From: Oscillospiraceae bacterium
GTDB taxonomy: Bacteria > Bacillota > Clostridia > Oscillospirales > Oscillospiraceae
DNA: 64,000 bases
Direction of reading: 5' to 3'
NCBI GenBank assembly: GCA_910575695.1
Contig: CAJTGJ010000017.1
Location: forward strand, 1 to 64,000
Numbering within the stretch: position 1 is the stretch's first letter; each line of letters begins with the position of its first letter. Shown one piece after another: positions 1-64,000 of this stretch. Both the position numbers and the translations under genes were made by a program. The notes under the pieces were generated by a model. The model made no database searches. It saw only the letters and a list, made by a program, of their open reading frames with translations, and was not told the origin of the DNA.

Positions 1-555
1 AATCTCCCCGCCGAAAAGACGCTGGACTCCTTTGACTTCGGCTTCCAGCGCAGCGTTTCCAGGGAGCAGATGCTCCGCCTGTCCGATATGACCTGGGTGG
101 AGCGGGCCTTTAATATCTGCTTCCTCGGTCCGCCCGGTGTGGGCAAGACCCACCTCGCTCTCTCCCTGACCGTCCAGGGCCTTGACCTGGGATACTCCGT
201 GGCCTTTGAGACCCTGGACAATCTCATGACTATTCTCAAGACCGCTGAAATCTCCAGCGCCAGCAAGCGCCGCCTCAAGTATCTCCACAAAGCCGCCCTC
301 GTGGTGGTGGACGAGGTGGGCTTCATGCCCCTCTCACCCGCCGAGGCCAATCTCTTCTTTGGCTTCATCTCCGCCATGAGTGAGAGAACGTCGCTGATTA
401 TTACTTCCAACAAGGGGTTTGACGAGTGGGCCGACTTCCTCGGCGACGCCACCATTACCACCGCTATCCTTGACCGCCTCATCCACCGCTGCGAGATTAT
501 TAACATGTCCGGCTCCAGCTACAGGCTGGAGCACCACCAGTCCATTATTAACTAA
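1..555 (+). CDS. istB: IS21 family helper ATPase IstB (5' part missing)
   Basis: IstB is the AAA+ ATPase that assists the IstA transposase in choosing and joining target DNA. The open frame runs from the first base of the window, so the true start is upstream; the visible 184 residues begin with the typical [12 protein letters not shown] segment before the ATPase core. Walker A is [11 protein letters not shown] (about residue 43 of the visible part) and Walker B is [10 protein letters not shown], with a sensor-1 type IITSNKGF further on. The reading frame is intact to the stop at 553-555, so the element may be complete and active. An ATG at 70 is internal and not the likely start. Confidence 0.92.
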
Positions 556-563
556 CTTTTCCG

Positions 564-615
564 CTGGTATACTTTGTGGCGAAACCCCTCCCCAAAACTG
601 GTATACTTTGTGGCG
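564..615 (+). repeat. Two direct repeats at the IS21 right end
   Basis: The 18-mer CTGGTATACTTTGTGGCG occurs at 564-581 and again at 598-615, a period of 34 bases. Spaced copies like these are the expected transposase-binding repeats of an IS21-type terminus. The matching left-end copies would lie outside the window. Confidence 0.75.
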
Positions 616-641
616 TAATTTGGCCCTTTTTACTTGACTGC

Positions 642-1487
642 TTACAACTCCTTCACCGCGCCGGCGGTCAGGCCGCCGACGATGTACTTCTGGAGGAAGA
701 TGAACATCAGCACCACCGGCAGTACCAGGATGGAGCCGTAGGCCATGATGGCGTTCCAGCGGGTGCCGTAGGCGTTCTGGAACTTGAAAATGTTTGCCGT
801 CAGGGGCCGCAGCTCGGGCTGGACGTTGAAGGTCTGGGAGAAAACCAGATCGTTCCAGCCGTTCAGGAAGGAGATGACCATGATGGTGATGATACCGGTT
901 TTGACGGCGGGGATCATCACCTGCATAAACGCCCGGACGGTGCCGCAGCCGTCCAGCCGCGCCGCCTCGTCCAGCGCCACGGGGACGCTCTTGAAGTAGG
1001 GCCGCAGGGTGACCACGCAGAAAGCGATGGAGCCGCAGGCGATGGCCATGGGCGCGGCGAAATGGTTGCCCAGCAGGCCCAGCTTGTTGAAGATCAGGTA
1101 CAGCGGGGTGAGGGTCAGGGACGCGGGGAGCATCTGGGACACCAGGAACACCAGCAGAAACAGGTTGGTGGTCTTGACCCGGCAGCGGCCCATGCCGTAG
1201 GCGGCGGGTATGCCCAGCAGAAACGTGATGCCCATGGTGAGCAGCGCGTTCAGGAAGCTGTTGACCAGGGAGTTCACAAATTCCCGGTCCTGGAGGTTGG
1301 CCAGCCACGGGTCAATGGTGAACTCGTGGGGGAAGTAGGTCAGCACCCTGCCGAAGGTCTCCGCGTCGGACTTGAAGGAGATCTGAAGCAGCCAGTAAAT
1401 GGGGAACAGGAACACAAAGCCGATGATAATGGCGATGATGGAGTTGATGAGCTCCCGCCTCGACTCTTTGCTGTGCAGGAATTTCAT
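642..1487 (-). CDS. Carbohydrate ABC transporter permease, MalG type (CUT1)
   Basis: Second inner-membrane subunit of a sugar importer. About six membrane segments are visible, starting with an N-terminal INSIIAIIIGFVFLFPIYW helix. The EAA loop that docks the ATPase is ALDEAARLDGCG followed by FMQVMIPAVKTGI. I chose the ATG at 1487 because it sits ten bases after GGAGG; a TTG six bases upstream is only four bases from it. The gene follows the MalF-type permease by two bases. The C-terminus GLTAGAVKEL stops exactly where the IS21 end begins, so the last codons may be supplied by the insertion. No ATPase gene is adjacent; CUT1 systems often share one MsmK-type ATPase, which is inference here. 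Confidence 0.93.
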   Translation of the reverse strand: MKFLHSKESRRELINSIIAIIIGFVFLFPIYWLLQISFKSDAETFGRVLTYFPHEFTIDPWLANLQDREFVNSLVNSFLNALLTMGITFLLGIPAAYGMGRCRVKTTNLFLLVFLVSQMLPASLTLTPLYLIFNKLGLLGNHFAAPMAIACGSIAFCVVTLRPYFKSVPVALDEAARLDGCGTVRAFMQVMIPAVKTGIITIMVISFLNGWNDLVFSQTFNVQPELRPLTANIFKFQNAYGTRWNAIMAYGSILVLPVVLMFIFLQKYIVGGLTAGAVKEL

Positions 1488-1489
1488 AC

Positions 1490-2383
1490 TCAATCATCCT
1501 CCTTCATAATCATGCGGAGATAGAACACACCGATGATGAGCAGGAACACAAACAGGACCATGGCGCAGGCGGAGCCCTCGGAGAACTTGAACTGGGTGAA
1601 GGACAGCATATACGCGTAGGTGCCCAGCACATCCGTGGAATTCAGCGGCCCGCCGGAGGTCATGATATACATCAGGTCGAAGGCCTTGAAGGTGTAGATG
1701 AAGCCCAGCATCAGCACGGCCATGATGGAGCCCTTCAGCAGGGGGAGGGTGATGTAGAAGAATTTCTCGAACCAGTTGGCCCCGTCGATGGAGGCGCTCT
1801 CGTAGACGTCATTGGACACGTTGCCCAGGCCGGAGATCAGCAGGAGCATATTAAAGGGAATGCCCACCCAGCAGTTCATCAGGATGACGGAGAACAGGGC
1901 GATGGAGGAATCCACCAGCCACTCCGGGCCGGAGACGCCGATCTTGCCCAGCAGGTCGTTGATGAGGCCGGTGTTGGCGAAAATGTTCTTGCCCAGCAGG
2001 CCGGTGACCGCCATGGGCATCATGTAGCTGACCAGGATGGCGCCGCGGATGGGGCCGGACAGGCGGAACTTCTGGTAGAAGAACAGGGCGAAGGCGAAGC
2101 CGATGGTGAACTGGATCACCAGGCAGACGATGGTGTAAATAAAGGTGTTCCGCAGGACCAGCAGAAAAGTGGGGTCCTTGAACAGGTTGATGTAGTTGGT
2201 AAAGCCGATGAAGTCGGCGGTCCCCTTGGTCAGGTTCCGGACGGTGACGTTTTGCAGGCTCAGAATGATATTGTATACAAGGGGGTATCCCATCACGACC
2301 ACAATGTAGATAAAGGCCGGCAGGACAAACAGGTACGCTTCCATGGTCTTTCTTTTTTGCAGTGAAAATGACTTGCTCTCCAA
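1490..2383 (-). CDS. Carbohydrate ABC transporter permease, MalF type (CUT1)
   Basis: First permease subunit of the sugar importer, about 297 residues with six predicted membrane helices; the first is EAYLFVLPAFIYIVVVMGYP. The EAA loop reads YESASIDGANWFEKF followed by YITLPLLKGSI. The start was set at TTG 2383 because a perfect GGAGGT lies six bases upstream of it; an in-frame ATG at 2410 would place that ribosome binding site inside the gene. It is transcribed after the binding-protein gene, separated from it by a hairpin, and the stop is two bases before the next permease. The substrate cannot be read from sequence. Confidence 0.92.
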   Translation of the reverse strand: MESKSFSLQKRKTMEAYLFVLPAFIYIVVVMGYPLVYNIILSLQNVTVRNLTKGTADFIGFTNYINLFKDPTFLLVLRNTFIYTIVCLVIQFTIGFAFALFFYQKFRLSGPIRGAILVSYMMPMAVTGLLGKNIFANTGLINDLLGKIGVSGPEWLVDSSIALFSVILMNCWVGIPFNMLLLISGLGNVSNDVYESASIDGANWFEKFFYITLPLLKGSIMAVLMLGFIYTFKAFDLMYIMTSGGPLNSTDVLGTYAYMLSFTQFKFSEGSACAMVLFVFLLIIGVFYLRMIMKEDD

Positions 2384-2446
2384 AAAAATACCTCCTTTTC
2401 GGGCTGGCACACTCTCTTAAACTCGATACGACGCGGGAAAACAACG

Positions 2447-2477
2447 GGAGCGGCCAGCCAGAACAGCTGGCCGCTCC
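2447..2477 (-). terminator. Hairpin between binding-protein and permease genes
   Basis: A 12-bp perfect stem GGAGCGGCCAGC / GCTGGCCGCTCC with a 7-base loop lies just after the binding-protein stop. The following bases on the minus strand are only partly T-rich. Such hairpins commonly protect the abundant binding-protein mRNA or reduce read-through into the permeases. Confidence 0.6.
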
Positions 2478-2533
2478 TCAACAAGGGTCAGTCAGAAGCT
2501 AATGCCTGTAAATCGGATGGGCCGGAATCCCGC

Positions 2534-3881
2534 TCAGTCCAGCTGGTGGGTGTCGGGGAGGGGATTGGCGGACACGATGGGCTCGATGGTGGCCGCTGCG
2601 GCGGCCAGGGCGTCGGCGGGGTCGGCGCCGTCCACGAAGGCGGACTGAGCGGCGGTGTAGATCGCGGTGGAGATGGAGGGCCACTCAGCGTGAGGACCGC
2701 GGGCCAGGGCGTAGTTCATCTCGTCCTGGAACACGGCAAAGTTCTCCTGCTCATACGGATAGGAGGGGGTGGAATCGCTGCGGATGGGAATCTTGCTGGC
2801 CTGCTCGGCCCAGCGGGTCTGGTTCTCGGCGGACATGAACCAGGTCAGGAAGTCCACGCAGGCGTCCACGTCGGCGGCGCCGGTGCACACGCCCAGGTTC
2901 TCACCGCCGATGGTGGAGGTGGATGTGCCCTCGTCGCCGGTGGGCAGCAGGACGACCTTATAGTTGAACTTCTCGCTCAGGTTGTTCTCGTCGAAGTTGA
3001 ACAGGTGCCAGGTGCCCGCCTCGAACATGGCGCACTTGCCGGCCATGAACTGGTTCATGGCGTCGCTCTGGGTCCAGTTCACCACTTCCTTGCTCATGTA
3101 GCCGTTCTTCACCAGGTCGGCCAGCACGCTCAGGCCATGGACGGAGGACTCGGCGGTCAGCTCATCCACGTTGACGCTCTTGCCGTTGTAGGTGGAGCGC
3201 AGCCAGGGCAGGAGCTGGAAGGTGCCCTCCTCGTTGGAGACGCAGCACATGGCGTAGCCGTAGATGCCCTCGGCGGTGTTGGTGGTGGCGGCGCACATCT
3301 CCACGAACTCATCCAGGCTGGTGGGGGCGTGGTCGAAGCCCGCCTCGGCCAGCATATCCATGTTGCAGGCCAGCGCCAGGCAGTTGGTGTTCTGGGGCAG
3401 GCCGTAGTACTTGCCGTCCGCGTCCTGGGTGGAGCTCAGAGGGCCGGGATAGACCTTGTCCAGCTCGCCCCAGGCCTCCAGCTGGCTGGTGATGTCCTCA
3501 AAGACGCCCAGCTCCACGTAAGAGGCCATATCAGGGGAATCCACCATGCCAATGTCGGGCAGCTGGCCGGACAGCGCACCCACGGTGTACTGGTTCATCA
3601 GCTCGTCACGGGACATGAAGGTGGCGGTGATGTGGATGTCGCTTTGCAGCTCGTTGTACTCCGCGATCATCTCCTCCAGCAGGGGGCCTTCGTTCTCAAA
3701 GTAGTGCCACAGGGAGATCTCGGTGGCATTGCCGCTGCCGGGCTCGCTGCTGCCGGGTTCGTTGGCATCGCTGCTGCCGGAGGGGGGGATCGGTGGCATC
3801 GCCAGCGTCACCGCCGCCGCCGCAGGCGGCCATAGACAGGCACATCATCAGCGCCAGCAGAAGGGCCAGGGTCTTTTTCAT
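2534..3881 (-). CDS. Sugar ABC transporter substrate-binding lipoprotein (frameshifted)
   Basis: Extracellular sugar-binding protein of the CUT1 importer. The N-terminus at 3881 is a lipoprotein signal, MKKTLALLLALMMCLSMAAC, with a lipobox ending at the cysteine and a good AAGGAGG upstream. About 30 codons later, in the low-complexity linker, a run of seven C (G at 3782-3788 on the plus strand) shifts the frame. With six C the frame joins DPP to SGSSDANEPGSSEPG and then runs unbroken for about 420 codons, with a normal extracellular SBP body (DISLWHYFENEG-like start, ETGTWHLFNF-like middle, DEMNYALARGP end). As written, the signal peptide and mature protein are in different frames. It could be a sequencing error, a real mutation or slippage-based switching. 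Everything else about the gene looks intact. Confidence 0.85.
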
Positions 3882-3978
3882 ACAATTTTCCTCCTTATTA
3901 AAATAGTGTGCGTGTGCGCGGCAAAAGGCTCCGTTCTTTTTCACAAGCCGGAAGACCATTTTCGCCTGGAATATGGAT

Positions 3979-4007
3979 ATAATAACACTTTTTTCTGGCC
4001 TTGCTAA
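3979..4007 (-). promoter_or_regulatory. Predicted promoter of the sugar transporter operon
   Basis: On the minus strand TTAGCA (4002-4007) and TATTAT (3979-3984) are separated by exactly 17 bases, about 100 bases before the binding-protein start. The 3882-4212 interval holds this promoter and the upstream terminator; no gene was seen in it. No clear AraC operator was identified. Confidence 0.55.
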
Positions 4008-4144
4008 CCGATATTTTTAATATGCCATCTATTTTGACAGGTAAATACTTTAAGATTTTTCCAAAATTTTAAGATAATTTCCAGTGCTTTTTCGGCAAAA
4101 CGCTCAGGAAGCCCTGTCTGCTCTGAAATATGTTCTGCGTTTTT

Positions 4145-4193
4145 GACAGAAACAGACGCCCCGCCGCTGGTCTCGACAGCGGCGGAACGTCTG
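4145..4193 (-). terminator. Intrinsic terminator after the sensor/AraC fusion gene
   Basis: On the minus strand a stem of CAGACG plus CCGCCGCT with its complement is followed by TTTCTGTC. It lies about 20 bases after the stop at 4213 and separates this gene from the transporter operon. Confidence 0.7.
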
Positions 4194-4212
4194 GAGGGGG
4201 AAATTCTTTGGA

Positions 4213-6003
4213 TCAATTCCCATACTCGCTGAGATATTCGGAGGGACTCATCCCCGTGATTTTCCGGAACACCTGGTTGAAGTATTTGGCGTCGGAAAAC
4301 CCAACGGCGTAGGGCGCCTCCCGCTTGTCACAGCTCCCGGTGCGGTACAGCTCCTTGGCCCGCTCGATCCGGTAGCGGCGCAGGAAGGCGGAAAAGGGCT
4401 CCCGCACGTTTTTGGAGAAGAGGTAGCTGAAATATTCCGGGCTGATGCCCAGCTCCTCGGCCAGCTCCCGCTGATTGATCTTTCCCGCGTAGCGGGCCTG
4501 GATCATGTCCAGCGCCCGGAGGATCAGGGGGTGGGCGTCGGGGTACTTCTCCCGCAGCTCCACCGCCTTTGGCACGGAATAGCTGCGCTTCCCCTGGATG
4601 CGGCGCTCCACCCGGGCCAGGGCGTTGACCACGTCCGCCCGGGTGATGGGCTTCAGGATGTACTCCGCCACGTCCAGCAGGATGGACTGCTGGATCGCCC
4701 GCTCCACCCTGGGGGACATCCCGCAGCCGTTGTCCCGGATCTCGATCCGGAAGCGGTCCTGCTCCGGGCGTCCGGTGATCCGGATCATCCCGCCGGATTC
4801 CATGTTCTCAAATCCGTGGAGGATGGAGTTTTCCACAAAGGGCTGGAGCACCAGCTTGCAGCAGGGCCACTCCCGGTATTCCTCCGGGTTGTACTGCTCG
4901 GCCAGCTGCCAGATCTCATGGGTGCCCTGGACCTGGATCTTGTGGTTGGGCTTGCCGGAGCGGATCTCGTTCATGGCGGAGCCGATGATGCCGATGGGGC
5001 GGAGTATGTGGTGCATCAGCAGGTTCCAGACCGCGCCGCAGACAATGAGCATGAGGATGTAGATGACCACGCCCTGGTTGTACATCCGGTTCACGTTGTC
5101 GTGGAGGCTGGCGGTGTCGATGGCGATGTGGGCGTCCCAGTCGAAGCAGCTCAGGGGCTGGACCAGGAAAACGCTCCCGCCCTGGCTGAGGTACTCGTTC
5201 TCGTCGGTGCCGATGAGCTCCTTCCGCTCATGGTAGATGATGGTGGCGTCCCTGTCGGTGAGGTAGCCGCAGGCGTAGTTCTGGCGGCCTCCGGCCAGGG
5301 CCCCGGACCGCACAAGGCCGCTGAGGTGGAAGGAGACCACCACCACCGCGTTGACATTCTGGAGGCTGGAGGCCTTGCCCAGCAGGGGCAGGGCGATGTG
5401 GAACATCTGCATATCGGGGAAATCCTGATGAAAGGCCGGGGCGGTGGTGACCACGTACCGCCCGATCATATCGTCAAACATCCGGGCGTACACGTCGCTG
5501 TAGATCCGGTCGACGGCGGATTCCTCCTCGTCCGCCCACAGGCCGGGGTGGTAGGTCACCGCCCAGTTCCGCCCGTACTCCTGGAGCAGTCCGTCCTGGG
5601 TGAATATCGCGATGTTCACGATGTCGGAGGAGTAGTAGCTCATTTCGCTGAGCTTGGAGGAAAGGGTCATCAGGCTGCGCACCCGCTGGTCGGCGCTGCT
5701 GTCCAGGGCGTATTCCACGATATAGCGCAGATCCTGGTTGACCGCGATCTCGTTGCTGGCGCTCAGGGCGCTGTTGAGCTGTACGTTCAGGTTGACGGCG
5801 GCGGTGGACAGCAGGGCGTTTTCCGTCTGCCAGGTCTCGTCGATCAGGTAATTGAGGTACTGGTTTTTCAGGTAATTCTGAAAAATCAGGGCGGCCAGCA
5901 GGAAGATCACCAGCATCGTGCCGATGAGGGAAACCCAGATGTGTGACTTCACATATTGCAGAAATTCCTTCCGTGTCCTTGACGCCTGTTGAGCAAGCCG
6001 CAT
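4213..6003 (-). CDS. Membrane sensor fused to AraC DNA-binding domain (collapsed YesM-YesN pair)
   Basis: About 596 residues. Order: short cytosolic N-terminus, membrane helix (WVSLIGTMLVIFLLAALIF), a large extracellular sensor region of the YesM type (about residues 45-290), a second helix (VVIYILMLIVCGAVW), HAMP, part of a HATPase domain with N-box FVENSILHG and G1 box DNGCGMS, the end of a receiver domain (VAEYILKPITRADVV) and a C-terminal AraC HTH (GFSDAKYFNQVFRKITGMSP). The phospho-acceptor segment with the QxNPHFLYN motif is absent; HAMP runs from AEQYN straight into PEEYREW near 4888. The rest of HATPase, the histidine-kinase G2 box and the receiver Asp are also absent, with a second junction near 4695. 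So it cannot be a normal two-component pair. It precedes the sugar transporter, as YesMN pairs usually do. The second HTH is slightly unusual (SCDKREAPYAV). The ATG at 6003 fits GGAGGA; a GTG 15 bases upstream overlaps it. Assembly collapse is the main alternative. Confidence 0.8.
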   Translation of the reverse strand: MRLAQQASRTRKEFLQYVKSHIWVSLIGTMLVIFLLAALIFQNYLKNQYLNYLIDETWQTENALLSTAAVNLNVQLNSALSASNEIAVNQDLRYIVEYALDSSADQRVRSLMTLSSKLSEMSYYSSDIVNIAIFTQDGLLQEYGRNWAVTYHPGLWADEEESAVDRIYSDVYARMFDDMIGRYVVTTAPAFHQDFPDMQMFHIALPLLGKASSLQNVNAVVVVSFHLSGLVRSGALAGGRQNYACGYLTDRDATIIYHERKELIGTDENEYLSQGGSVFLVQPLSCFDWDAHIAIDTASLHDNVNRMYNQGVVIYILMLIVCGAVWNLLMHHILRPIGIIGSAMNEIRSGKPNHKIQVQGTHEIWQLAEQYNPEEYREWPCCKLVLQPFVENSILHGFENMESGGMIRITGRPEQDRFRIEIRDNGCGMSPRVERAIQQSILLDVAEYILKPITRADVVNALARVERRIQGKRSYSVPKAVELREKYPDAHPLILRALDMIQARYAGKINQRELAEELGISPEYFSYLFSKNVREPFSAFLRRYRIERAKELYRTGSCDKREAPYAVGFSDAKYFNQVFRKITGMSPSEYLSEYGN

Positions 6004-6049
6004 GACCGTATCCTCCACAGCAGCGAAACTGATATTGTTGTGTTATTTC

Positions 6050-6078
6050 AGTATATCACTTTTTTGAACACGCTTCAA
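6050..6078 (-). promoter_or_regulatory. Predicted promoter of the sensor/AraC fusion gene
   Basis: Minus-strand TTGAAG (6073-6078) and TATACT (6050-6055) with a 17-base spacer, about 45 bases before the start codon. Confidence 0.55.
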
Positions 6079-6161
6079 CAAAAAGCTGGGGCGTTCTTTG
6101 TTTCAGGGGGAAAACCATTTTGCGCGTCCGGAAGGGGCGGGCCGAACCCCCGCTTCCCCGC

Positions 6162-6191
6162 TTGACACCCGATGAAAGCCCGTGCTATAAT
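6162..6191 (+). promoter_or_regulatory. Consensus housekeeping promoter before the LysRS-like gene
   Basis: TTGACA (6162-6167) and TATAAT (6186-6191), both perfect, separated by 18 bases. Transcription should start near 6198 and immediately enter the hairpin at 6203-6238. Confidence 0.75.
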
Positions 6192-6202
6192 CCCCTCAAA
6201 AA

Positions 6203-6238
6203 GGCAGGACGCCCCGCCCGCCGGGGCATCGTCCTGCC
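6203..6238 (+). promoter_or_regulatory. Stable hairpin at the 5' end of the LysRS-like mRNA
   Basis: The 9-bp arms GGCAGGACG and CGTCCTGCC enclose an inner CCCCG/CGGGG stem. It starts only about five bases after the expected transcription start. On the plus strand it is followed by ATAAAAAAC and not by T, so it is not a plus-strand terminator; on the minus strand it is followed by TTTTT. A 5' stabilising hairpin or a regulatory element is possible. Confidence 0.5.
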
Positions 6239-6259
6239 ATAAAAAACGGGGTGCCGCTT

Positions 6260-7810
6260 ATGCTCACATGGGCCGAACAGATTGCGAAACAAGTCATTCA
6301 GCGCAGGCCGGACAAGGACGAATATGTCTGCGCCGCCTGCGTCAGCCCCTCCGGCCCGGTTCTGGCCGGAGACCTCCGCACCGCCGCCGTCAGCCACTTC
6401 GTGGTCCAGGCCCTGACGGGGCTGGGCAGGCGGGCAAAGCTTGTGCTCTGCCGGGAGGACCTGCCCTGGGGGGACGGGCCCAGCCCCTTCCACGCCCTGG
6501 GCATGGAGCCGGATTTCCGCTGTCAGGACCGCGGGGCGGCGGACTTTTTGGCCGCGGGCAGGAACGCCCCCTGTGAAACCGGCGGGGACGCGCCTCTGCT
6601 CCAGTCCTGCGAGGTCCCGGGCGTCCGGGGGAACGCCGGGACCCTGGCCGGGGAGTCCGGCCTGACCCTGGAGGGGCTTCTGGAAATCTATCAGCCCGAG
6701 GTGCTTTTGTGGCTGTGCGCCAAAAACGAGCCGGGGAAGGCCTTTGACTTCTGCCTGGACGACGGCTTCCTGCGGGCGTACGGCGAGTTCGACCGGATGC
6801 TGTCCCGGTACCTGGACGGTTCCGCCGACGATACGATGAAGAGTATCGTAGCGGCCAGCCTCACCGGCGGACGCCGGGTGGACCCCGTCCCCATGAGCCT
6901 GCTGGCGCAGATGGGCTGTGTGGTCGGCTTCGACATACCCCGCCTGGAGGCCGTTCTGGAGAAAAACGGCACGCCCTACACCCATGAGCAGTTCCGGGAC
7001 CGGCTGGACCGGGCCCGGCGCTGGCTGGACAGCTGTGCCCCCGAGCAGGTCTGTACCCTGCGCACCTGGCGGAACTGGGAGGCCTACAGCACCCTGACGG
7101 ACGAGCAGAAAGGGGAAATCGCCGCCCTCCACACCCATCTGCGGGACAACGAATACACCCTGGACGAGCTGAATGCCATGATCTACGCCGTGCCCCAGGA
7201 GGCGCGGGGCGTGGAGCTGGACGCCAGGGAGAAGAAAAAGGCCCAGGGCCCCTTCTTCCGGAACGTCTACCGCCTGCTGCTGGACCGGGAGCAGGGCCCC
7301 CGGCTGTACCTGTTCCTGGACGCGCTGGACAAGGGGGATTACCTGCCCCTGCTGGACTTCTCCCACCCCCGGACCCAGGAGGAGGCGGAGCTGGACGCCA
7401 AGGCCCGCGCCCCCGTCCCCGCGGAGGAGGAGCCGGAACCGGAGGCCGTGTGCGGCGACCCGGACCCGGTGGACGATTTCAAGCCGCCCATCAGCCTGGA
7501 CCACTTCAACACCATGGACCTGCGGGTGTGCAAAATCTTGAAATGCGAGGAGATCCGCAAGGCCCGCAGCAACTACAAGCTGACCCTGTTCGACGGCAAG
7601 GGGGAGCGGGTGATCGTCTCCAGCCTGAAGGGCCTCTACACGCCCCGCCAGCTGGAGGGCCGCAAGATCATCGTGGTGGCCAACCTGGAGCCGGTGCGGC
7701 TCACCGGGGTCACCAGCCAGGGGATGCTGGTGGCAGCCACCAACAACGCCTGCGGCTGCAAAGTGATTTTCGTGGATGATTCCGTGCCGGAGGGCACGCC
7801 CATCCGGTGA
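6260..7810 (+). CDS. Class I lysyl-tRNA synthetase paralogue with degenerate active site and C-terminal tRNA-binding domain
   Basis: About 516 residues. The first 65 resemble the start of class I LysRS (WAEQIAKQVIQRRPDK, then CVSPSGP). The HIGH signature position reads LAGD (residues 35-38) and the KMSKS position reads TLAGESG (128-134). The stretch between them is only about 90 residues, far shorter than in the family, so most of the Rossmann catalytic insert is gone. The following helical anticodon-binding part is well kept (YQPEVLLWLCAKNEPGKAFD). Residues about 410-516 form a Trbp111/EMAP-type OB fold (FNTMDLRVCKIL, GVTSQGMLVAATN). I infer a tRNA-binding protein without aminoacylation activity. 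The ATG at 6260 aligns with the family N-terminus; a GTG at 6251 is possible. It is 28 bases upstream of the GH3 gene and probably co-transcribed with it. Confidence 0.82.
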   Translation: MLTWAEQIAKQVIQRRPDKDEYVCAACVSPSGPVLAGDLRTAAVSHFVVQALTGLGRRAKLVLCREDLPWGDGPSPFHALGMEPDFRCQDRGAADFLAAGRNAPCETGGDAPLLQSCEVPGVRGNAGTLAGESGLTLEGLLEIYQPEVLLWLCAKNEPGKAFDFCLDDGFLRAYGEFDRMLSRYLDGSADDTMKSIVAASLTGGRRVDPVPMSLLAQMGCVVGFDIPRLEAVLEKNGTPYTHEQFRDRLDRARRWLDSCAPEQVCTLRTWRNWEAYSTLTDEQKGEIAALHTHLRDNEYTLDELNAMIYAVPQEARGVELDAREKKKAQGPFFRNVYRLLLDREQGPRLYLFLDALDKGDYLPLLDFSHPRTQEEAELDAKARAPVPAEEEPEPEAVCGDPDPVDDFKPPISLDHFNTMDLRVCKILKCEEIRKARSNYKLTLFDGKGERVIVSSLKGLYTPRQLEGRKIIVVANLEPVRLTGVTSQGMLVAATNNACGCKVIFVDDSVPEGTPIR

Positions 7811-7838
7811 TTACAGGACGTAATAAAGGAGAATGGCC

Positions 7839-10247
7839 ATGAACAAATGGACACGGGCGCGATTCCAGCCCAACCTGCCCCTGCGTGAGAGCGGCCGGGT
7901 GACCGCCGGACCCGAGCACGTCGCCCTGACCCGCCAGGCCGCCCGGGAGGGCATGGTGCTGCTGAAAAACGACCACAATCTGCTCCCGCTGGCCCCCGGC
8001 GCCCGGGTGGCCCTGTTCGGCAAGGGCAGTTTCGACTACGTCAAGGGCGGCGGCGGAAGCGGCGACGTCACCACGCCCTATGTCCGCACCGTGTACGACG
8101 GGCTGAAGGAGGCGGGTGTCTCCCTCTGCGAACCGCTGTCGGCCTTCTACCGGGACTACGTGGCGGAGCGCTATGCCGCCGGGGACGCCCCCGGCCTGAT
8201 GGCGGAGCCGGAGCTTCCGGAGGCGCTGGCGGCCCAGGCCAAGGAGGCCGCCGATACGGCCGTCATCGTCATCAGCCGCTTTTCCGGCGAGGGCTGGGAC
8301 CGGGCCCCGGTGCTGTGCATCGAGGAGGACTACCCCTGGCCGGAGGAGCTGGTCATGCCAAAAAAAGCGATGGCCGTCTTCCCCAAGGGGGATTTCTACC
8401 TGACGGGCAGCGAGCGGGCCATGGTGGAGCGGGTGTGCTCTGCCTTTGGCAAGGTGGCGGTGGTGCTCAACGCGGGGGGCGTGGTGGACGTGTCCTGGAT
8501 CCGGGACGACGACCGCGTCGGCGCGGCCCTGCTGGCCTATCAGGGGGGCATGGAGGGGGGAAACGCCGTGGCGGACCTGCTCACCGGCAAGGCCAGCCCC
8601 TGCGGCAAGCTGCCGGACACCTTCGCCCTGGATCTGAGCGATTATCCCTCCACCGAGCACTTCCACGATTCGCCGGATTACGTGGAGTACACCGAGGACA
8701 TTTACGTGGGCTACCGGTATTTTGAGACCATCCCCGGCAAGGCGGAGCGGGTGTGCTATCCCTTTGGCTTCGGCCTGTCCTACACCACCTTTGCCCTGGA
8801 CGTGGCAAGCGCCGGGGAGCGGGACGGGCGGATCCAGGTGGAGGTCCAGGTGGCCAACACCGGGAGCCGCCCCGGGAAAGAGGTGGTGCAGCTCTACGTC
8901 TGCCCGCCCCAGGGCCTGCTGCAAAAGCCCGCCCGCAGCCTGGCGGCGTTCCAAAAGACAACGCTGCTGGCCCCCGGCGGGCGCGAGACGGTAACGCTGT
9001 CCTTCCCGGTGGACCAGATGGCCAGCTTTGACGACCTGGGCAGGATCGCCCCCGCCGCCTGGGTGCTGGAGCGGGGGAGCTACGCACTGTATATGGGCGC
9101 CTCCGTGCGGGACGCTGTGAGGCTGGACTATGTCTACGAGCAGGCCGAAACCCGGGTGGTCAGCCAGCTCAGCGAAAAGCTGGCCCCCTCCCATCTGCCC
9201 CGCCGCCTGCTGGCGGACGGCGGCTATGAGGATCTGCCCGCCGCCCCGGCGGCGGACACGGAGGCTGACGCCCTGGAGCCATTGGAAAGCGGCGCGGCGG
9301 AAGCGGTGGCCCCCGCCCAGCGGGCCCGGGAGCGCTATCCCCTGACCCGGCCCTATGGGGACGCGAAGCCCCTGCTGGATGTGGCGGAGGGGCGGCTGTC
9401 CCTGGACGGGTTCATGGCCCAGCTCAGCGACGGCGATCTGATCCATCTGCTGGGAGGCCAGCCCGACGTGGGCGTGTCCAACACCTTCGGCATCGGGAAT
9501 CTGCCGGAATACGGTGTGCCCAACATCACCACCGCCGACGGCCCCGCCGGACTGCGCATCAAGCCGGAGTGCTGCGTGTACACCACGGCGTGGCCCTGCG
9601 CCACCCTGCTGGCGGCGGCCTGGGACGGGGAGCTGACGGCCCGCGTGGGCGCGGCGGCGGCTGAGGAGGTCAAGGAGAACAATATCTCGGTCTGGCTGGC
9701 CCCGGCGGTGAACATCCACCGCACCCCGCTGTGCGGCCGGAACTTCGAGTATTATTCCGAGGACCCGCTGCTCACCGCGCGGCTGGCGGGGGCCATGGTG
9801 CGGGGCATCCAGTCCCAGAACGTGGCGGCGACGGTGAAGCACTTCGCCTGCAACAACAAGGAGACGAACCGGAAATACAGCGATTCCCGGGTGTCCCAGC
9901 GGGCGCTGCGGGAGATCTACCTGCGGGCCTTCGAGCTGATCGTCCGGGAGGCGGAGCCCTGGGCCATCATGAGCTCCTACAATATCGTCAACGGTCGGCG
10001 GGCGTCCGAGAGCCGGGAACTGCTCACCGATATCCTGCGGGACGAGTGGGGCTACCGGGGCCTGGTGATGTCCGACTGGTGGACCCGGGGCGAACACTAC
10101 AGGGAACTGCTGGCCGGGAATGATTTGAAGATGGCCAACGGCTATCCCGAGCGGGTCCGGCAGGCAATGGACCGGGGCCTGGTCACCCGGGGCAGCTTGG
10201 AGGCCTGCGCCCGGCGGGTGCTTGAGCTGATTTTGAAGATCGACTGA
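7839..10247 (+). CDS. Glycoside hydrolase family 3 beta-glucosidase, domain-permuted
   Basis: About 802 residues in reversed domain order for GH3. The alpha/beta sandwich domain comes first (REGMVLLKNDHNLLPL at about residue 45, then GSGDVTTPY), followed by an FnIII-like domain (about 330-430) and a linker. The catalytic TIM barrel is at the C-terminal end (TADGPAGLR, VKHFACNNKE). The nucleophile is the Asp of GLVMSDWW near the end. Permuted GH3 enzymes of this layout are known from ruminal and gut Clostridia and act on beta-glucosides. No signal peptide, so it is cytosolic. The ATG at 7839 is seven bases after AAAGGAG; an ATG at 7833 is too close to it. Likely substrates are imported glycosides, possibly plant glucosides. 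Confidence 0.9.
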   Translation: MNKWTRARFQPNLPLRESGRVTAGPEHVALTRQAAREGMVLLKNDHNLLPLAPGARVALFGKGSFDYVKGGGGSGDVTTPYVRTVYDGLKEAGVSLCEPLSAFYRDYVAERYAAGDAPGLMAEPELPEALAAQAKEAADTAVIVISRFSGEGWDRAPVLCIEEDYPWPEELVMPKKAMAVFPKGDFYLTGSERAMVERVCSAFGKVAVVLNAGGVVDVSWIRDDDRVGAALLAYQGGMEGGNAVADLLTGKASPCGKLPDTFALDLSDYPSTEHFHDSPDYVEYTEDIYVGYRYFETIPGKAERVCYPFGFGLSYTTFALDVASAGERDGRIQVEVQVANTGSRPGKEVVQLYVCPPQGLLQKPARSLAAFQKTTLLAPGGRETVTLSFPVDQMASFDDLGRIAPAAWVLERGSYALYMGASVRDAVRLDYVYEQAETRVVSQLSEKLAPSHLPRRLLADGGYEDLPAAPAADTEADALEPLESGAAEAVAPAQRARERYPLTRPYGDAKPLLDVAEGRLSLDGFMAQLSDGDLIHLLGGQPDVGVSNTFGIGNLPEYGVPNITTADGPAGLRIKPECCVYTTAWPCATLLAAAWDGELTARVGAAAAEEVKENNISVWLAPAVNIHRTPLCGRNFEYYSEDPLLTARLAGAMVRGIQSQNVAATVKHFACNNKETNRKYSDSRVSQRALREIYLRAFELIVREAEPWAIMSSYNIVNGRRASESRELLTDILRDEWGYRGLVMSDWWTRGEHYRELLAGNDLKMANGYPERVRQAMDRGLVTRGSLEACARRVLELILKID

Positions 10248-10313
10248 CGGGCTGTAAAAACGGGCGGCGGCAATGCCCTGCGCGCTGTATGCTGTCAAAC
10301 CCGGTTTCAAACC

Positions 10314-10342
10314 CGCAGGGGCGCACAATGTGCGCCCCTGCG
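10314..10342 (+). terminator. Hairpin after the GH3 gene
   Basis: A 13-bp perfect stem CGCAGGGGCGCAC / GTGCGCCCCTGCG with a 3-base loop, followed by a weakly T-rich stretch. A related GGGGCGC hairpin recurs at 11157-11196, so it may also be a small dispersed repeat. Confidence 0.6.
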
Positions 10343-10388
10343 TCGGTTCTTCCTCAAAAATTGATTCCCGCGTCCCGGCACATTCCTA

Positions 10389-10417
10389 TTGACACGGGGC
10401 TTTTTTTTCGGTACAAT
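10389..10417 (+). promoter_or_regulatory. Promoter of the ECF S-component gene
   Basis: TTGACA (10389-10394) and TACAAT (10412-10417) with a 17-base spacer. The start codon is 165 bases downstream, which leaves a long leader. Confidence 0.75.
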
Positions 10418-10423
10418 ATAAGC

Positions 10424-10550
10424 AATTACAGCCCGCATGAAGCCGGCCCGAAGCGCTGAAGCGCTTCCCATTCCTTTGCTCCATTCTCGCGTTCTAAGTA
10501 TGCCATGAAGGTATGCGCCCTCTCTGAGAGACGGCACATACCTTTTTTGC
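10424..10550 (+). promoter_or_regulatory. Structured leader with intrinsic terminator before the S-component gene (class unknown)
   Basis: The leader contains a perfect GAAGCGC-TGAA-GCGCTTC hairpin in its first part. At 10508-10548 there is a full intrinsic terminator: AAGGTATG / CATACCTT with an inner CTCT/AGAG helix, ending in six T. The terminator lies 33 bases before the start codon, so expression must need read-through. That is the normal layout of a transcription-attenuating riboswitch, and S-component genes are frequent targets of vitamin riboswitches. I do not recognise the TPP, FMN, cobalamin, THF or preQ1 consensus in it. Confidence 0.55.
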
Positions 10551-10581
10551 GCTCAAAAAATCGGAGTCGGGAGGCTTATCT

Positions 10582-11133
10582 ATGTCAACTGTAAAAAAGA
10601 TCTGTATCTGTTCCTTCTGCGCGGCCATGTGCTATGTGCTGCCCCTGATCTTCCATGCCCTGGCCCTGGGCTGGACCTTCAGCCCCATGCACCTGCCCGT
10701 CCTGCTGTGCGGGCTGCTGTGCGGCTGGCCCTACGGCCTGTTCTGCGGCCTGGCCGGACCGGTGCTGTCCTGCGTGCTGTCCGGGATGCCCGGACCGGTC
10801 CAGCTGGTGTCCATGGTGCCGGAGCTGTGCGTCTACGGCCTGGTGACAGGGCTTGGGGCGCGGTGGGTCTACACCGGAAAGACCGTGGCCGACCTGTACT
10901 GCTCTCTTGTGCCCGCCATGATTTTGGGCCGGATCACGGGAGGCGTGGTCCAGGCCGTGTTCTTCCTGTCCACCGCCCGGAGCTACACCCTGGCCATGTG
11001 GGCCGGCAGCTATGTGGTGGGGACGCTGCCCGGCGCGGTGCTCCAGCTGGTTTTGCTGCCCGCCCTGGTGTGGGGGCTGGGCCGCGCCCGGCTGATCCCG
11101 GCGCGGTATCCCAGGCAGGCCGCGCTGTGCTGA
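10582..11133 (+). CDS. ECF transporter S component (substrate-binding membrane subunit)
   Basis: About 183 residues with five to six hydrophobic segments and no soluble domain. The pattern ending in SPMHLPVLLCGLLCGWPYGL, then GPVLSCVLSGMP and ELCVYGLVTGLGAR, fits PF12822-type S components of energy-coupling-factor vitamin importers. It would capture a small vitamin-like substrate and dock on a shared EcfA-EcfA'-EcfT module encoded elsewhere. The substrate cannot be stated. The RBS GGGAGG is seven bases before the ATG. It is a single-gene unit: attenuated leader before it, terminator after it. Confidence 0.8.
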   Translation: MSTVKKICICSFCAAMCYVLPLIFHALALGWTFSPMHLPVLLCGLLCGWPYGLFCGLAGPVLSCVLSGMPGPVQLVSMVPELCVYGLVTGLGARWVYTGKTVADLYCSLVPAMILGRITGGVVQAVFFLSTARSYTLAMWAGSYVVGTLPGAVLQLVLLPALVWGLGRARLIPARYPRQAALC

Positions 11134-11156
11134 ACCGGAAACAGATCCCGGCATTG

Positions 11157-11196
11157 ACCAGTCAGGGGCGCGCGCCATGTGCCCCTGACTGGTTTT
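11157..11196 (+). terminator. Intrinsic terminator after the S-component gene
   Basis: Stem ACCAGTCAGGGGC / GCCCCTGACTGGT of 13 bp with an 11-base loop, followed by TTTTCGTC. Confidence 0.75.
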
Positions 11197-11235
11197 CGTC
11201 AAAAGGCCGTTCCTGTGAAGCCGGTGAATTTTCTG

Positions 11236-11264
11236 TAGACAGGGCCTTCGATTTGGCGTAAAAT
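11236..11264 (+). promoter_or_regulatory. Predicted promoter of the DUF3842 gene
   Basis: TAGACA (11236-11241) and TAAAAT (11259-11264) with a 17-base spacer, 34 bases before the start codon. Confidence 0.6.
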
Positions 11265-11297
11265 GATAAAATCAAAATGTTCAGCGGAGGGATTGCC

Positions 11298-11717
11298 ATG
11301 AACCAGCCCAACATCCTGATCATTGACGCCCAGGGCGGCGGGATCGGGCGGCAGCTGGTAGCCGCCGTCCGGCAGGAGCTGCCTCAGGCCCGCATCACGG
11401 CGGTGGGCGCCAACGGCGCCGCCACAGCGGCCATGCTCAAGGCGGGGGCGGACCAGGGCGCTACAGGGGAAAACGCCGTGGCGGTGGCCTGCCGGAAAAC
11501 CGACGTCATTCTCGGCCCCATCGGCATCGTAATCGCGGATTCCATGCTGGGGGAGATCACCCCCCGGATGGCCGCGGCGGTGGCCCAGAGCGGCGCCAAG
11601 CGCATCCTGATCCCCTTTGACCACTGCGACAACATCATTGTGGGCGTGGCCGGGGGCGGGCTGAAGGCCCGGATACGGGAGGCCGCGGCCGTTCTGGCGG
11701 AGATGCTGGGGCAGTGA
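11298..11717 (+). CDS. DUF3842 family protein
   Basis: 139 residues, soluble. The N-terminus ILIIDAQGGGIGRQLV is a Rossmann-like glycine-rich nucleotide-binding signature and is typical of DUF3842. The middle contains GPIGIVIADSMLGEITP and the C-terminal half AKRILIPFDHCDNIIVGV. No function is established for the family that I know of. The ATG at 11298 follows CGGAGGG; an ATG at 11277 lies upstream of the ribosome binding site and is unlikely. It is convergent with the Na/Pi symporter gene and has its own promoter. Confidence 0.8.
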   Translation: MNQPNILIIDAQGGGIGRQLVAAVRQELPQARITAVGANGAATAAMLKAGADQGATGENAVAVACRKTDVILGPIGIVIADSMLGEITPRMAAAVAQSGAKRILIPFDHCDNIIVGVAGGGLKARIREAAAVLAEMLGQ

Positions 11718-11747
11718 CGGGGCGGGGCGGCCTTCTCCTCCCGCCCG

Positions 11748-13493
11748 TCAGGGCAGGGCGTACCGGCGGGTATACTCCCGATAGCGGGACTGGAATTCCT
11801 CGCTGCCGTCCCGGATATCCCGCAGGGATTGGTGCAGGTTCAGGTTGTCATGGACGGCATCCATCACGCACCCGGCAATGTTGGAACAGTGGTCCGCGGT
11901 GCGCCCCAGATTGGTGAGCAGGTCCAGCCACGCGAAGCCCGCGTCAATGGAGCAGCCGCCCTTTTGCAGGCGCAGGATGTGGCGGGTGCGCATCTGCTCC
12001 TTCAGCCGGTCAATGACCTGCTCCAACGGCTCCACCTTGGCGGCGGCGTCCAGGTCGTTCCGGAGGAAGGCGGCCAGGGCCAGCTCCACAATGTCGTGGA
12101 CCGCCCCGGAGATCACGGCCAGCTCCTCTGCCGCCGCGTCGGTGAGCCGCAGGTCCTTTTCCCGCAGCTCCTCTGCGGATTCCACCAGATTGACCGCGTG
12201 GTCCGCGATCCGCTCGAAATCGCCGATCATCTTCAGCAGCTTCGCCGCCTCCCGGCTGTCCGGCTCGCTGATCTGCCGCGTGCTCAGATTGACAAGATAT
12301 GTGCCCAGAATGTCCTCGAAATAGTCGGTTTTTGCCTCCTTTTCCCGGATGTCGGCGGCAGTTTCCGCAGAATAGCCGCGCAGCGTTTCCAGCGCCCCGA
12401 TCAAGGCCAGCGCCGCTGTCTCAGCCATGTCGGCGGCTACGTTGTGGCACCGCTCCAGGGCGATGGAGGGGGTGGCGAACAGGCGCTCGTCCAGCTCGGA
12501 AAACAGCTCGGGCTGTTTCGTGTCCGGGACGAGGGCGGTGACAAGCCGCTCCAGGAAGCCGGACAGCGGCAGCATCAGCATGGTGCACAGAAGGTTAAAT
12601 ATGGAGTGGGCGGCGGCAATGCCCGGAAGGGAGGCCGGTTCGTCCAGCAGGGCCGGACGCAGCAGCGCCCGGAGCAGGCAGAACACCGCCAGCCACACCG
12701 CCGTTCCAATGGTATTGAAGGCCAGATGGACCATGGCGGCGCGTTTGGCGTTTTTGTTTGCCCCCACTGAGGAGAGCATCGCCGTCACACAGGTGCCGAT
12801 GTTCTGCCCCATGATGATGGGGACCGCCGCGCCGTAGGACACCTGACCGGTGACCGCCAGCGCCTGCAAAATGCCCACTGAGGCGGAGCTGGATTGGATG
12901 ACCGCCGTCAGGACGGCCCCGGCCAGCACGCCCAGCACCGGGTTTTTGAACAGGATGAACATCTGCTGGAAGGCGGGGACGTCCCGCAGGCCGGATACGG
13001 CGCCGGACATGGCCTCCATGCCGTACATCAGGGTGGCGAAGCCCAGCAGGATCATCCCTGTGTCCTTTTTTCTCGCGTCCTTGACAAACATATAGAGGAT
13101 GATCCCGACAAAGGCCAGCACCGGTGTGAAGGAGGAGGGCTTCAACAGCCGGATCAGCAGGTTGCCGCTGTCGATCCCCGCGAGGCTCAGCAGCCATGCC
13201 GTGACGGTGGTGCCGATGTTGGCCCCCATGATCACGTTGATGGCCTGCTTCAGGGTCATCAGGCCGGAATTGACGAAGCCAACCACCATCACCGTGGTGG
13301 CGGAGGAGCTTTGGATGACCGCGGTGACGCCCAGTCCCGTCAGCAGTCCGGCCAGCTTTCCGGCGGTCAGCTTTTCCAGCAGGACGCGGAGCCGTCCTCC
13401 TGCCCGGCGCTCCAGGGCCTGCCCCATGACGCCCATGCCGAACAGGAACAGGCTCAGGCCGCCCAGCAGGGTGAGTGCGCTAAAAATGTCCAT
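11748..13493 (-). CDS. Na/Pi cotransporter family protein with PhoU-like domain
   Basis: 581 residues. The first about 310 form the duplicated Na/Pi-cotransporter fold: two QSSSA(T/S) motifs (VIQSSSATTVMVVGF near residue 62 and VIQSSSASVGILQAL near 200) and several membrane helices. Residues about 340-560 are a PhoU-like helical domain (LLKMIGDFERIADHAVNLVE and a second copy with NLGRTADHCSNIAG). This arrangement is the bacterial NptA/YjbB type, which moves phosphate with sodium; direction is debated. GGAGG lies 13 bases before the ATG. It is monocistronic. Confidence 0.93.
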   Translation of the reverse strand: MDIFSALTLLGGLSLFLFGMGVMGQALERRAGGRLRVLLEKLTAGKLAGLLTGLGVTAVIQSSSATTVMVVGFVNSGLMTLKQAINVIMGANIGTTVTAWLLSLAGIDSGNLLIRLLKPSSFTPVLAFVGIILYMFVKDARKKDTGMILLGFATLMYGMEAMSGAVSGLRDVPAFQQMFILFKNPVLGVLAGAVLTAVIQSSSASVGILQALAVTGQVSYGAAVPIIMGQNIGTCVTAMLSSVGANKNAKRAAMVHLAFNTIGTAVWLAVFCLLRALLRPALLDEPASLPGIAAAHSIFNLLCTMLMLPLSGFLERLVTALVPDTKQPELFSELDERLFATPSIALERCHNVAADMAETAALALIGALETLRGYSAETAADIREKEAKTDYFEDILGTYLVNLSTRQISEPDSREAAKLLKMIGDFERIADHAVNLVESAEELREKDLRLTDAAAEELAVISGAVHDIVELALAAFLRNDLDAAAKVEPLEQVIDRLKEQMRTRHILRLQKGGCSIDAGFAWLDLLTNLGRTADHCSNIAGCVMDAVHDNLNLHQSLRDIRDGSEEFQSRYREYTRRYALP

Positions 13494-13589
13494 GAGATCG
13501 ATGCCTCCTTTTAACTATGAACTCCACAGCCAAGGCAAAGCCCGTTTTTGGGCCGGCGGATTCTAAATGCCCTGACCATAGCTTGACCC

Positions 13590-13619
13590 ACTCTAGCATG
13601 AAAATGTAATGTCTGTCAA
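13590..13619 (-). promoter_or_regulatory. Possible promoter of the Na/Pi symporter gene
   Basis: Minus-strand TTGACA (13614-13619) and TAGAGT (13590-13595) preceded by TG, with an 18-base spacer. The -10 box is weak. Confidence 0.4.
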
Positions 13620-13752
13620 TGCTGTAAAAAATCTATGTAATATCCGTGCAAAACCGGGGGCAGAACGGTCCGCCGGTTGTAGGCATAGACACATTTGCGG
13701 AAGCAGGTGTTCCAAAAGAGGCTGTACAGGGTTTTTGGGGGGACAAAAACGC

Positions 13753-13784
13753 AAAGAACCGGGGCTTACGCCCCGGTTCTTTTT
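13753..13784. terminator. Bidirectional terminator hairpin between symporter and acetyltransferase genes
   Basis: AAAGAACCGGGGC / GCCCCGGTTCTTT, a 13-bp stem with a TTAC loop, followed by TT then GAAGG on plus and by TTTGCGTTTTT on minus. It most likely ends the acetyltransferase transcript. The 13494-13909 interval otherwise holds the symporter promoter and one very small ORF. A start-less open frame at about 13628-13786 reads VGIDTFAEAGVPKEAVQGFW and looks faintly protein-like. Confidence 0.65.
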
Positions 13785-13801
13785 GAAGGATGGAGGATAG
13801 A

Positions 13802-13873
13802 ATGAAAAAGAATGAATACCTCTTGCTTGCAGATATCAGGATACTGGAGAATCGTTACAAAAGTCTGCACTGA
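13802..13873 (+). CDS. Possible 23-codon small protein
   Basis: An ATG preceded by GGAGGATAGA opens a 23-codon frame that starts MKKNEYLLLAD and ends ENRYKSLH. The ribosome binding site is better placed than chance would often give, and the frame starts 17 bases after a terminator hairpin. The composition is low in GC compared with the neighbours. No match to a known small protein is recognised. It may be a real small protein, a gene remnant or an accident. Confidence 0.25.
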   Translation: MKKNEYLLLADIRILENRYKSLH

Positions 13874-13909
13874 AGTGTTACAAAAGCATTAAATTTTTTC
13901 GAGGGCCCG

Positions 13910-14521
13910 TCAGTCCGGCGCGTCGATCTTCCGGTCCTTGAAGTAATACACCCGGTCGCGCTCGCCCACCGGGCGCAGGACCCGGCAGGGATTGCCCACC
14001 GCCACCACGTCGGAGGGCAGGTCCCTGGTCACCACGCTGCCCGCGCCCACCACCACATTGTCGCCGATGGTGACGCCGGGCATGACGATGGCCCCCGCGC
14101 CCAGCCAGCAGTTGCGGCCGATGCGCACCGGCATATTGAACTGGAGCCCCCGCTCCCGCAGCTCGGGCAGGATGGGGTGGCCCGCCGTGGCGATGGTGAC
14201 GTTGGGGCCCAGCATGGTATAGTCCCCTATGTAGATGTGGGTATCGTCCACCAGGGTCAGGCTGAAGTTGGCGTAGACGTATTTGCCGAAATGGACGTGC
14301 CCGCCGCCGAAGTTGGAGTGGAGGGGCGGCTCGATGTAGCAGCCCTCCCCGATCTCGGCGAACATCTCCTTCAGCATGGCCTGCCGCTTTTCCTGCTCCA
14401 GGGGGCGGGTCTGATTGAAGTCGTAAAGCCGCTCCAGCCGCCGGAGCTGGTCCTCCATGATCTCGCTGTCGTTGGGAAAATAGATTTCACCGGTATGCAG
14501 CCGGTCCTTCATCGTGCTCAT
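13910..14521 (-). CDS. maa: Maltose O-acetyltransferase-like sugar acetyltransferase
   Basis: 203 residues of left-handed beta-helix acetyltransferase. The N-terminal Maa/NodL cap is MKDRLHTGEIYFPND with ERLYDFNQTRP. The hexapeptide core has the expected signatures IEPPLHSNFGGGHVHFGKY, LTLVDDTHIYIGDYTMLGPN and TAGHP with the catalytic His, ending in GAGSVVTRDLPSDVVAVGNP. These enzymes transfer acetyl from acetyl-CoA to sugars. The ATG at 14521 has GGAAGGAG eight bases upstream; an upstream extension of the frame to 14863 is not supported. It is monocistronic. Confidence 0.9.
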   Translation of the reverse strand: MSTMKDRLHTGEIYFPNDSEIMEDQLRRLERLYDFNQTRPLEQEKRQAMLKEMFAEIGEGCYIEPPLHSNFGGGHVHFGKYVYANFSLTLVDDTHIYIGDYTMLGPNVTIATAGHPILPELRERGLQFNMPVRIGRNCWLGAGAIVMPGVTIGDNVVVGAGSVVTRDLPSDVVAVGNPCRVLRPVGERDRVYYFKDRKIDAPD

Positions 14522-14654
14522 GCCGTATGCTCCTTCCATATCGTTCTGTCTTTTTAACGTATAGCATAATGTATCGGCACAGGGTTTGTCAACCGGCGGC
14601 GCGGCCTGCCGCCCCGTTTTCTGCCGGGGGGCAGCTGCCCCGCCTTGCCCCAGC

Positions 14655-15260
14655 CTATTCCAACGCCATTTCCGCCCGGAGGGAGGCGTCGCGGAAGGTG
14701 GATTTCGGAATGCCGCAGGCCGCCGCCGCCGCCCGCAGGGTGATCTGGCCCCCGCGCCACGCCCGCCGCAGCCCCTCAAAATTGTCCGGCAGATCCCGGC
14801 GGGGCGCCCCGAACCGCACGCCGCTGGCCTTGGCCGCCGCGATGCCCTCCGCCTGCCGCTCACGGATGTTTTCCCGCTCCGTCTGGGCCACGTAGCTGAG
14901 CAGCTGGAGCACGATGTCGGCGATCAGCGTCCCGGTCAGGTCCCGGCCCTGCCGCGTGTCCAGCAGAGGCATATCCAGCACCACAATGGCCGCTTTCTGC
15001 TTTTTCGTAATGGCGCCCCACTGCTCCAGGATCTCATTGTAATTCCGGCCCAGGCGGTCGATGCTCTTGACCACCAGCACATCCCCCGGCTGGAGCGCCT
15101 TCACCAGGCGCTGGTAGCGGGGGCGGTGGAAATCCTTTCCCGAAATCTTCTCCACGATGATGTTTTCCTGCGCGACGCCAAATTTCTGCATGGCGGCAAG
15201 CTGACGCGCTTCGTTCTGCTCCTGGGTGGATACCCGTACGTAACCATATGTCTGATCCAT
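14655..15260 (-). CDS. Small serine recombinase (resolvase/invertase type)
   Basis: 201 residues. The N-terminal catalytic domain starts YGYVRVSTQEQNEARQ with the nucleophilic Ser, then KISGKDFHRPRYQRL, and the LVVKSIDRLGRNYNEIL signature. A short C-terminal HTH region (LRAAAAACGIPKSTFRDA) binds the site. It is a resolvase/invertase-sized enzyme, not a large phage integrase. No transposase, cargo or inverted repeat is seen next to it. Such orphan resolvases in Clostridia may act on a local res or inversion site. Confidence 0.88.
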   Translation of the reverse strand: MDQTYGYVRVSTQEQNEARQLAAMQKFGVAQENIIVEKISGKDFHRPRYQRLVKALQPGDVLVVKSIDRLGRNYNEILEQWGAITKKQKAAIVVLDMPLLDTRQGRDLTGTLIADIVLQLLSYVAQTERENIRERQAEGIAAAKASGVRFGAPRRDLPDNFEGLRRAWRGGQITLRAAAAACGIPKSTFRDASLRAEMALE

Positions 15261-15403
15261 ATGCCGGCCCCTTTCTTTTTCTGTATTTGGGTCAAGTTAT
15301 CTTACCAGAATCAGCCATTTGCCGCGATACGCCGTTGAGCATCCGCGTTTGGGCATCTTATGGGGAGATGGTGAAAGCGCTCCGCCGCGATGGGCGCAAA
15401 AAA

Positions 15404-15440
15404 CCAGCTCCATCCGCGGCGGATGGAGCTGGGCTTTTTT
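15404..15440. terminator. Bidirectional intrinsic terminator
   Basis: CCAGCTCCATCC / GGATGGAGCTGG, a 12-bp stem with a GCGGC loop. T runs follow on both strands (six T on plus after two bases, six T directly on minus). On minus it ends the HTH/membrane-protein operon. Confidence 0.85.
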
Positions 15441-15466
15441 CGTATATGGCGCCGGGCCCGGCCCCG

Positions 15467-15808
15467 TCAGGACAGGCCGGGCAGGAAAACACACAGCACG
15501 CACAAAATGATCCCGGCGGCCAGACAGGCGAGGCCTGTGCCGGTGTTGCGCTTGCACCGTTCCATGAACCGGGTCTGCTCCGCCGACCGGGACAGGATGG
15601 GGTATTTCTTGTGCACCACCAGATAGAACAGGATCCCGGAGCCGCTGCCCCCCGAAGCGGGAAACGGCCCCCGTATCCTGGGGCGCTTCAGCCCCCGGCG
15701 CTTTGCGTCCGCCTGCACCAGCAGGCAGAGCTGGTACGCGGTGAACAGTCCGCCCACGGCGGCGGCGGCCGCGCCGATGACAGCGGCCGCGATGTAAACA
15801 GGTCCCAT
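15467..15808 (-). CDS. Small membrane protein of unknown function
   Basis: 113 residues with two hydrophobic stretches, one at the N-terminus (VYIAAAVIGAAAAAVGGLF) and one at the C-terminus (LACLAAGIILCVLCVFL). Between them is a basic cytosolic segment (ADAKRRGLKRPRIRG) and a short extra hydrophobic patch. The RBS GAGGGGGG is six bases upstream of the ATG. It follows the HTH gene by 12 bases, so the two are one operon. I do not recognise a family; a target or partner of the HTH regulator is a reasonable guess. Confidence 0.6.
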   Translation of the reverse strand: MGPVYIAAAVIGAAAAAVGGLFTAYQLCLLVQADAKRRGLKRPRIRGPFPASGGSGSGILFYLVVHKKYPILSRSAEQTRFMERCKRNTGTGLACLAAGIILCVLCVFLPGLS

Positions 15809-15820
15809 AGACGCCCCCCC

Positions 15821-16228
15821 TCAGATATCCTTTACGAACTGGTAGATCAGGAACGTGAGGCTCACCACCGACAGGCAGAATACACAGGCGGTGATCAGCA
15901 CGCGCTGGGGCATCAGCGCCGCCGTGAGCAGAGCGGCCAGGAACACCACGATATTGACGATGACCGCCGCGATCAGGGTCTGGCTGCTCTTCACGATGTC
16001 CGTACACTCCTCCAGGTACTCCAGCATTCTGGCGTCGCCCTTCAGCAGGCCGTCCAGGCTGACGCAGTACAGGTCGGACAGCTTGATGACGCTGACAATA
16101 TCGGGGTATGCTTTCTCATTCTCCCAATTTGAAATGGTCTGCCGGGATACGTACAGCGCCTGTGCGGCCTGCTCCAGGGTCAGGTCCGCCGCCAGCCGCG
16201 CCTCCTTCAGCTTTTTCCCAATCTCCAT
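15821..16228 (-). CDS. XRE-family HTH regulator with C-terminal membrane helices
   Basis: 135 residues. Residues 1-60 are a Cro/C1 HTH (LKEARLAADLTLEQAAQALY then VSRQTISNWENEKAYPDI). A short linker follows, and residues about 83-130 form two membrane helices (LIAAVIVNIVVFLAALLTAAL and ITACVFCLSVVSLTFLIY). Such regulators are membrane-tethered and common in Firmicutes. It is the first gene of a two-gene operon with the small membrane protein. It may autoregulate. Confidence 0.85.
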   Translation of the reverse strand: MEIGKKLKEARLAADLTLEQAAQALYVSRQTISNWENEKAYPDIVSVIKLSDLYCVSLDGLLKGDARMLEYLEECTDIVKSSQTLIAAVIVNIVVFLAALLTAALMPQRVLITACVFCLSVVSLTFLIYQFVKDI

Positions 16229-16435
16229 GGGGTCGTCCTCCTTTCGGGGGGCACTGTCTCAAACGGCCCCCGTCTGTGGAACAGAAGGGGTGGCCCTACC
16301 CGCCCTGGCCCATGCCGGAAGCCTTGCCGTATGGGCTTTTTTTCACTTATTCACTATAATACGACACACCGCCTGATGTCAACGGGGGCGGGCCAATTTA
16401 TTCAAACTTTGTTCAAAAAATTTCCCCTTTCCCCA

Positions 16436-16464
16436 TTGACAAACGGCATCCCTTCCTATATAAT
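16436..16464 (+). promoter_or_regulatory. Promoter of rplJ-rplL
   Basis: TTGACA (16436-16441) and TATAAT (16459-16464), both perfect, with a 17-base spacer. Confidence 0.85.
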
Positions 16465-16470
16465 GCCATA

Positions 16471-16615
16471 CGTGTTCAAAGACAGCAGGTGCGGAAGCGT
16501 AAGTCCTGCCGAGAATGCAGCCAATACGCTGAGTTTGCGCTGTTTTCGTGTGGACACGAAGGCAGCGGTTTTTTTGTGCTTACAGAAAAATCACCTGCCG
16601 CGATCATTACCCGGA
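16471..16615 (+). ncRNA. L10 leader (autoregulatory rplJL leader)
   Basis: The conserved stretch AGACAGCAGGTGCGGAAGC then AAGTCCTGCCGAG at 16480-16513 is the L10-binding part of the rplJL leader. It is followed by an attenuator hairpin at 16538-16575 (CGCTG..TTCGTG / CACGAA..CAGCG) and seven T. The known role is L10(L12)4 binding to the leader, which lowers its own operon's expression. Confidence 0.85.
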
Positions 16616-16629
16616 GGTGAACTTATACA

Positions 16630-17172
16630 ATGCCTAACGCAAAGGTTCTCAGTGAGAAGCAGGCCATCGTGGCCGCTCTGGTGGAAGACCTGAAGGCCGC
16701 CAATTCCGGCGTCCTGGTGGACTACAAGGGCATCACCGTGGCCGAGGACACCGCCCTGCGCCATGAGCTGCGGGAGAACGGTGTGGAGTACGCCGTGGTG
16801 AAGAACACCCTGCTGCGCCGCGCCCTGGACGGCGTGGAGCTGGGCGAGCTGGACGAGGTGCTCAACGGCACTACCTCCATGGCCATCTCCAAGGACGACC
16901 CCATCGCCCCCATGCGCATCGTCAACAAGTACGCCAAGCAGATGGGCGACCGCTTCAACATCAAGGCAGGCTTTATGGACGGCAAGGTGCTCCCCCTGGA
17001 CGACGTGTACGCCCTGGCCGAGCTGCCCTCCAAGGACGCCCTGCTGGGTCAGGTCCTGGGCATGATGCTGGCCCCCATCACCAGTCTGGCCGTGGTCATC
17101 AAGGCCATCGCCGAGAAGAACGGCGAGCCCGCCGCCGAGGCTCCCACTGAGGAGGCTCCCGCCGCCGAATAA
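16630..17172 (+). CDS. rplJ: 50S ribosomal protein L10
   Basis: 180 residues. The N-terminal rRNA-binding part (LSEKQAIVAALVEDLKAANS, VDYKGITVAEDTALR) and the C-terminal helix that carries the L7/L12 dimers are both present; the tail is a Glu/Ala-rich stretch. L10 forms the base of the ribosomal stalk. The RBS CCGGAGG is nine bases before the ATG. It is the first gene after the L10 leader and is followed by rplL 65 bases later. Confidence 0.98.
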   Translation: MPNAKVLSEKQAIVAALVEDLKAANSGVLVDYKGITVAEDTALRHELRENGVEYAVVKNTLLRRALDGVELGELDEVLNGTTSMAISKDDPIAPMRIVNKYAKQMGDRFNIKAGFMDGKVLPLDDVYALAELPSKDALLGQVLGMMLAPITSLAVVIKAIAEKNGEPAAEAPTEEAPAAE

Positions 17173-17237
17173 GCGGCATCTGTCCCCGGAGGGGACGACA
17201 CATACTTTAATATTGATAATCTAGGAGGAATTTCATC

Positions 17238-17612
17238 ATGGCTAGCGAGAAAGTTACCGCCCTTGTGGAAGAAGTCAAGACCCTCACCGTTCTGGAGCTG
17301 AACGATCTGGTCAAGGCCCTGGAGGAGGAGTTCGGCGTTTCCGCCGCCGCCATGGCCGCTCCCGCCGCCGCCGGCCCCGCCGCCGCTGTGGAGGAGAAGA
17401 CCGAGTTCGACGTGGTTCTGGCCGGCTTCGACGCCGCCGCCAAGATCAAGGTCATCAAGGCCGTCCGCGAGATCACCGGCCTGGGCCTGGCTGAGGCCAA
17501 GGCCGCTGTCGAGGGCGCTCCCAAGACCCTGAAGGAGGCCGTGGGCAAGGACGAGGCCGAGGAGCTGAAGAAGAAGCTCGAGGAGGCCGGCGGCAAGGTG
17601 GAGCTGAAGTAA
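17238..17612 (+). CDS. rplL: 50S ribosomal protein L7/L12
   Basis: 124 residues. N-terminal dimerisation helices ([20 protein letters not shown]), an Ala-rich hinge, and the C-terminal domain ([38 protein letters not shown]). It is the mobile stalk protein that recruits translational GTPases. GGAGGAA is nine bases before the ATG. It is the last gene of the operon and is closed by a terminator. Confidence 0.98.
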
Positions 17613-17647
17613 TCCGGCTTTGCACCGTCCGGCTCAAGCGCGAAAGA

Positions 17648-17682
17648 AAAGGCCCATGGAAGCAATTCCATGGGCCTTTTTG
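17648..17682 (+). terminator. Terminator of rplJ-rplL
   Basis: GGCCCATGGAA / TTCCATGGGCC, an 11-bp stem with a GCAA loop and then a run of five T. Confidence 0.9.
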
Positions 17683-17764
17683 GCCGCGGCTGGAAAACCA
17701 TGCCAGCACCTGGCTGAAATAGTTATTTTACAGGTTTTCATGGGGACTGCGGGTGCTCAAACTG

Positions 17765-17793
17765 TTGACACCAAAGGCCAAACTTGGTAAAAT
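17765..17793 (+). promoter_or_regulatory. Promoter of the hybrid kinase gene
   Basis: TTGACA (17765-17770) and TAAAAT (17788-17793) with a 17-base spacer, about 80 bases before the start codon. Confidence 0.65.
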
Positions 17794-17873
17794 TGTAACG
17801 AAGATTTTGTGCCCCCCGCCGTTGGGCGGAACCGGGCAGGCGGTGTGCCGCGCATATAGGAGGAAGCAGCCAA

Positions 17874-20800
17874 ATGTATCAGTGCCACATACAGTTTTAT
17901 CTTATGGGCCAGGGCAGGGACCTTTTTGATTTGATCCGAAGGACGCCCCCGCTGGACCGCTTTTCTCATGCCTTTTCGGAGAGCGCCCGGCCGGACGCCG
18001 CTTTGTGCGCGGGGGCGGATGTGATCATCGCCGACCTGCGGGGACTGGACGGCCCCAAGGCCCTGGGCGCCCTGCTGTCCTCGAAACGGGAGGACGCGGA
18101 GCTGATCGCTGCGGCGGGCCGGGATCAGCTTCCCGGGCTGGCCTCCCTCCTGCCCCGGGTGAAGGATCTGTGGCTGGACCCGGCGGAGGAGGAGATCCCC
18201 TTCCGCTTCCTGCGCTGGCAGGAGGGCTTCCGCCTGGGCAAGGAGCTCTGGGAGCGGGAGCAGTATCTGTCCGCCACCATCAACAGCGTGCCCAACCTGG
18301 TCTGGTACAAGGACAAGGACGGGGTCCATGAGCGGGTGAACGACAGCTTCTGCCACACCGTGAAAAAGACCAGGGAGCAGGTCCAGGGACAGCGCCACGC
18401 CTATATCTGGGACGTGGAGCAGGACGACCCCGCCTGCATCGAGTCGGAGCGGGAAGTCATGTCCAGGCAGGTGACCTGCGTGGCGGAGGAGGTCATCCAG
18501 ACCGGGGAGGGCGAGCGGATGCTCACCACCTACAAGTCCCCGCTGTACGACATAGACGGCTCCGTGATGGGCACCGTGGGGGTTGGCATCGATGTCACCC
18601 GGGAGCGGGCCTTCCAGGAGGAGCTGCTCCGCAAAAACCAGCACCTTGAGGCCCTGTTTACCACCATGGACTGCGGCATCCTCATCCATACCCTGGACGA
18701 CGGATGCATCGTCAGCATCAACCAGGCGGCCCTGCGCATACTGGGCTATTCCTCCCAGGAGGAGCTGACGGGGGCGGGCTTTTACCTCATCGCCCCCACG
18801 GTGCTGCCGGAGGACCGGGAACGGCTGCGCAGCTGCATCCGCTCCCTCCAGGAGGAGGGGGACAGCACGGGCATCGCCTACCGTGTACGCCACTCCGACG
18901 GGCGGATGCTGTACATCATGGGCAATGTGAAGCTCATCCGGCAGAACGGGCGGCTTTTGTGCCAGCGCTTCCTGCTGGACTGCACCGCCCAGAAGGAGCT
19001 GGAGCAGCGGGAGCGCCATGAGCAGGAGCGCCGCCAGATGGAGCTGATCCAGGCCCTGTCCACCGACTACAGCCTGGTGTACTACTTCGACCTGGAAACG
19101 GGCAAAGGCGACCTGCTCCGGGCGGAGGGCGGCGAGGGCAGCGCCTTCTCCACCGCCTTTTCCGACTGCCGCTCCCTCCAGGAGTGCGTGGAATACTATA
19201 CCAACCATTTTGTGTGGCCCGACGATAAAGAGAGCTTCCGTCAGGCCTGCGCCAGGGAAAAATTCCTGGAGGAGCTGGAGCAGAAGGACACCTGCTACAT
19301 CAACTACCGGGCCATTTCCGAAAATAAAGCGGTGTATTACCAGCTCAAGGCCGTGCGGGCCGGGGTATGGGACAGACGCCGGGGCGTGGTGCTGGGCATC
19401 CGGAACGTGGATGACGGCACCCGGGGTGAGCTGGAGCAGAAAAACCTCCTCCGCGAGGCCCTCGCCCAGGCCAACCGGGCCAACGAGGCCAAGAGCGCGT
19501 TTTTGTCCAATATGTCCCACGACATCCGCACCCCCATGAACGCCATCATCGGCTTTACGGTGCTGCTGAACAAGGACGCGGAGTCCCCGGAGAAGGTGCG
19601 GGAATACACCCGGAAGATCTCCGCCTCCGGCCACCACCTGCTCAGCCTCATCAACGACGTGCTGGACATGAGCAAGATCGAGAGCGGCAAGGCGTCGCTG
19701 AACATCGCGCCCTTCAGCCTGCCGGAGCTGATGGAGGAGCTGTACTCCATCCTCCTGCCCCAGGCCAAGAACAAGGGCCAGACCCTGGAATTCCAGGTTC
19801 ACGGGCGCCCCGCGGAACAGCTCATCGGCGACAAGCTCCACCTCAACCAGATCCTGATCAATCTGCTGTCCAACGCCGTAAAGTATACGCCCAGGGGCGG
19901 GGACATCTCCCTGCTGGTGGAGGATCTCGCCCCCACCACGCCCCATTACGCCCACCTGCGCTTTGCCGTCCAGGACAACGGCATCGGCATGAGCGAGGAA
20001 TTTGTGAAAAATATCTTCGAGCCCTTCAGCCGGGAGATGAGCTCCACCACCAGCGGCATCCAGGGCACCGGCCTGGGCATGGCCATCACCAAGAACATGG
20101 TGGACCTGATGGGGGGCCAGATCCAGGTGGACAGCCGCCAGGGCGAGGGCAGCACCTTTACGGTGGAGCTGTCCTTCCCCCTCCCCGACCAGATGGATGA
20201 GGAGCATTACTGGGAGCGCCGGGGCATTTTCCGCATCCTGGTGGCGGACGACGACGAGCATGTCTGCCTGGACATCCGGGAGATGATGGAGAACACCGGG
20301 GTGCAGGTGGCCTACGTCACCGACGGGCCGTCCGCCGTGGAGGTGGCGGTCAGCGCCCAGAAGCGCAGGGAGGAGTTCAACGTCATCCTGGTGGACTGGC
20401 AGATGCCGGGGCAGAACGGCGTGGAGACGGCCCGCCAGCTCCGGGCGGCGATGGGCCGCGACGTGCCTATCCTGATCCTCACCGCCTACGACTGGAGCGA
20501 CATTGAGGAGGAGGCGGTGGAGGCGGGCATCAACGCGTTTATGCCCAAGCCCTTCTTTGTGTCCACCCTCCGGCAGACGCTGGACGACCTGGACCCCTCC
20601 CGGAGCGGCGGCCATACCGCCCAGGCCCCGGAGGACACCCTGAAGGGGCTGTTCTTCCTGGTGGCGGAGGACAACGAGCTGAACGCCGAAATCCTGTCCG
20701 AGATGCTGGACATGGAGGGGGCGGGGTGCGAGATCGCTGAAAACGGCGAACTGTCGGTGGAGCGGTTCCTCCGGGCCGAGCCGGACAAATACGACATGAT

Positions 20801-21038
20801 CCTCATGGACGTGCAGATGCCGGTGATGGACGGCTACGAGGCCACCCGGAGGATCCGGGCCAGCGTCCATCCCCGCGCGGCGGATATCCCCATCGTGGCC
20901 ATGACGGCCAATGCTTTCGCCGAGGACGTGCGCCGCGCCCTGGACGCGGGAATGGACGGGCACCTGCCCAAGCCCATCGACATGAACGCCATGCGGGAGC
21001 TTCTGGGACGCCTCCGGGAGGAGCGGGGGGACGCCTGA
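17874..21038 (+). CDS. Cytosolic hybrid sensor histidine kinase with PAS domains and two receivers
   Basis: 1054 residues and no membrane helix. An N-terminal region of about 120 residues looks like a degenerate receiver (ADVIIADLRGLDGPKALGAL). Then come PAS (about 130-250; SVPNLVWYKDKDGVHERVND), PAS (about 255-375) and a third PAS-like domain (about 385-510). HisKA has the phospho-acceptor in NMSHDIRTPMNAIIGF, and HATPase has LNQILINLLSNAVKYT, DNGIGMS and GTGLGMAI. Two receivers follow: ILVDWQMPGQNGVET and ILMDVQMPVMDGYEA, each with its Asp and a later KP (MPKPFF, LPKPID). The layout suits a multi-step signalling protein, but no Hpt or output gene is adjacent. GGAGG is upstream of the ATG. 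It is monocistronic between a promoter and a strong terminator. Confidence 0.95.
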   Translation: MYQCHIQFYLMGQGRDLFDLIRRTPPLDRFSHAFSESARPDAALCAGADVIIADLRGLDGPKALGALLSSKREDAELIAAAGRDQLPGLASLLPRVKDLWLDPAEEEIPFRFLRWQEGFRLGKELWEREQYLSATINSVPNLVWYKDKDGVHERVNDSFCHTVKKTREQVQGQRHAYIWDVEQDDPACIESEREVMSRQVTCVAEEVIQTGEGERMLTTYKSPLYDIDGSVMGTVGVGIDVTRERAFQEELLRKNQHLEALFTTMDCGILIHTLDDGCIVSINQAALRILGYSSQEELTGAGFYLIAPTVLPEDRERLRSCIRSLQEEGDSTGIAYRVRHSDGRMLYIMGNVKLIRQNGRLLCQRFLLDCTAQKELEQRERHEQERRQMELIQALSTDYSLVYYFDLETGKGDLLRAEGGEGSAFSTAFSDCRSLQECVEYYTNHFVWPDDKESFRQACAREKFLEELEQKDTCYINYRAISENKAVYYQLKAVRAGVWDRRRGVVLGIRNVDDGTRGELEQKNLLREALAQANRANEAKSAFLSNMSHDIRTPMNAIIGFTVLLNKDAESPEKVREYTRKISASGHHLLSLINDVLDMSKIESGKASLNIAPFSLPELMEELYSILLPQAKNKGQTLEFQVHGRPAEQLIGDKLHLNQILINLLSNAVKYTPRGGDISLLVEDLAPTTPHYAHLRFAVQDNGIGMSEEFVKNIFEPFSREMSSTTSGIQGTGLGMAITKNMVDLMGGQIQVDSRQGEGSTFTVELSFPLPDQMDEEHYWERRGIFRILVADDDEHVCLDIREMMENTGVQVAYVTDGPSAVEVAVSAQKRREEFNVILVDWQMPGQNGVETARQLRAAMGRDVPILILTAYDWSDIEEEAVEAGINAFMPKPFFVSTLRQTLDDLDPSRSGGHTAQAPEDTLKGLFFLVAEDNELNAEILSEMLDMEGAGCEIAENGELSVERFLRAEPDKYDMILMDVQMPVMDGYEATRRIRASVHPRAADIPIVAMTANAFAEDVRRALDAGMDGHLPKPIDMNAMRELLGRLREERGDA

Positions 21039-21053
21039 CCGCATCCAACACAT

Positions 21054-21088
21054 AAAAAAGCTGTCCGGCTGGGCCGGACAGCTTTTTT
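21054..21088. terminator. Bidirectional terminator after the hybrid kinase
   Basis: GCTGTCCGGC / GCCGGACAGC with a TGG loop, flanked by six A on the left and six T on the right. It serves the kinase on plus and the transglutaminase operon on minus. Confidence 0.92.
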
Positions 21089-21092
21089 GCGT

Positions 21093-23450
21093 CTAATCTG
21101 GATCGTCCTCCGCCAGAGAGACGCGGGGCTTGGGCATCCCCCAGAAATAGCGGAACAACAGCCGCTTGGCCCGGCCCGGCGTCACGCACAGCCGGGTGCG
21201 TTCCCGGTCCACCAGGGAGCACAGGAGGGAAAGCTCCTCCCGGGTCAGGGTGTGCTGGCTGAAGCGGGCCTTCTGGGCCAGCTCCACCGCCCGCTCGTCC
21301 AGCTTGCCGCCCCAGCGCTCCAGGCGGCGCAGATAGCCGTAGCATACCAGCGCGGCCCGGTTGGCGTCCGGCCCCGCCATGCGTCTGGCCCGCAGGCGCT
21401 TGGCCCCGAACTGGACCAGCCACGCCAGCAGTCCGGCGGCGGCAATCCACGCCAATATCCTGAGCGCCCCCAGCACAGCGGCCCAGCCTCCGCCGCCCGT
21501 GCCCGGGCCGTCCTTACTGTCCGGCGCGGCGCTGGAATCAGGCGCGTCGGTGGGCGGGGGCGGAAGCGTGGGCTCCGGGGTGGGTTCCGGGGTCTCGACG
21601 GAGGGATCATCGGAGGCGGCCTCTCCCTGCTGGGCAAACTCCAGGGCGGCGGGAGGGGTGACGTCCACCGGGTACCAGCCGAAGCCGTCCAGCCAGACCT
21701 CCACCCAGGCGTGGGCGGCGCGGTCGGACACCGTCACCTGCCGCCTGGGGTCGCTCTCCACCGTGAAGCCGCTGACGTACCGGGCGGGTATGCCCATGGT
21801 GCGCAGCATCAGGGTCACCGCCGAGGCGTAGTGCATACAGTAGCCCCGGCGGCTCTCCTCCAGGAAATACAGCACCGGGTCCACCCCCTCCGGGGCGGCG
21901 GGGGTGTTGGGGTCGTACTGGCAGAAGGTGGCGAGAAAATCGCCGATCTCCTTCGCCGTCCGCTCGGGCGCGTATGGGTTTTGCTCCGACAGCGTTGACC
22001 GGGTGCTCTGCCACATGAGGACGGTCTGCTCCAGTCCCTCCCGCAGCTCCTCCGGTACATCCAGATAGTGTTCGGCGGCGAAGCTGCTGTAGGCGTTCGC
22101 GGCGCTCTGGGCCGCGCCGGGGCCGAAGCCGGCCTGGACCACACCGTCCTCCGCAGTTGGCAGGGCAACGGCCTCACCCCACTCACTTGGCGGCGTCCGC
22201 TCCACAAAGGTCATGGAGTGGGTCCACAGCCCCTGCCTCCGGGCCAGATAGGCGTCCTCCACCGGCAGCATCCCGGATTCGTCCACGTCCTGGGGCAGCA
22301 GAAAATAGGGGGCGTACACACAGGCCCCCACCGCCCCCACGTTCTCCACGGTGATGCTGTAGACCGTGCCGCCGTCCTGCTCCTGCATGGCAGGGAAATA
22401 CAGCGGGGATATGGAAACGGAGTCGTCGGGAAATGCATCCTCATACGTCCCCTCGGGCAGGGCCTTCCACACCCCGTGCTCGTAGACTGCCAGAGACGAG
22501 CCCCGCAGGTACAGCCGCCCCTTGTAGTCGGAGCTGACCCGCAGCACCGTCCGCCCGATGTAGTTCAGCGGCCCGGCGTGGGCCAGGTCGGCCTCCTCCG
22601 CCGCGCCCACGTAGGTGACGGCGCCCGGGAGCGGCCCGTCCCATTGGGAGAAAAAGGAGGATACCCGGTTGGACAGGTTGATCAGCTCCTCCTCCGCCTG
22701 TCTGGCCCAGGCGGGGCGGGTATAGCCCTCCCGGGGGAACAGGGCGGTGATGCACAGCAGCACCCCCGCCACAACGGGGAACACCACCAGCGTCAGCCGT
22801 CCCCGCCCGCTGGGCGCGGCCCATTTGCACAGGGCGGTGATGAGCATAACGCACCAGCAGGCCGACAGCGCCAAAAACGGGAGCCAGTCCGGGTACAAAT
22901 CCGCCAGCAGGCCGGGGAGCAGGAAGGGCAGGGTAAATTCCAGCACCAGCCACCAGCACCTGGTCCGCACCACCGCCCAGCCCACCAGCAGGGCCAGCGC
23001 CGCCAATACCAAAAGCAGGAAGATCCGGACGGCGGCGGCTTCCTCCTCCGGGAGAAGCTCCCTTTCGTAGGCAAAAACCCGGCCCCAGTCCACCCGCTGG
23101 GAAAACTGGATCGAGATGTCCCGCACCGTGATGCCCGCGCCCTGCGCCGCCTCATCCCAGAAGGACAGCAGGGCGCAGGCCCACAGGGCGGCCAGCCCTC
23201 CCGCCGCCGCATACTGGTACCGGGGCAGGGACCACACCGCCAGCACGATCAGGGCAAACACCACGGCGCAGGCCAGAAATTCGCCCCCGTTCACGGCGCA
23301 GAAGTCCAGCGCCGCCGCCTCGTCCGGCAGGGCGTCCGGATTGCCGTACAGGGAGAGGAAGGACCCGGCAAGCCCCGGCAGAGCGCACAGCAGGAGCAGC
23401 GCGTCCCCGATCAAAACCGTCCAGGAAAAACGGTGTTCCTTATCCGCCAT
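21093..23450 (-). CDS. Membrane-bound transglutaminase-like protein (TgpA type)
   Basis: 785 residues. The N-terminal part has six or so membrane helices, the middle is an extracellular region, and the transglutaminase core carries the catalytic Cys in RRGYCMHYASAVTLML, the His in RAAHAWVEVW and the Asp in GWYPVDVTPP. A Pro/Glu/Thr-rich linker, one more helix (ILAWIAAAGLLAWLVQF) and a DUF4129-like cytosolic tail follow. It is the last gene of the MoxR-DUF58-transglutaminase operon, a conserved trio thought to work in protein quality or cell-surface modification. The ATG at 23450 overlaps the DUF58 gene by 11 bases and follows GGAGGGG; a longer frame to 23606 is not supported. Confidence 0.9.
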   Translation of the reverse strand: MADKEHRFSWTVLIGDALLLLCALPGLAGSFLSLYGNPDALPDEAAALDFCAVNGGEFLACAVVFALIVLAVWSLPRYQYAAAGGLAALWACALLSFWDEAAQGAGITVRDISIQFSQRVDWGRVFAYERELLPEEEAAAVRIFLLLVLAALALLVGWAVVRTRCWWLVLEFTLPFLLPGLLADLYPDWLPFLALSACWCVMLITALCKWAAPSGRGRLTLVVFPVVAGVLLCITALFPREGYTRPAWARQAEEELINLSNRVSSFFSQWDGPLPGAVTYVGAAEEADLAHAGPLNYIGRTVLRVSSDYKGRLYLRGSSLAVYEHGVWKALPEGTYEDAFPDDSVSISPLYFPAMQEQDGGTVYSITVENVGAVGACVYAPYFLLPQDVDESGMLPVEDAYLARRQGLWTHSMTFVERTPPSEWGEAVALPTAEDGVVQAGFGPGAAQSAANAYSSFAAEHYLDVPEELREGLEQTVLMWQSTRSTLSEQNPYAPERTAKEIGDFLATFCQYDPNTPAAPEGVDPVLYFLEESRRGYCMHYASAVTLMLRTMGIPARYVSGFTVESDPRRQVTVSDRAAHAWVEVWLDGFGWYPVDVTPPAALEFAQQGEAASDDPSVETPEPTPEPTLPPPPTDAPDSSAAPDSKDGPGTGGGGWAAVLGALRILAWIAAAGLLAWLVQFGAKRLRARRMAGPDANRAALVCYGYLRRLERWGGKLDERAVELAQKARFSQHTLTREELSLLCSLVDRERTRLCVTPGRAKRLLFRYFWGMPKPRVSLAEDDPD

Positions 23451-24444
23451 GGCCGTCCCCTCCTTCCGGGGTGATGTGGACCCGGTACACCGGGCCGTCC
23501 GGCGCGTGGAGCAGCTCCGGGAAGTCGTCCAGCGCGGGACCGATGAGGGGAGCGGGGCCGGACAGCAGGGCCAGCAGGCACTCCGTGTACTCCCGCTCGT
23601 CGGCAATGGGATGGAGCTGGGGCTCCCCGCCGGCGTCCAGCCACAAAACCGCGTGGGGTCGCTGCACCCCCAGCAGGGCGCGGCTCATGCCGGTGAGGTT
23701 GTCCAGCAGCTTGTCCAGCTCCTCCGGCGGGCCGAAGCGGTCCGCGCTGAGCAGGGGCAGAGGGGTCACCGTGTCCGCCCGTTCCCGGACGATGAGCTGG
23801 TCCCATTTGGAGGACAGCTTCCAGTGCACCGAGCGCATGGGGTCGCCGGGGCGGTATTCCCGCAGCTCATAGTCCTCCCCCGGCCCCCGGCGGGAGGCGT
23901 TTTTGGCCGAGGCCCGGGCCCCCAGCCCGTCGGGAACGTCCACAGGGCGGCACGCCGCCGGGACGGGGCGGCATACCATCCGGGCGGGCGGGGGCGGGGC
24001 AAGCCGCAGGCTGAACAGCCCCAGGTAGTCGCACACGCTCACCCGGTCCGCCCGGAGCTCCAGCAGGCCGCAGTGCTCCGTGGCGGCGGGCAGGTCCTCC
24101 GGCAGGCGGCGGGCCACCCCGGTGAGCCGCAGGCGGCGGGTCTCCTTCTGTCCGGTGAGCAGGTTTTCCCGGGTCAGGCGCATGGACAGCCGGGCCAGAG
24201 GCAGTCCCGCCGGGGCGTGTACCGCCAGGGACCAGCCGCCGGACTGGCCCCGGTCCAGGGAGGCGGGCTTGGCAAACAGGGTGAGGCGGCAGTTCAGCAT
24301 ACCCGGCAGGGACAGCGCCAGGGAGGCCAGCGGCAGCGCGATACACAGGGCCAGCAGAAAGCAGGCCAGATAATTTTCGTTGGTGATCTGGAACAGCAGC
24401 ACCCCGGCCAGCAACGCGCCGTAGATCAATCGCCGGTACCACAT
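23440..24444 (-). CDS. DUF58 domain-containing protein
   Basis: 334 residues. Two N-terminal hydrophobic stretches (about residues 5-45) are followed by a beta-rich region and the DUF58 signature EDYELREYRPGDPMRSVHWK, with a vWA-like domain after it. DUF58 proteins are paired with MoxR ATPases and transglutaminase-like proteins. Here it lies between them: 4 bases after the MoxR stop and overlapping the transglutaminase start. I infer it is a partner of the MoxR chaperone. Confidence 0.9.
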   Translation of the reverse strand: MWYRRLIYGALLAGVLLFQITNENYLACFLLALCIALPLASLALSLPGMLNCRLTLFAKPASLDRGQSGGWSLAVHAPAGLPLARLSMRLTRENLLTGQKETRRLRLTGVARRLPEDLPAATEHCGLLELRADRVSVCDYLGLFSLRLAPPPPARMVCRPVPAACRPVDVPDGLGARASAKNASRRGPGEDYELREYRPGDPMRSVHWKLSSKWDQLIVRERADTVTPLPLLSADRFGPPEELDKLLDNLTGMSRALLGVQRPHAVLWLDAGGEPQLHPIADEREYTECLLALLSGPAPLIGPALDDFPELLHAPDGPVYRVHITPEGGDGHGG

Positions 24445-24448
24445 GGCA

Positions 24449-25387
24449 TTACCGCAGCTGGGGCGGGCGCACCGCGTTCAGGATCTCCCCGGCCAGCTCC
24501 ACCGCCCGCTGGGTGCTGCCCGCCGCCCCGGCGGGCAGCACCAGCCGGTGGGCGATGGCGTCCACCCAGATGAACCGCACGTCTTCCGGGACCACGTAGT
24601 CCCGGCCCCGGAGGAACGCCACCGCGCGGCACAGCGCCGCCACGGAGATGGCCGCTCTGGGGCTGGCCCCCTGGGCCAGACCGGGGTTGTTCCGGGTGGC
24701 GATGACCAGATGCAGGATGTACTGTAAAATCTCATCGTCCACGAAGACCCGGTCCACCTCGTCCCGCATGGCGGCAAGCTGGGCGCGGTCCGCCACCTGG
24801 CCCACCGCGCCCATAGCGCCGCCCCGCAGCTTGCGCTGGAGCAGCTCCAGCTCGTCCGCCGGGGCGGGGTAGCCCATGCTGAGGCGCAGGGCGAAGCGGT
24901 CCAGCTGGGAGTCAGGCAGGAGCTGGGTGCCGGAGGCCCCCGCCGGGTTCTGGGTGGCGATGACCAGGAACGGGTCGGGCACCGGGCGGGACACGCCGTC
25001 CACCGTCACCTTCCCCTCCTCCATGGCCTCCAGCAGGGCGGACTGGGTGCGGCTGGTGGCCCGGTTCAGCTCGTCGGCCAGGAACAGGTTGCACAGCAAG
25101 GCCCCGGGCTGGTATTCCATCTGTCCGGTGGCCTTGTTGTAGAGGGAGAAGCCGGTCAGATCCGACGGCATCACGTCGGGGGTGAACTGCACCCGGTTGT
25201 ATCTCAGGCCCAGCGCCCGGGAGAAGGCGATGGCCATGGTGGTTTTGCCCACGCCGGGGATATCCTCCAGCAGGACGTGGCCCCGGGCGAGTATGGCCAG
25301 CAGAACCTTGACCACCGCGTTGTCCTTGCCGACGACGGCTTTTTTCACCTCGCCCACCACCTGGGCGGAAAGCTGTTTTTCGATCAT
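24449..25387 (-). CDS. MoxR-family AAA+ ATPase
   Basis: 312 residues. Walker A is LEDIPGVGKTTMAIAF (about residues 40-55), Walker B is LFLADELNRATSRTQSALL, sensor 1 is VIATQNPAGASGTQLLPDSQ, and a C-terminal lid with SPRAAISVAALCRA. MoxR proteins act as chaperone-like remodelers for neighbouring vWA/DUF58 proteins. It is the first gene of the three-gene operon and has a promoter about 40 bases upstream. Confidence 0.93.
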   Translation of the reverse strand: MIEKQLSAQVVGEVKKAVVGKDNAVVKVLLAILARGHVLLEDIPGVGKTTMAIAFSRALGLRYNRVQFTPDVMPSDLTGFSLYNKATGQMEYQPGALLCNLFLADELNRATSRTQSALLEAMEEGKVTVDGVSRPVPDPFLVIATQNPAGASGTQLLPDSQLDRFALRLSMGYPAPADELELLQRKLRGGAMGAVGQVADRAQLAAMRDEVDRVFVDDEILQYILHLVIATRNNPGLAQGASPRAAISVAALCRAVAFLRGRDYVVPEDVRFIWVDAIAHRLVLPAGAAGSTQRAVELAGEILNAVRPPQLR

Positions 25388-25422
25388 GCGCTGTCACTTC
25401 CTTGGTAAAACAGGATACCGCC

Positions 25423-25451
25423 ATTATACCAGACCTGGCGCGGTTTGACCA
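25423..25451 (-). promoter_or_regulatory. Promoter of the MoxR-DUF58-transglutaminase operon
   Basis: Minus-strand TGGTCA (25446-25451) and TATAAT (25423-25428), with 17 bases between them and a TG just before the -10 box. Confidence 0.65.
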
Positions 25452-25470
25452 GCCCCTTGGGCGGGGACGG

Positions 25471-25504
25471 AAAAATCCCCCGCCTGACGGTGGTCAGACG
25501 GGGG
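25471..25504 (-). terminator. Terminator of the stalk-domain protein gene
   Basis: On minus, CCCCCGTCTGAC pairs with GTCAGGCGGGGG, followed by ATTTTT. It lies eight bases after the stop codon. Confidence 0.85.
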
Positions 25505-25512
25505 AAAAGAGG

Positions 25513-26226
25513 TCATTTCAGGAACGCGTCAAAGATGAAGCAGCCGCCAGTACTCTTTTCGGGGGCGGTTCGGGTGAAGGAGAGCTGGGTGGTGTTCAGC
25601 AGATTGACCGTAAAGGTCTGCGGCACCTGTCCGCCAACCAGCTGATACTCGCCGAGAACCTGGCCGTTATCCCCCGTTACCGTGAGGGTGACGTCGGAAG
25701 CGGCATACGCCTTGAAGGTCAGGGTGCTGTACTTGCCGCCCAGGTTGAAGGACGTGGTGTGCTCCTTATCCTGCCACGTATAGCCGCGCCAGAATCCGAT
25801 CCAGTGGGAGATCTCCACACCGCCGGCGTTCGCGGTCTTCTTGTCGCTGTTCTGGACGAACTGGACCATGCCGTCGGTTTTGTAAGATGTATAGGGCTTG
25901 AAGCTCTCAATCAGGTCCACGCCCTCCACCGGGGCGCCCAGCAGGACGGTCTGGGTAGCGCCGTCCCACTCCACCGGCACGTCCAGGAGGCCAGCGATGG
26001 CACGGATGGGCAGATAGGTGCTGCCTTGATAGCTGATGGGATAGATGACGTTGCCTTTTTCGTCCTTCATGATCTGGACCTCTCCCTCGTACTTGACGCT
26101 GCGGCCTGGGGTGAGGTACGCCTGAATCAGCTGGGCCGCGCCGTTGGACGCGGCTGCCCCGATCACCAGTCCGCAGACCAGGGCCAGGGCCACTGCCAAT
26201 GTGGTAAATCGTGCTCCTTTTTTCAT
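25513..26226 (-). CDS. Secreted copper-amine-oxidase-N-like (stalk) domain protein with a C-terminal beta-sandwich
   Basis: 237 residues. A signal peptide (FTTLAVALALVCGLVIGAAA) is followed by a stalk domain with GNVIYPISYQGSTYLPIRAI and AGLLDVPVEWDGATQTVLLG, as in copper amine oxidase N-terminal domains. The second half (about 110-237) is beta-rich, starting SYKTDGMVQFVQ, with GGKYSTLTFKAYA; it resembles NPCBM-type carbohydrate-binding modules. I infer an extracellular cell-surface protein. The ATG at 26226 follows GGAGG; the longer frame to 26322 is not supported. It is monocistronic. Confidence 0.82.
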   Translation of the reverse strand: MKKGARFTTLAVALALVCGLVIGAAASNGAAQLIQAYLTPGRSVKYEGEVQIMKDEKGNVIYPISYQGSTYLPIRAIAGLLDVPVEWDGATQTVLLGAPVEGVDLIESFKPYTSYKTDGMVQFVQNSDKKTANAGGVEISHWIGFWRGYTWQDKEHTTSFNLGGKYSTLTFKAYAASDVTLTVTGDNGQVLGEYQLVGGQVPQTFTVNLLNTTQLSFTRTAPEKSTGGCFIFDAFLK

Positions 26227-26353
26227 AAAACTGCTTCCTCCTTCTGTCTTTCCGCAGGGGCGGCTGGACGCTGCCCCCGCTGGATTGCTTACCATTGTAC
26301 TCCAGTGTCCGGCGGATTGCAAGGAAAAATGCCCAAAACCACGGAAATGCCAA

Positions 26354-26707
26354 CCTTCCCCCCTCAGGGGGGAAGGTGCCCCCGAAGGGGGCGGATGAGG
26401 GGGAGCGAAAGCGGCGCGGAGAGGGAAAATGCTTTGCGCTGGACGGACCCACCCTCATCCGTCACGGCTTCGCCGTGCCACCTTCCCCCTGGAAGGGGGA
26501 AGGCTAAGGGCAAGGCCTGGTGTCCGTTAGCCTTCCCCCCTCTGGGGGGAAGGTGCCCCCGCAGGGGGCGGATGAGGGGGGGTGAAAGCAGCGCGGAGGG
26601 GGAAAATGCTTTGCGCTGGACGGACCCACCCTCATCCGTCACGGCTTCGCCGTGCCACCTTCCCCCTGGAAGGGGGAAGGCTAAGGGCAAGGCCTGGTGT
26701 CCGTCAG
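26354..26707. repeat. Tandem pair of a 177-bp palindrome-rich repeat
   Basis: A 177-base unit (26354-26530) is repeated directly at 26531-26707 with a few substitutions. Each copy begins with a GGGGGGAAGG-type inverted pair, contains GCCCCC..GGGGGC and a long near-complementary pair (GATGAGGG with ACCCTCATC, GCACGGCGAAGCC with GGCTTCGCCGTGCC), and ends CCTTCCCCC..GGGGGAAGG. The last copy runs into the hflX stop codon. It looks like a non-coding, MITE-like dispersed element. The stretch 26227-26353 upstream of it holds only the start region of the stalk-domain gene. Confidence 0.8.
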
Positions 26708-27966
26708 TTCTCCACAATATACTCCCCCACGCGCCCCAACGTCTTGGGGGTGCACACGGCGGTCACCTCAATGGCCTCGCCGTAGTCCACCTTCTCCACC
26801 TTGGCCTCCCGGTACAGCGCGTCCAGCACGCCGCCCTTGTCGTAGGGAAGCCGAAGCTCCACCCGGCGCACCCCGGCGTCCAGCCGCTTCCCGATGGCCT
26901 TCATCAGCTCGTCCAGCCCCGCGCCGGTTTTGGCGGAAATACATACCATGTCCTCCCCGTGGGGCAGGATGTCCCCCACAAAGCGGTCGCACTTGTTGAA
27001 CACCTCCAGCCGGGGCGTTGCCCCCGCCCCCAGCTCCTGCACCAGCTTGTCCACCACCGCCGCCTGCTCCCGCCAGCCGGGGTCGGAGGCGTCGATGACG
27101 TGGAGGAGCAGGTCGGCGAAGGTCAGCTCCTCCAGGGTGGCCTTGAAGGCGTCCACCAGCTGGTGGGGCAGCTTGGAGATGAAGCCCACGGTGTCGGAGA
27201 TGAGCACCGTGCAGGTGTCGGAGACCTCCAGCGTCCGGGTGGTGGTGTCCAGGGTGTCGAACAGCCGGTTGTTGGCGGGGATGTCCGACCCGGTGAGGGC
27301 GTTCAGCAGCGTGGACTTGCCCGCGTTGGTGTAGCCCACGATGGCGACGACAGGGACCTCGTTTTTCTCCCGGCGCTCCCGCTGGGTGGCCCGGACCCGG
27401 CGCACGTCCTTCAGCTCGTTCTCTAATTTTTCGATTTTCCGGCGGATCATCCGGCGGTCGGATTCAATCTGGGTTTCGCCGGGGCCCCGGGTGCCGATGG
27501 CCCCCTCCTGCCGCTCCAGGTGCTTCCACATACCCGTCAGCCGGGGGAGCAGATACTTGTACTGGGCCAGCGCCACCTGCAGGCGGCCCTCGCTGGTGCG
27601 GGCCCGCTTGGCGAAAATGTCCAGGATCAGGGCGGAGCGGTCCATGACGGTGGCCCCCAGTTCCTCGGTGAGCACCCGCTGCTGGGAGGGGGACAGGGGG
27701 TTGTCAAAAATGACGATATCCGCCCCCAGATTCTGCGCCAGCTCCCGGACCTCGCCCACCTTGCCCTCGCCGATGAAGGTGCGGGGGTCGGGGGCGGATT
27801 TGTTTTGCAGCACCGTGCCCAGGCACACTCCCCCCGCCGTGTCCAGCAGGGCGGCCAGTTCGTCCAGGGATTCGTCCGTGGCGTTTTCCTCCCGGGAGAG
27901 GCAGGGGGCGTTCAGCCCCGCCAGCACGGCGCGGTTGATTTCTTTTACTTTGGTTTCGTCAAACAT
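26704..27966 (-). CDS. hflX: GTPase HflX
   Basis: 420 residues. The N-terminal HflX domain (about 1-180) contains FDNPLSPSQQRVLTEELG and RSALILDIFAKRARTSEGRL, followed by the linker ERQEGAIGTRGPGETQIESD. The G domain has G1 VGYTNAGKSTLLNAL, G2/G3 around DTLDTTTR and LISDTVGFISKLP, and G4 FNKCD. HflX binds the ribosome and splits stalled 70S particles under stress. The ATG at 27966 is preceded by GGAAAGGA; a GTG at 27990 is less likely. Its 3' end lies in the 177-bp repeat. Confidence 0.95.
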   Translation of the reverse strand: MFDETKVKEINRAVLAGLNAPCLSREENATDESLDELAALLDTAGGVCLGTVLQNKSAPDPRTFIGEGKVGEVRELAQNLGADIVIFDNPLSPSQQRVLTEELGATVMDRSALILDIFAKRARTSEGRLQVALAQYKYLLPRLTGMWKHLERQEGAIGTRGPGETQIESDRRMIRRKIEKLENELKDVRRVRATQRERREKNEVPVVAIVGYTNAGKSTLLNALTGSDIPANNRLFDTLDTTTRTLEVSDTCTVLISDTVGFISKLPHQLVDAFKATLEELTFADLLLHVIDASDPGWREQAAVVDKLVQELGAGATPRLEVFNKCDRFVGDILPHGEDMVCISAKTGAGLDELMKAIGKRLDAGVRRVELRLPYDKGGVLDALYREAKVEKVDYGEAIEVTAVCTPKTLGRVGEYIVEN

Positions 27967-27991
27967 AGATTCCTTTCCGTGGAAAACCACG

Positions 27992-28672
27992 TCATTTTTC
28001 TAAAAATTCCAATACCCGCCGGTTAAATTCCTCCGGGCATTTGTTGGCGATGAAATGGTCCCCCGGCAGGAAGGCCAGCTCCGCGCCGGGGATGCTTTGG
28101 GCGATCAGACGCGTGTGTTCTGTTTTAATCATGTCCCTTGTCCCGGCGATTACCAGCGTTTTTGCGGTGATCTTGGACAGCTCCTGCGGAGGGACGTTGG
28201 GGTCGTTCACCATAAGGCCCAGCAGCTCGGCATTCCGCTTTGCGTCCTTGCTTTTTCCCGCGAACATCCGGGCCATCCGATAGCCCAGCTCAATGGGGAG
28301 CTGCACCGTGCGCTTCACGCCTTTGGCATCCAGGTTCGCGCCGTTCAGAATCAGCCTGTCCACCCGATCCGGGTGGACCAGCGCAAACACCATGGCGATG
28401 TTGCCGCCGTCGGAAAAGCCCAGCAAGTGGGCCCTGCCGATTTGATGTTCGTCCAGGAAGCCAAGCAAATCCTCCGCGAACTGGCGGATAGTAAAGGGGC
28501 GCTCTCCTCTTGGGGTCTGGCCGTGGCCCCTGGTGTCCAGGGCGTACACATGATAGCGCTTGGAAAACGCGTCTATCTGATGCTTGAAATACGCGCAGCT
28601 CTCCCCGTTGCCGTGGAGCAGGATCAGCGGCTTGCCCTGTCCCTGTTCCACGAAAAAATGCCTGATGTCCAT
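27992..28672 (-). CDS. Alpha/beta hydrolase
   Basis: 226 residues of compact alpha/beta hydrolase. The oxyanion region is LILLHGNGESCAYF, the nucleophile elbow is LLGFSDGGNIAM with Ser, the acid is in the AGTRDMI region, and the His is in LPGDHFIA. It resembles small esterases/peroxidase-like hydrolases; a specific substrate is not readable. It lies 25 bases upstream of hflX on the same strand and just after the HxlR regulator gene, so the three could be co-transcribed. Confidence 0.9.
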   Translation of the reverse strand: MDIRHFFVEQGQGKPLILLHGNGESCAYFKHQIDAFSKRYHVYALDTRGHGQTPRGERPFTIRQFAEDLLGFLDEHQIGRAHLLGFSDGGNIAMVFALVHPDRVDRLILNGANLDAKGVKRTVQLPIELGYRMARMFAGKSKDAKRNAELLGLMVNDPNVPPQELSKITAKTLVIAGTRDMIKTEHTRLIAQSIPGAELAFLPGDHFIANKCPEEFNRRVLEFLEK

Positions 28673-28682
28673 GGGTCAACCC

Positions 28683-29069
28683 CTATTCTTCCCTGTTTTT
28701 CCCGGCAATTTCCGGGGCCGTACCGCCCAGCTCCTCCAAATGTTCCTCGCTCCAGCGGAGCATGGCGTGGAGCAGGGGCGCGAAGCTCTCCCCCAGGGGG
28801 GACAGGCGGTATTCCACCCGGGGCGGCACCTCGCCATACACCGTGCGGCACAGGAAGCCGTCCTCCTCCAGCTCCCGGAGCTGGCGGGTGAGGGTGGTGT
28901 GGGACGCCCCCGCCAGCCGCCGCTGGAGCTCGTTGAACCGCTGGACGCCGTAGGCGGCGGCGTACCACAGAATCAGAATTTTCCACTTGCCGCCGATGAC
29001 CGACTGGAGGCGGCTCATGGGCTCGCACCGGGCCAGGGCGTCGGGGGCGGTGAATTTGTTGTCCGCCAT
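28683..29069 (-). CDS. HxlR-family winged-helix regulator
   Basis: 128 residues. The central segment reads GGKWKILILWYAAAYGVQRF with ELQRRLAGASHTTLTRQLRE and the wing RTVYGEVPPRVEYRLSPLGES, typical of HxlR. HxlR proteins are dimeric regulators often responding to redox or aldehyde signals, typically through a conserved Cys; here the N-terminal Cys in LARCEPMSRL may play that part. GGGAGG is upstream of the ATG. It lies 10 bases upstream of the alpha/beta hydrolase and divergent to a radical SAM gene. Confidence 0.9.
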   Translation of the reverse strand: MADNKFTAPDALARCEPMSRLQSVIGGKWKILILWYAAAYGVQRFNELQRRLAGASHTTLTRQLRELEEDGFLCRTVYGEVPPRVEYRLSPLGESFAPLLHAMLRWSEEHLEELGGTAPEIAGKNREE

Positions 29070-29185
29070 AAGGAATCCCTCCCAATGGTATCAAAAATGG
29101 GCGTATGGCCCGAAAAAGACCGTACTTGCGCTTCTTTTCCTCCAGGTGTATCCTGGGCGCATCAAACAGAAAAGGAGCGCTTTCC

Positions 29186-30121
29186 ATGCACTTTACCGGA
29201 ACCATCTGGCGGCCCCCCTACGAGGCCGCGTCCCTTCTGCTGGAGGTGACGGCGGGCTGTACCCACCACAAATGCAAGTTCTGCACCCTCTACGACGATC
29301 TGCCCTTCCCCTTCCAGATGTCCCCGCTGGAGGACATTGAAGCCGACCTGCTGGAGGCCCAGACCATGGCAAACTCCCCGCTGGACCGTCTGGCGGCGGC
29401 GCTGCAGGGCCTGCCCGCGGGGCGGACCTATGCCCGGGCGTTTCTCACCGGGGCCAACCCCTTTGTTCTGAAAACCAACCGCCTGCTGGAAATTTCCCGG
29501 CTCATCGGGCAGTATTTCCCCTCCGTTCAGTCCGTTGGCTGTTTCGCCCGTGTTACCGACATCGGGCTGAAAACCGACGGGGAGCTGGACAAATTAAAGG
29601 CGGCGGGGTATGACGGCCTCACCATCGGCGTGGAGACCGGGGACGCCCAGGCGCTGGACTTCATGGACAAGGGCTACGCCCCGGAGGATGTGCTGGCCCA
29701 GTGCCGCCGCCTGGACGCGGCGGGGATCGGGTACAATTTCTTTTACCTCACCGGCGTTTCCGGCGCGGGCCGGGGCCGGGAGGGGGCCGAGGCCAGCGCC
29801 GCCCTGTTCAACCGGCTCCACCCCCGGATCATTGGCTCGTCCATGCTTACCATTTACCCCAACTCCCGGCTTTACCGGGAGATCCAGGCGGGGAACTGGC
29901 GGGAGGCCGGGGAGCTGGAAAAGCTGGACGAGCTGCGCACGTTGATTTCCCGCCTGGAGATCCCCGCCACCTTCGCCGCCCTGGGGGCGTCCAACGCTTT
30001 CAACTTCCAGGGCAGGCTGCCAGAGGACCGGGACAAGCTGCTGGACACCCTGGACCGGATCTGCCGGGAGACGGGCGAACAGGAGCTGCGGGTGTACCGG
30101 GAAACCCTGCCCCACCTGTGA
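29186..30121 (+). CDS. Radical SAM protein (B12-less, COG1032-like)
   Basis: 311 residues. The [4Fe-4S] motif is GCTHHKCKFC with C-x4-C-x2-C spacing, as in several Elp3/MiaB-like radical SAM groups rather than the standard C-x3-C-x2-C. After it come LTGANPFVLKTNRLLEI, a beta strand with GLTIGVETGDAQALDFM, and IGYNFFYLTGVSGAG. No partner or substrate is evident. GGAG precedes the ATG at 29186; a longer frame to 29105 starts without a ribosome binding site. It diverges from the HxlR gene. Confidence 0.85.
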   Translation: MHFTGTIWRPPYEAASLLLEVTAGCTHHKCKFCTLYDDLPFPFQMSPLEDIEADLLEAQTMANSPLDRLAAALQGLPAGRTYARAFLTGANPFVLKTNRLLEISRLIGQYFPSVQSVGCFARVTDIGLKTDGELDKLKAAGYDGLTIGVETGDAQALDFMDKGYAPEDVLAQCRRLDAAGIGYNFFYLTGVSGAGRGREGAEASAALFNRLHPRIIGSSMLTIYPNSRLYREIQAGNWREAGELEKLDELRTLISRLEIPATFAALGASNAFNFQGRLPEDRDKLLDTLDRICRETGEQELRVYRETLPHL

Positions 30122-30125
30122 GCCG

Positions 30126-30629
30126 TCAGACCTTTTGCAGCGCCTCCACAATCTCCCCCCAGTACACGGTGTGGTAGTCGCGGTCGGGATACCACTTGTC
30201 CTTCACGTCCTCCGGCATGAGGGCGGGATCCATGGGCATGGCCATCCGCCTGCGGCACACCAGCACCAGCTCCGCCTGCTCAAAATAGGGCGCGCCGCAC
30301 TCAGCTGCCGCCGCGGTGAAGCCGCACTCCTTCACCTTGTCGGTGTTCCGGCCGCTTTTCGTGCCGCACAGGTTCAGCTGGGGGCGGTACTCCTCCCCGA
30401 AGAAGCACAGGGTGAAATACTCGTTTTCGTCCACGAACCGCTTGGTGTACCGCTGGGGGCGGATGTACGCGGTGGCCATGGGTACGCCCCACAGCACCCC
30501 CAAACCGCCCCAGGAGGCGGTCATGGTATTGCAGTGCTCCGCCGTCCCGGCGGTGATGAGCATCCACTGACTGCCGATGGCGGCAAAGGGGTTGAGGTCC
30601 AGGGCTTTGGGGTCGATGTTCCGAAACAT
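30126..30629 (-). CDS. Flavin reductase family protein
   Basis: 167 residues with a flavin-reductase-like split barrel: AIGSQWMLITAGTAEHCNTM, TASWGGLGVLWGVPMATAY and RPQRYTKRFVDENEYFTLCF. The family binds FMN and reduces it with NAD(P)H or acts as a flavin-binding redox protein. It is convergent with the radical SAM gene (the ends are only about 4 bases apart). GGAGG is upstream of the ATG. Confidence 0.88.
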   Translation of the reverse strand: MFRNIDPKALDLNPFAAIGSQWMLITAGTAEHCNTMTASWGGLGVLWGVPMATAYIRPQRYTKRFVDENEYFTLCFFGEEYRPQLNLCGTKSGRNTDKVKECGFTAAAAECGAPYFEQAELVLVCRRRMAMPMDPALMPEDVKDKWYPDRDYHTVYWGEIVEALQKV

Positions 30630-30686
30630 GGCAGGATACCTCCTATGTTTTATGGTTGGGCCGGTACTATACTATGCGGATGGGGG

Positions 30687-31214
30687 TCAATCCAGTTCCA
30701 GCCGGTAAAATTTCGCCGGAAAGATGACGCCGCTGTCCTCCTTGGCGTACTCCCCCATGTGGTCAAATACCAATCCGCACTTCTCCAGCACCCGGCCCGA
30801 CGCGGGGTTGTCCACGGCGTGGTGGGCGGCAAACCGTTTCACACCCAGCGTTTCATGGGCAAAGGCAATGACGGCCCGGACGCCCTCGGAGGCATAGCCC
30901 TGGCCCCAGCAGTCCCGGCGGATGGTATAGCCCAGCTCCCAAACCCCACCGTCCTCGGGCCAGGCGGTGGCACAGCCGACGATCTGCCCGCCGGAGCGAT
31001 GGACGAACAGGAAGGCCAAATCGTCCTCCGTATCGTCCTCCCCGTTCTCCGCCGCCAGGAGGAAGGCGCGGGTCTGTTCCGGGTCCGTATGCAGGGGATA
31101 GGTCTGGAAGCGGTTGACCTCGGGGTCGCCGGCCCAGGCAAAGACCGCCTCCGCGTCCGCCGCCGCGGGCGGGCGCAGGAGCAGGCGTTCCGTTGTGATG
31201 ATATGGCTGTGCAT
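30687..31214 (-). CDS. GNAT N-acetyltransferase (RimJ/RimL type)
   Basis: 175 residues. Starts HSHIITTERLLLRPPAAADA as in RimJ-like enzymes; the acetyl-CoA loop is RRDCWGQGYASEGVRAVIAF, followed by FAAHHAVDNPASGRVLEKCG. It would acetylate an N-terminal or small-molecule amine. The ATG at 31214 follows GGAGTGGAG; a TTG at 31229 is inside the ribosome binding site. It lies between the flavin reductase gene and rpmE on the same strand. Confidence 0.9.
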   Translation of the reverse strand: MHSHIITTERLLLRPPAAADAEAVFAWAGDPEVNRFQTYPLHTDPEQTRAFLLAAENGEDDTEDDLAFLFVHRSGGQIVGCATAWPEDGGVWELGYTIRRDCWGQGYASEGVRAVIAFAHETLGVKRFAAHHAVDNPASGRVLEKCGLVFDHMGEYAKEDSGVIFPAKFYRLELD

Positions 31215-31231
31215 CTTGCTCCACTCCAATC

Positions 31232-31270
31232 AAAAAAAGATAGACCCGCTGCCATGTGCAGCGGGTCTTT
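31232..31270 (-). terminator. Terminator of rpmE
   Basis: On minus, GACCCGCTGC / GCAGCGGGTC with an ACATG loop is followed by TATCTTTTTTT. It lies 13 bases after the rpmE stop. Confidence 0.88.
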
Positions 31271-31282
31271 GAAGTGACAGGG

Positions 31283-31483
31283 TTAGCCCAAACCGAACTT
31301 CTTGTTGAAGCGGCTGACGCGTCCGCCGGTATCCACCATCTTCTGCTTACCGGTATAGAAGGGGTGACACTTGGAGCAGACTTCCACCTTGATGTCCTTC
31401 CTGGTCGAGCCAGTTTCGATCACGTTGCCGCACGCACAGGTGATGGTGGTGTGGTTGTAGTTGGGATGGATGCCTTCCTTCAC
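31283..31483 (-). CDS. rpmE: 50S ribosomal protein L31 (zinc-binding form)
   Basis: 66 residues. Starts [19 protein letters not shown], then [20 protein letters not shown] and FNKKFGLG. The CxC and CxxC pairs are the zinc ligands of the C+ type of L31, as opposed to the zinc-free paralogue. It binds the 5S rRNA side of the 50S subunit. GGTGAATC lies before the ATG. It is monocistronic between a promoter and a terminator. Confidence 0.97.
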
Positions 31484-31563
31484 GGGGATTCACCTCTTTC
31501 TGTCGATCAAAAGTCCAGGGGCGCTGGCGCTGTGCGCAACAGCCCCTTGTAAACGCAAATCGT

Positions 31564-31592
31564 ATGATATCATGTCCCGGCGGAAAATGCAA
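31564..31592 (-). promoter_or_regulatory. Promoter of rpmE
   Basis: Minus-strand TTGCAT (31587-31592) and TATCAT (31564-31569), exactly 17 bases apart. The 31484-31711 interval contains this promoter and otherwise nothing recognisable. Confidence 0.65.
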
Positions 31593-31711
31593 GGACTTTT
31601 TTCAAAAATCCGAATCTTTTCCGCTTCACTTGCCGCTCCACCCCGCGTCCCGCGCTGCTGCCGGGGCAGGGTCCGCTCCCCGCCGCCGCGAAAGGGCGAT
31701 TTTGCGCCCCC

Positions 31712-34700
31712 CTATACTTCCACCGCACGGCCCATGCTGAAAAACCACAGGTACCGGCGCTTGACGGCCACCCCCGCCGCCCGGGCCAGGGCCCGGGTGT
31801 AGGCGTCCAGCTGGGGGCGGTAGTCCTCCGCCCTGCGTTCCACGCCGGCCTCGGACACCCGGTCGGTTTTGAAGTCCACCACCGTCACGGCGCCGTCCTC
31901 CTCCACGAACCAGCAGTCCACCACCCCCTGGAGGAGCACCTCCTCTCCCGGCGGCGTCCCGTCGTAGTAGTCCCCCGCCGGAACCAGCAGGGAGAACTTG
32001 AACTCCCGCTCCACCCGGGGGGAGCGGCGCAGGCGCACCCCCAGCTCCGAGCAGAAAAACGCCAGGATGTCCAGGGGGTTCACCGCCGCCCCCTGCTGGG
32101 GGGTGATGTACTGGCCCAGGACCAGCCGGGAGATCTCGCCGTCGATGTCCGCCGCGCTGTCCGTGCGGCTGTAGTCCAGGTACTGCATCACCATGTGCAG
32201 GGCGGTGCCCTTCTGGGCGGGGGTCAGGGGCCGCTGGCCCTCGAACACCGGGCGGCGCAGGATGGTCTGGGGGGCGGCGGGCCGCAGCTCCACGGCGTTT
32301 TCCGCCGCCTCGCTGTCCTTTTCCCGGCCCTTGAGCTGGGTGGCGGTGAGCTTGGAGGGGATAGCCGCGCAGGCCCCAAAGGGGTAGCGCCAGGCCAGCC
32401 GTTCCACCAGCCCCGGGGGGACGGATTCCCCGGAGCGGGCCTGCTCCGCCTCCCCGCCCGAGCCCTGGGGCCGCTCGAAATCCGCCCCGGACAGCAGGCG
32501 GATGTCCCAGGGACAGCCCTCGTCCGCCGGGGGGGCGGGCCGGGGCCGGTCCAGCGCCGCCCACAGGGCGGTGCTGTCCCTCCGGCACAGCGCCGGGGTG
32601 AGCACCCACTCCGACATGGACCGGGCCGCCCCCATCTGCCGGGGGGGCGGGGGGCACTGGGCCTGGGCGGCCAGGGAGGCCAGGCTGTTCCCCCGTCCGT
32701 TGACGGTGGAGAACAGGATCAGCTTGTGCTCCGCCCGGGTCATGGCCACGTAGAGCAGGCGCATCTCCTCCGCCCGGATCTGGCGCTTTTTCCGCAGGGC
32801 CACCGCGTCCCGGGCCATGGTGGTGTACCGCAGGCCCCGGTCCCGGTCGGTGCGCTTGGGGCCAAGGCCCAGCTCCGGGTGGAACAGGACGGTGGACTTG
32901 GTGTCCGCCTCGTTGAACGACCGGTCCAGCCCGCACAGCACCACCACCGGGAACTCCAGCCCCTTGGATTTGTGGATGGTCAGGATGCGTACGCCCCCGG
33001 TCCCGCTCCCCGGCACGGGGACGGTCAGGCCGTTTTCCATCATGCGGCTGAGGTGGAGCAGGAAGGCCATCAGCCCCCGGTGCCCGCCGCTCTCAAAGCG
33101 GCAGGCCTCGTCGTACAGCGCCATCAGGTTGGCCCGGCGGCGGGCGCCGTCCGGCATGGCGGCAAACACGGCGGGCACGTCCAGCCTGCCGTAAACGTGC
33201 CACAGCAGGCGGTGGCTGCTCTCCTCCGCCGACAGCTCCCGCAGCTCCCCCAGAAGGGCCAGGAAGTCCGCGCAGTCCTCCTCCCCCCGGGCGGCTCCGG
33301 CGGCGAGGCAGTCGTACACCGTGCCCTCCCCCGCCGCCCGGAGGAGGGCCAGCCGGTCCGGGGTGAACCCGAACAGCGGCGAGCGCAGGGCCGCCAGCAG
33401 GGCCACGTCCTGCCGGGGGTTGTCGATGACCTGTAACAGGGCGATGGCCACGGAAATTTCTGTGGCGCCGAAAAACGCCTGCCCGCCGTCGGCGGACCAG
33501 GGGAGGCCCAGCTCTTCCAGGGCGGCGGCGTAGTGCCTCAGCACCGGCTTCGGCGAGCGCATGAGAAGCACGATGTCCTCCGCCCGGACGGGGCGGTCCC
33601 CGATGGGCAGGCCGCTGTCCAGGAGCGCCCGGACGCGGGCGGCGGCGGCACGGGCGGCAATCAGGTCCTTGTCCGTCTTTTCCTCGTCCCCGCCGCTGTC
33701 CCCGGACAGGGTGGACAGATCCACGCAGTCCAGCTCCACGCAGTACCGCCCGTCGGGGGCGAGGTCCGCCCGCCCCTGCCGCAGGGCCTCCGCGCCGGTG
33801 TAGTCCAGCTCCCCCACCGGGCGGGTCATGACGTTCCGGAAGATGAAATTCACCCCGTCCAGCACCTCGGGCCGGGAGCGGAAGTTGGCGGACAGCAGGA
33901 GCTTCCGCCCCTGGCCGGGCGCGGCCTGCTCCGCCGGGGGGAAGCGCTCGTACTTGTCCAGGAAGATCCCCGGCTCCGCCAGCCGGAAGCGGTAGATGGA
34001 CTGCTTCACGTCCCCCACCATAAACAGGTTGTCCCCCGCCGACAGCGCCTTGAAAATGGCGTTCTGCACGGCGTTGGTGTCCTGGTACTCGTCCACCATG
34101 ATCTCGGCAAACTGACGCCCCGCGTCCCGGGCCAGGTCGGAGGGCGTGCCGTCCGGGTTGGTCAGCAGGCGCACCGTGAGATGCTCTCCGTCCGCGAAGT
34201 CGATGAGGCGGCGGCGCTGCTTGAGCCGGATAAACGCCGCGTCAAACTCCGCCGTCACGTCCAGCAGGGCGGTCATGGCGGGGCCTACGGCCCGGAGGTC
34301 CTCCATGGCCTGCTCCGCTGTCACGTCGAACCGCGCCCCCAGGTCCGCCAGCTGGGCCTTGCACCGCTTGCGCAGGGCGGTCAGGCGGTCCTTCAGCGCC
34401 TCGTCGGCCCCTTTTTTGCGTCCGGCGCCGGGGAACTCCACCGGGAAGCAGCCTGCGGCGGCGTCCCAGCCCTGTTTCAGCCCGCCGCACAGCCGCTCCA
34501 GCCCCTCGATGGTGCCGTCCAGGGAGGCCCCGTAGTTGTGCTCCAGCGCCGGGTCGAAGGTGATCTCGTCCCGCAGCTCGGACATGGCCTCCCGCCAATA
34601 GTCCGCCAGCTGGATGCTGTCCTCCAGCAGGGCGCGGCCCCAGGGGGTGTCCTCCGGCCTGGTCCCGGCGGGCAGGACGAAGTCCCGTTTCCGCTGGGCC

Positions 34701-35272
34701 AGCCAGTCCGCCGGGCCGGCCTGGGCCTGCACCCGTTTGTGGATGTCCAGAACCACGTCCTCCAGGGTCTGGTCGTCCCGCTCCCCCGCCAGGGCGTCCA
34801 CCAGGGCGGCAAAGGGCGGGTCGCTGCCGATATTGGCGTACCGGGCCTCCAGCACTTCCTCCAGGGCGCGGCGGCGCAGCTCCTCCCCCTCGGCGTCGTC
34901 GCACAGCCGGAAATCCGGGTCCAGGTCCGCCAGATGCCCCCACTGGCGCAGAAAATCCAGGCAGAACGCGTCGATGGTGCAGATGGGGGCTTTGTAAACC
35001 AGCGTGGCATTGCGCCGGAGATGCCGGTCTCCCGGCTTCCGGGCCATCCGGGCGTGGATGGCGGAGGCGATCCGGTCCCGCAGTTCTGCGGCGGCGGCGT
35101 TGGTAAAGGTGATAACCAGGAAGCGGTCGATGTCCTCCCCCTGCTCCACATAGCCCATCAGGCGCTCCACCAGCACCCTGGTCTTGCCCGACCCGGCGGC
35201 GGCGGAGACCAGCAGGTCGCCGCCCCGGTTTTTCACCGCAGCGCGCTGTTCCCTTGTCAGTTCAATAGCCAT
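31712..35272 (-). CDS. addA: Helicase-nuclease AddA subunit
   Basis: 1186 residues. UvrD-like helicase motifs are complete: SAAAGSGKTRVLVERLMG (about 18-34), VITFTNAAAAELRDRI, IMVDEYQDTNAVQN, VGDVKQSIYRFRLAEP, LTIHKSKGLEFPVVVLCGL and VAMTRAEHKLIL. The C-terminal RecB-like nuclease has the catalytic stretch VDCWFVEEDGAVTVVDFKTD. AddAB unwinds and trims broken DNA ends for RecA loading, the Firmicutes counterpart of RecBCD. It overlaps addB by 11 bases, downstream of it. Confidence 0.97.
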   Translation of the reverse strand: MAIELTREQRAAVKNRGGDLLVSAAAGSGKTRVLVERLMGYVEQGEDIDRFLVITFTNAAAAELRDRIASAIHARMARKPGDRHLRRNATLVYKAPICTIDAFCLDFLRQWGHLADLDPDFRLCDDAEGEELRRRALEEVLEARYANIGSDPPFAALVDALAGERDDQTLEDVVLDIHKRVQAQAGPADWLAQRKRDFVLPAGTRPEDTPWGRALLEDSIQLADYWREAMSELRDEITFDPALEHNYGASLDGTIEGLERLCGGLKQGWDAAAGCFPVEFPGAGRKKGADEALKDRLTALRKRCKAQLADLGARFDVTAEQAMEDLRAVGPAMTALLDVTAEFDAAFIRLKQRRRLIDFADGEHLTVRLLTNPDGTPSDLARDAGRQFAEIMVDEYQDTNAVQNAIFKALSAGDNLFMVGDVKQSIYRFRLAEPGIFLDKYERFPPAEQAAPGQGRKLLLSANFRSRPEVLDGVNFIFRNVMTRPVGELDYTGAEALRQGRADLAPDGRYCVELDCVDLSTLSGDSGGDEEKTDKDLIAARAAAARVRALLDSGLPIGDRPVRAEDIVLLMRSPKPVLRHYAAALEELGLPWSADGGQAFFGATEISVAIALLQVIDNPRQDVALLAALRSPLFGFTPDRLALLRAAGEGTVYDCLAAGAARGEEDCADFLALLGELRELSAEESSHRLLWHVYGRLDVPAVFAAMPDGARRRANLMALYDEACRFESGGHRGLMAFLLHLSRMMENGLTVPVPGSGTGGVRILTIHKSKGLEFPVVVLCGLDRSFNEADTKSTVLFHPELGLGPKRTDRDRGLRYTTMARDAVALRKKRQIRAEEMRLLYVAMTRAEHKLILFSTVNGRGNSLASLAAQAQCPPPPRQMGAARSMSEWVLTPALCRRDSTALWAALDRPRPAPPADEGCPWDIRLLSGADFERPQGSGGEAEQARSGESVPPGLVERLAWRYPFGACAAIPSKLTATQLKGREKDSEAAENAVELRPAAPQTILRRPVFEGQRPLTPAQKGTALHMVMQYLDYSRTDSAADIDGEISRLVLGQYITPQQGAAVNPLDILAFFCSELGVRLRRSPRVEREFKFSLLVPAGDYYDGTPPGEEVLLQGVVDCWFVEEDGAVTVVDFKTDRVSEAGVERRAEDYRPQLDAYTRALARAAGVAVKRRYLWFFSMGRAVEV

Positions 35273-38200
35273 GTCCGTCTTCCTCCTCCTCCGCGTGGTT
35301 CAGCCAGGCCCAGAACTCCGCCGCCTTGACGGCCCTGCGGTACCGCCGGGCGTCGCCGCAGCCCTCCTCGAAGTGGCACGCCGCCCGGTAGTCGCACCAG
35401 CGGCATGGGTTTTTATCGGCGTTGTGCCAGTAGGGGTCGGCGTCGATGTTGCCCGCCGCCAGCTCCCCGGCGGCGGCGCGCAGGGCGCTGGTGATGTATT
35501 CGTCCAGCGCCGCCATCTGCTCATCCGTCACCAGATAGTCGCCGCCCCTCCGGCCCGAGCTGACGGGGAGGAAGCGGTACTCTCCGGCGGTGTGCTCCAT
35601 GGCGGACAGCACGTCCGGGTCGTCCAGCACCAGCCCCTGGCGGCACAGGAGCTTGTCCCGGCTGGCCTGAATCTCCTCGTCGGTCATGCCCCGCTCGCCG
35701 TCCACCAGGGGGGTGCGGGCGGGGACGTACAGCACCCCCGCCGGGACGATCTCCCCAGGGCCGAACACCCGCCGGCCCTCCCGGCTCAGGGCAAACAGGT
35801 ACAGCAGCATCTGCAGGCCCCGGCCATCCTCCACATCGGCGAAGTCGAAGCTCTTTTTGCCAGTTTTGTAGTCCACCACCCGCAGGTAGCGCTTCCCATT
35901 GTGCTCCCACTGGTCCACCCGGTCCACAAAGCCGGACAGCCGCAGGCGCACCCCCCGCTCCGCCTCCACCGGGGGCAGAACCTTGTCCTTTCCCCGGCCG
36001 AAGCCCAGCTCAAAGGCGGCGGGGGTGAAGTCGGACACGGACAGCTCGGAGGCCACGCTCTGCACCACCGCCAGCGCCGCCTGCTTCATCCGCTGGAACA
36101 GATACCGGAACCGGGCGGTCTCCCCCTCCAGGCCGGACAGGGCTTCCCGCTCATAGCGGTCCGCGGCCTCCTGGGACAGGCGGCGCACCCCCTCCCCGTC
36201 GCTGAGGGAAATCTCCCGGGCCTTTGCCTCCCGCAGGGTGTTTTCCAGCACGTCGTGGACGAAGGTGCCGTAGTCGGAGGGCCGGAATGCCGCCCTCTGC
36301 CGGGGCTTCGCGTCCAGGCCGAAGCGGAGGAAATAGCTGAAATGGCAGGAGTTGACCAGGTCCAGCTTGGTGGCGGACATGGGCACCACCGGTCCGAACA
36401 GCTCCCGCACCGCGGGGGGGGACAGCCGCCCCCGCCGCCAGCGGGACGCCTGCCGGATGCGCTCCACCCGGGGGGCCAGTCCGGGGACCTGCAGCAGGGC
36501 GGAGGCCACCAGCGGGTCCTGCCCCGCCAGCTCCACCGCCGCGTCCGGGGCGGACAGCCGGGCCAGCGGGCTGGAGCCGTCCGCCACAGGCCCGTCGGGA
36601 AACAGCGCCGCCAGACGCTCCCAGAGGAAGCAGGGCATTTTCTGGTTTTCCCCCGCCCCGGCGGCATAGCTGACGTACAGCCGCTCAGAGGGGCGGGCGC
36701 AGGTCTCGTAGGCGATGGTCATCTCCCGGCGGAGCTTGTCCTCCTGCTTTGGGGCCAGCTCGATGTCCATGGCGGACAGGGCGTCCCGGTCCTGGGAATC
36801 GAACAGCCCCGGGGACGGGGCGCAGTCGGGGATGGAATTGCTGTCCGCCCCCAGCAAGAACAGCGCCCTGACCTCCTTGTGGGCCATGCGGGGGGCGTCC
36901 CCCACCGTCACGGCGTCCAGGGACACAGGAATGGCCCCCACGTCGTACTGGCTGAGCACCAGGGAGAACAGGCGGGAAAATTCCTCCGGCTCCAGTTCCG
37001 TGTCCGCCAGCAAAAGGGCGCACTGCTCCAGCCCGCCCACCAGGATGTCCCACAGCTGGCGGTACTGGGCGGCGGCGGTGCGCTCACCCCGCCCGTCCAG
37101 GCTGTCCGCCCGCTGGGCCAGCCGGGTGGGCAGGTCGATATCGTCCAGCAGCTGGTACAGCGCCAGGGCGCGGCCCCGGCCCGTCTTGTCCTTGTTTTTC
37201 CGCAGGGCCTCCAGGGGGGCGATAACCCGGCGGCGCAGGCCGTCCAGCCACGCCACCAGGGCGGCGTCCGCCTCGGTGAACTCCCGCCCGTAGCCTTCCG
37301 GGTGCATATCCCAGGGCTTTTTCCGGGTCCAGGCGGAGCCCTTCAGGTCCCAGGTGAGGACGTAGTTCTCCAGCAGGTCCCGTTCCTCATCCGAGATGCC
37401 CGTCAGCCCGGTTTTCAGGTAGCGGAACAGCTCGTCATAGGGGTAGTCCGACCCCGCCGCCGCCAGGGCGGAGGTCACCAGGGCCAGCACCGGCTTTTCC
37501 AGCACATCCTCCATGGCGGACAAGAACACCGGCACCCCGTACCGGGCAAAGGTGCTGCTGATCAGCTCGCCGTACCCGTCCAGGCGGCGGGTGCACACGG
37601 CGATGTCCCGGCAGCGGTAACGCTCCTCCCGCAGCAGCCGCAGAGTCTCGGCGGCGCACCACTCCGCCTCCTGCCGGGGGGTGGCGGCGGCGACCCGGGT
37701 AACGGTACACGCTCCCGTCCAGGGGGGCCCTGAAGAGGGGCCGAACAGGCTGCGCTCCAGGAATTCCAGGGACGGGTGCCGGGGGAGGGGCCGGTTTACC
37801 GCCTCCTCCTGGACGGGGAGGGCGTCCGCTCCTGCCATCCGGGCCAGCCGCTTCGCCGCACGCAGGGCGGGCTGGAAGATCTCCGACGGGCCGTCCCCGG
37901 CATCGCACACAAAGGCCACCGTCAGCTCCCCCTGGGCCATGAGGGCGGACAGCACCGTTTCCTCCTGGGGGGTGAAATCGGTGAAGCCGTACACATAGAA
38001 CCCCATCCCCGCCCCCCAGCGGGTGTCCCGGAGCTGGCGGGCCAGACGGTCCAGCCGCCCCCGGGGGTCGGCGGCCCCCTGGGCCTCCAGGGCCTGGTAG
38101 GCGGCGTAGATCAGCCCCAGGTCCCGGAGCTTGTCCCCCTGCCGACCGCCCAGCTCCTCCCCGGCGGAGATCAGCGTTTCCGGCTGGACCTGGTAGGAGC

Positions 38201-38573
38201 GGCACTCGTCCACCGTGGCCAGCAGGCCGGTGAGGAACGCGGGCTTCCGGGAGGAGGTGCGGTAGGCGGACAGCGTGTCGGACACCCGCCGCAGGGCGGC
38301 GTACATCAGCAGCATCCGGCCCCCGGCGTCCAGCATGGGCGCGGCCCCGCCCCCGGCGGCGTCGGTGAGCCGCCCCGCCAGACGGGTGAAGGACAGCACC
38401 TCGCACTCCATGGACGCGCCGCCCTCCAGCGCGGCGCACATGGCCCGCTCCGTCTCATGGGAATACTGCTCGGGGACGATGAGCAGGCGGCGGCGGGCGG
38501 CGGAGCGGCCCATGCGCTCCAAAAGCTCCCCCCGGATGTCCTGCCCCGCCCGGGCGTAGAGAAGATTCAGCAT
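35262..38573 (-). CDS. addB: Helicase-nuclease AddB subunit
   Basis: 1103 residues. The N-terminus RRRLLIVPEQYSHETERAMC belongs to the AddB helicase-like domain, which recognises Chi but lacks a working helicase motor. The C-terminal nuclease has RYLRVVDYKTGKKSFDF. Cysteines near the end (CRWCDYRAACHFEEGC) form the iron-sulfur cluster with an upstream Cys. The ATG at 38573 fits the family start; the frame extends to 38672 without a ribosome binding site. It starts the addB-addA operon and is divergent from infC. Confidence 0.96.
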   Translation of the reverse strand: MLNLLYARAGQDIRGELLERMGRSAARRRLLIVPEQYSHETERAMCAALEGGASMECEVLSFTRLAGRLTDAAGGGAAPMLDAGGRMLLMYAALRRVSDTLSAYRTSSRKPAFLTGLLATVDECRSYQVQPETLISAGEELGGRQGDKLRDLGLIYAAYQALEAQGAADPRGRLDRLARQLRDTRWGAGMGFYVYGFTDFTPQEETVLSALMAQGELTVAFVCDAGDGPSEIFQPALRAAKRLARMAGADALPVQEEAVNRPLPRHPSLEFLERSLFGPSSGPPWTGACTVTRVAAATPRQEAEWCAAETLRLLREERYRCRDIAVCTRRLDGYGELISSTFARYGVPVFLSAMEDVLEKPVLALVTSALAAAGSDYPYDELFRYLKTGLTGISDEERDLLENYVLTWDLKGSAWTRKKPWDMHPEGYGREFTEADAALVAWLDGLRRRVIAPLEALRKNKDKTGRGRALALYQLLDDIDLPTRLAQRADSLDGRGERTAAAQYRQLWDILVGGLEQCALLLADTELEPEEFSRLFSLVLSQYDVGAIPVSLDAVTVGDAPRMAHKEVRALFLLGADSNSIPDCAPSPGLFDSQDRDALSAMDIELAPKQEDKLRREMTIAYETCARPSERLYVSYAAGAGENQKMPCFLWERLAALFPDGPVADGSSPLARLSAPDAAVELAGQDPLVASALLQVPGLAPRVERIRQASRWRRGRLSPPAVRELFGPVVPMSATKLDLVNSCHFSYFLRFGLDAKPRQRAAFRPSDYGTFVHDVLENTLREAKAREISLSDGEGVRRLSQEAADRYEREALSGLEGETARFRYLFQRMKQAALAVVQSVASELSVSDFTPAAFELGFGRGKDKVLPPVEAERGVRLRLSGFVDRVDQWEHNGKRYLRVVDYKTGKKSFDFADVEDGRGLQMLLYLFALSREGRRVFGPGEIVPAGVLYVPARTPLVDGERGMTDEEIQASRDKLLCRQGLVLDDPDVLSAMEHTAGEYRFLPVSSGRRGGDYLVTDEQMAALDEYITSALRAAAGELAAGNIDADPYWHNADKNPCRWCDYRAACHFEEGCGDARRYRRAVKAAEFWAWLNHAEEEEDGHGY

Positions 38574-38633
38574 AAAGGGCCCCCTTTCGCGTTTTTTTCC
38601 ATTATAGCAAAAACGGGGCCGGAAAAAAAGCTG

Positions 38634-38662
38634 TTGACAAACCCTTCCCCATCTGGTATGAT
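38634..38662 (+). promoter_or_regulatory. Promoter of infC-rpmI-rplT
   Basis: TTGACA (38634-38639) and TATGAT (38657-38662) with a 17-base spacer. The infC start is 160 bases downstream. Confidence 0.8.
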
Positions 38663-38668
38663 ACTTTG

Positions 38669-38815
38669 GCAAAAGGAAGCAGGAATGGCGCCGCCATCCT
38701 CACCTCCCGCCGCGGGGCGAAGGGGTTTACATGGTGAAATCCGCACCGCCGGGTGCGTGTTTCGTTGTGGACGTGGGCGCTGTTGCGCTCACGTTTTGAC
38801 ATTTCTTAGGAGGTG
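38669..38815 (+). promoter_or_regulatory. Leader of infC-rpmI-rplT with attenuator hairpin
   Basis: A leader of about 150 bases, as expected for the L20-regulated leader of Firmicutes. At 38771-38797 the hairpin ACGTGGGCGC-TGTT-GCGCTCACGT is followed by TTTTG, so it may act as an attenuator. L20 binding to a leader structure is known from Bacillus; the specific L20-binding fold was not confirmed here. Confidence 0.5.
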
Positions 38816-38822
38816 CGTGACC

Positions 38823-39353
38823 ATAGCAAATACGGCTCATCAAATCAACGAGGAGATCCGCGACCGGGAGGTGCGGCTGATCGGCGCCGACGGCGCACAG
38901 CTGGGCGTCATGTCCGCCCGGGAGGCTCAGGCCCGCGCCGACGAGGCCGGCCTGGACCTGGTGAAGATCTCCCCCACCGCCAAACCCCCCGTTTGCAAGC
39001 TCATGGACTACGGCAAGTTCAAGTTCGAGCAGGCCAAGCGGGAGAAGGAGGCCAAAAAGAACCAGCACGTGGTGGAGGTCAAGGAAGTGCGGATGTCCCC
39101 CGGCATCGACATCGGGGACTTCAACACCAAGCTGCGCAACGCCCAGAAATTCCTGAGCGAGGGCAACCGGGTAAAGGTGACCGTCCGCTTCCGGGGCCGG
39201 GAGATGGCCCATACCGACATCGGCCGCAAGCTGCTGCTGGATTTTGCCGGCCAGTGCGGGCCGCTGGCGGTGATGGACAAGGAGCCCAAGCTGGAGGGCC
39301 GGCACATGAGCATTTTCCTGTCCGCCAAGAGCGCCAAGACGAATAAGCAGTAA
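38823..39353 (+). CDS. infC: Translation initiation factor IF-3 (ATA start codon)
   Basis: 176 residues. The N-terminal domain has [20 protein letters not shown], the C-terminal domain [20 protein letters not shown] with [14 protein letters not shown]-3 checks the start codon and keeps subunits apart. No ATG, GTG or TTG is positioned correctly; ATA at 38823 sits eight bases after GGAGGT, while a GTG at 38817 is only two bases from it. Non-canonical AUU/AUC/AUA starts are the well-known basis of infC autoregulation, so ATA is the likely start. The rpmI gene follows 122 bases later. Confidence 0.93.
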
Positions 39354-39475
39354 AAAAGCGCGGAGCCGCCGCGAGCTGCGGGCTGAGGCCGGAGCGGAGC
39401 GAACCGGCGAAGCGTGACAAGCGATCCCACGCGGTGCTTACCGCACCATCAACACACGTAAAGGAGATAACCGCC

Positions 39476-39679
39476 ATGCCTAAAGTGAAAACACACAGCG
39501 GCGCCAAGAAGCGCTTCAATCTGACCAAGAACGGGAAGGTCAAGCGCGCCCACGCCAACAAGAGCCACCTGCTCAACGGCCACGGCAAGACCCGCAAGCT
39601 CAAGAGGAGCCTCCGCAAGGGCGGCTACGCCGACGTGACCAACGCGGCCACCATCAAGCGCATGGTCCCCTACAAATAA
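39476..39679 (+). CDS. rpmI: 50S ribosomal protein L35
   Basis: 67 residues, highly basic. Sequence [19 protein letters not shown] and [14 protein letters not shown] identify L35. AAAGGAG lies ten bases before the ATG; the upstream 39354-39475 stretch is GC-rich with possible hairpins but no recognised element. It sits between infC and rplT, as in most bacteria. Confidence 0.97.
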
Positions 39680-39723
39680 GGGAAAACATCACAATTTCAC
39701 TCAACATAGGAGGCTGAACGACA

Positions 39724-40080
39724 ATGGCAAGAGTCAAGGGCGCGATGATGACGCGCAAGAGAAGGAATAAGATTCTCAAACTGGCCAAGGGCTACTGGGG
39801 CGCCAAGAGCAAGCATTTCAAGATGGCCAACGAGCAGGTGATGAAATCCCTGCAGTACGCCTACGTGGGCCGACGCCTGAAGAAGCGCGACTTCCGTCAG
39901 CTGTGGATCGCCCGCATCAGCGCTGCTTGCAAGCTCAACGGGATGAACTACTCCACCTTCATGCACGGCCTGAAGCTGGCCAACGTGGAGATCAACCGCA
40001 AGATGCTGGCCGAGCTGGCCGTCAACGACAAGGCCGCCTTCACCCAGCTCACCGAGCTGGCCAAGGGCAAGCTGGCCTGA
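39724..40080 (+). CDS. rplT: 50S ribosomal protein L20
   Basis: 118 residues: [39 protein letters not shown] and [17 protein letters not shown]20 is a 23S rRNA-binding assembly protein and represses its own operon through the leader. It starts 44 bases after rpmI with GGAGG upstream and is followed by a terminator. Confidence 0.97.
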
Positions 40081-40093
40081 ATGATCCCGCGCC

Positions 40094-40125
40094 AAAGCGC
40101 CTGGTCCATGGGGCCGGGCGCTTTT
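40094..40125 (+). terminator. Terminator of infC-rpmI-rplT
   Basis: AAAGCGCC / GGGCGCTTT stem with inner GG-CC pairs, ending in TTTT. Confidence 0.75.
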
Positions 40126-40302
40126 CCTTTGCCCGGAGGAGCGGCCAGCGGCAAAAGATGGCTCGGGCTGCCATGGCCTGACGGCCCGGTTTGGATAGGC
40201 CCTTGTGCGGCAGTCTGATATACAAAGGGCCGTTTGTCCGGCGTTTTTTTCCGGTTTTCGGCGGGCGCAACCTGTAGTTGCGGAAGTTCCAGCCTGATTT
40301 GG

Positions 40303-40331
40303 TTGACCAGAACGGGGAATGGGGCTACGAT
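40303..40331 (+). promoter_or_regulatory. Predicted promoter of the HTH gene at 40383
   Basis: TTGACC (40303-40308) and TACGAT (40326-40331) with a 17-base spacer. Nothing else was seen in 40126-40382. Confidence 0.45.
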
Positions 40332-40382
40332 ATGGGGGTGTTAACACGGAATGCGGCCGCAGGATCCAGGAGGTATATTGTT

Positions 40383-41027
40383 ATGAAATTGGGAGAAAAA
40401 TTGCAGCAGCTCCGCAAGCGGAGCGGCCTGTCCCAGGAACAGCTTGCGTCACAGCTCGCCGTGTCCCGGCAGGCGGTGAGCAAGTGGGAGCTGGACGAGA
40501 CCATGCCGGACACGGAAAACGTCATCCAGCTCAGCCGGATTTTCGGCGTGAGCTGCGACTACCTGCTCCGGGAGGAGGTGGACGAGCAGGGCGCGCCCCT
40601 GTCCGCCGCGCCGGGGGAGGCCCATCTGGACGGGCCGGGATGGGCGCATAACGCGTCTGCCCTGTCGCTGGCGGCGTGCGCCATCGGGCTTCTGCTGGCC
40701 CTGGGGGGCTGGATTCATGAGCAGACCTCCGGCCCGCTCATCATCGGATTGATTATCCAGATTCTGGGCGTATTGCTGTTCGAGCTGGCGGCGCCCCGCA
40801 TGGACGGCGGCGGCAAAACCGCCCGCCTCACCTTTTATATGGCGGCAAACTGGCTGCTGATGCCCATACCCGCGGCGGTTCTGTGCAGCTGGGGCCTCCG
40901 CATTTACGTCAAGCCCCTTTCGAGCCTGCTGGCCTGGTCGGCGGTTTTGCTCTGCGATCTGCTGCTCAGCGGGGCGCTGACGGCGGCGCTGGCCAGGCTG
41001 CGGCGGCGTCAGGCCCAAGAAACGTAA
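40383..41027 (+). CDS. XRE-family HTH regulator with four-helix membrane domain
   Basis: 214 residues. Residues 1-65 are an XRE HTH (LGEKLQQLRKRSGLSQEQLA, VSRQAVSKWELDETMPDTEN). After a short linker come four membrane segments (ALSLAACAIGLLLALGGWI; PLIIGLIIQILGVLLFELA; YMAANWLLMPIPAAVLCSWG; LAWSAVLLCDLLLSGALTA). A membrane-bound regulator, similar in concept to the one at 15821-16228. The RBS CCAGGAGG precedes the ATG; the longer frame to 40278 lacks one. The next gene follows 67 bases later. Confidence 0.85.
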   Translation: MKLGEKLQQLRKRSGLSQEQLASQLAVSRQAVSKWELDETMPDTENVIQLSRIFGVSCDYLLREEVDEQGAPLSAAPGEAHLDGPGWAHNASALSLAACAIGLLLALGGWIHEQTSGPLIIGLIIQILGVLLFELAAPRMDGGGKTARLTFYMAANWLLMPIPAAVLCSWGLRIYVKPLSSLLAWSAVLLCDLLLSGALTAALARLRRRQAQET

Positions 41028-41094
41028 AAATTTCCCGCGCATGGAATCCTCCCGTTTTCCTATCCTAACTTCAAATGGAAACGGGGGGATTTTC

Positions 41095-41613
41095 ATGCGC
41101 TGGCTCTGGTATTTTATCATTTACAGCTTTGCGGGCTTTTTGCTGGAGGTGGCCTTCGCCCGGGCCATCCGCCACCCCAAGCGGGACCGCAAGTGCTTCG
41201 TGCTCCTCCCGCTGTGCCCGGTGTACGGGCTGGGGGCGTGCCTGATCCTGCTTCTGGCCCCGCTGATGCCGGGCCCGCTGTGGGTGATGGCGGCGGGGGG
41301 CCTTGCCGCCACCGGGGCGGAGCTGGCTATGGGGCTGTTCTACCGCTTCGCCCTGGGGGTGCGGTTCTGGGATTACACCGGCATCCGGGGCAGTCTGGGC
41401 GGGCTGGTCTGCCCCAGGTTTTCCCTGTACTGGACAGTGCTGGCGCTGGCGCTGGTCTACCTGGTCCATCCCGCCGTGTCCCTGCTGGCGGAGGGCATCC
41501 CGGCCTTTCTGGCCCCGCCCGCGGCCATCCTGCTGGGGGCGGACGGGGCGGTGTCCTGCGCGGCCCTGCGGCGGGCGGGGGATACCGATGTGCTGAAATG
41601 GTACGCGCCGTAG
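41095..41613 (+). CDS. Putative ABC-transporter type IV membrane protein (PF06541 type)
   Basis: 172 residues with five membrane segments. The start RWLWYFIIYSFAGFLLEVAF and the KCFVLLPLCPVYGLGACLIL pattern resemble PF06541 (CmpB-like) proteins, whose function is unclear. The RBS ACGGGGGGA is upstream of the ATG. It follows the HTH gene by 67 bases and could be its target. It is not an ABC permease of the classic kind: no EAA loop is seen. Confidence 0.65.
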   Translation: MRWLWYFIIYSFAGFLLEVAFARAIRHPKRDRKCFVLLPLCPVYGLGACLILLLAPLMPGPLWVMAAGGLAATGAELAMGLFYRFALGVRFWDYTGIRGSLGGLVCPRFSLYWTVLALALVYLVHPAVSLLAEGIPAFLAPPAAILLGADGAVSCAALRRAGDTDVLKWYAP

Positions 41614-41654
41614 GGATGCACGGCCTTTAGCCCCTCCCCCATGCGGGTTGCACC

Positions 41655-41683
41655 TTGACAATGCGCGTATTTCGGCATAAAAT
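41655..41683 (+). promoter_or_regulatory. Promoter of metN-metI
   Basis: TTGACA (41655-41660) and TAAAAT (41678-41683) with a 17-base spacer, 40 bases before metN. There is no room for a T-box or S-box, so metN-metI are not under methionine-specific riboswitch control in the leader. Confidence 0.7.
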
Positions 41684-41723
41684 AAGGGCCATCCTGTAAC
41701 CCCGGGAGAGAGGGGAGAAAAAC

Positions 41724-42728
41724 ATGATCGAACTGAAAAATGTATCCAAAATATTCCCCACCGCGGAAGGGGCGCTGCACGCCCTCACCGACGTGTCCCT
41801 CACCATCGGAGACGGCGAGGTGTACGGCATTGTGGGCATGAGCGGCGCGGGCAAGTCCACCCTGGTGCGGTGCATCAACCTGCTGGAGCGGCCCACCTCC
41901 GGCCAGGTGGTGATCGACGGGGACGACCTGTGCGCCATGAGCCGGAAGGAGCTGATCGCCCAGCGGCGGTCCATCAGCATGATCTTCCAGCAGTTCAACC
42001 TGCTGATGCAGCGCACCTGCCTGAAAAACATCTGCTTTCCCATGGAAATCGCCAAAAAGCCCAAGGCGGACGCGGAAAAGCGCGCCCATGAGCTGCTGGA
42101 GATCGTGGGCCTGCCCGACAAGGCGGACGCCTATCCCGCCCAGCTGTCCGGCGGACAGAAACAGCGCATCGCCATCGCCCGGGCTCTGGCCAGCGACCCC
42201 AAGATTCTGCTGTGCGACGAGGCAACCTCCGCCCTGGACCCCAAGACCACAAGGGACATCCTGCGGCTGGTGAAGGACATCAACCGCCGCCTGGGCATCA
42301 CCGTGGTGGTGATCACCCATGAGATGGCGGTGGTGGAGGAGATCTGCACCCAGGTGGCCATCCTGGACCACGGCCATGTGATGGAGACGGGCAGCGTGGA
42401 GCAGGTGTTCTCCAACCCCCGGAGCGAGGCGGGCCGGCGGCTGGTCTACCCCGACGGGGTGCGGGTGGAGGAGCTGCCCGCCGCCAACGTCATCCGCATC
42501 GCCTTCAACGGCGGCTCCAGCTATGAGCCGCTTATCGCGTCCCTTGCCATCGACTGCGGCGTGAAGGTGAACATACTGGGAGCGGACACCCGGAACGTCA
42601 ACGGGCAGGCCTTCGGCACCATGCTGCTGGGCCTGCCGGAAAACCGCGCGGAGGCGGAAAAGGCCGTCGAGTACATCAAAAACCAGCCCAATGTGACCAT
42701 GGAGGAGGTGCGGGATTACCATGCTTGA
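41724..42728 (+). CDS. metN: Methionine ABC transporter ATP-binding protein
   Basis: 334 residues. ABC motifs: Walker A GMSGAGKSTLVRCINLLERP, Q-loop MIFQQFNLLMQRT, signature LSGGQKQRIAIARAL, Walker B LLCDEATSALDP. The C-terminal NIL domain (about 250-334; NVIRIAFNGGSSYEPLIASL) is the methionine-sensing ACT-like part of MetN. It drives uptake of methionine by MetI. It overlaps metI by eight bases and is the first gene after the metNI promoter. Confidence 0.96.
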   Translation: MIELKNVSKIFPTAEGALHALTDVSLTIGDGEVYGIVGMSGAGKSTLVRCINLLERPTSGQVVIDGDDLCAMSRKELIAQRRSISMIFQQFNLLMQRTCLKNICFPMEIAKKPKADAEKRAHELLEIVGLPDKADAYPAQLSGGQKQRIAIARALASDPKILLCDEATSALDPKTTRDILRLVKDINRRLGITVVVITHEMAVVEEICTQVAILDHGHVMETGSVEQVFSNPRSEAGRRLVYPDGVRVEELPAANVIRIAFNGGSSYEPLIASLAIDCGVKVNILGADTRNVNGQAFGTMLLGLPENRAEAEKAVEYIKNQPNVTMEEVRDYHA

Positions 42729-43500
42729 CTTTTTATCCGACCCGAAGGTGCTGGAGCAGCTGGACATACTCCGGCAGACCACCGGCCCGGGCATCTGGGA
42801 GACGCTGTACTCCACCGTGCTGGCCACCGCGCTGGCCTATGTCATCGGCCTGCCCCTGGGCGTGATCCTGGTCACCGGGGAGCAGGGGGGCATCCGGCCC
42901 CTGCCCGGGGCGCTGATGAAGGCGCTGAACTTTATCGTCAACGTCCTGCGCTCCATCCCCTTCCTGATTTTGATGATGATGGTGATCCCCCTGTCCCGCC
43001 TGCTGGTGGGCACCAGCGTGGGCACTGTGGCCCTCATCGTCCCCCTGGTCATCGCCGCGTTCCCCTTCGTGGCCCGGGTGGTGGAGGGCTCCCTGCGGGA
43101 GATGGACCGGGGCATGATCGAGGCCGCCCAGTCCATGGGCTGCACCACCTTCCAGATCATCTGGAAGGTGCTCCTGCCCGAGTGCCTGCCCTCCCTGATC
43201 GTGGGCTTTACCACCGCGTCCATCACTATTTTGAGCTATGGCGCGATGGCGGGCATCATCGGCGGCGGCGGGCTGGGCGCGATTGCCATCAACTACGGCT
43301 ACTACCGCAAAAAAAACGTGGTCATGTACATCACCGTCATTGTGCTGGTGCTCCTGGTGCAGCTCCTGCAGTCCTTCGGCACCCGGATGGCGGTGCGGCT
43401 GGACAAGCGGCTCAACCATAACAGCCGGAAAAACGTCCAGAACGCCGCCAGGGCCAAGGTCCAGAAGGACAAGAGAAGCGGCGGCGGCGCGATGAGATAA
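42721..43500 (+). CDS. metI: Methionine ABC transporter permease
   Basis: 259 residues with five membrane helices, start LETLYSTVLATALAYVIGLPL-like, and the MetI EAA segment MIEAAQSMGCTTFQIIWKVL. The C-terminal tail is longer than usual and basic (NSRKNVQNAARAKVQKDKRS). It forms a dimer with two MetN. It overlaps metN and is followed 71 bases later by the metQ promoter. Confidence 0.95.
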   Translation: MLDFLSDPKVLEQLDILRQTTGPGIWETLYSTVLATALAYVIGLPLGVILVTGEQGGIRPLPGALMKALNFIVNVLRSIPFLILMMMVIPLSRLLVGTSVGTVALIVPLVIAAFPFVARVVEGSLREMDRGMIEAAQSMGCTTFQIIWKVLLPECLPSLIVGFTTASITILSYGAMAGIIGGGGLGAIAINYGYYRKKNVVMYITVIVLVLLVQLLQSFGTRMAVRLDKRLNHNSRKNVQNAARAKVQKDKRSGGGAMR

Positions 43501-43515
43501 CCCGGCGGATTTGTG

Positions 43516-43548
43516 GGAAGGGACAAAGATATGCCCCTTGTCCCTTCC
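43516..43548 (+). terminator. Hairpin after metI
   Basis: GGAAGGGACAA / TTGTCCCTTCC stem with an 11-base loop. No T run follows, so it is either a weak terminator or an mRNA-stabilising end. Confidence 0.4.
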
Positions 43549-43570
43549 TACTTATGTAACATTCGCCCCA

Positions 43571-43599
43571 TTGACAAATGTACTTTGGCGCGTTAAACT
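43571..43599 (+). promoter_or_regulatory. Promoter of metQ
   Basis: TTGACA (43571-43576) and TAAACT (43594-43599) with a 17-base spacer. The start of the T-box RNA follows. Confidence 0.75.
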
Positions 43600-43605
43600 A
43601 AGTAG

Positions 43606-43907
43606 CATCAACCAAGCAAATAAATATGTTTTAAAGGCAATGATGAGGAGAGTACGCGCGGAGATACGGCACAGAGAGCCCGGGGAGCTGGAAACGGGTA
43701 CGGAACGCCGCGCCGAACATGGCCTCGGAGCCGCACGGTCGAGAGGGGGTGCCCTTTAGGCCGCGACGGGAGCGCCCGTCACAGCGCCGGGGTATGTCTG
43801 TACCCTATAAGGCCCGGTCCCGTGAGGGGCGGGTGAAGCAAGGTGGTACCACGAAGCGGCTTGAACGCTCTCGTCCTTGACTGTGTGTCAGGGGCGTTTT
43901 TTTGTCC
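43606..43907 (+). ncRNA. T-box riboswitch (methionine) before metQ
   Basis: The T-box motif is AAGGTGGTACCACG at 43840-43853, preceded by GGGTGAAGCA. Upstream is the AGTA-box region (GAGAGTAC) and the specifier segment GAACATGGCCTCGGAG, with the codon ATG at 43719-43721, i.e. methionine, followed by a purine. A terminator at 43861-43903 (AACGC..TCCTTGAC / GTCAGG.GCGTT) ends in seven T. T-boxes bind uncharged tRNA and permit transcription when the amino acid is short. It controls only metQ here. Confidence 0.9.
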
Positions 43908-43977
43908 CCTTTGTTCCGGTGGACCCCGCGTGAGCGGTTCACATAGATCATCGCAAATTTTATAAGGAGAGATCACT

Positions 43978-44907
43978 ATGAAAAAGATTGGCAAACTGTT
44001 TGCCCTGGTGCTGGCCCTGGCGCTGGCGCTGAGCCTGGCCGCGTGCTCCAGCGGCGGCTCCAATGAGACCCAGCCACCCGAGAGCGAGGCCCCTGGGACC
44101 ACCCAGCCCGCCGGGGACAGCACCGATGCGCCCACCGGCGACCCCGAGGATCCCGCCACCGACGCTCCCGCCGGCGACCCGGTGACCATCACCGTGGGCG
44201 CCACCCCCGTGCCCCATGTGGAGATCCTGGAGAAGGTCAAGGAGATCCTGGCCGAGCAGAACATCACCCTGGAGATCAAGGAGTTCACCGACTACGTGCA
44301 GCCCAACAACGCCGTGGAGGACGGCTCCCTGGACGCCAACTACTTCCAGCACATCACCTATATGAACCAGTTCAACGAGGAGAACGGCACCCATCTGGCG
44401 AGCGTGGCCGAGGTCCACTATGAGCCCTTCGCCATCTACGGCGGCAAGACCACTTCCCTGGCCGACCTGCCCGACGGCGCTCAGGTGGGCGTGCCCAACG
44501 ACGCCACCAACGAGGCCCGCGCCCTGCTCCTGCTGGCTCAGGAGGGCCTCATCACCCTGAAGGACGACACCGACATCTACGCCACCCAGCTGGACATCGC
44601 GGAGAACCCCAAGAACATCCAGATCGTGGAGCTGGAGGCCGCTCAGCTCACCTCCCGCCTGCCCGACCTGGACGTGGCGGTCATCAACGGCAACTACGCC
44701 CTGGACGCGGGGCTGACCTCCGCTGACGCCCTGGCCGTGGAGGCCGCCACCGGCGCAGCCGCCGAGGCCTATGTGAACGTGCTGGCCGTCAAGGAGGGCC
44801 GCGAGAATGACGAGGCCATCCTGGCCCTGGCCAAGGCCCTCCAGTCCGAGGAGATCCGGAGCTTCATCGACGAGAAGTACAGCGGCGGCGTGGTCGCCCT
44901 GTTCTGA
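43978..44907 (+). CDS. metQ: Methionine-binding lipoprotein MetQ
   Basis: 309 residues. A lipoprotein signal ends in ALSLAACSSGG; then a Pro/Thr/Asp-rich linker (about 25-65). The NlpA/MetQ core begins VTITVGATPVPHVEILEKVK and contains FTDYVQPNNAVEDGSLDANY, FQHITYMNQF and IPNDATNEARALLLLAQEG-like DAQVGVPNDATNEARALLLL. It supplies methionine (or its oxidised forms) to MetNI. GGAGAG is upstream of the ATG. The gene has its own T-box and a strong terminator, separate from metN-metI. Confidence 0.96.
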   Translation: MKKIGKLFALVLALALALSLAACSSGGSNETQPPESEAPGTTQPAGDSTDAPTGDPEDPATDAPAGDPVTITVGATPVPHVEILEKVKEILAEQNITLEIKEFTDYVQPNNAVEDGSLDANYFQHITYMNQFNEENGTHLASVAEVHYEPFAIYGGKTTSLADLPDGAQVGVPNDATNEARALLLLAQEGLITLKDDTDIYATQLDIAENPKNIQIVELEAAQLTSRLPDLDVAVINGNYALDAGLTSADALAVEAATGAAAEAYVNVLAVKEGRENDEAILALAKALQSEEIRSFIDEKYSGGVVALF

Positions 44908-44924
44908 GAAAATCCCCTTTGCTG

Positions 44925-44960
44925 AAAAAGCGGCGCGTGGACTGCCACGCGCCGCTTTTT
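44925..44960 (+). terminator. Terminator of metQ
   Basis: AAAAAGCGGCGCGTGG / CCACGCGCCGCTTTTT, a 16-bp perfect stem with an ACTG loop and five T. Confidence 0.92.
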
Positions 44961-45139
44961 CCGTTTCCCGCATGAGATGGATGTACCTTTCCTTGTAATC
45001 CGGCATTTTTCTCACCTCATCGCATCATATAATGCACACAGCAGAAAATACAATAAAGTTTCAACCAAATAATAATGTTTATTTTCTTATGTTTTAAAAT
45101 CATTTGTTTTGCATTAGAATAATACATGAGGTGATTCTA

Positions 45140-45340
45140 ATGCCGTTCAATCCAAAGAATATAAAGAAAAAGGTTGATGCCTGCTACAAAACCTTGTATC
45201 TGCGTCAGGAGCTGGTCGATGCCGTGGAGAAAATTGCGCAGGAGAATGATACCAGCTTCAACAGCGTTGTTGTCAGCATGATTGAACAGTGTTTGGAAGA
45301 TATCCAGAGCGAGGAAGCCCTCAGGGAAGAAAAACCATAA
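45140..45340 (+). CDS. Small ribbon-helix-helix-like protein
   Basis: 66 residues. A basic N-terminus (NPKNIKKKVDACYKTLYLRQ) is followed by two predicted helices (ELVDAVEKIAQEN and FNSVVVSMIEQCLEDI), which fits a CopG/RHH DNA-binding fold (beta strand KTLYLR). Gene and upstream region are markedly AT-rich against about 65% GC around them, which suggests recent acquisition. GAGGTGATT precedes the ATG at 45140. No toxin gene is adjacent. It could be an antitoxin remnant or a plasmid-type regulator. Confidence 0.65.
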   Translation: MPFNPKNIKKKVDACYKTLYLRQELVDAVEKIAQENDTSFNSVVVSMIEQCLEDIQSEEALREEKP

Positions 45341-45348
45341 GAGGACGC

Positions 45349-45379
45349 AAAAAAGCGGGGCCGGCGGCCCCGCTTTTTT
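45349..45379. terminator. Bidirectional terminator between RHH gene and P-type ATPase
   Basis: GCGGGGCC / GGCCCCGC with a GGC loop, flanked by six A and six T. It ends the RHH transcript on plus and the metal efflux operon on minus. Confidence 0.9.
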
Positions 45380-47282
45380 ATTTCGTTTTCAGCATCCGGG
45401 TGGCGTTGATAATGGCGATCACCGCCACGCCCACGTCGGCGAACACCGCGCCCCACATGGACACGTCTCCCCGCGCTCCCAGAATCAGGAACAGCGCCTT
45501 GACGCCCAGGGCGAACACGATATTCTCCCGTACAATCCGCATACACTTCCGGGCGATCTCCATGGCCCGGCCCAGCTTGGCGGGGTCGTCGTCCATCAGC
45601 ACCACGTCCGCGGCCTCGATGGCGGCGTCCGAGCCCATGGCCCCCATGGCGATGCCCACATCCGCACGGCTGAGCACCGGGGCGTCGTTCACGCCGTCCC
45701 CCACGTAGGCCAGTACGCCCTTTTCGCTTTTGCGCTCCAGCAGGGCCTCCAGCCGCTCCACCTTGTCGGCGGGCAGGAGCTGGGCGTGTACCTCGTCCAG
45801 CCCAAGCTGGCCCGCCACGGCCCGCCCCACGGCCTCGCTGTCGCCGGTGAGCATGACGGTGCGGATGCCCTGGGCCTTCAGGGCCTTGACGGCGGCGGGG
45901 GCGGTGGGCTTGAGCTGGTCGGAGATCACCGCGCAGCCCAGATAGCGGCCCTCCCGGGCCACATGAACAATGGTGCCCGCCGCGCCGCAGGGCAGGGGCC
46001 TGACGCCTTCCCGCTTCATCAGCTTTTCATTCCCCGCCAGCACCCGCTTTCCGTCCGCCAGGGCGGACACGCCGTGGCCGGGGATCTCCCGCACGTCCGT
46101 CACACGGCTGGGGTCAATGTCCGCCCCCAGCGCCCGCCGCAGGGACTGGGCGATGGGATGGCCGGAGTGGCGCTCCGCCAGAGCGGCGGCTTCCAGCAAA
46201 TCGTGCTCCGTTACGCCGGGGGCGGGATTCAGGGAGGATACCTCAAACACGCCCTGGGTGAGGGTTCCGGTTTTGTCGAACACTACGGTTTCCGTTTTTG
46301 CCAGCAGTTCCAGGTAGTTGCCGCCCTTGACCAGGATGCCCTGGGCGGACGCGCCGCCGATGCCGCCGAAGAAGGACAGCGGGATGGAGATGACCAGGGC
46401 GCAGGGGCAGGAGATGACCAGGAAGGTGAGGGCCCGGTGGATCCAGACGCCCCACTCCCCTGTGACCAGGGAGGGGATGATGGCCAGCGCCAGCGCGGAG
46501 CATACCACGGCGGGGGTGTAGTACCGGGCGAATTTGGTGATGAAGTTCTCCGCCTTGGCCTTTTTGGCGGAGGCGTTTTCCACCAGATCGAGAATTTTCG
46601 CCACGGTGGACTGGCCGAACTCCCTGGTGACCCGGACCTTCAAAAGCCCGGTGAGGCTGACGCAGCCGCTGAGCAGCTCAGACCCCACCACCACATCCCG
46701 TGGGGCGGACTCGCCGGTGAGAGCGGCGGTGTCGATGGCGGACGCGCCCTCCAGCACCACGCCGTCCAGGGGGATCTTCTCGCCGGGGCGGACCACGATG
46801 GTCTCGCCCACCGCCACCTCGTCGGGGTCAACCTCGAGAATCTGGCCGTCCCGCTCCACATTGGCGCAGTCCGGGCGGATGTCCATGAGCTGGGCGATGG
46901 AGCGCCGGGACTTGCCCACCGCTACGCTCTGGAACAGCTCGCCCACCTGATAGAACAGCATGACGCCCACGGCCTCGGAATACTCCCCCAGCACCAGGGC
47001 TCCGATGGTGGCCACGCACATGAGGAAGTTCTCGTCAAAGACCTGCCCGCGGCTGATGTTGCGGACGGCCTTCCACAAAATATCCCAGCCGATGACAAAA
47101 TAGGGGATGAGGTACAGCGGCCACTTGAGCAGCACAAGTCCATAATCGGGCGCACCTTCTACCGGTTCCGTCAGCAGGGGGATATGCCGGTGCATCGGGA
47201 TTTCAGGCATCAGGGACACCGCCGCCAGCAGTACCGCCGCCGCAATAATGCGCACCAGCACCTTTTTTTGCTTCCTTGTCAT
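45378..47282 (-). CDS. cadA: Cd2+/Zn2+-type heavy-metal P1B ATPase
   Basis: 634 residues, P1B-type. Membrane Cys-Pro-Cys motif is LVISCPCALVISIPLSFFGG; the phosphorylation site is TVVFDKTGTLTQG; A-domain TGES and hinge GVLAYVGDGVNDAPVLSRAD with the HP motif HSGHPIA are present. There is no N-terminal HMA domain in the protein. The CPC motif and Asp-rich end fit the Zn/Cd/Pb group. The ATG at 47282 is eight bases after GGAG; a TTG at 47288 is too close to it. It lies 46 bases after the methyltransferase gene and exports toxic metals from the cytosol. Confidence 0.93.
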   Translation of the reverse strand: MTRKQKKVLVRIIAAAVLLAAVSLMPEIPMHRHIPLLTEPVEGAPDYGLVLLKWPLYLIPYFVIGWDILWKAVRNISRGQVFDENFLMCVATIGALVLGEYSEAVGVMLFYQVGELFQSVAVGKSRRSIAQLMDIRPDCANVERDGQILEVDPDEVAVGETIVVRPGEKIPLDGVVLEGASAIDTAALTGESAPRDVVVGSELLSGCVSLTGLLKVRVTREFGQSTVAKILDLVENASAKKAKAENFITKFARYYTPAVVCSALALAIIPSLVTGEWGVWIHRALTFLVISCPCALVISIPLSFFGGIGGASAQGILVKGGNYLELLAKTETVVFDKTGTLTQGVFEVSSLNPAPGVTEHDLLEAAALAERHSGHPIAQSLRRALGADIDPSRVTDVREIPGHGVSALADGKRVLAGNEKLMKREGVRPLPCGAAGTIVHVAREGRYLGCAVISDQLKPTAPAAVKALKAQGIRTVMLTGDSEAVGRAVAGQLGLDEVHAQLLPADKVERLEALLERKSEKGVLAYVGDGVNDAPVLSRADVGIAMGAMGSDAAIEAADVVLMDDDPAKLGRAMEIARKCMRIVRENIVFALGVKALFLILGARGDVSMWGAVFADVGVAVIAIINATRMLKTK

Positions 47283-47328
47283 AACCAATCACTCCTATAC
47301 GCGGATGTGCAGTCCGCTTTATTGCTTC

Positions 47329-47949
47329 CTAACCGGCGCGGGCCGGTTTCTCCAGTACGCCGATGCCCTCGGGCACCTTCCCCTCTACCACCTCCAGCGA
47401 CACCGGGGCCAGATTGAGACGCTCCAGAAATTCCCGGTACGTCTCCGGGGTAAAGGCGTGTTCGTAGTGAAAGCCCACGCCCTGGTAAATTTTGATCATG
47501 GCCCCGCAAGCCGCCCCCACCTTCCCTTGCAGGTAGGTGGGCAGAACCAGCCGTCCGCCGGGGGCGGTGACCCGCCACAGCTCCCGGGCGGCGGCCTCCG
47601 GCGCGCCCAGCAGGTGGAGCACGTTGGCGGCAATCACCACGTCAAAGCTGCCGTCGGGGTCGGGCAGGGCGGCGATGTCCCGCTGGGCGAAGCTCACGTT
47701 TTTCAGCCCCTTCCGGGCGGCTTTTTTCCGGGCCTGCCTCAGCATGGCCTCCGACTGGTCGGTGCACAGCACCGAGCCTGCCCGCTCCGCCGCCGCCAGG
47801 GAGAACAGCCCCGTCCCGGCGGCGCAGTCCAGCACCTTTGCCCCGGCGGGAACCAGCTGTGCCACCCGGGCCGCCGCCGTGTTTACCGCGCTGTTGCTGT
47901 GCTCCACCAGGCCATACAGCCCCGCCACCCGGTCCCAGAAGGTGCTCAC
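47329..47949 (-). CDS. Class I SAM-dependent methyltransferase in a metal efflux operon
   Basis: 206 residues. Motif I VLDCAAGTGLFSLAAAE, motif II CTDQSEAMLRQARKKAA, motif III SFDVVIAANVLHLLG, and post-III LWRVTAPGGRLVLPTYL. It resembles UbiE-like enzymes. The start overlaps the HMA protein stop (ATGA) and the stop is 46 bases before the P-type ATPase, so it is inside the operon. Its target is unknown; a role in metal or metalloid detoxification is inference. No cysteine-rich ArsM-type metal site is visible. Confidence 0.88.
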   Translation of the reverse strand: MSTFWDRVAGLYGLVEHSNSAVNTAAARVAQLVPAGAKVLDCAAGTGLFSLAAAERAGSVLCTDQSEAMLRQARKKAARKGLKNVSFAQRDIAALPDPDGSFDVVIAANVLHLLGAPEAAARELWRVTAPGGRLVLPTYLQGKVGAACGAMIKIYQGVGFHYEHAFTPETYREFLERLNLAPVSLEVVEGKVPEGIGVLEKPARAG

Positions 47950-48158
47950 AGCACGATTTCACAGTCCGGCTCCACCTTCTTGCAGCACTTTACCACGTCC
48001 TTCATCAGGGCGTCCACGTCGTCCGCCTCGATGGTCATTTTCTGGGTAAGGAAGCTGACGGTGGCGCCGGTGACGCCGGGAAGCTTCTTGATGGCGGTCT
48101 CCATTTTGGCGGCGCAGTTGGCGCAGTCCAGGTCGATGAGCTTGAACGTCTTTTTCAT
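47946..48158 (-). CDS. HMA-domain heavy-metal-binding protein (metallochaperone)
   Basis: 70 residues, a free-standing HMA domain. Metal-binding loop is LIDLDCANCAAKMETAIKKL with CxxC; GVTGATVSFLTQKMTIEAD completes the fold. It replaces the N-terminal metal-binding domain that the adjacent ATPase lacks. It starts after an AGGGAG ribosome binding site and overlaps the methyltransferase start. A clear hairpin lies upstream, at the end of the regulator gene. Confidence 0.92.
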   Translation of the reverse strand: MKKTFKLIDLDCANCAAKMETAIKKLPGVTGATVSFLTQKMTIEADDVDALMKDVVKCCKKVEPDCEIVL

Positions 48159-48263
48159 GATAAATCTCCCTTTCTTAACTTCATGATATTGAGCAGGCGC
48201 CGTCGCCGAGCGAAAATGCCGCGGCATTGCCTGCGGGGGTAACGGGCTTAAAGTTCTTTTTCG

Positions 48264-48291
48264 GTTCCTTTTTCTTTCAGGAAAAAGGAAC
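48264..48291 (-). terminator. Hairpin at the end of the metal regulator gene
   Basis: GTTCCTTTTTC / GAAAAAGGAAC of 11 bp with a 6-base loop, overlapping the regulator stop codon. It may reduce read-through into the efflux genes 130 bases on. Confidence 0.45.
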
Positions 48292-48653
48292 TACTCGTTG
48301 ACGTGTTCCATCCCCTGGGCGATGATCTTGCGCACGTGGTCGTCGGCCAGGGAGTAGAACACGGTTTTGCCGTCCCGGCGGAACTTCACCAGACGGCTGT
48401 TTTTCAGCACCCGCAGCTGATGGGATACGGCGGACTGGGTGAGGCCCAGCAGCTTGGAGATGTCGCACACGCACAGCTCCGCCTCGAACAGGGCGTACAG
48501 GATCTTGATCCGGGTGGAGTCGCCGAACACCTTAAACAGCTCGGCCAGGTCGTACAGCGTCTCGTCCCCGGGCATCTCGCTGAGCACCGCGCCCACCGTA
48601 TCCTCGTGGACGCACAGGAAGCCGCAGCGCTCGATCTCGTTGTTGCCGGCCAT
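48291..48653 (-). CDS. ArsR/SmtB-family metal-sensing repressor (CadC type)
   Basis: 120 residues. HTH of the winged-helix ArsR/SmtB family: ELAELFKVFGDSTRIKILYA-like DLAELFKVFGDSTRIKIL, with ELCVCDISKLLGLTQSAVSH and QLRVLKNSRLVKFRRDGKTV. The N-terminal Cys pair (CGFLC) plus the ELCVC Cys are the CadC-type metal ligands. It would leave its operator when Cd/Pb/Zn binds. AAAGGAG precedes the ATG at 48653. It is the first gene of the metal efflux operon. Confidence 0.92.
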   Translation of the reverse strand: MAGNNEIERCGFLCVHEDTVGAVLSEMPGDETLYDLAELFKVFGDSTRIKILYALFEAELCVCDISKLLGLTQSAVSHQLRVLKNSRLVKFRRDGKTVFYSLADDHVRKIIAQGMEHVNE

Positions 48654-48680
48654 AGGTCCAGCTCCTTTCATTCGGCAAAC

Positions 48681-48727
48681 ATATGAACATCTGCTCATAT
48701 ATTAGCGCGTTGCGGGTCGTTTGTCAA
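48681..48727 (-). promoter_or_regulatory. Promoter and SmtB-type operator of the metal efflux operon
   Basis: Minus-strand TTGACA (48722-48727) and TAATAT (48699-48704) with a 17-base spacer. An inverted repeat ATATGAACATCTGCTCATAT at 48681-48700 matches the ArsR/SmtB operator TGAACA-N2-TGTTCA in all but one base and covers the transcription start and part of the -10 box. Binding there would block RNA polymerase. Confidence 0.85.
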
Positions 48728-48738
48728 TAGGGGCGGGC

Positions 48739-48775
48739 AAAAATTTTTTCGGGCCGCAGGCGCGGCCCGAAAAAA
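48739..48775 (-). terminator. Terminator of the orphan kinase gene
   Basis: On minus, TTTTTTCGGGCCGC / GCGGCCCGAAAAAA with a 4-base loop, then five T. Confidence 0.85.
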
Positions 48776-48776
48776 G

Positions 48777-50015
48777 CTATCCCAACGGCAGGGTGACGGT
48801 GAATGCCGTCCCCTCCCGCTGGGTGCTGCTCACGGTAATCTTCCCCCGGTGGGCCTCCGCGATGGCGGCGGCGATGGACAGACCCAGGCCATGCCCGCCC
48901 GCCTCCCGGCTTCGGGCGGCGTCCGCCCGGTAGAACCGCTCAAACAGGTGGGCCTGGGCCTCCGCCGGGATGGGCGCGCCGGTGTTGTGGACGGTGAGCA
49001 CCGCTTTGTCCCCCGCCGTCAGGGTGAGGGCCACCGTTCCCCCCGGCTCGCTGTATTTGCAGGCGTTGTCCAGCAAAATCGCCGCCAGCCGCCGCAGGTC
49101 CTCGCCGCTTCCAATCACGGATACGTTGGGGGCGACGCGGCTTTCCAGAGTCAATCCCCGCTCAAAAGCCACAGGGTCAAAGGACATGACACAGCCCTCG
49201 CACAAATCGGACAGGGACACCGCCTCCCGGGGGCGCTCCCGCTGTCCGGCGTCCCCACGGGCCAGGAACAGAAGGTCCTGTACCAGCTCCTTCATCCGCA
49301 GGCCCTCCTGCCGGATATACTCCACCCATTTGCGCTGGCTGTCCACCGTCTCCTCCCCGTGGGCCAGCAGGATGTCCACATCCGCCAGCATCACGGTCAG
49401 CGGCGTTTTCAGCTCGTGGGAGGCGTCGGCCACGAACTGCTGCTGACTCCGCCAGCCCTCCTCCACCGGGCGCACCAGCCACCGGGAGAGGAACCAGCTC
49501 ACCGCGAAAAAGCCCGCCGCCGCCACGGCAAACAGCATCACGGCGGACAGCACCTGCCGTCGGGCGCCCTCCCGCTCCCAGCCCAGCCCGGCAAAGGCGG
49601 CGGCAAGATACCGCCCCGAGGTCCGGATCTGATACCGAAGCCCCAGCTGGGGCAGACGGCCCTCCCGCTCCCCGGAGGCCAGGGCGTCCTCCACCGCCCG
49701 CACCACGGTGCTTTTGTCCACCACCGCGTTGTAGGCCAGGGCCAGCACGATCTGCCCGTCCCCGTCCACCATGGCGCAGAAGGCGGGTATGGCGGTGTAC
49801 AGCTCGCCGTCCTGGTCCAGGGAACCGTTCCCGGCGGAGCCCCAGGGGTCCAGCGCCGCCTGGGTGCGGGCCAGGACGGTTTGCAGCACCGCGTCCGTCC
49901 CCTCCCGGTACTGCTGGACGGACGAGGCGGTCTGCACCGTGAGCACCGCCGCCAGCACGCCGGACAGGAGCAGCATGAGGATCAGCGTAAATTTCCACCG
50001 CAGGCGCTTGAGCAT
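48777..50015 (-). CDS. Orphan sensor histidine kinase
   Basis: 412 residues. A membrane helix at the N-terminus (LILMLLLSGVLAAVLTVQTA), an extracellular sensing loop (about 35-150), a second helix (LSAVMLFAVAAAGFFAVSWF), then HisKA with FVADASHELKTPLTVMLADV and HATPase with LAAILLDNACKYSEPGGTV, and GGHGLGLSIAAAIAEAHRGK. No response regulator gene is next to it; the divergent neighbour is the metal operon and the downstream neighbour is an acetyltransferase. GGAGG precedes the ATG. Confidence 0.93.
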   Translation of the reverse strand: MLKRLRWKFTLILMLLLSGVLAAVLTVQTASSVQQYREGTDAVLQTVLARTQAALDPWGSAGNGSLDQDGELYTAIPAFCAMVDGDGQIVLALAYNAVVDKSTVVRAVEDALASGEREGRLPQLGLRYQIRTSGRYLAAAFAGLGWEREGARRQVLSAVMLFAVAAAGFFAVSWFLSRWLVRPVEEGWRSQQQFVADASHELKTPLTVMLADVDILLAHGEETVDSQRKWVEYIRQEGLRMKELVQDLLFLARGDAGQRERPREAVSLSDLCEGCVMSFDPVAFERGLTLESRVAPNVSVIGSGEDLRRLAAILLDNACKYSEPGGTVALTLTAGDKAVLTVHNTGAPIPAEAQAHLFERFYRADAARSREAGGHGLGLSIAAAIAEAHRGKITVSSTQREGTAFTVTLPLG

Positions 50016-50046
50016 GGCCCGGGCCTCCTTTCCTGTTTTGATGGAC

Positions 50047-50595
50047 TCACAGCTTTTTCATCATCCAGTACGCGTCCGCATAGTTCCCGGTTTGATATTT
50101 TACGTTATCAGGGAACCGCCCATACTTCTGGAACCCCAGCTTTTCGTATAACGCAACCGCGCCCTTGTTATCCGCGATTACCTCCAGCTCCGCCTGCTCA
50201 TATCCAATCTCTTTCGCTGTCTCTAAAACGGCGTTCAGCATCATTGTTCCGATGCCCCTGCCGCAGTATTCCTGATACAGCGCGATTGCGATTTCACACC
50301 TGTGCCGGTATCTCCGATAGGCTCCGATCCCGTTCAGGGAACAGTTCCCCGCGTGTTTTCCGTCAACAAACGCCGCAAGCAGCAGATCCCTGGGGGAATC
50401 CATCATTCTCTGAATAAACTCCCGTTCCTGCTCCGGCGTCAAGGCGGCCTCGTCCGGCTCCCGGATCAAATACGGCGTCTCCGATGCGGTGGTTTTCAGG
50501 TAATGGATCAGATCCTCCGCGTCACCCGCTTCCGCGTTTCTCAAGAGCACTTCGTGTCCGGTTTTATCCGTTGCGTTCAATGGTTTGAAAATCAT
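50047..50595 (-). CDS. GNAT N-acetyltransferase
   Basis: 182 residues. The acetyl-CoA loop is YQEYCGRGIGTMMLNAVLET, with the C-terminal NKGAVALYEKLGFQKYGRFP. The substrate is unknown; the family includes amine and ribosomal-protein acetylases. GGGGGG precedes the ATG at 50595; the longer frame to 50673 has no ribosome binding site. Codon usage is a little lower in GC than the neighbours. Confidence 0.88.
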   Translation of the reverse strand: MIFKPLNATDKTGHEVLLRNAEAGDAEDLIHYLKTTASETPYLIREPDEAALTPEQEREFIQRMMDSPRDLLLAAFVDGKHAGNCSLNGIGAYRRYRHRCEIAIALYQEYCGRGIGTMMLNAVLETAKEIGYEQAELEVIADNKGAVALYEKLGFQKYGRFPDNVKYQTGNYADAYWMMKKL

Positions 50596-50751
50596 AATTG
50601 ATCCCCCCTGAATTCCGTTTGCCGCTCTGATTGTACCATGTCCGCCGGTAAGATTCAAGGCGCCGCGCCCCATGAGGGCCTCCCATGGGCCGGCATCCTT
50701 CCGCGAATCCCAAAATTCTCACCACGCTCCCGACAAATTTCCCCGAAATGA

Positions 50752-50780
50752 TTGACAAGCCTGTAACAAACCGCTATAAT
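50752..50780 (+). promoter_or_regulatory. Promoter of potA-potB-potCD
   Basis: TTGACA (50752-50757) and TATAAT (50775-50780), both perfect, with a 17-base spacer. The potA start is 121 bases downstream. The 50596-50900 interval holds nothing else recognised. Confidence 0.85.
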
Positions 50781-50900
50781 GCATCTCGCTATCCGTGAAA
50801 CCCCGGGCCCGAACAGGGTCGTTCGCCGCAGCGGGCGCTTGCCGGGAACTATAACAAGGGAGCTGACAAAACACTCATCATTAGAAATGGGGGAGGATAA

Positions 50901-52082
50901 ATGTCCAAGGAGCTGATCCGCCTGCGGGACTGCGTCATGTCCTACGGCGACGAGGTCGTGCTCGACCACATCAACCTGTATATCAATGACAAGGAATTCC
51001 TCACGCTGCTGGGCCCCAGCGGGTGCGGCAAGACAACCACGCTTCGTATCATAGGCGGGTTTCTGTCGCCGACCGCCGGGGACGTTTTATTTGACGGCGT
51101 GAGGATGAACGACGTCCCGCCCCACCAGCGGGCGGTAAACACGGTGTTCCAGCGGTACGCCCTGTTCCCCCATCTCAATGTGTTTGAGAACGTGGCCTTC
51201 GGCCTGCGCATACCCAAGGCGGACCAGACGGGCCGGAAGGTGAAGATCCCGGAGGCGGAGATCCACCGGCGTGTGATGGAGATGCTGGAGACGGTGAACC
51301 TGAAGGGCTTTGAGAAGCGCCCGGTGTCCGCCCTGTCCGGCGGGCAGCAGCAGCGGGTGGCCATCGCCCGGGCCCTGGTGAACCGGCCCCGGGTGCTGCT
51401 GCTGGACGAGCCTTTAGGCGCGCTGGATATGCGCCTGCGCAAAGATATGCAGAACGAGCTGAAGCGCATACAGCAGGAGATGGAGATCACCTTCATCTAC
51501 GTGACCCACGACCAGGAGGAGGCGCTGGCCATGTCCGACACGGTGGTGGTGATGGACGGCGGGCGCATCCAGCAGATCGGCACACCCGAGGACATTTACA
51601 ACGAGCCGAAAAACGCCTTTGTGGCGGACTTCATCGGTGAATCCAACATCATTGACGGCGTCATGCGCTCCGACGGGGTGGTGGAGATCTTCAACCGGCG
51701 GTTCCAGTGCCTGGACAAGGGCTTTGACAGGGACGAGCTGGTGGACGTGGTCATCCGCCCCGAGGACGTGGACATCGTGGACGAGGCGGCGGGACAGCTT
51801 CGGGGCGCCGTCACCTCCGTCACCTTCAAGGGGGTCCACTACGACACCATCGTGGACTTCTACGGTTTCAAGTGGCTGATCCAGACCACCGACTACTGCC
51901 CGGCGGGAAGCCGCATCGGCATCAAGATCGACCCGGACGGCATCCACGTCATGAAAAAGAGCCAGTATTCCGGTATGTTCGGGGACTACTCCTCCTATTC
52001 CGAGGAGTACGAGGAGCTGGACGCGCCGGAGCCGGAGGACGGGGAGGGGGCTGATCCCCCGGAGGGCGGCTATGAGGAATAA
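50901..52082 (+). CDS. potA: Spermidine/putrescine ABC transporter ATP-binding protein
   Basis: 393 residues. ABC motifs: [24 protein letters not shown]-type Q-loop [14 protein letters not shown], signature [20 protein letters not shown], Walker [21 protein letters not shown], and the H-loop in [14 protein letters not shown]. The C-terminal TOBE region (about 275-360) fits PotA. The tail is acidic and longer than usual ([20 protein letters not shown]). It starts the potABCD operon after GGGGGAGGA and overlaps potB. Confidence 0.95.
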
Positions 52083-52923
52083 ACGGGCCTGGTTCGCCTT
52101 TCCCTATGTGATCTGGATGGCGCTGTTCGTGGTGGTCCCCATCCTGATCATGGCGGTGTACGCCTTTACCGTTTCCGACCCCGCCACCCATACCGCAAGC
52201 CCCTCCATGGCGAATTTCATGGGCATGGGCGCGTACCTGTCCGTGTTCCTGCGCTCCTTCTGGCTGGCTGTTCTGGCCACCCTGGTGTGCCTGCTCATCG
52301 GCTACCCGGTGTCCTGCTGGATGGCCAGGGAGGGCGCGAAATTCCAGCGCATTGCCATGGCGCTGATCATGCTGCCCATGTGGATGAACTTCCTGCTGCG
52401 CACCTACTCCTGGATGTCCATCCTGGAGAACAACGGCCTGCTCAACCAGCTGTTCCAGGCCATCGGCCTGCTGGATCTGCTGGGGGTGGACTATATCCAC
52501 ATGATCGGCACCTCCGGCGCGGTGGTGCTGGGCATGGTGTATAACTACCTGCCCTTCATGATCCTGCCCATTTATTCCGTCATTGTGAAGCTGGACAACT
52601 CCCTGATCGAGGCCGCCCGGGACCTGGGGGCGGATTCGGCGCGGGTGTTCTCCAAGGTGATCTTTCCGCTGTCCCTGCCGGGGATTTTATCGGGGGTGAC
52701 CATGGTGTTTGTGCCGTCGGTGTCCACCTTCGCCATCTCCAGCCTGCTGGGCGGGGGCAACGAGATGATGCTGGGCGATCTGATCGAGCTTCAGTTCCTG
52801 GGCGGGGCCTACAACCCCCATTTGGGCGCGGCCATCTCCATGGTGATGATGGTCATCGTCGTTGTGTGCATGGTTGTCATGAACCACTTCGGCGAGGGCG
52901 AGGAACAGGCGGTGATCATGTAA
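52072..52923 (+). CDS. potB: Spermidine/putrescine ABC transporter permease
   Basis: 283 residues with six membrane helices; starts [20 protein letters not shown]. The EAA loop is [20 protein letters not shown], and the N-terminal half has the PotB-type [20 protein letters not shown]. It overlaps potA by 11 bases and potCD by one base (TAATG). Confidence 0.94.
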
Positions 52924-54932
52924 TGAAACGCTCTAACCGTATCGGGAGCCGCATCTTCATCGGCCTGACCTTTCTGTTTTTGTATCTGCCTATTTTCCTG
53001 CTGATTATTTTTTCCTTCAACGCCGGGGATTCCAGCGCGGTCTGGAAGGGCTTTTCCCTGGACTGGTACGCCGCGCTGTTCCAGAACCGGCTGATTATGG
53101 AGAGCCTGTACACCACCCTGCTGGTATCCCTGCTGGCCACCGTGATTTCCACAGCGGCGGGCACCTTTGCCGCCATCGGGCTGTACGCCCTGTCCAAGCG
53201 GAAGCGGGACGCCCTGCTGGTGGTCAACGATATCCCCATGATGAACGCGGATATCGTCACCGGCGTGTCCCTGTGCCTGTTCTTTGTGGCGTTTTTCCAG
53301 GGCTGGGGCGCGTTTGCGAAATGGTTCAACGGCATCCAGCCTGTGGTGGAGCTGCCTGACCGGCTGGTGCTGGGCTTCACCACCATGCTGCTGGCCCACA
53401 TCGCTTTCAACATCCCCTATGTGATTTTGAACGTGGCCCCCAGGCTGCGGCAGATGGACAAAAACCTGGTGGACGCCGCCCAGGACCTGGGCTGTACCTG
53501 GATGCAGGCGTTCTGGAAGGTGATCCTGCCGGAGATCAAGCCGGGCATCGTGTCCGGGGCGCTGATCGCCTTTACCATGTCCATCGACGATTTTGTGATT
53601 TCCTATTTCACCGCCGGGTCGTCCACCTCCACCCTGGCCATGCGGATCTACTCCATGACCAAGAAGCGCATCACCCCGGAGATCAACGCGGTGTCCACCC
53701 TGCTGTTTTTGTCGGTGCTGGTGCTGCTGGTGCTGAACAACGTCCGGGAGGTGCGCCAGGAGCGTCGGGCCGCCAGCCAGGAGGCGCGGGAGCCGTCCCG
53801 CCTGGAGAAGCTCTCCTTCCGCTTCCAGCAGCCCGCCTTCCAGTGGGCGCGCCGGGGCGTGACGGCGGCGCTGGCCTGCGTCTTTATCGTGGTGGTGGCG
53901 CTGCTCACCGGGGCCACCAGCTCCCAGCCGGTGGTCAACGTGTGCAGCCTGGGGGAATATATCGACGAGGATTTGATTATCCAGTTTGAGGACGAGACGG
54001 GCATCCGGGTAAACTATCAGACCGCCGAAAGCAACGAGGCCATGTACTCCCTGCTGAAAAGCGGCGGCGCGGACTACGATGTGATCGTCACCTCCGACTA
54101 TATGATCGCCCAGCTTATGGAGGAGGGGATGCTGGAGGAGCTCGACTACGGCCAGATCCCCAACTTTGAGCTCATTGACCAGCGGTTCCGGCATTTGTCC
54201 TACGATCCGGAAAACAGATACACCGTTCCCTACACCTGGGGCACCCTGGGCATCATCTACAACGCCAGCCTGGTGGACGGGGAGATCGACAGCTGGAGCG
54301 CGCTGTATGACGGCAAATACGCGGGCAATGTCCTGCTCATCAACAACTCCCGGGACGCCCTGGGGGCGGCCCTGCTGTCCCTGGGCCATTCGGTGAACAC
54401 CACCGACGAGGGGGAGATCCGGGAGGCGTTTGCCCTGATTTCCGGCGCCAGCCGCCGGGGCGTGTTCCAGGCCAAGGTGTCCGACCAGGTGTTCCAGAAG
54501 ATGGAGGGCGGCAACGCCGCCATCGCCACCTACTACGCCGGGGACTTCCTGTCCATGCTGGACAACCAGGCGGACGGGGTGGACCTGCGCTACGTGGTCC
54601 CGGAGGAGGGCGGCAACTGGTTTGTGGACGCCATGTGCGTCCTGCGGAACGCCCCCCACTATGAGGAGGCCCTGAAGTGGATCAACTTCATTGCCTCCAC
54701 TGACGCCAATCTGGCCAACATGGATACCATTTGGTATGCCTCCCCCAACACTGAGGCGCTGGAGCGGTACCCCGCCTACTACGAGGAGCTGTACGGCGAG
54801 GAGCTTGACCCAGAGCTGTATGAGATCATGGCCGCGCCGCCAGAGGTGCTGGAGCGGTGCGAGATGTATACCGTGCTCCCCCCGGCCACCCGGACGCTGT
54901 ACAATGACCTTTGGATTCAGCTTGGCACATGA
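52923..54932 (+). CDS. potCD: Fused polyamine permease and substrate-binding protein (PotC-PotD)
   Basis: 669 residues. Residues about 1-265 are a PotC permease (FIGLTFLFLYLPIFLLIIFS; EAA-like NLVDAAQDLGCTWMQAFWKV; MSIDDFVISYF). A linker of about 60 residues leads to a membrane helix (AALACVFIVVVALLTGAT), then about 330 residues of PotD binding protein begin at NVCSLGEYIDEDLIIQFEDE, with YTVPYTWGTLGIIYNASL and MDTIWYASPNTEALERYPAY. The binding protein is thus anchored to its own permease. Such fusions occur in Lactococcus and gut Clostridia. It starts at TAATG with potB and is closed by a terminator. Confidence 0.93.
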   Translation: MKRSNRIGSRIFIGLTFLFLYLPIFLLIIFSFNAGDSSAVWKGFSLDWYAALFQNRLIMESLYTTLLVSLLATVISTAAGTFAAIGLYALSKRKRDALLVVNDIPMMNADIVTGVSLCLFFVAFFQGWGAFAKWFNGIQPVVELPDRLVLGFTTMLLAHIAFNIPYVILNVAPRLRQMDKNLVDAAQDLGCTWMQAFWKVILPEIKPGIVSGALIAFTMSIDDFVISYFTAGSSTSTLAMRIYSMTKKRITPEINAVSTLLFLSVLVLLVLNNVREVRQERRAASQEAREPSRLEKLSFRFQQPAFQWARRGVTAALACVFIVVVALLTGATSSQPVVNVCSLGEYIDEDLIIQFEDETGIRVNYQTAESNEAMYSLLKSGGADYDVIVTSDYMIAQLMEEGMLEELDYGQIPNFELIDQRFRHLSYDPENRYTVPYTWGTLGIIYNASLVDGEIDSWSALYDGKYAGNVLLINNSRDALGAALLSLGHSVNTTDEGEIREAFALISGASRRGVFQAKVSDQVFQKMEGGNAAIATYYAGDFLSMLDNQADGVDLRYVVPEEGGNWFVDAMCVLRNAPHYEEALKWINFIASTDANLANMDTIWYASPNTEALERYPAYYEELYGEELDPELYEIMAAPPEVLERCEMYTVLPPATRTLYNDLWIQLGT

Positions 54933-54941
54933 ACACGAACG

Positions 54942-54974
54942 CAGGAGGCGCGCCCTGGGCGTGCCTCCTGTTTT
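54942..54974 (+). terminator. Terminator of the pot operon
   Basis: CAGGAGGC / GCCTCCTG stem with a 13-base loop (partly pairing GCGCC-GGGCG) and then TTTT. Confidence 0.75.
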
Positions 54975-55090
54975 CTGCGGAGCTTTTAAAAATCATATGC
55001 CGGGAAAATCAATGTTCACCGGGCAGGACGCCATGTACGCCCCGACTGATTTTTGCCAGAAAATGTTTGTTAAAAATATGACAGGTCCTC

Positions 55091-55119
55091 TTTACAGACT
55101 GGTTTGGATATGATAAAGT
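55091..55119 (+). promoter_or_regulatory. Promoter of the candidate noncoding RNA
   Basis: TTTACA (55091-55096) and TAAAGT (55114-55119) with a 17-base spacer. Transcription would start near 55126. Confidence 0.5.
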
Positions 55120-55125
55120 AGCTGT

Positions 55126-55355
55126 GAATGAGTACCACACAGGCTTGCCCCAATTCAGGCCCCAGCCTCCGCCCCGGAAAAGGGGGCGGACGAAACGCTC
55201 ATGAAAACAGTCCGGACAGCAGATACTAGAGTCACCGCAGGGGCCGCGAAGCGGCCCGCAGTAGACTTCACAGGCAAAACACAGCCCATTAAATCGGGCT
55301 GGCGGGCAAAGCCCGCCTTGAACATCGGGTGCCGGTGTTCAAGTGTTTTGACTAT
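55126..55355 (+). ncRNA. Candidate structured noncoding RNA (class not assigned)
   Basis: A region of about 230 bases with a promoter before it and a terminator at its end, and no convincing coding frame. Perfect stems, in order: ATGAG (55128-55132) / CTCAT (55198-55202) closing TCCGCCCC / GGGGCGGA (55168-55190); GGGCCGC-GAA-GCGGCCC (55241-55257); AGCCC / GGGCT (55283-55300); GGCGGGC-AAA-GCCCGCC (55301-55317); CTTGAACA..TGTTCAAG (55317-55343... ending with TGTTTTG). Unpaired A-rich segments (GAAAACAGTC, AGATACTAGAGTC) sit between them. The next gene starts 140 bases later. I considered the raiA RNA but cannot confirm it from memory; the class should be regarded as unknown. Confidence 0.6.
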
Positions 55356-55497
55356 AGCAGCCCGGGCCGTTTCATTGACCGCTGTACCGGTCTGAACTGC
55401 GCCCTTGTCTGCGATGGTGTATTTTTTTCCCAAAATAACCTTCCGCGGGCCATGGATGCCATTGAGGCAGGCCGGCCAAAAAAGGAGGAATCGTCCC

Positions 55498-56625
55498 ATG
55501 AAACCAAAACGGACCCTTGCGCTTCTGCTCTGCGCGGCGCTTCTGCTCACGGCCCTGTCCGCCTGCGGCGCCACCGTGGTGGTGGTGGAGGGCGGCGGGA
55601 ACGCAGGGACCCCCACTGGCGCGCCGGACCCCGCCGGTGAGCCCGGCCCCACCCAGGAGCCGGAACCCACCCAGGAGCCGGACGGCCAGCCCGGCGGTGA
55701 AACCACCGCCGTCAAGACCGGGCTGGCGGTGCTCCCCAGCCTGAGCGCCAGCGCCAGCGCTTCCGGCGAGGGCGACGGCGCCGCCCAGGCCGACATCCTC
55801 CTGGTGGCGGTCACGGTGGACGACGACGGCGTCATTGACAGCTGCATCATCGACTCTATCCAGGCCAAGATCGGCTTCAACGCCCAGGGCGCTCTGACCC
55901 CCCCCCTGGACACCACCTTCGCCACCAAGCTGGAGCTGGGCGACGACTACGGGATGCGGGCCGCCAGCCCCATCGGCAAGGAGTGGAACGAGCAGGCCAA
56001 CACCCTGGCGGGCTACGTAGCAGGCAAAACCGCGGACGAGCTGAAGGGCATCGCCCTGGATGACAGCGGCCACGCCGTGGACGAGCCGGACCTGACGGCC
56101 TCCGTCACCATCGGCATCAGCGACCTGCTGGAGGGCGTGGAGGCCGCTGTGGCCAACGCCGCCCATCTGGGCGCCTCCAAGGGGGACAAGCTGGGGCTGG
56201 CCGCAGAGACCAACATGGCGTCCAGCAAGGACGCCTCCAGCGAGGAGGAGGGGCTGGCCCAGGCCTATGCCACCTTCGCCGTCACCACCACCGGCGGCGG
56301 CGTCATCACCAGCTGCCTCATTGACGCCCTCCAGGCCAACGTCAGCTTCGACACCGCCGGACAGATCACCACCGATTTGGCCTCCGTCCCCAAGACCAAG
56401 AACCAGCTGGGGGACGATTACGGCATGGTAGCTGCCAGCTCCATCGGCAAGGAGTGGTATGAGCAGGCCGCGGGCTTCTGCCAGTATGTCACCGGCAAGA
56501 GCGCGGACGATGTGGCCGGGCTGGCGGTGAACGGGGAGGGCAAGGCGGCCGACGCCGACCTGGCCGCCGCCGTCACCCTGAGCCTGGGGGATTTCCAGGC
56601 AGTCGTGGAAAAAGCCGCGAAGTGA
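55498..56625 (+). CDS. Tandem-repeat lipoprotein of the Rnf locus (function unknown)
   Basis: 375 residues. Lipoprotein signal with lipobox LSACGAT; then a Pro/Glu/Thr-rich linker (about 30-85). Two copies of a domain of about 130 residues follow: both carry a V(D/T)GVI(D/T)SC(I/L)ID segment, then ELGDDYGMRAASPIGKEWNE in the first and QLGDDYGMVAASSIGKEWYE in the second, and a final ASVTIGISDLLEG / AAVTLSLGDFQA part. There is no (S/T)GATxT flavinylation motif. It lies 25 bases before apbE in what looks like one transcript with rnfC-D-G. An extracellular role in electron transfer is inference; no family is recognised. Confidence 0.75.
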   Translation: MKPKRTLALLLCAALLLTALSACGATVVVVEGGGNAGTPTGAPDPAGEPGPTQEPEPTQEPDGQPGGETTAVKTGLAVLPSLSASASASGEGDGAAQADILLVAVTVDDDGVIDSCIIDSIQAKIGFNAQGALTPPLDTTFATKLELGDDYGMRAASPIGKEWNEQANTLAGYVAGKTADELKGIALDDSGHAVDEPDLTASVTIGISDLLEGVEAAVANAAHLGASKGDKLGLAAETNMASSKDASSEEEGLAQAYATFAVTTTGGGVITSCLIDALQANVSFDTAGQITTDLASVPKTKNQLGDDYGMVAASSIGKEWYEQAAGFCQYVTGKSADDVAGLAVNGEGKAADADLAAAVTLSLGDFQAVVEKAAK

Positions 56626-56644
56626 ACCGGCACAGCGAGGCGGT

Positions 56645-57685
56645 ATGGGCATGAAAGAAAGAATTGTATCACTTGCGCTGGGACTGGCGCTCCTGCTGAG
56701 CGGCTGCGCCGCCCCCGCCGACCTGGCCGCCGGGCCGGAGCTGGCCCGGTATGAGGCCAGCTTTTTGACCCTGTTTGACACGGTGACCTCCATCGTGGGC
56801 TATGCCGGGACGGAGGAGGCCTTTCAGGCCGAGGTCCAGGAGTTCCACGACGCGCTGGAGGAGTATCACAAGCTGTTTGACGCCTACAACGAATACGCCG
56901 GGATGAACAACATCAAGACCATCAACGACAGCGCCGGGGAAGAGGCCGTCCCGGTGGACGGGCGCATCATCGACCTGCTGCTGTTCTGCCGGGAGCTGGA
57001 GCGGCTCACGGACGGACGGGTGGACGTGACGATGGGAAGCGTGCTGTCCCTGTGGCACGACGCCCGGGAGCGGGGCATCAACGACCCGGAACACGCCGCC
57101 CTCCCCGACGGGGACGCCCTGCGCGCCGCCGCACAGCACACCGGATTCGATCTGCTGGAAATTGACGAGGAGGCGTCCACCGTCCGCCTCACCGACCCGG
57201 AGGCCCGCCTGGACGTGGGGGCGGTGGCCAAGGGCTACGCCGTGGAGCAGGTCTGCCGGCAATCCCCCGCCGGGCTGCTGGTGAGCGTGGGCGGCAACGT
57301 CCGGGCCACCGGGCCCAAGCCCGACGGCCCCTGGGTGGTGGGCATACAGGACCCGGACGGCGGCGAGAGCTACCTCCACACAGTTTACGTGGAGGACGCC
57401 GCCGTGGTCAGCAGCGGCGACTACCAGCGCTATTATACCGTGGACGGGGTGCGCTGGCACCATATCATCGACCCGGATACCCTCTATCCCGCGAAATATT
57501 GGCGGGCCGTCACCGTTTTGTGCGCCGATTCCGGCCTGGCCGACGGCCTGTCCACCGCTCTGTTCCTCCTGCCCCGGGAGGAGGGGGCCGCTTTGGCCCG
57601 GAGCTGCGGGGCCGAGGCCATGTGGGTGGCGCTTGATGGCGCCCTGTTTTACACGGACGGCTTCCTGGAGGCCGTCCGGACCTGA
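56645..57685 (+). CDS. apbE: FAD:protein FMN transferase ApbE
   Basis: 346 residues. N-terminal lipoprotein signal (LALGLALLLSGCAAP) and the ApbE core: ASFLTLFDTVTSIVGY, DGRVDVTMGSVLSLWHDARE, LDVGAVAKGYAVEQVCRQSP with the conserved GAxAKGYA, VSVGGNVRATG, and YYTVDGVRWHHIIDPDTLYP. It attaches FMN covalently to Thr in (S/T)GATxT motifs of RnfG and RnfD on the outer face of the membrane. It sits directly upstream of rnfC, so its targets are the neighbouring RnfD and RnfG. A second ATG at 56651 is possible. Confidence 0.95.
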   Translation: MGMKERIVSLALGLALLLSGCAAPADLAAGPELARYEASFLTLFDTVTSIVGYAGTEEAFQAEVQEFHDALEEYHKLFDAYNEYAGMNNIKTINDSAGEEAVPVDGRIIDLLLFCRELERLTDGRVDVTMGSVLSLWHDARERGINDPEHAALPDGDALRAAAQHTGFDLLEIDEEASTVRLTDPEARLDVGAVAKGYAVEQVCRQSPAGLLVSVGGNVRATGPKPDGPWVVGIQDPDGGESYLHTVYVEDAAVVSSGDYQRYYTVDGVRWHHIIDPDTLYPAKYWRAVTVLCADSGLADGLSTALFLLPREEGAALARSCGAEAMWVALDGALFYTDGFLEAVRT

Positions 57686-57719
57686 CCCATACTTCTCCGA
57701 TTAAGAGGTGATGTGTGTG

Positions 57720-59027
57720 ATGAAATTACCGTTTTTCGGCGGCGTCCACCCGGACGGACATAAGGGCCTGAGCGCCGCCGCCCCCCTTGCCGCCATGCCG
57801 CCCCCCGCCCGGGTGGCGATCCCCCTGCGCCAGCACATCGGCGCGCCCTGCAAGCCGCTGGTAAAGGCGGGGGACGCCGTGCGCATGGGCCAGAAGATCG
57901 GCGACGGCGAGGGCCTGTGCGTCCCGGTCCACGCGTCGGTGTCCGGCGTGGTGGAGGCTATTGAGGACCGCCCCCATCCCGGCGGGGGGCTGTGCCTGTC
58001 GGTGGTGATCAAAAATGATTTCCGGGACACCCCCGACCCGGCCATGAAGCCCCGGCCCAATCCGGAAAAGCTCAGCCCCGAGGAGCTGATCGGCATCATC
58101 CACCAGGCGGGACTGGTGGGCATGGGGGGCGCGGCCTTCCCCACCGACGTGAAGTCCCAGACCTGCGTGGGCCATGTGGACACCGTAATCCTCAACGCCT
58201 GCGAGTGCGAGCCCTATATCACCGCAGACGATATGCTGATGCGCACCCGGCCCGGGGATGTGCTCCGGGGTCTGGCTGTTTTCATGCGCATCCTGGCCCC
58301 CGGGGAGACGGTGGCGGCGGTGGAGGACAACAAGCCCCAGGCCGTCGAGGCTTTGAAACAGCAGCTCCCCAAGACGCCGGGGATCCGGCTGAAGGTACTG
58401 CCCACCCGCTACCCCCAGGGGGCGGAAAAGCAGCTGATCCAGGCTGTCACAGGCCGTCAGGCGCCCTCCGGCGGACTGCCCCGTGACGTGGGCTGCGCCG
58501 TGTTCAACGCCGCCAGCGCCGCCGCCGTGTGCCGCGCCGTCTACGAGGGCGTCAGCGTGTACGAGCGCATCGTCACCGTCACCGGGGAAGGGGTGAAACA
58601 GCCCCGGAACCTGATTGTCCGGGTGGGGACCTCCTTTCAGGAGGTCATCGACGCCGCCGGAGGGCTGACGGACGACGTGTGGAAGGTGCTGTCCGGCGGG
58701 CCCATGATGGGCATCGCCCAGAGCAGCCTGTCCGTCCCGGTCACCAAGGCCACCAACGCGGTTTTGTGCCTGTCCAACGCCCAGAACGGGGAGAGCGGGC
58801 GCCCCGTATGCATCCGGTGCGGCAAATGCGTGGAGGCGTGCCCCATGCGGCTGGAGCCGCTGTATCTGTACCGCTTTTCCAATGCGGGCAATCTGGACGC
58901 CCTGAAGCGGCTCAGCCTGATGGACTGCATTGAGTGCGGCTGCTGTGCCTACACCTGCCCCGGCAAGGTCCCCCTGGTGACGGGCATCCGCAAGGGCAAG
59001 CGGGCGCTGAAGGAGGGAGCGAAATGA
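57720..59027 (+). CDS. rnfC: Electron transport complex subunit RnfC
   Basis: 435 residues. N-terminal barrel-sandwich part (KLPFFGGVHPDGHKGLS), a central FMN/NADH-binding part (GLVGMGGAAFPTDVKSQ, ILNACECEPYITADDMLMRT), SLBB-like GTSFQEVIDAAGGL, and a C-terminal pair of [4Fe-4S] clusters (CIRCGKCVEACP and CIECGCCAYTCPGK). RnfC takes electrons at the cytosolic side of the complex. GAGGTG is nine bases before the ATG. It overlaps rnfD by four bases. Confidence 0.95.
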   Translation: MKLPFFGGVHPDGHKGLSAAAPLAAMPPPARVAIPLRQHIGAPCKPLVKAGDAVRMGQKIGDGEGLCVPVHASVSGVVEAIEDRPHPGGGLCLSVVIKNDFRDTPDPAMKPRPNPEKLSPEELIGIIHQAGLVGMGGAAFPTDVKSQTCVGHVDTVILNACECEPYITADDMLMRTRPGDVLRGLAVFMRILAPGETVAAVEDNKPQAVEALKQQLPKTPGIRLKVLPTRYPQGAEKQLIQAVTGRQAPSGGLPRDVGCAVFNAASAAAVCRAVYEGVSVYERIVTVTGEGVKQPRNLIVRVGTSFQEVIDAAGGLTDDVWKVLSGGPMMGIAQSSLSVPVTKATNAVLCLSNAQNGESGRPVCIRCGKCVEACPMRLEPLYLYRFSNAGNLDALKRLSLMDCIECGCCAYTCPGKVPLVTGIRKGKRALKEGAK

Positions 59028-59998
59028 ATCTGACTGTCAGCCCGTCCCCCCACATCCGGGGGAAGGACACCGTCTCCCGGCTGATGCTGGATGTGGTGAT
59101 CGCCCTGCTTCCCGCGCTGGCGGCGGGGTTCCTCATCCACGGCCTCCGGGCGGCGGCGGTGACGGCGGTGTCCGTCCTGTCCGCCCTGGCGGGTGAGTGG
59201 CTGCTGGGCCTGCTCCCGCACCGCCGCGTCACCCTGCCCGACGGCTCCGCTTTGGTCACCGGGCTGCTGCTGGCCATGACCCTGCCCGCCAGCGTGCCCT
59301 ATTATATCCCCATCATCGGCGGGCTGTTTGCCACAGTGGTGGTGAAGGGCCTGTGCGGCGGCATCGGACAGAACACCTTTAACCCCGCCCTGAGCGCCCG
59401 GGCCCTGCTGATGCTGCTGTTCCCGGTGTGGCTGACCCGCTTCCCCGCGCCGGACGCCAGCCTGCCCCTGGGCGGCATCCGCGCCGCGGACGTGGTGGCC
59501 GGGGCCACCCCGCTCCACCATATGCAGATGCCCGCCCTGCCGGAGCTGTCCCTGGCTGACGCCTTCCTGGGCCGCATGGGGGGCTGTATCGGCGAGACGT
59601 CCGCCCTGGCCCTGCTCGTTGGCGGCGCTTATCTGGTGTACCGCAGGGTCATCAGCATCCGCATACCCGCCGCCTATCTGGCCAGCGTGGCGGTGCTCAC
59701 CCTGATCTTCCCCAAGGGGGATGACCCCCTGCTGTGGATGGCCTACAGCCTGCTCAGCGGCGGCGTGGTGCTGGGGGCCGTCTTCATGGCCACCGACTAC
59801 GCCACCTCCCCCGTGGGGCCCGCCGCGCGGCTGGCCTACGGCGCGGGCTGCGGCGCGCTCACCGTGGTGTTCCGCTATACGGGGCTGTTCCCGGAGGGGG
59901 TCACCTACGCGATTCTGATTATGAACGCCGGGGCCTGGCTGCTTGACCGCTGGCTGACGCCCACGGTGTACGGCAAGGCAAAGGAGGCGGCGGAATGA
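59024..59998 (+). CDS. rnfD: Electron transport complex subunit RnfD
   Basis: 324 residues with about ten membrane helices. The family start SPHIRGKDTVSRLMLDVVIA, LVTGLLLAMTLPASVPYYIP and GGIGQNTFNPALSARALLML are present. The flavinylation Thr is in DVVAGATPLHHM. FMN would be attached by ApbE. The start overlaps rnfC (ATGA) and the stop overlaps rnfG by four bases. Confidence 0.95.
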   Translation: MNLTVSPSPHIRGKDTVSRLMLDVVIALLPALAAGFLIHGLRAAAVTAVSVLSALAGEWLLGLLPHRRVTLPDGSALVTGLLLAMTLPASVPYYIPIIGGLFATVVVKGLCGGIGQNTFNPALSARALLMLLFPVWLTRFPAPDASLPLGGIRAADVVAGATPLHHMQMPALPELSLADAFLGRMGGCIGETSALALLVGGAYLVYRRVISIRIPAAYLASVAVLTLIFPKGDDPLLWMAYSLLSGGVVLGAVFMATDYATSPVGPAARLAYGAGCGALTVVFRYTGLFPEGVTYAILIMNAGAWLLDRWLTPTVYGKAKEAAE

Positions 59999-60543
59999 AA
60001 CAGAAGCATTTGCTGGCCCCCGTCACAGCCATCGCGGCGGCGGCGGTAATTTTGCTGGCGGTCTCCCTGGGCACAAAGGGGATGGCCGCGGACCGGGCGG
60101 AGGCGGACCGTATCGAAATCATGAGCTATATGCTCCCCACCCGGCCCGCGTCCTTTGAGGAGGAGCCCTATGACGGCGGGGACGAGAGCATCCGCCGGGT
60201 ATACAAGGCGGACGGCGGCTATGTTATCGAGGCAGAAGCCTCCGGCTACGCCGGGCCGATGGTGCTCTGGGTGGGCGTCACCGACGGGGGAGAGGTGTCC
60301 GGCGTGACGGTGCGCCGGCACAGCGAGACCCCCGGCCTGGGGCGGCGCGTCCAGACCATGGACGGCTATCCCTTCCTGGCCCAGTTTCTCCACACCGGCG
60401 GGGAGGCCGCTGTGGGCGAGGACATCGACGGCCTCACCGGGGCCACGGTCACCAGCAAGGCGGTCGCCCGGGCGGTCAATTCCGCCGCCGCCGTGGTCAC
60501 CGGCGCGGATACCTCCTCCGGCGCTACGGAATGGGGTGGTTGA
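59995..60543 (+). CDS. rnfG: Electron transport complex subunit RnfG
   Basis: 182 residues: an N-terminal membrane helix (LAPVTAIAAAAVILLAVSL) and an extracellular FMN-binding domain with GDIDGLTGATVTSKAVARAV-like DIDGLTGATVTSKAVARAV. The Thr of TGATVT is the covalent FMN site. The upstream HSETPGLGRRVQTMDG is also characteristic. It overlaps rnfD by four bases and is followed directly by a small membrane protein instead of rnfE. Confidence 0.95.
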   Translation: MKQKHLLAPVTAIAAAAVILLAVSLGTKGMAADRAEADRIEIMSYMLPTRPASFEEEPYDGGDESIRRVYKADGGYVIEAEASGYAGPMVLWVGVTDGGEVSGVTVRRHSETPGLGRRVQTMDGYPFLAQFLHTGGEAAVGEDIDGLTGATVTSKAVARAVNSAAAVVTGADTSSGATEWGG

Positions 60544-60544
60544 T

Positions 60545-60979
60545 ATGAGGGAACATCCGCTGAAGCTGAATATCATCCTGGCTGCGGTGGCGGGGGCGGC
60601 CTGTCTGGCCCTGTCCCTGGGCGGGGCCCTGGCCCCCGGTGCCATCATGCCCAGGTTCGATTTGGTGATGATGCTGTCCATCAGCCTCATTGCCCTGACC
60701 ATTGACGCCTACTGGGGGCCCAGGCGTCCCCGGCCCTGGTTCTGGACGGCGGCGCTGGGCACGGCTGTGTTCACCCTCCTGCCCTGGTGCGCCGGGGTGG
60801 CGGGGGGCGTCGCGCCGGGGGTGCTGGGCCTGTCCGGCGGCACGGTGTTTACGGTGACGGCTGTGCTGTACGCCGCCGCCATGGAGCGGATCGCCACCGG
60901 GCCCAAGGCCCCGCTGGCCCCGGCGGGCACCGCCCTGATGATGTTTTTGGCGGGGCAGTGCCTGAGCGGCCTGCTGTAA
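60545..60979 (+). CDS. Unrecognised membrane protein in the Rnf locus
   Basis: 144 residues with about four hydrophobic segments (LNIILAAVAGAACLALSLGG; LVMMLSISLIALTIDAY; FWTAALGTAVFTLLPWCAGV; LAPAGTALMMFLAGQCLSGL). It lies where rnfE/rnfA would be expected, starting two bases after the rnfG stop with GGGGTGG upstream. It lacks the two-fold repeat and length (about 190-200 residues) of RnfA/RnfE. I cannot assign a family. It may be a substitute membrane partner of the RnfCDG module. Confidence 0.6.
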   Translation: MREHPLKLNIILAAVAGAACLALSLGGALAPGAIMPRFDLVMMLSISLIALTIDAYWGPRRPRPWFWTAALGTAVFTLLPWCAGVAGGVAPGVLGLSGGTVFTVTAVLYAAAMERIATGPKAPLAPAGTALMMFLAGQCLSGLL

Positions 60980-60992
60980 TCTGGAAATCAGA

Positions 60993-61023
60993 CAGCGCCC
61001 GCCTTTTGAACAGGCGGGCGCTG
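60993..61023 (+). terminator. Hairpin after the Rnf locus
   Basis: CAGCGCCCGCC / GGCGGGCGCTG, 11 bp with a 9-base loop, 14 bases after the stop. No T run follows. Confidence 0.5.
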
Positions 61024-61083
61024 CTGTGCACCCCTTGGAAGACATTTGGAATGCCGCTGGAGCTGTTTTCTCCGCCGCGTCCC

Positions 61084-61887
61084 TCACCAATTATCTTTCT
61101 GCTCCGCGTACAGAGCGGGCAGGATCGCGGCCAGATGGCCGAACTCCTTCAAATTGTGGGCAAACAGACCCTGGGGCGCCTGGGGCGGGACGGATACGCC
61201 GTCGGGCAGCAGCTTGGCCACCCGGCCGTCCACCAGGCCCCAGCCGATCCAGAAGCGGCTGCGCAGCTCAATGCCGCCCTCCACCTCCCGGACGAAGTGG
61301 GTCATGATGGCGGCGACGCCCTGGCCGGGGACGGGCCCGTGGCCGTTGGCGCACATCAGGGCGGCGCAGAGCTCCGTGCCCACCTTTTCCTCCTCGTAGC
61401 CCAGCTCGTGGGGATAGCGGAACTCCAGAATGAGCTGGTCCGGCCCCGCGCCGATGTCCTCCAGAACGTGGTGGACGGTGCCCCAGGTCTTTTCCCGCAT
61501 GGGGACGCTGGGGTCCAGCACCTTTTCCGGCATCTGCTGGCGGGCGTAAAAGTGGTCCTCCGGGTCCCAGATGCGGTAGCGCATATCGTTGAGGCCGTGC
61601 CAGGCAAACCACCACTCGAACATCTCCGGGGTGACGCCGGGCATCCGGGTCAGGTTGGCCAGGTAGCCCGTGCCGTCAGGCATCACGCAGTACCCGATCT
61701 CGCAGGGCAGATAGCCGGGCTTGAACAGGTCGTTGCGGCGTTCGATGGGCAGGGCCAGGGCCGGGTCGATGGGCCCGCCCTCCAGTACGGCCAGCTTTTC
61801 CGGGGGAATGGGGGTGATGGGCAGGTCGTAGTACTTGGAGTAGGGCAGGGCGCGCTCCTCGGGGGTCAGGACAGGTCTTTGGCTCAT
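61084..61887 (-). CDS. DAPG/phloretin hydrolase-like protein (PhlG type)
   Basis: 267 residues, no signal peptide. The metal-binding helix is FEWWFAWHGLNDMRYRIWD with the following DPEDHFYAR; further His/Glu ligands would be in EFRYPHELGYEE and in THFVREVEGG. This matches the DAPG_hydrolase group, whose members split aryl ketone C-C bonds, e.g. 2,4-diacetylphloroglucinol in Pseudomonas and phloretin in Eubacterium ramulus. It suggests breakdown of flavonoids such as phloretin. AAGGAGG precedes the ATG. A divergent TetR regulator at 62085 probably controls it. Confidence 0.82.
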   Translation of the reverse strand: MSQRPVLTPEERALPYSKYYDLPITPIPPEKLAVLEGGPIDPALALPIERRNDLFKPGYLPCEIGYCVMPDGTGYLANLTRMPGVTPEMFEWWFAWHGLNDMRYRIWDPEDHFYARQQMPEKVLDPSVPMREKTWGTVHHVLEDIGAGPDQLILEFRYPHELGYEEEKVGTELCAALMCANGHGPVPGQGVAAIMTHFVREVEGGIELRSRFWIGWGLVDGRVAKLLPDGVSVPPQAPQGLFAHNLKEFGHLAAILPALYAEQKDNW

Positions 61888-61930
61888 ATCAGGCTTCCTC
61901 CTTGCTGTATTTGTGGGCTGTACTGAATTT

Positions 61931-61959
61931 ATGATACCAGACGGGGGCAGATTTGTACA
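61931..61959 (-). promoter_or_regulatory. Promoter of the PhlG-like hydrolase gene
   Basis: Minus-strand TGTACA (61954-61959) and TATCAT (61931-61936), 17 bases apart. It is back-to-back with the regulator's promoter at 62032-62060. Confidence 0.5.
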
Positions 61960-62031
61960 GACCGCCCGGGGGGCCGCTGTTCACAAAATGCACAGAGAAG
62001 GGAAAAGTGTCCAACTTTCCGGTTTTCTCTC

Positions 62032-62060
62032 TTGCCACGGCTGGGAAAAAGAAATACAAT
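62032..62060 (+). promoter_or_regulatory. Promoter of the TetR regulator gene
   Basis: TTGCCA (62032-62037) and TACAAT (62055-62060) with a 17-base spacer, 24 bases before the start codon. The operator is probably between this and the divergent promoter. Confidence 0.6.
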
Positions 62061-62084
62061 ATAAATAAAAAGGGGCTGGTCACG

Positions 62085-62645
62085 TTGGGAGCAAACCGCA
62101 GGGAGCTGAACCGGCAGCGCACGGTGGCGGATATCGAGCAGGCATTCCTCCAGCTCTACCGGCGGGACGGAATCGACGGCGTCAGCATTTCCGCCGTCTG
62201 CGCCCTGAGCGGCGTCGCCCGCTCCACCTTCTATCTGTACTTTGAGGATAAATACGCGGTGCTCCAGGGGGTGGAGGACCGGCTTTTGTCCGCGCTGTGG
62301 GACATCTGCGGAAACCTGCCCGACCTGCTGGCACACAGGGGCGGGTCGGAAAACGCCCTGCGCACCATTGCCCATATCCGCGCCAACATCGATTGGTACC
62401 GGGCCCTGCTGGGCCGCCGCGGCGACCCTATGTTCGTCTACCGCTGGAAGCGGGATATCGACCGCAGCCTGCGCCGCAAGCTGGAGCAGCGGAACACAGG
62501 CCGTCAGGACGCCGACGTCCAGGGGGTGATTTTCGCCTCGGCGCTCATCGGGCTGTACACCTATGTGATCTTTGAATACCCCGATATCCCAGACCGGGAC
62601 CTGTGCCGCTATATGGACGGCCTGCTGGCGCAGATCCTGCCCTGA
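62085..62645 (+). CDS. TetR-family transcriptional regulator
   Basis: 186 residues. HTH: VADIEQAFLQLYRRDGIDGV, SISAVCALSGVARSTFYLYF, EDKYAVLQGVEDRLLS. The C-terminal ligand domain (about 70-186) is typical of the small TetR regulators with a C-terminal TetR_C_7-like part. TTG at 62085 is nine bases after AGGGG and fits the HTH start; no ATG fits. It is divergent from the PhlG-like hydrolase gene, so it is likely its aromatic-responsive repressor (inference). Confidence 0.9.
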   Translation: MGANRRELNRQRTVADIEQAFLQLYRRDGIDGVSISAVCALSGVARSTFYLYFEDKYAVLQGVEDRLLSALWDICGNLPDLLAHRGGSENALRTIAHIRANIDWYRALLGRRGDPMFVYRWKRDIDRSLRRKLEQRNTGRQDADVQGVIFASALIGLYTYVIFEYPDIPDRDLCRYMDGLLAQILP

Positions 62646-62669
62646 GCTTTGGGCGGATGGGACGGAACA

Positions 62670-62703
62670 GGGAGGCACGCTCCGGCGTGCCTCCCTTTAT
62701 TTG
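62670..62703 (+). terminator. Terminator of the TetR gene
   Basis: GGGAGGCACGC / GCGTGCCTCCC with a TCCG loop and then TTTATTT. Confidence 0.88.
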
Positions 62704-62714
62704 TGCGAATCAGC

Positions 62715-63725
62715 TCATTTGACAGAGAAGTATTCGTCCCCGACATAGATGCCTTCGATGTTTTCCACGTCCACCGGCTCTCGGAAGTTCCAGATGAGCA
62801 CCCGGCTGCTGTTCTCGTCATAGGGCGAAAGGAAGATGCCGCACTGACCGCCCTGGAGCGTCTCCACGATGGAGCCGTCCGCCAGCTTGACGCTGACGCT
62901 GGCCGCCTCGGGCCCATAGCTCTCAAGGGGGTCCCGATGGATATTATAATCGTGGAAGATCAGGGTCAGGCCCAGGGGAGACAAGCGGGCCTCCTCCGCA
63001 TCCAGGCCGGAAACCAGCGCCGATTCCCTGCCCAGCACCGTGCTCTCCACGGGCGTTACGTCCACCGGAATGGTACGGCCCCACGTATTTTCCCATATCA
63101 TTTCAAAATCTCCGGTCAGGTAGCTGTCTATATGATCCACCTCAACTCCGGCGCTGGTCAAATCCTCCGGCATCGTTTTCCAGGTGGAAACCACCAGCAG
63201 AGCGGTCCGGCTCTCCTCGTCATAGCCCAGGCACTCCGCGCCGCTCATCCAGCTTTCGGCGGCGTCCGGCACCAGCCATTCGTTGACTGTTGGAACATCC
63301 ACTCCGCCAGCCACACGGCCCGGTATGGTGATGTCGTCAATTTTGTCGAAGATATCCCCATCCACGTCCCTGGCCTCTACATAAGCCCGGATGGTGAAAT
63401 CGTCCGCCAGCACGGACTTTACCTTAAATTCTATGCCGTCGATGACATACGCCTTGTCCTCCTGCTCCCGAGCATAGGGCGCAAAGCCGCCCAAGGCTTC
63501 CGCCAGCATCTCCCGCAGCCCGGGAGACGCGGCAAAGGCCGTACCCACCAGCAGCGCGCAGGCCGCCGCGGCCACCAGCACGCCCTTCACCACTCCCAGC
63601 CCGCGCCTTTTCTTCCGGGGCGGCAGCTCGTCCAGCACGTTCTTCAAACGCCCGTCAAATCCCTTCGGCATGACCATTTCCTCCTTTTCTGCCATTGCTT
63701 TCAGCATTTCATCAAATTGTTCCAT
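62715..63725 (-). CDS. DUF4179 domain anti-sigma-like membrane protein
   Basis: 336 residues. The cytosolic N-terminus (about 1-45; MEQFDEMLKAMAEKEEMVMP) precedes one membrane helix (GVLVAAAACALLVGTAFAA), then an extracellular DUF4179 region (about 75-200, starting LREMLAEALGGFAPYAREQE) and a C-terminal beta-rich part. DUF4179 proteins are commonly paired with ECF-type sigma factors and probably act as membrane anti-sigma factors. GGAGGG is upstream of the ATG at 63725. It overlaps the sigma factor gene end by 14 bases. Confidence 0.85.
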   Translation of the reverse strand: MEQFDEMLKAMAEKEEMVMPKGFDGRLKNVLDELPPRKKRRGLGVVKGVLVAAAACALLVGTAFAASPGLREMLAEALGGFAPYAREQEDKAYVIDGIEFKVKSVLADDFTIRAYVEARDVDGDIFDKIDDITIPGRVAGGVDVPTVNEWLVPDAAESWMSGAECLGYDEESRTALLVVSTWKTMPEDLTSAGVEVDHIDSYLTGDFEMIWENTWGRTIPVDVTPVESTVLGRESALVSGLDAEEARLSPLGLTLIFHDYNIHRDPLESYGPEAASVSVKLADGSIVETLQGGQCGIFLSPYDENSSRVLIWNFREPVDVENIEGIYVGDEYFSVK

Positions 63726-64000
63726 AACTGCCCTCCTCATCGCAGAGCATCTGCTTTAACTGCTTTCTGGCCCGGGACAGCCGGGATTTTACCGTCCCTC
63801 TCGGCACATGGAGCGCGTCCGCAATCTGCTCTACCGTCATGTCCTCGTAGTAGAACAGCGTCACCGCCGCCCGCCGGTCCGGGGGCAGGGCGCACACCGC
63901 CTCCCACAGCCCGCCGGTTTGGGGCGGCTCCGGGGCGGCTGGCTCCTGGGGCAGGTCGTCCAGATAGACCACCCTGCCCTGCTTCCGCCGCTGGGCGTAG
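63712..64000 (-). CDS. RNA polymerase sigma factor, sigma-70 region 4 (N-terminal part outside window)
   Basis: The visible 95 residues end in region 4 of an ECF-type sigma factor: ALPPDRRAAVTLFYYEDMTV, EQIADALHVPRGTVKSRLSR and ARKQLKQMLCDEEG. The upstream frame stays open to the window edge, so region 2 lies outside. The end overlaps the DUF4179 gene by 14 bases, which points to a sigma/anti-sigma pair. A GTG at 63972 is internal, not the start. Confidence 0.9.
   Translation of the reverse strand, partial: YAQRRKQGRVVYLDDLPQEPAAPEPPQTGGLWEAVCALPPDRRAAVTLFYYEDMTVEQIADALHVPRGTVKSRLSRARKQLKQMLCDEEGSYGTI

Follow-up and report, generated by a model that had tools for sequence, protein, structure and literature searches.

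What might the Rnf complex do when only half of its subunits are encoded together? The question is raised by a compact plus-strand operon at positions 55498–60979 of the window (the whole 64,000-nucleotide stretch of an Oscillospiraceae bacterium genome analysed here), in which the gene order is LP-ApbE-RnfC-RnfD-RnfG-X and rnfE, rnfA and rnfB are all absent. LP (55498..56625), the conserved first gene of this cassette, encodes a 375-aa lipoprotein with the lipobox LSAC and two homologous domains, and is followed by the FAD:protein FMN transferase ApbE (56645..57685; PF02424, E 1e-64). RnfC (57711..59027), the NADH/FMN subunit with two [4Fe-4S] motifs, scores 502.8 bits with TIGR01945 (cut-off 245.95), while RnfD (59024..59998), the 324-aa membrane flavin subunit with flavinylation Thr162, reaches 277.1 bits with TIGR01946 (cut-off 207.05). 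RnfG (59995..60543) is a membrane-anchored FMN_bind subunit (PF04205, E 1.5e-17); its 79.3 bits with TIGR01947 lie under the cut-off of 102, and it has both the FMN_bind domain and the G-A-T motif, with T-G-A-T at residues 148–151. The last gene, X (60545..60979), encodes 144 aa with five predicted membrane helices. The rnfC/rnfD and rnfD/rnfG overlaps measure 4 bases each, a single base separates rnfG from X, and downstream of X lies a PhlG-like hydrolase gene (PF18089) on the minus strand. An earlier sequence-only reading of this DNA had reported an operon with C, D and G and without E, A and B, followed by a PhlG-like hydrolase on the other strand; all six genes are at the positions it gave, and the hydrolase is as it described.

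The identical six genes, in identical order, occur in five further genomes of the same genus, and the cassette is found at 30 loci of a genome-contig database, 5 of which are those same-genus genomes. Because of this repetition, the arrangement is more than chance. In total the cassette comprises 33 loci, in Oscillospiraceae, Lachnospiraceae and unassigned Clostridia, which share the order LP-ApbE-C-D-G-X with LP in 32/33 (the contig of L034 begins too late), ApbE in 30/33 (it is absent from two Roseburia loci) and X in 32/33 (the contig of L048 stops too early). No rnfE or rnfA gene was found in the fetched stretches of the 33 loci, nor any RnfE, RnfB or cysteine-bearing RnfA.

Phylogenetically, the RnfC and RnfD of the cassette stand apart: in each of the two trees, RnfC and RnfD, the cassette copies make up a single clade with support of 100/99, sister to the complete-operon Rnf of the same family. 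The RnfD tree covers 80 of 84 loci, the remainder being too short. Its label ‘module’ denotes loci in which neither rnfE nor rnfA was matched and is hence partly defined by that absence; the presence of X and LP was checked separately from the label. Two loci, L057 and L086, were set by hand as ‘canonical’, since rnfE was not seen and their contigs stop early; L086 has rnfA. The suggestion of a distinct Rnf-derived electron-transfer system that lacks E, A and B and has a conserved extra membrane subunit is borne out.

Judged from their alignments, cassette RnfC, RnfD and RnfG retain their redox residues: the eight cluster cysteines of RnfC are kept in 31/31 copies, the flavinylation Thr of RnfD in 31/31 and the G-A-T of RnfG in 30/30. 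The flavinylation motifs are thus kept, with ApbE (PF02424) present, as had been claimed. A decaying, functionless Rnf operon, to which the loss of E and B and the resemblance of X to a shortened RnfA might point, is extremely improbable in the face of redox residues retained in 31/31 copies and a gene order common to two families.

The missing genes, it had been suggested, might lie elsewhere on the genome. In the assembly (G000, 5.06 Mb), rnfE, rnfA and rnfB are present, but within a complete CDGEAB operon on contig C2, not as a complementary E-A-B piece. The contamination of the assembly is 6.08%, and the C2 operon might therefore belong to another organism; three genomes of the same genus (G002, G015 and G027; contamination 3, 1 and 0%) hold both the cassette and a complete Rnf. 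An intact partial rnfE-A-B operon, the finding that would have spoken against a distinct system, did not emerge from the genome search, which returned only the complete operon. Judged by its completeness and its place in another clade, the C2 operon is not the missing half of the cassette. A complete operon occurs in G000 and in 7 of the 10 other cassette genomes, which would suit a scheme in which C, D and G from the cassette act as alternative subunits and join the RnfE, A and B encoded elsewhere. We consider this very unlikely, however, as 3 of the 10 (completeness 84, 94 and 99%) have neither an RnfA/E match nor an RnfB above cut-off, X occupies the position where E would be, and cassette C and D form a separate clade.

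The sequence-only reading had proposed a substituted membrane subunit; by sequence comparison, X is probably a shortened, degenerate RnfA without cluster cysteines, not a foreign substitute. Profile comparison of X with RnfA gave a score of 43.6, against at most 26.8 for 150 shuffles, in one comparison over 56 columns. The link did not rise above background in Pfam, PDB profile or structure searches: X has no Pfam match, PF02508 included, and its best NCBIfam match is a NuoL model (E 0.0026; 16.9 bits, cut-off 380). No column holds Cys in more than 18 of the 29 X sequences aligned (alignment A4, which omits L017 and L019–L022, from the same genomes as L012–L016, as well as L040, L048 and later L117 and L118); in RnfA, Cys36 is held by 37/44 and Cys124 by 36/44 sequences (L003 numbering). 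In 32 cassette loci the contig extends beyond rnfG, and none of these has rnfE in the place of X, a replacement that had been named as the second piece of contrary evidence.

LP is a two-domain lipoprotein, probably with an FMN_bind-like fold. It has no Pfam FMN_bind (PF04205) match, its score against the RnfG profile (16.2, with shuffles up to 25) gives no signal, and the fold evidence is modest, Foldseek alone placing IscU proteins first. The usual flavinylation motif [S/T]GA[S/T] is absent from all rows examined, which sets LP apart from the PplA/cAD1 precursor, for which SGAT motifs are reported (PMC7074142). Each domain instead carries a candidate site, identified by alignment: Thr204 in domain 1 (56107..56109, plus strand; D-L-T-A-S-V-T), which aligns to the Thr of SGAT in 2kzx, and Thr360 in domain 2 (56575..56577, plus strand; D-L-A-A-A-V-T). 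The first position is Thr in 24/25 rows and Ser in 1/25, the second Thr in 23/25 and Ser in 2/25, and Asp at −6 with Thr/Ser at 0 is retained in both domains in 25/25. This alignment (A5) of 25 rows omits five duplicates (L017, L019–L022), L024 (partial), L034 (contig without LP) and L030, L036, L044 (double LP), L040, L117 and L118.

LP also ties the cassette to loci for flavin-based extracellular electron transfer (EET), a link beyond the earlier reading. Outside the cassette group, the eight proteins most similar to it come from loci arranged as Ndh2-prenyl synthase-UbiA-NusG_II-LP-ApbE, of which seven are complete or almost complete and one is truncated at a contig end; this arrangement is the layout of flavin-based EET. 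In the LP tree (43 of 45 rows; L148 and L152 were omitted as incomplete), cassette LPs and those of Ndh2-type loci fall on the same side of a 100/100 branch. Of the 32 cassette loci fetched, 11 have NusG_II and EetB (FAD exporter family PF07456) no more than 9 kb away; neither gene is near the window's own cassette. Matches to Ndh2, the synthase and UbiA are absent from all 32, and a full-length Ndh2 of the LP-locus type is absent from 11/11 cassette genomes, 8 of which show weak partial Ndh2 matches.

We consider it probable that the cassette is a half-Rnf, which keeps the NADH-side arm without the ferredoxin-side arm, and that NADH-RnfC-RnfD-RnfG substitutes for the Ndh2/quinone arm and sends electrons outward to LP; its direction, its acceptor and the flavinylation of LP are what we infer. 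Electrons from NADH would first reduce the FMN of RnfC, pass by way of the two [4Fe-4S] clusters of that subunit to the riboflavin and FMN of RnfD, and go on to the FMN of RnfG, crossing the membrane once, outwards. From RnfG they would reach LP at the surface and then an acceptor outside the cell, which could be flavins, iron, quinones or another surface protein. The FMN groups would be attached by ApbE, and X would probably be a structural remnant in RnfA's place, without a cluster. The half-Rnf would thereby serve NADH as Ndh2 and demethylmenaquinone do in flavin-based EET, with the same LP-ApbE outer part.

The same half-Rnf might instead run inwards, an extracellular donor reducing LP/RnfG and RnfC reducing NAD+. 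Direction is not set by residues, and the D-to-C step goes inward to NAD+ in forward Rnf, according to published work. The loci of the LP relatives, however, are of the Ndh2 kind, in which NADH is oxidised outward. The step from NADH to flavin is, moreover, downhill, and inward flow appears improbable. Alternatively, the half-Rnf could serve a partner that is not linked to it, either a quinone in the membrane or a surface reductase with its gene elsewhere; LP, next to ApbE, would then bind a substrate or flavin and not carry electrons. The missing standard motif and the modest fold evidence for LP would fit this, but ApbE adjoins LP in 18 of the 20 fetched non-cassette LP loci, 18 of 20 have no other standard-motif ORF in the fetched stretch, and the Asp and Thr/Ser pattern is invariant in both domains; we regard this option as unlikely. 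More tentatively, and with less than even confidence, the half-Rnf could form a quinone-independent EET chain in gut Oscillospiraceae and Lachnospiraceae, from NADH through RnfC-D-G (with X as a cysteine-less RnfA remnant) to an LP whose two FMN_bind-like domains ApbE would each flavinylate at D-L-x-x-x-x-[T/S], a new motif. In that case, a branch of Ndh2-type loci in other Bacillota would likewise use a member of this LP family as its flavinylated carrier.

Family models and PDB matches identify cassette RnfC, RnfD and RnfG, which keep the flavin and cluster residues, as true members of the Rnf complex (RnfCDGEAB; for example Clostridium tetanomorphum 7zc6 and Acetobacterium woodii 9eri). Unlike that complex, the cassette has no RnfE or RnfB, its RnfA is absent or reduced to the cysteine-less X, and LP is extra. 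In Rnf, RnfC-RnfD can run in either direction. NQR/RNF-like half complexes (Meheust et al. 2021, PMC8238504; a 2024 paper, PMC10979944, PMC11334425) have two subunits, an RnfD-like protein fused to an NqrF-type NAD domain (PF00175), mainly in Actinobacteria and CPR, and their RnfD-like flavinylation site is not conserved. As proposed for those, electrons in the cassette would cross the membrane once on the way from NAD(P)H to an FMN_bind protein on the extracytosolic side; unlike in them, the NADH subunit of the cassette is RnfC, its RnfD retains the site and has no PF00175 fusion (PF03116 is the sole Pfam match), and X and LP are added. On the half-Rnf reading, the cassette would be a new variant related to these published two-subunit half complexes. 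With the flavin-based EET locus of the Listeria type (ndh2, dmkA/B, eetA/B, fmnA/B, pplA), it shares an ApbE/FmnB adjoining a two-domain surface lipoprotein, the EetB and NusG_II homologues near 11 of its 32 fetched loci and an LP kin to that of Ndh2-type loci, but has RnfC-D-G-X in place of Ndh2 and the quinone genes.

For Gram-positive gut anaerobes, knowledge of how electrons leave NADH for the outside mainly concerns the Ndh2/demethylmenaquinone route. With the cassette, an Rnf cut in half would provide a second inner arm for an outer arm of the same kind, an indication that the two Rnf halves can exist apart in nature. This fits the published two-crossing electron path of Rnf. The published survey criteria examined here identify Rnf by RnfB, EET by Ndh2 and NQR/RNF-like complexes by the PF00175 fusion, and would leave the cassette unassigned. 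Its six genes offer a target in genera that have cultured representatives (Flavonifractor and Pseudoflavonifractor), and the cassette may represent a new way of exporting electrons from NADH.

The six genes of the cassette lie on the forward strand in the order proposed by the sequence-only reading, as a single compact unit: a 375-residue lipoprotein with two homologous domains (LP, 55498–56625), ApbE (56645–57685), RnfC (57711–59027), RnfD (59024–59998), RnfG (59995–60543) and a 144-residue membrane protein, X (60545–60979). RnfC and RnfD score above their NCBIfam cut-offs; RnfG passes Pfam FMN_bind and reaches 79.3 bits with TIGR01947 against a cut-off of 102. No rnfE, rnfA or rnfB follows the cassette in the window, as had also been proposed. 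Just upstream lies an ABC transporter set (50901–54932; ATPase, permease, permease fused to a solute-binding protein), presumably of polyamine type, and related ORFs occur downstream of the cassette in three Lachnospiraceae loci (L030, L036, L044; at about 13.3–17.7 kb in each). A divergent PhlG-like hydrolase (PF18089) and TetR-type regulator adjoin the cassette (61084–62645); PhlG is beside the cassette in none of the 30 genome_contigs loci.

A full-genome check for rnfA, rnfB and rnfE found all three, in a separate full operon. The assembly (G000) contains two PF02508 (RnfA/E) matches, adjacent on another contig (C2) and within a complete C-D-G-E-A-B operon; the subunits missing from the cassette therefore exist in G000, but as part of that operon. 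The two genes 3' of this rnfB resemble NusG_II and EetB, matching as queries genes that Pfam names so. G000 is large and 6.08% contaminated (5.06 Mb in 296 contigs; other genomes of the genus span 1.7–5.8 Mb, mostly under 3.8) and is perhaps a mixed bin. Cassette and complete Rnf also occur together in three congeneric genomes, G002, G015 and G027, with contamination of 3, 1 and 0%. RnfA/E is found in 7 of 10 other X-bearing genomes; the remaining three (G014, 84% complete; G021, 94%; G301, 99%) yielded no RnfA/E match and no RnfB above cut-off, with weak ferredoxin-like matches only. A missing contig could fit one of these three, all three less easily.

X was detected in 6/60 relatives and 6/394 genomes of the order, own genome counted in each, and a class-wide draw of 391 genomes added to the own genome one weak 46-residue match; its distribution is thus narrow. 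An RnfD scan gave 73 loci, of which 30 carry the cassette (L017–L045, L048; RnfD identity 57–79%), making 33 with L117, L118 and the window. Hosts include Flavonifractor, Pseudoflavonifractor, Faecousia, Avoscillospira and others in the Oscillospiraceae and Roseburia among others in the Lachnospiraceae, the remaining records being classified only as Bacillota, Clostridiales, Eubacteriales or bacterium. Neither rnfE nor rnfA appears in the fetched stretches of the 33 loci, some on short contigs. The other 43 loci (L046, L047, L049–L089) have rnfE in 41, and it is not seen in L057 and L086 because the contig ends. X is present in all 32 cassette loci with a long enough contig; in L029, L038 and L041 the search missed it owing to its divergence, and it was identified from the reading frame that follows rnfG. 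LP is present in 32/33 and ApbE in 30/33; the L034 contig begins too late for both, and neither Roseburia locus has an ApbE match. Eleven loci (L017–L023, L026, L028, L043, L045) share a small membrane protein gene just upstream of LP, which in L045 matches DUF1622 and which is not seen in the window. In L030, L036 and L044 LP is doubled in a single open frame upstream of ApbE, with two LP matches and therefore about four domains.

Among the branches listed, the cassette rows form one clade in the RnfD tree (32 of 80 rows, 100/99) and one fork in the RnfC tree (33 rows, 100/99). In both, the sister is complete-operon Rnf from other genera of the same family (L113–L116) rather than that of the genus to which the window belongs. 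On these trees the cassette thus has a single origin, from a normal Rnf operon, and the nesting of Lachnospiraceae rows inside the clade suggests later transfer to that family.

All eight cluster cysteines of RnfC and the flavinylation Thr of RnfD are kept in 31/31 cassette copies, and G-A-T of RnfG in 30/30. A C. tetanomorphum study names Asn90, Asn124, Glu185 and Asp248, among others, along the Na+ path of that complex. Of these four, Asn124 and Glu185 are kept in all 31 copies, and Asp248 in every copy but one, which has a gap there (30/31); Asn90 is Thr or Ser in 31/31 copies and in 22/40 complete-operon rows. The window RnfG has a second SGAT at its extreme C-terminus (residues 175–178; 60517–60528), shared by four of five other genus copies, the fifth having SSAT; it is possibly an extra flavinylation site.

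X is modelled with five helices (AlphaFold2, mean pLDDT 83). Its profile matches that of RnfA over 56 C-terminal columns (score 43.6, probability 88%), against at most 26.8 for 150 block shuffles, 17.9 for 50 full shuffles, 14.4 for the reversed alignment, and 11.8–16.7 for X against the RnfE, RnfD, RnfG, EetB and UbiA profiles. The match survives splitting the RnfA set (36 rows, 43.3; 8 rows, 33.8), and when the X model was run against 1469 proteins the ten best after X itself were RnfA sequences (E 1e-4 to 0.04). The best cysteine column is held by 18/29 sequences. X is thus probably a shortened RnfA lacking the cluster ligands. Against this, none of the 29 members matches PF02508, the PDB profile search gave nothing better than E 0.67 (a cytochrome bo3 subunit), structural matches were at background level, and the best NCBIfam match was a NuoL model, far under its cut-off.

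LP-profile matches occur in 79/398 genomes of a phylum draw, many spanning the signal-peptide end only; 20 of the strongest were taken for locus comparison. ApbE adjoins LP in 18 of these, the exceptions being L150, where the contig ends, and L155, which has none. The eight LPs most similar to that of the cassette (L139–L146, 48–54% identity) lie with Ndh2 and polyprenyl synthase (7/8 loci), UbiA (8/8; the L142 contig ends within it) and NusG_II (7/8), Pfam having been applied to some genes of L139 and L144 only. We take the synthase and UbiA to be demethylmenaquinone genes and the NusG_II protein to be EetA. EetB (PF07456; PMC9973259) adjoins LP in L139, and in L143 it lies on the far side of Ndh2. 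This layout is that of the Listeria-type flavin extracellular electron transfer (EET) locus (genes per PMC10373932), with LP in place of PplA. In the other twelve loci (L147–L158; 31–38% identity), a more distant LP branch from other Bacillota, the fetched stretches gave no match to Ndh2, polyprenyl synthase, UbiA, NusG_II, EetB or Rnf C/D; ApbE adjoins LP in 10/12, and these are flavinylation pairs without an assigned electron donor. No ORF carries the standard ApbE motif in 18/20 stretches; in L151 an FMN_bind protein has it, and in L156 an ORF that overlies LP on the minus strand. Elsewhere the RnfG model gave weak matches only, in L141, L145, L152 and L154 (E 0.004–0.01). In the LP tree (43 rows) cassette LPs form one clade (100/99), and a 100/100 branch separates them and the Ndh2-locus LPs from the remaining LPs. 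A full-length match to Ndh2 of the LP-locus type was found in none of the 11 cassette genomes, eight having weak partial matches; the controls G612 (query source) and G713 matched strongly.

Meheust et al. described half complexes of the NQR/RNF-like kind together with the idea of a single membrane crossing, so the principle is known. The cassette differs from those half complexes in subunit make-up and falls outside their definition; since their Rnf call requires RnfB and their EET call Ndh2, neither would assign it. We found no published description of the cassette among the open-licence papers searched. The Rnf structure papers describe electrons crossing the membrane twice, via RnfB and RnfA/E to RnfG and back via RnfD and RnfC to NAD+ (PMC9588780, PMC12174285). 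Without RnfE, RnfB and the RnfA cluster, one crossing would remain, linking NADH to the outside. With LP and ApbE attached, NADH oxidation and outward transfer is the simplest reading. The sequences themselves establish gene content, conservation, phylogeny and locus context, whereas we infer the outward direction, the passage of electrons from RnfG to a flavinylated LP, and the parts of X and of an acceptor.
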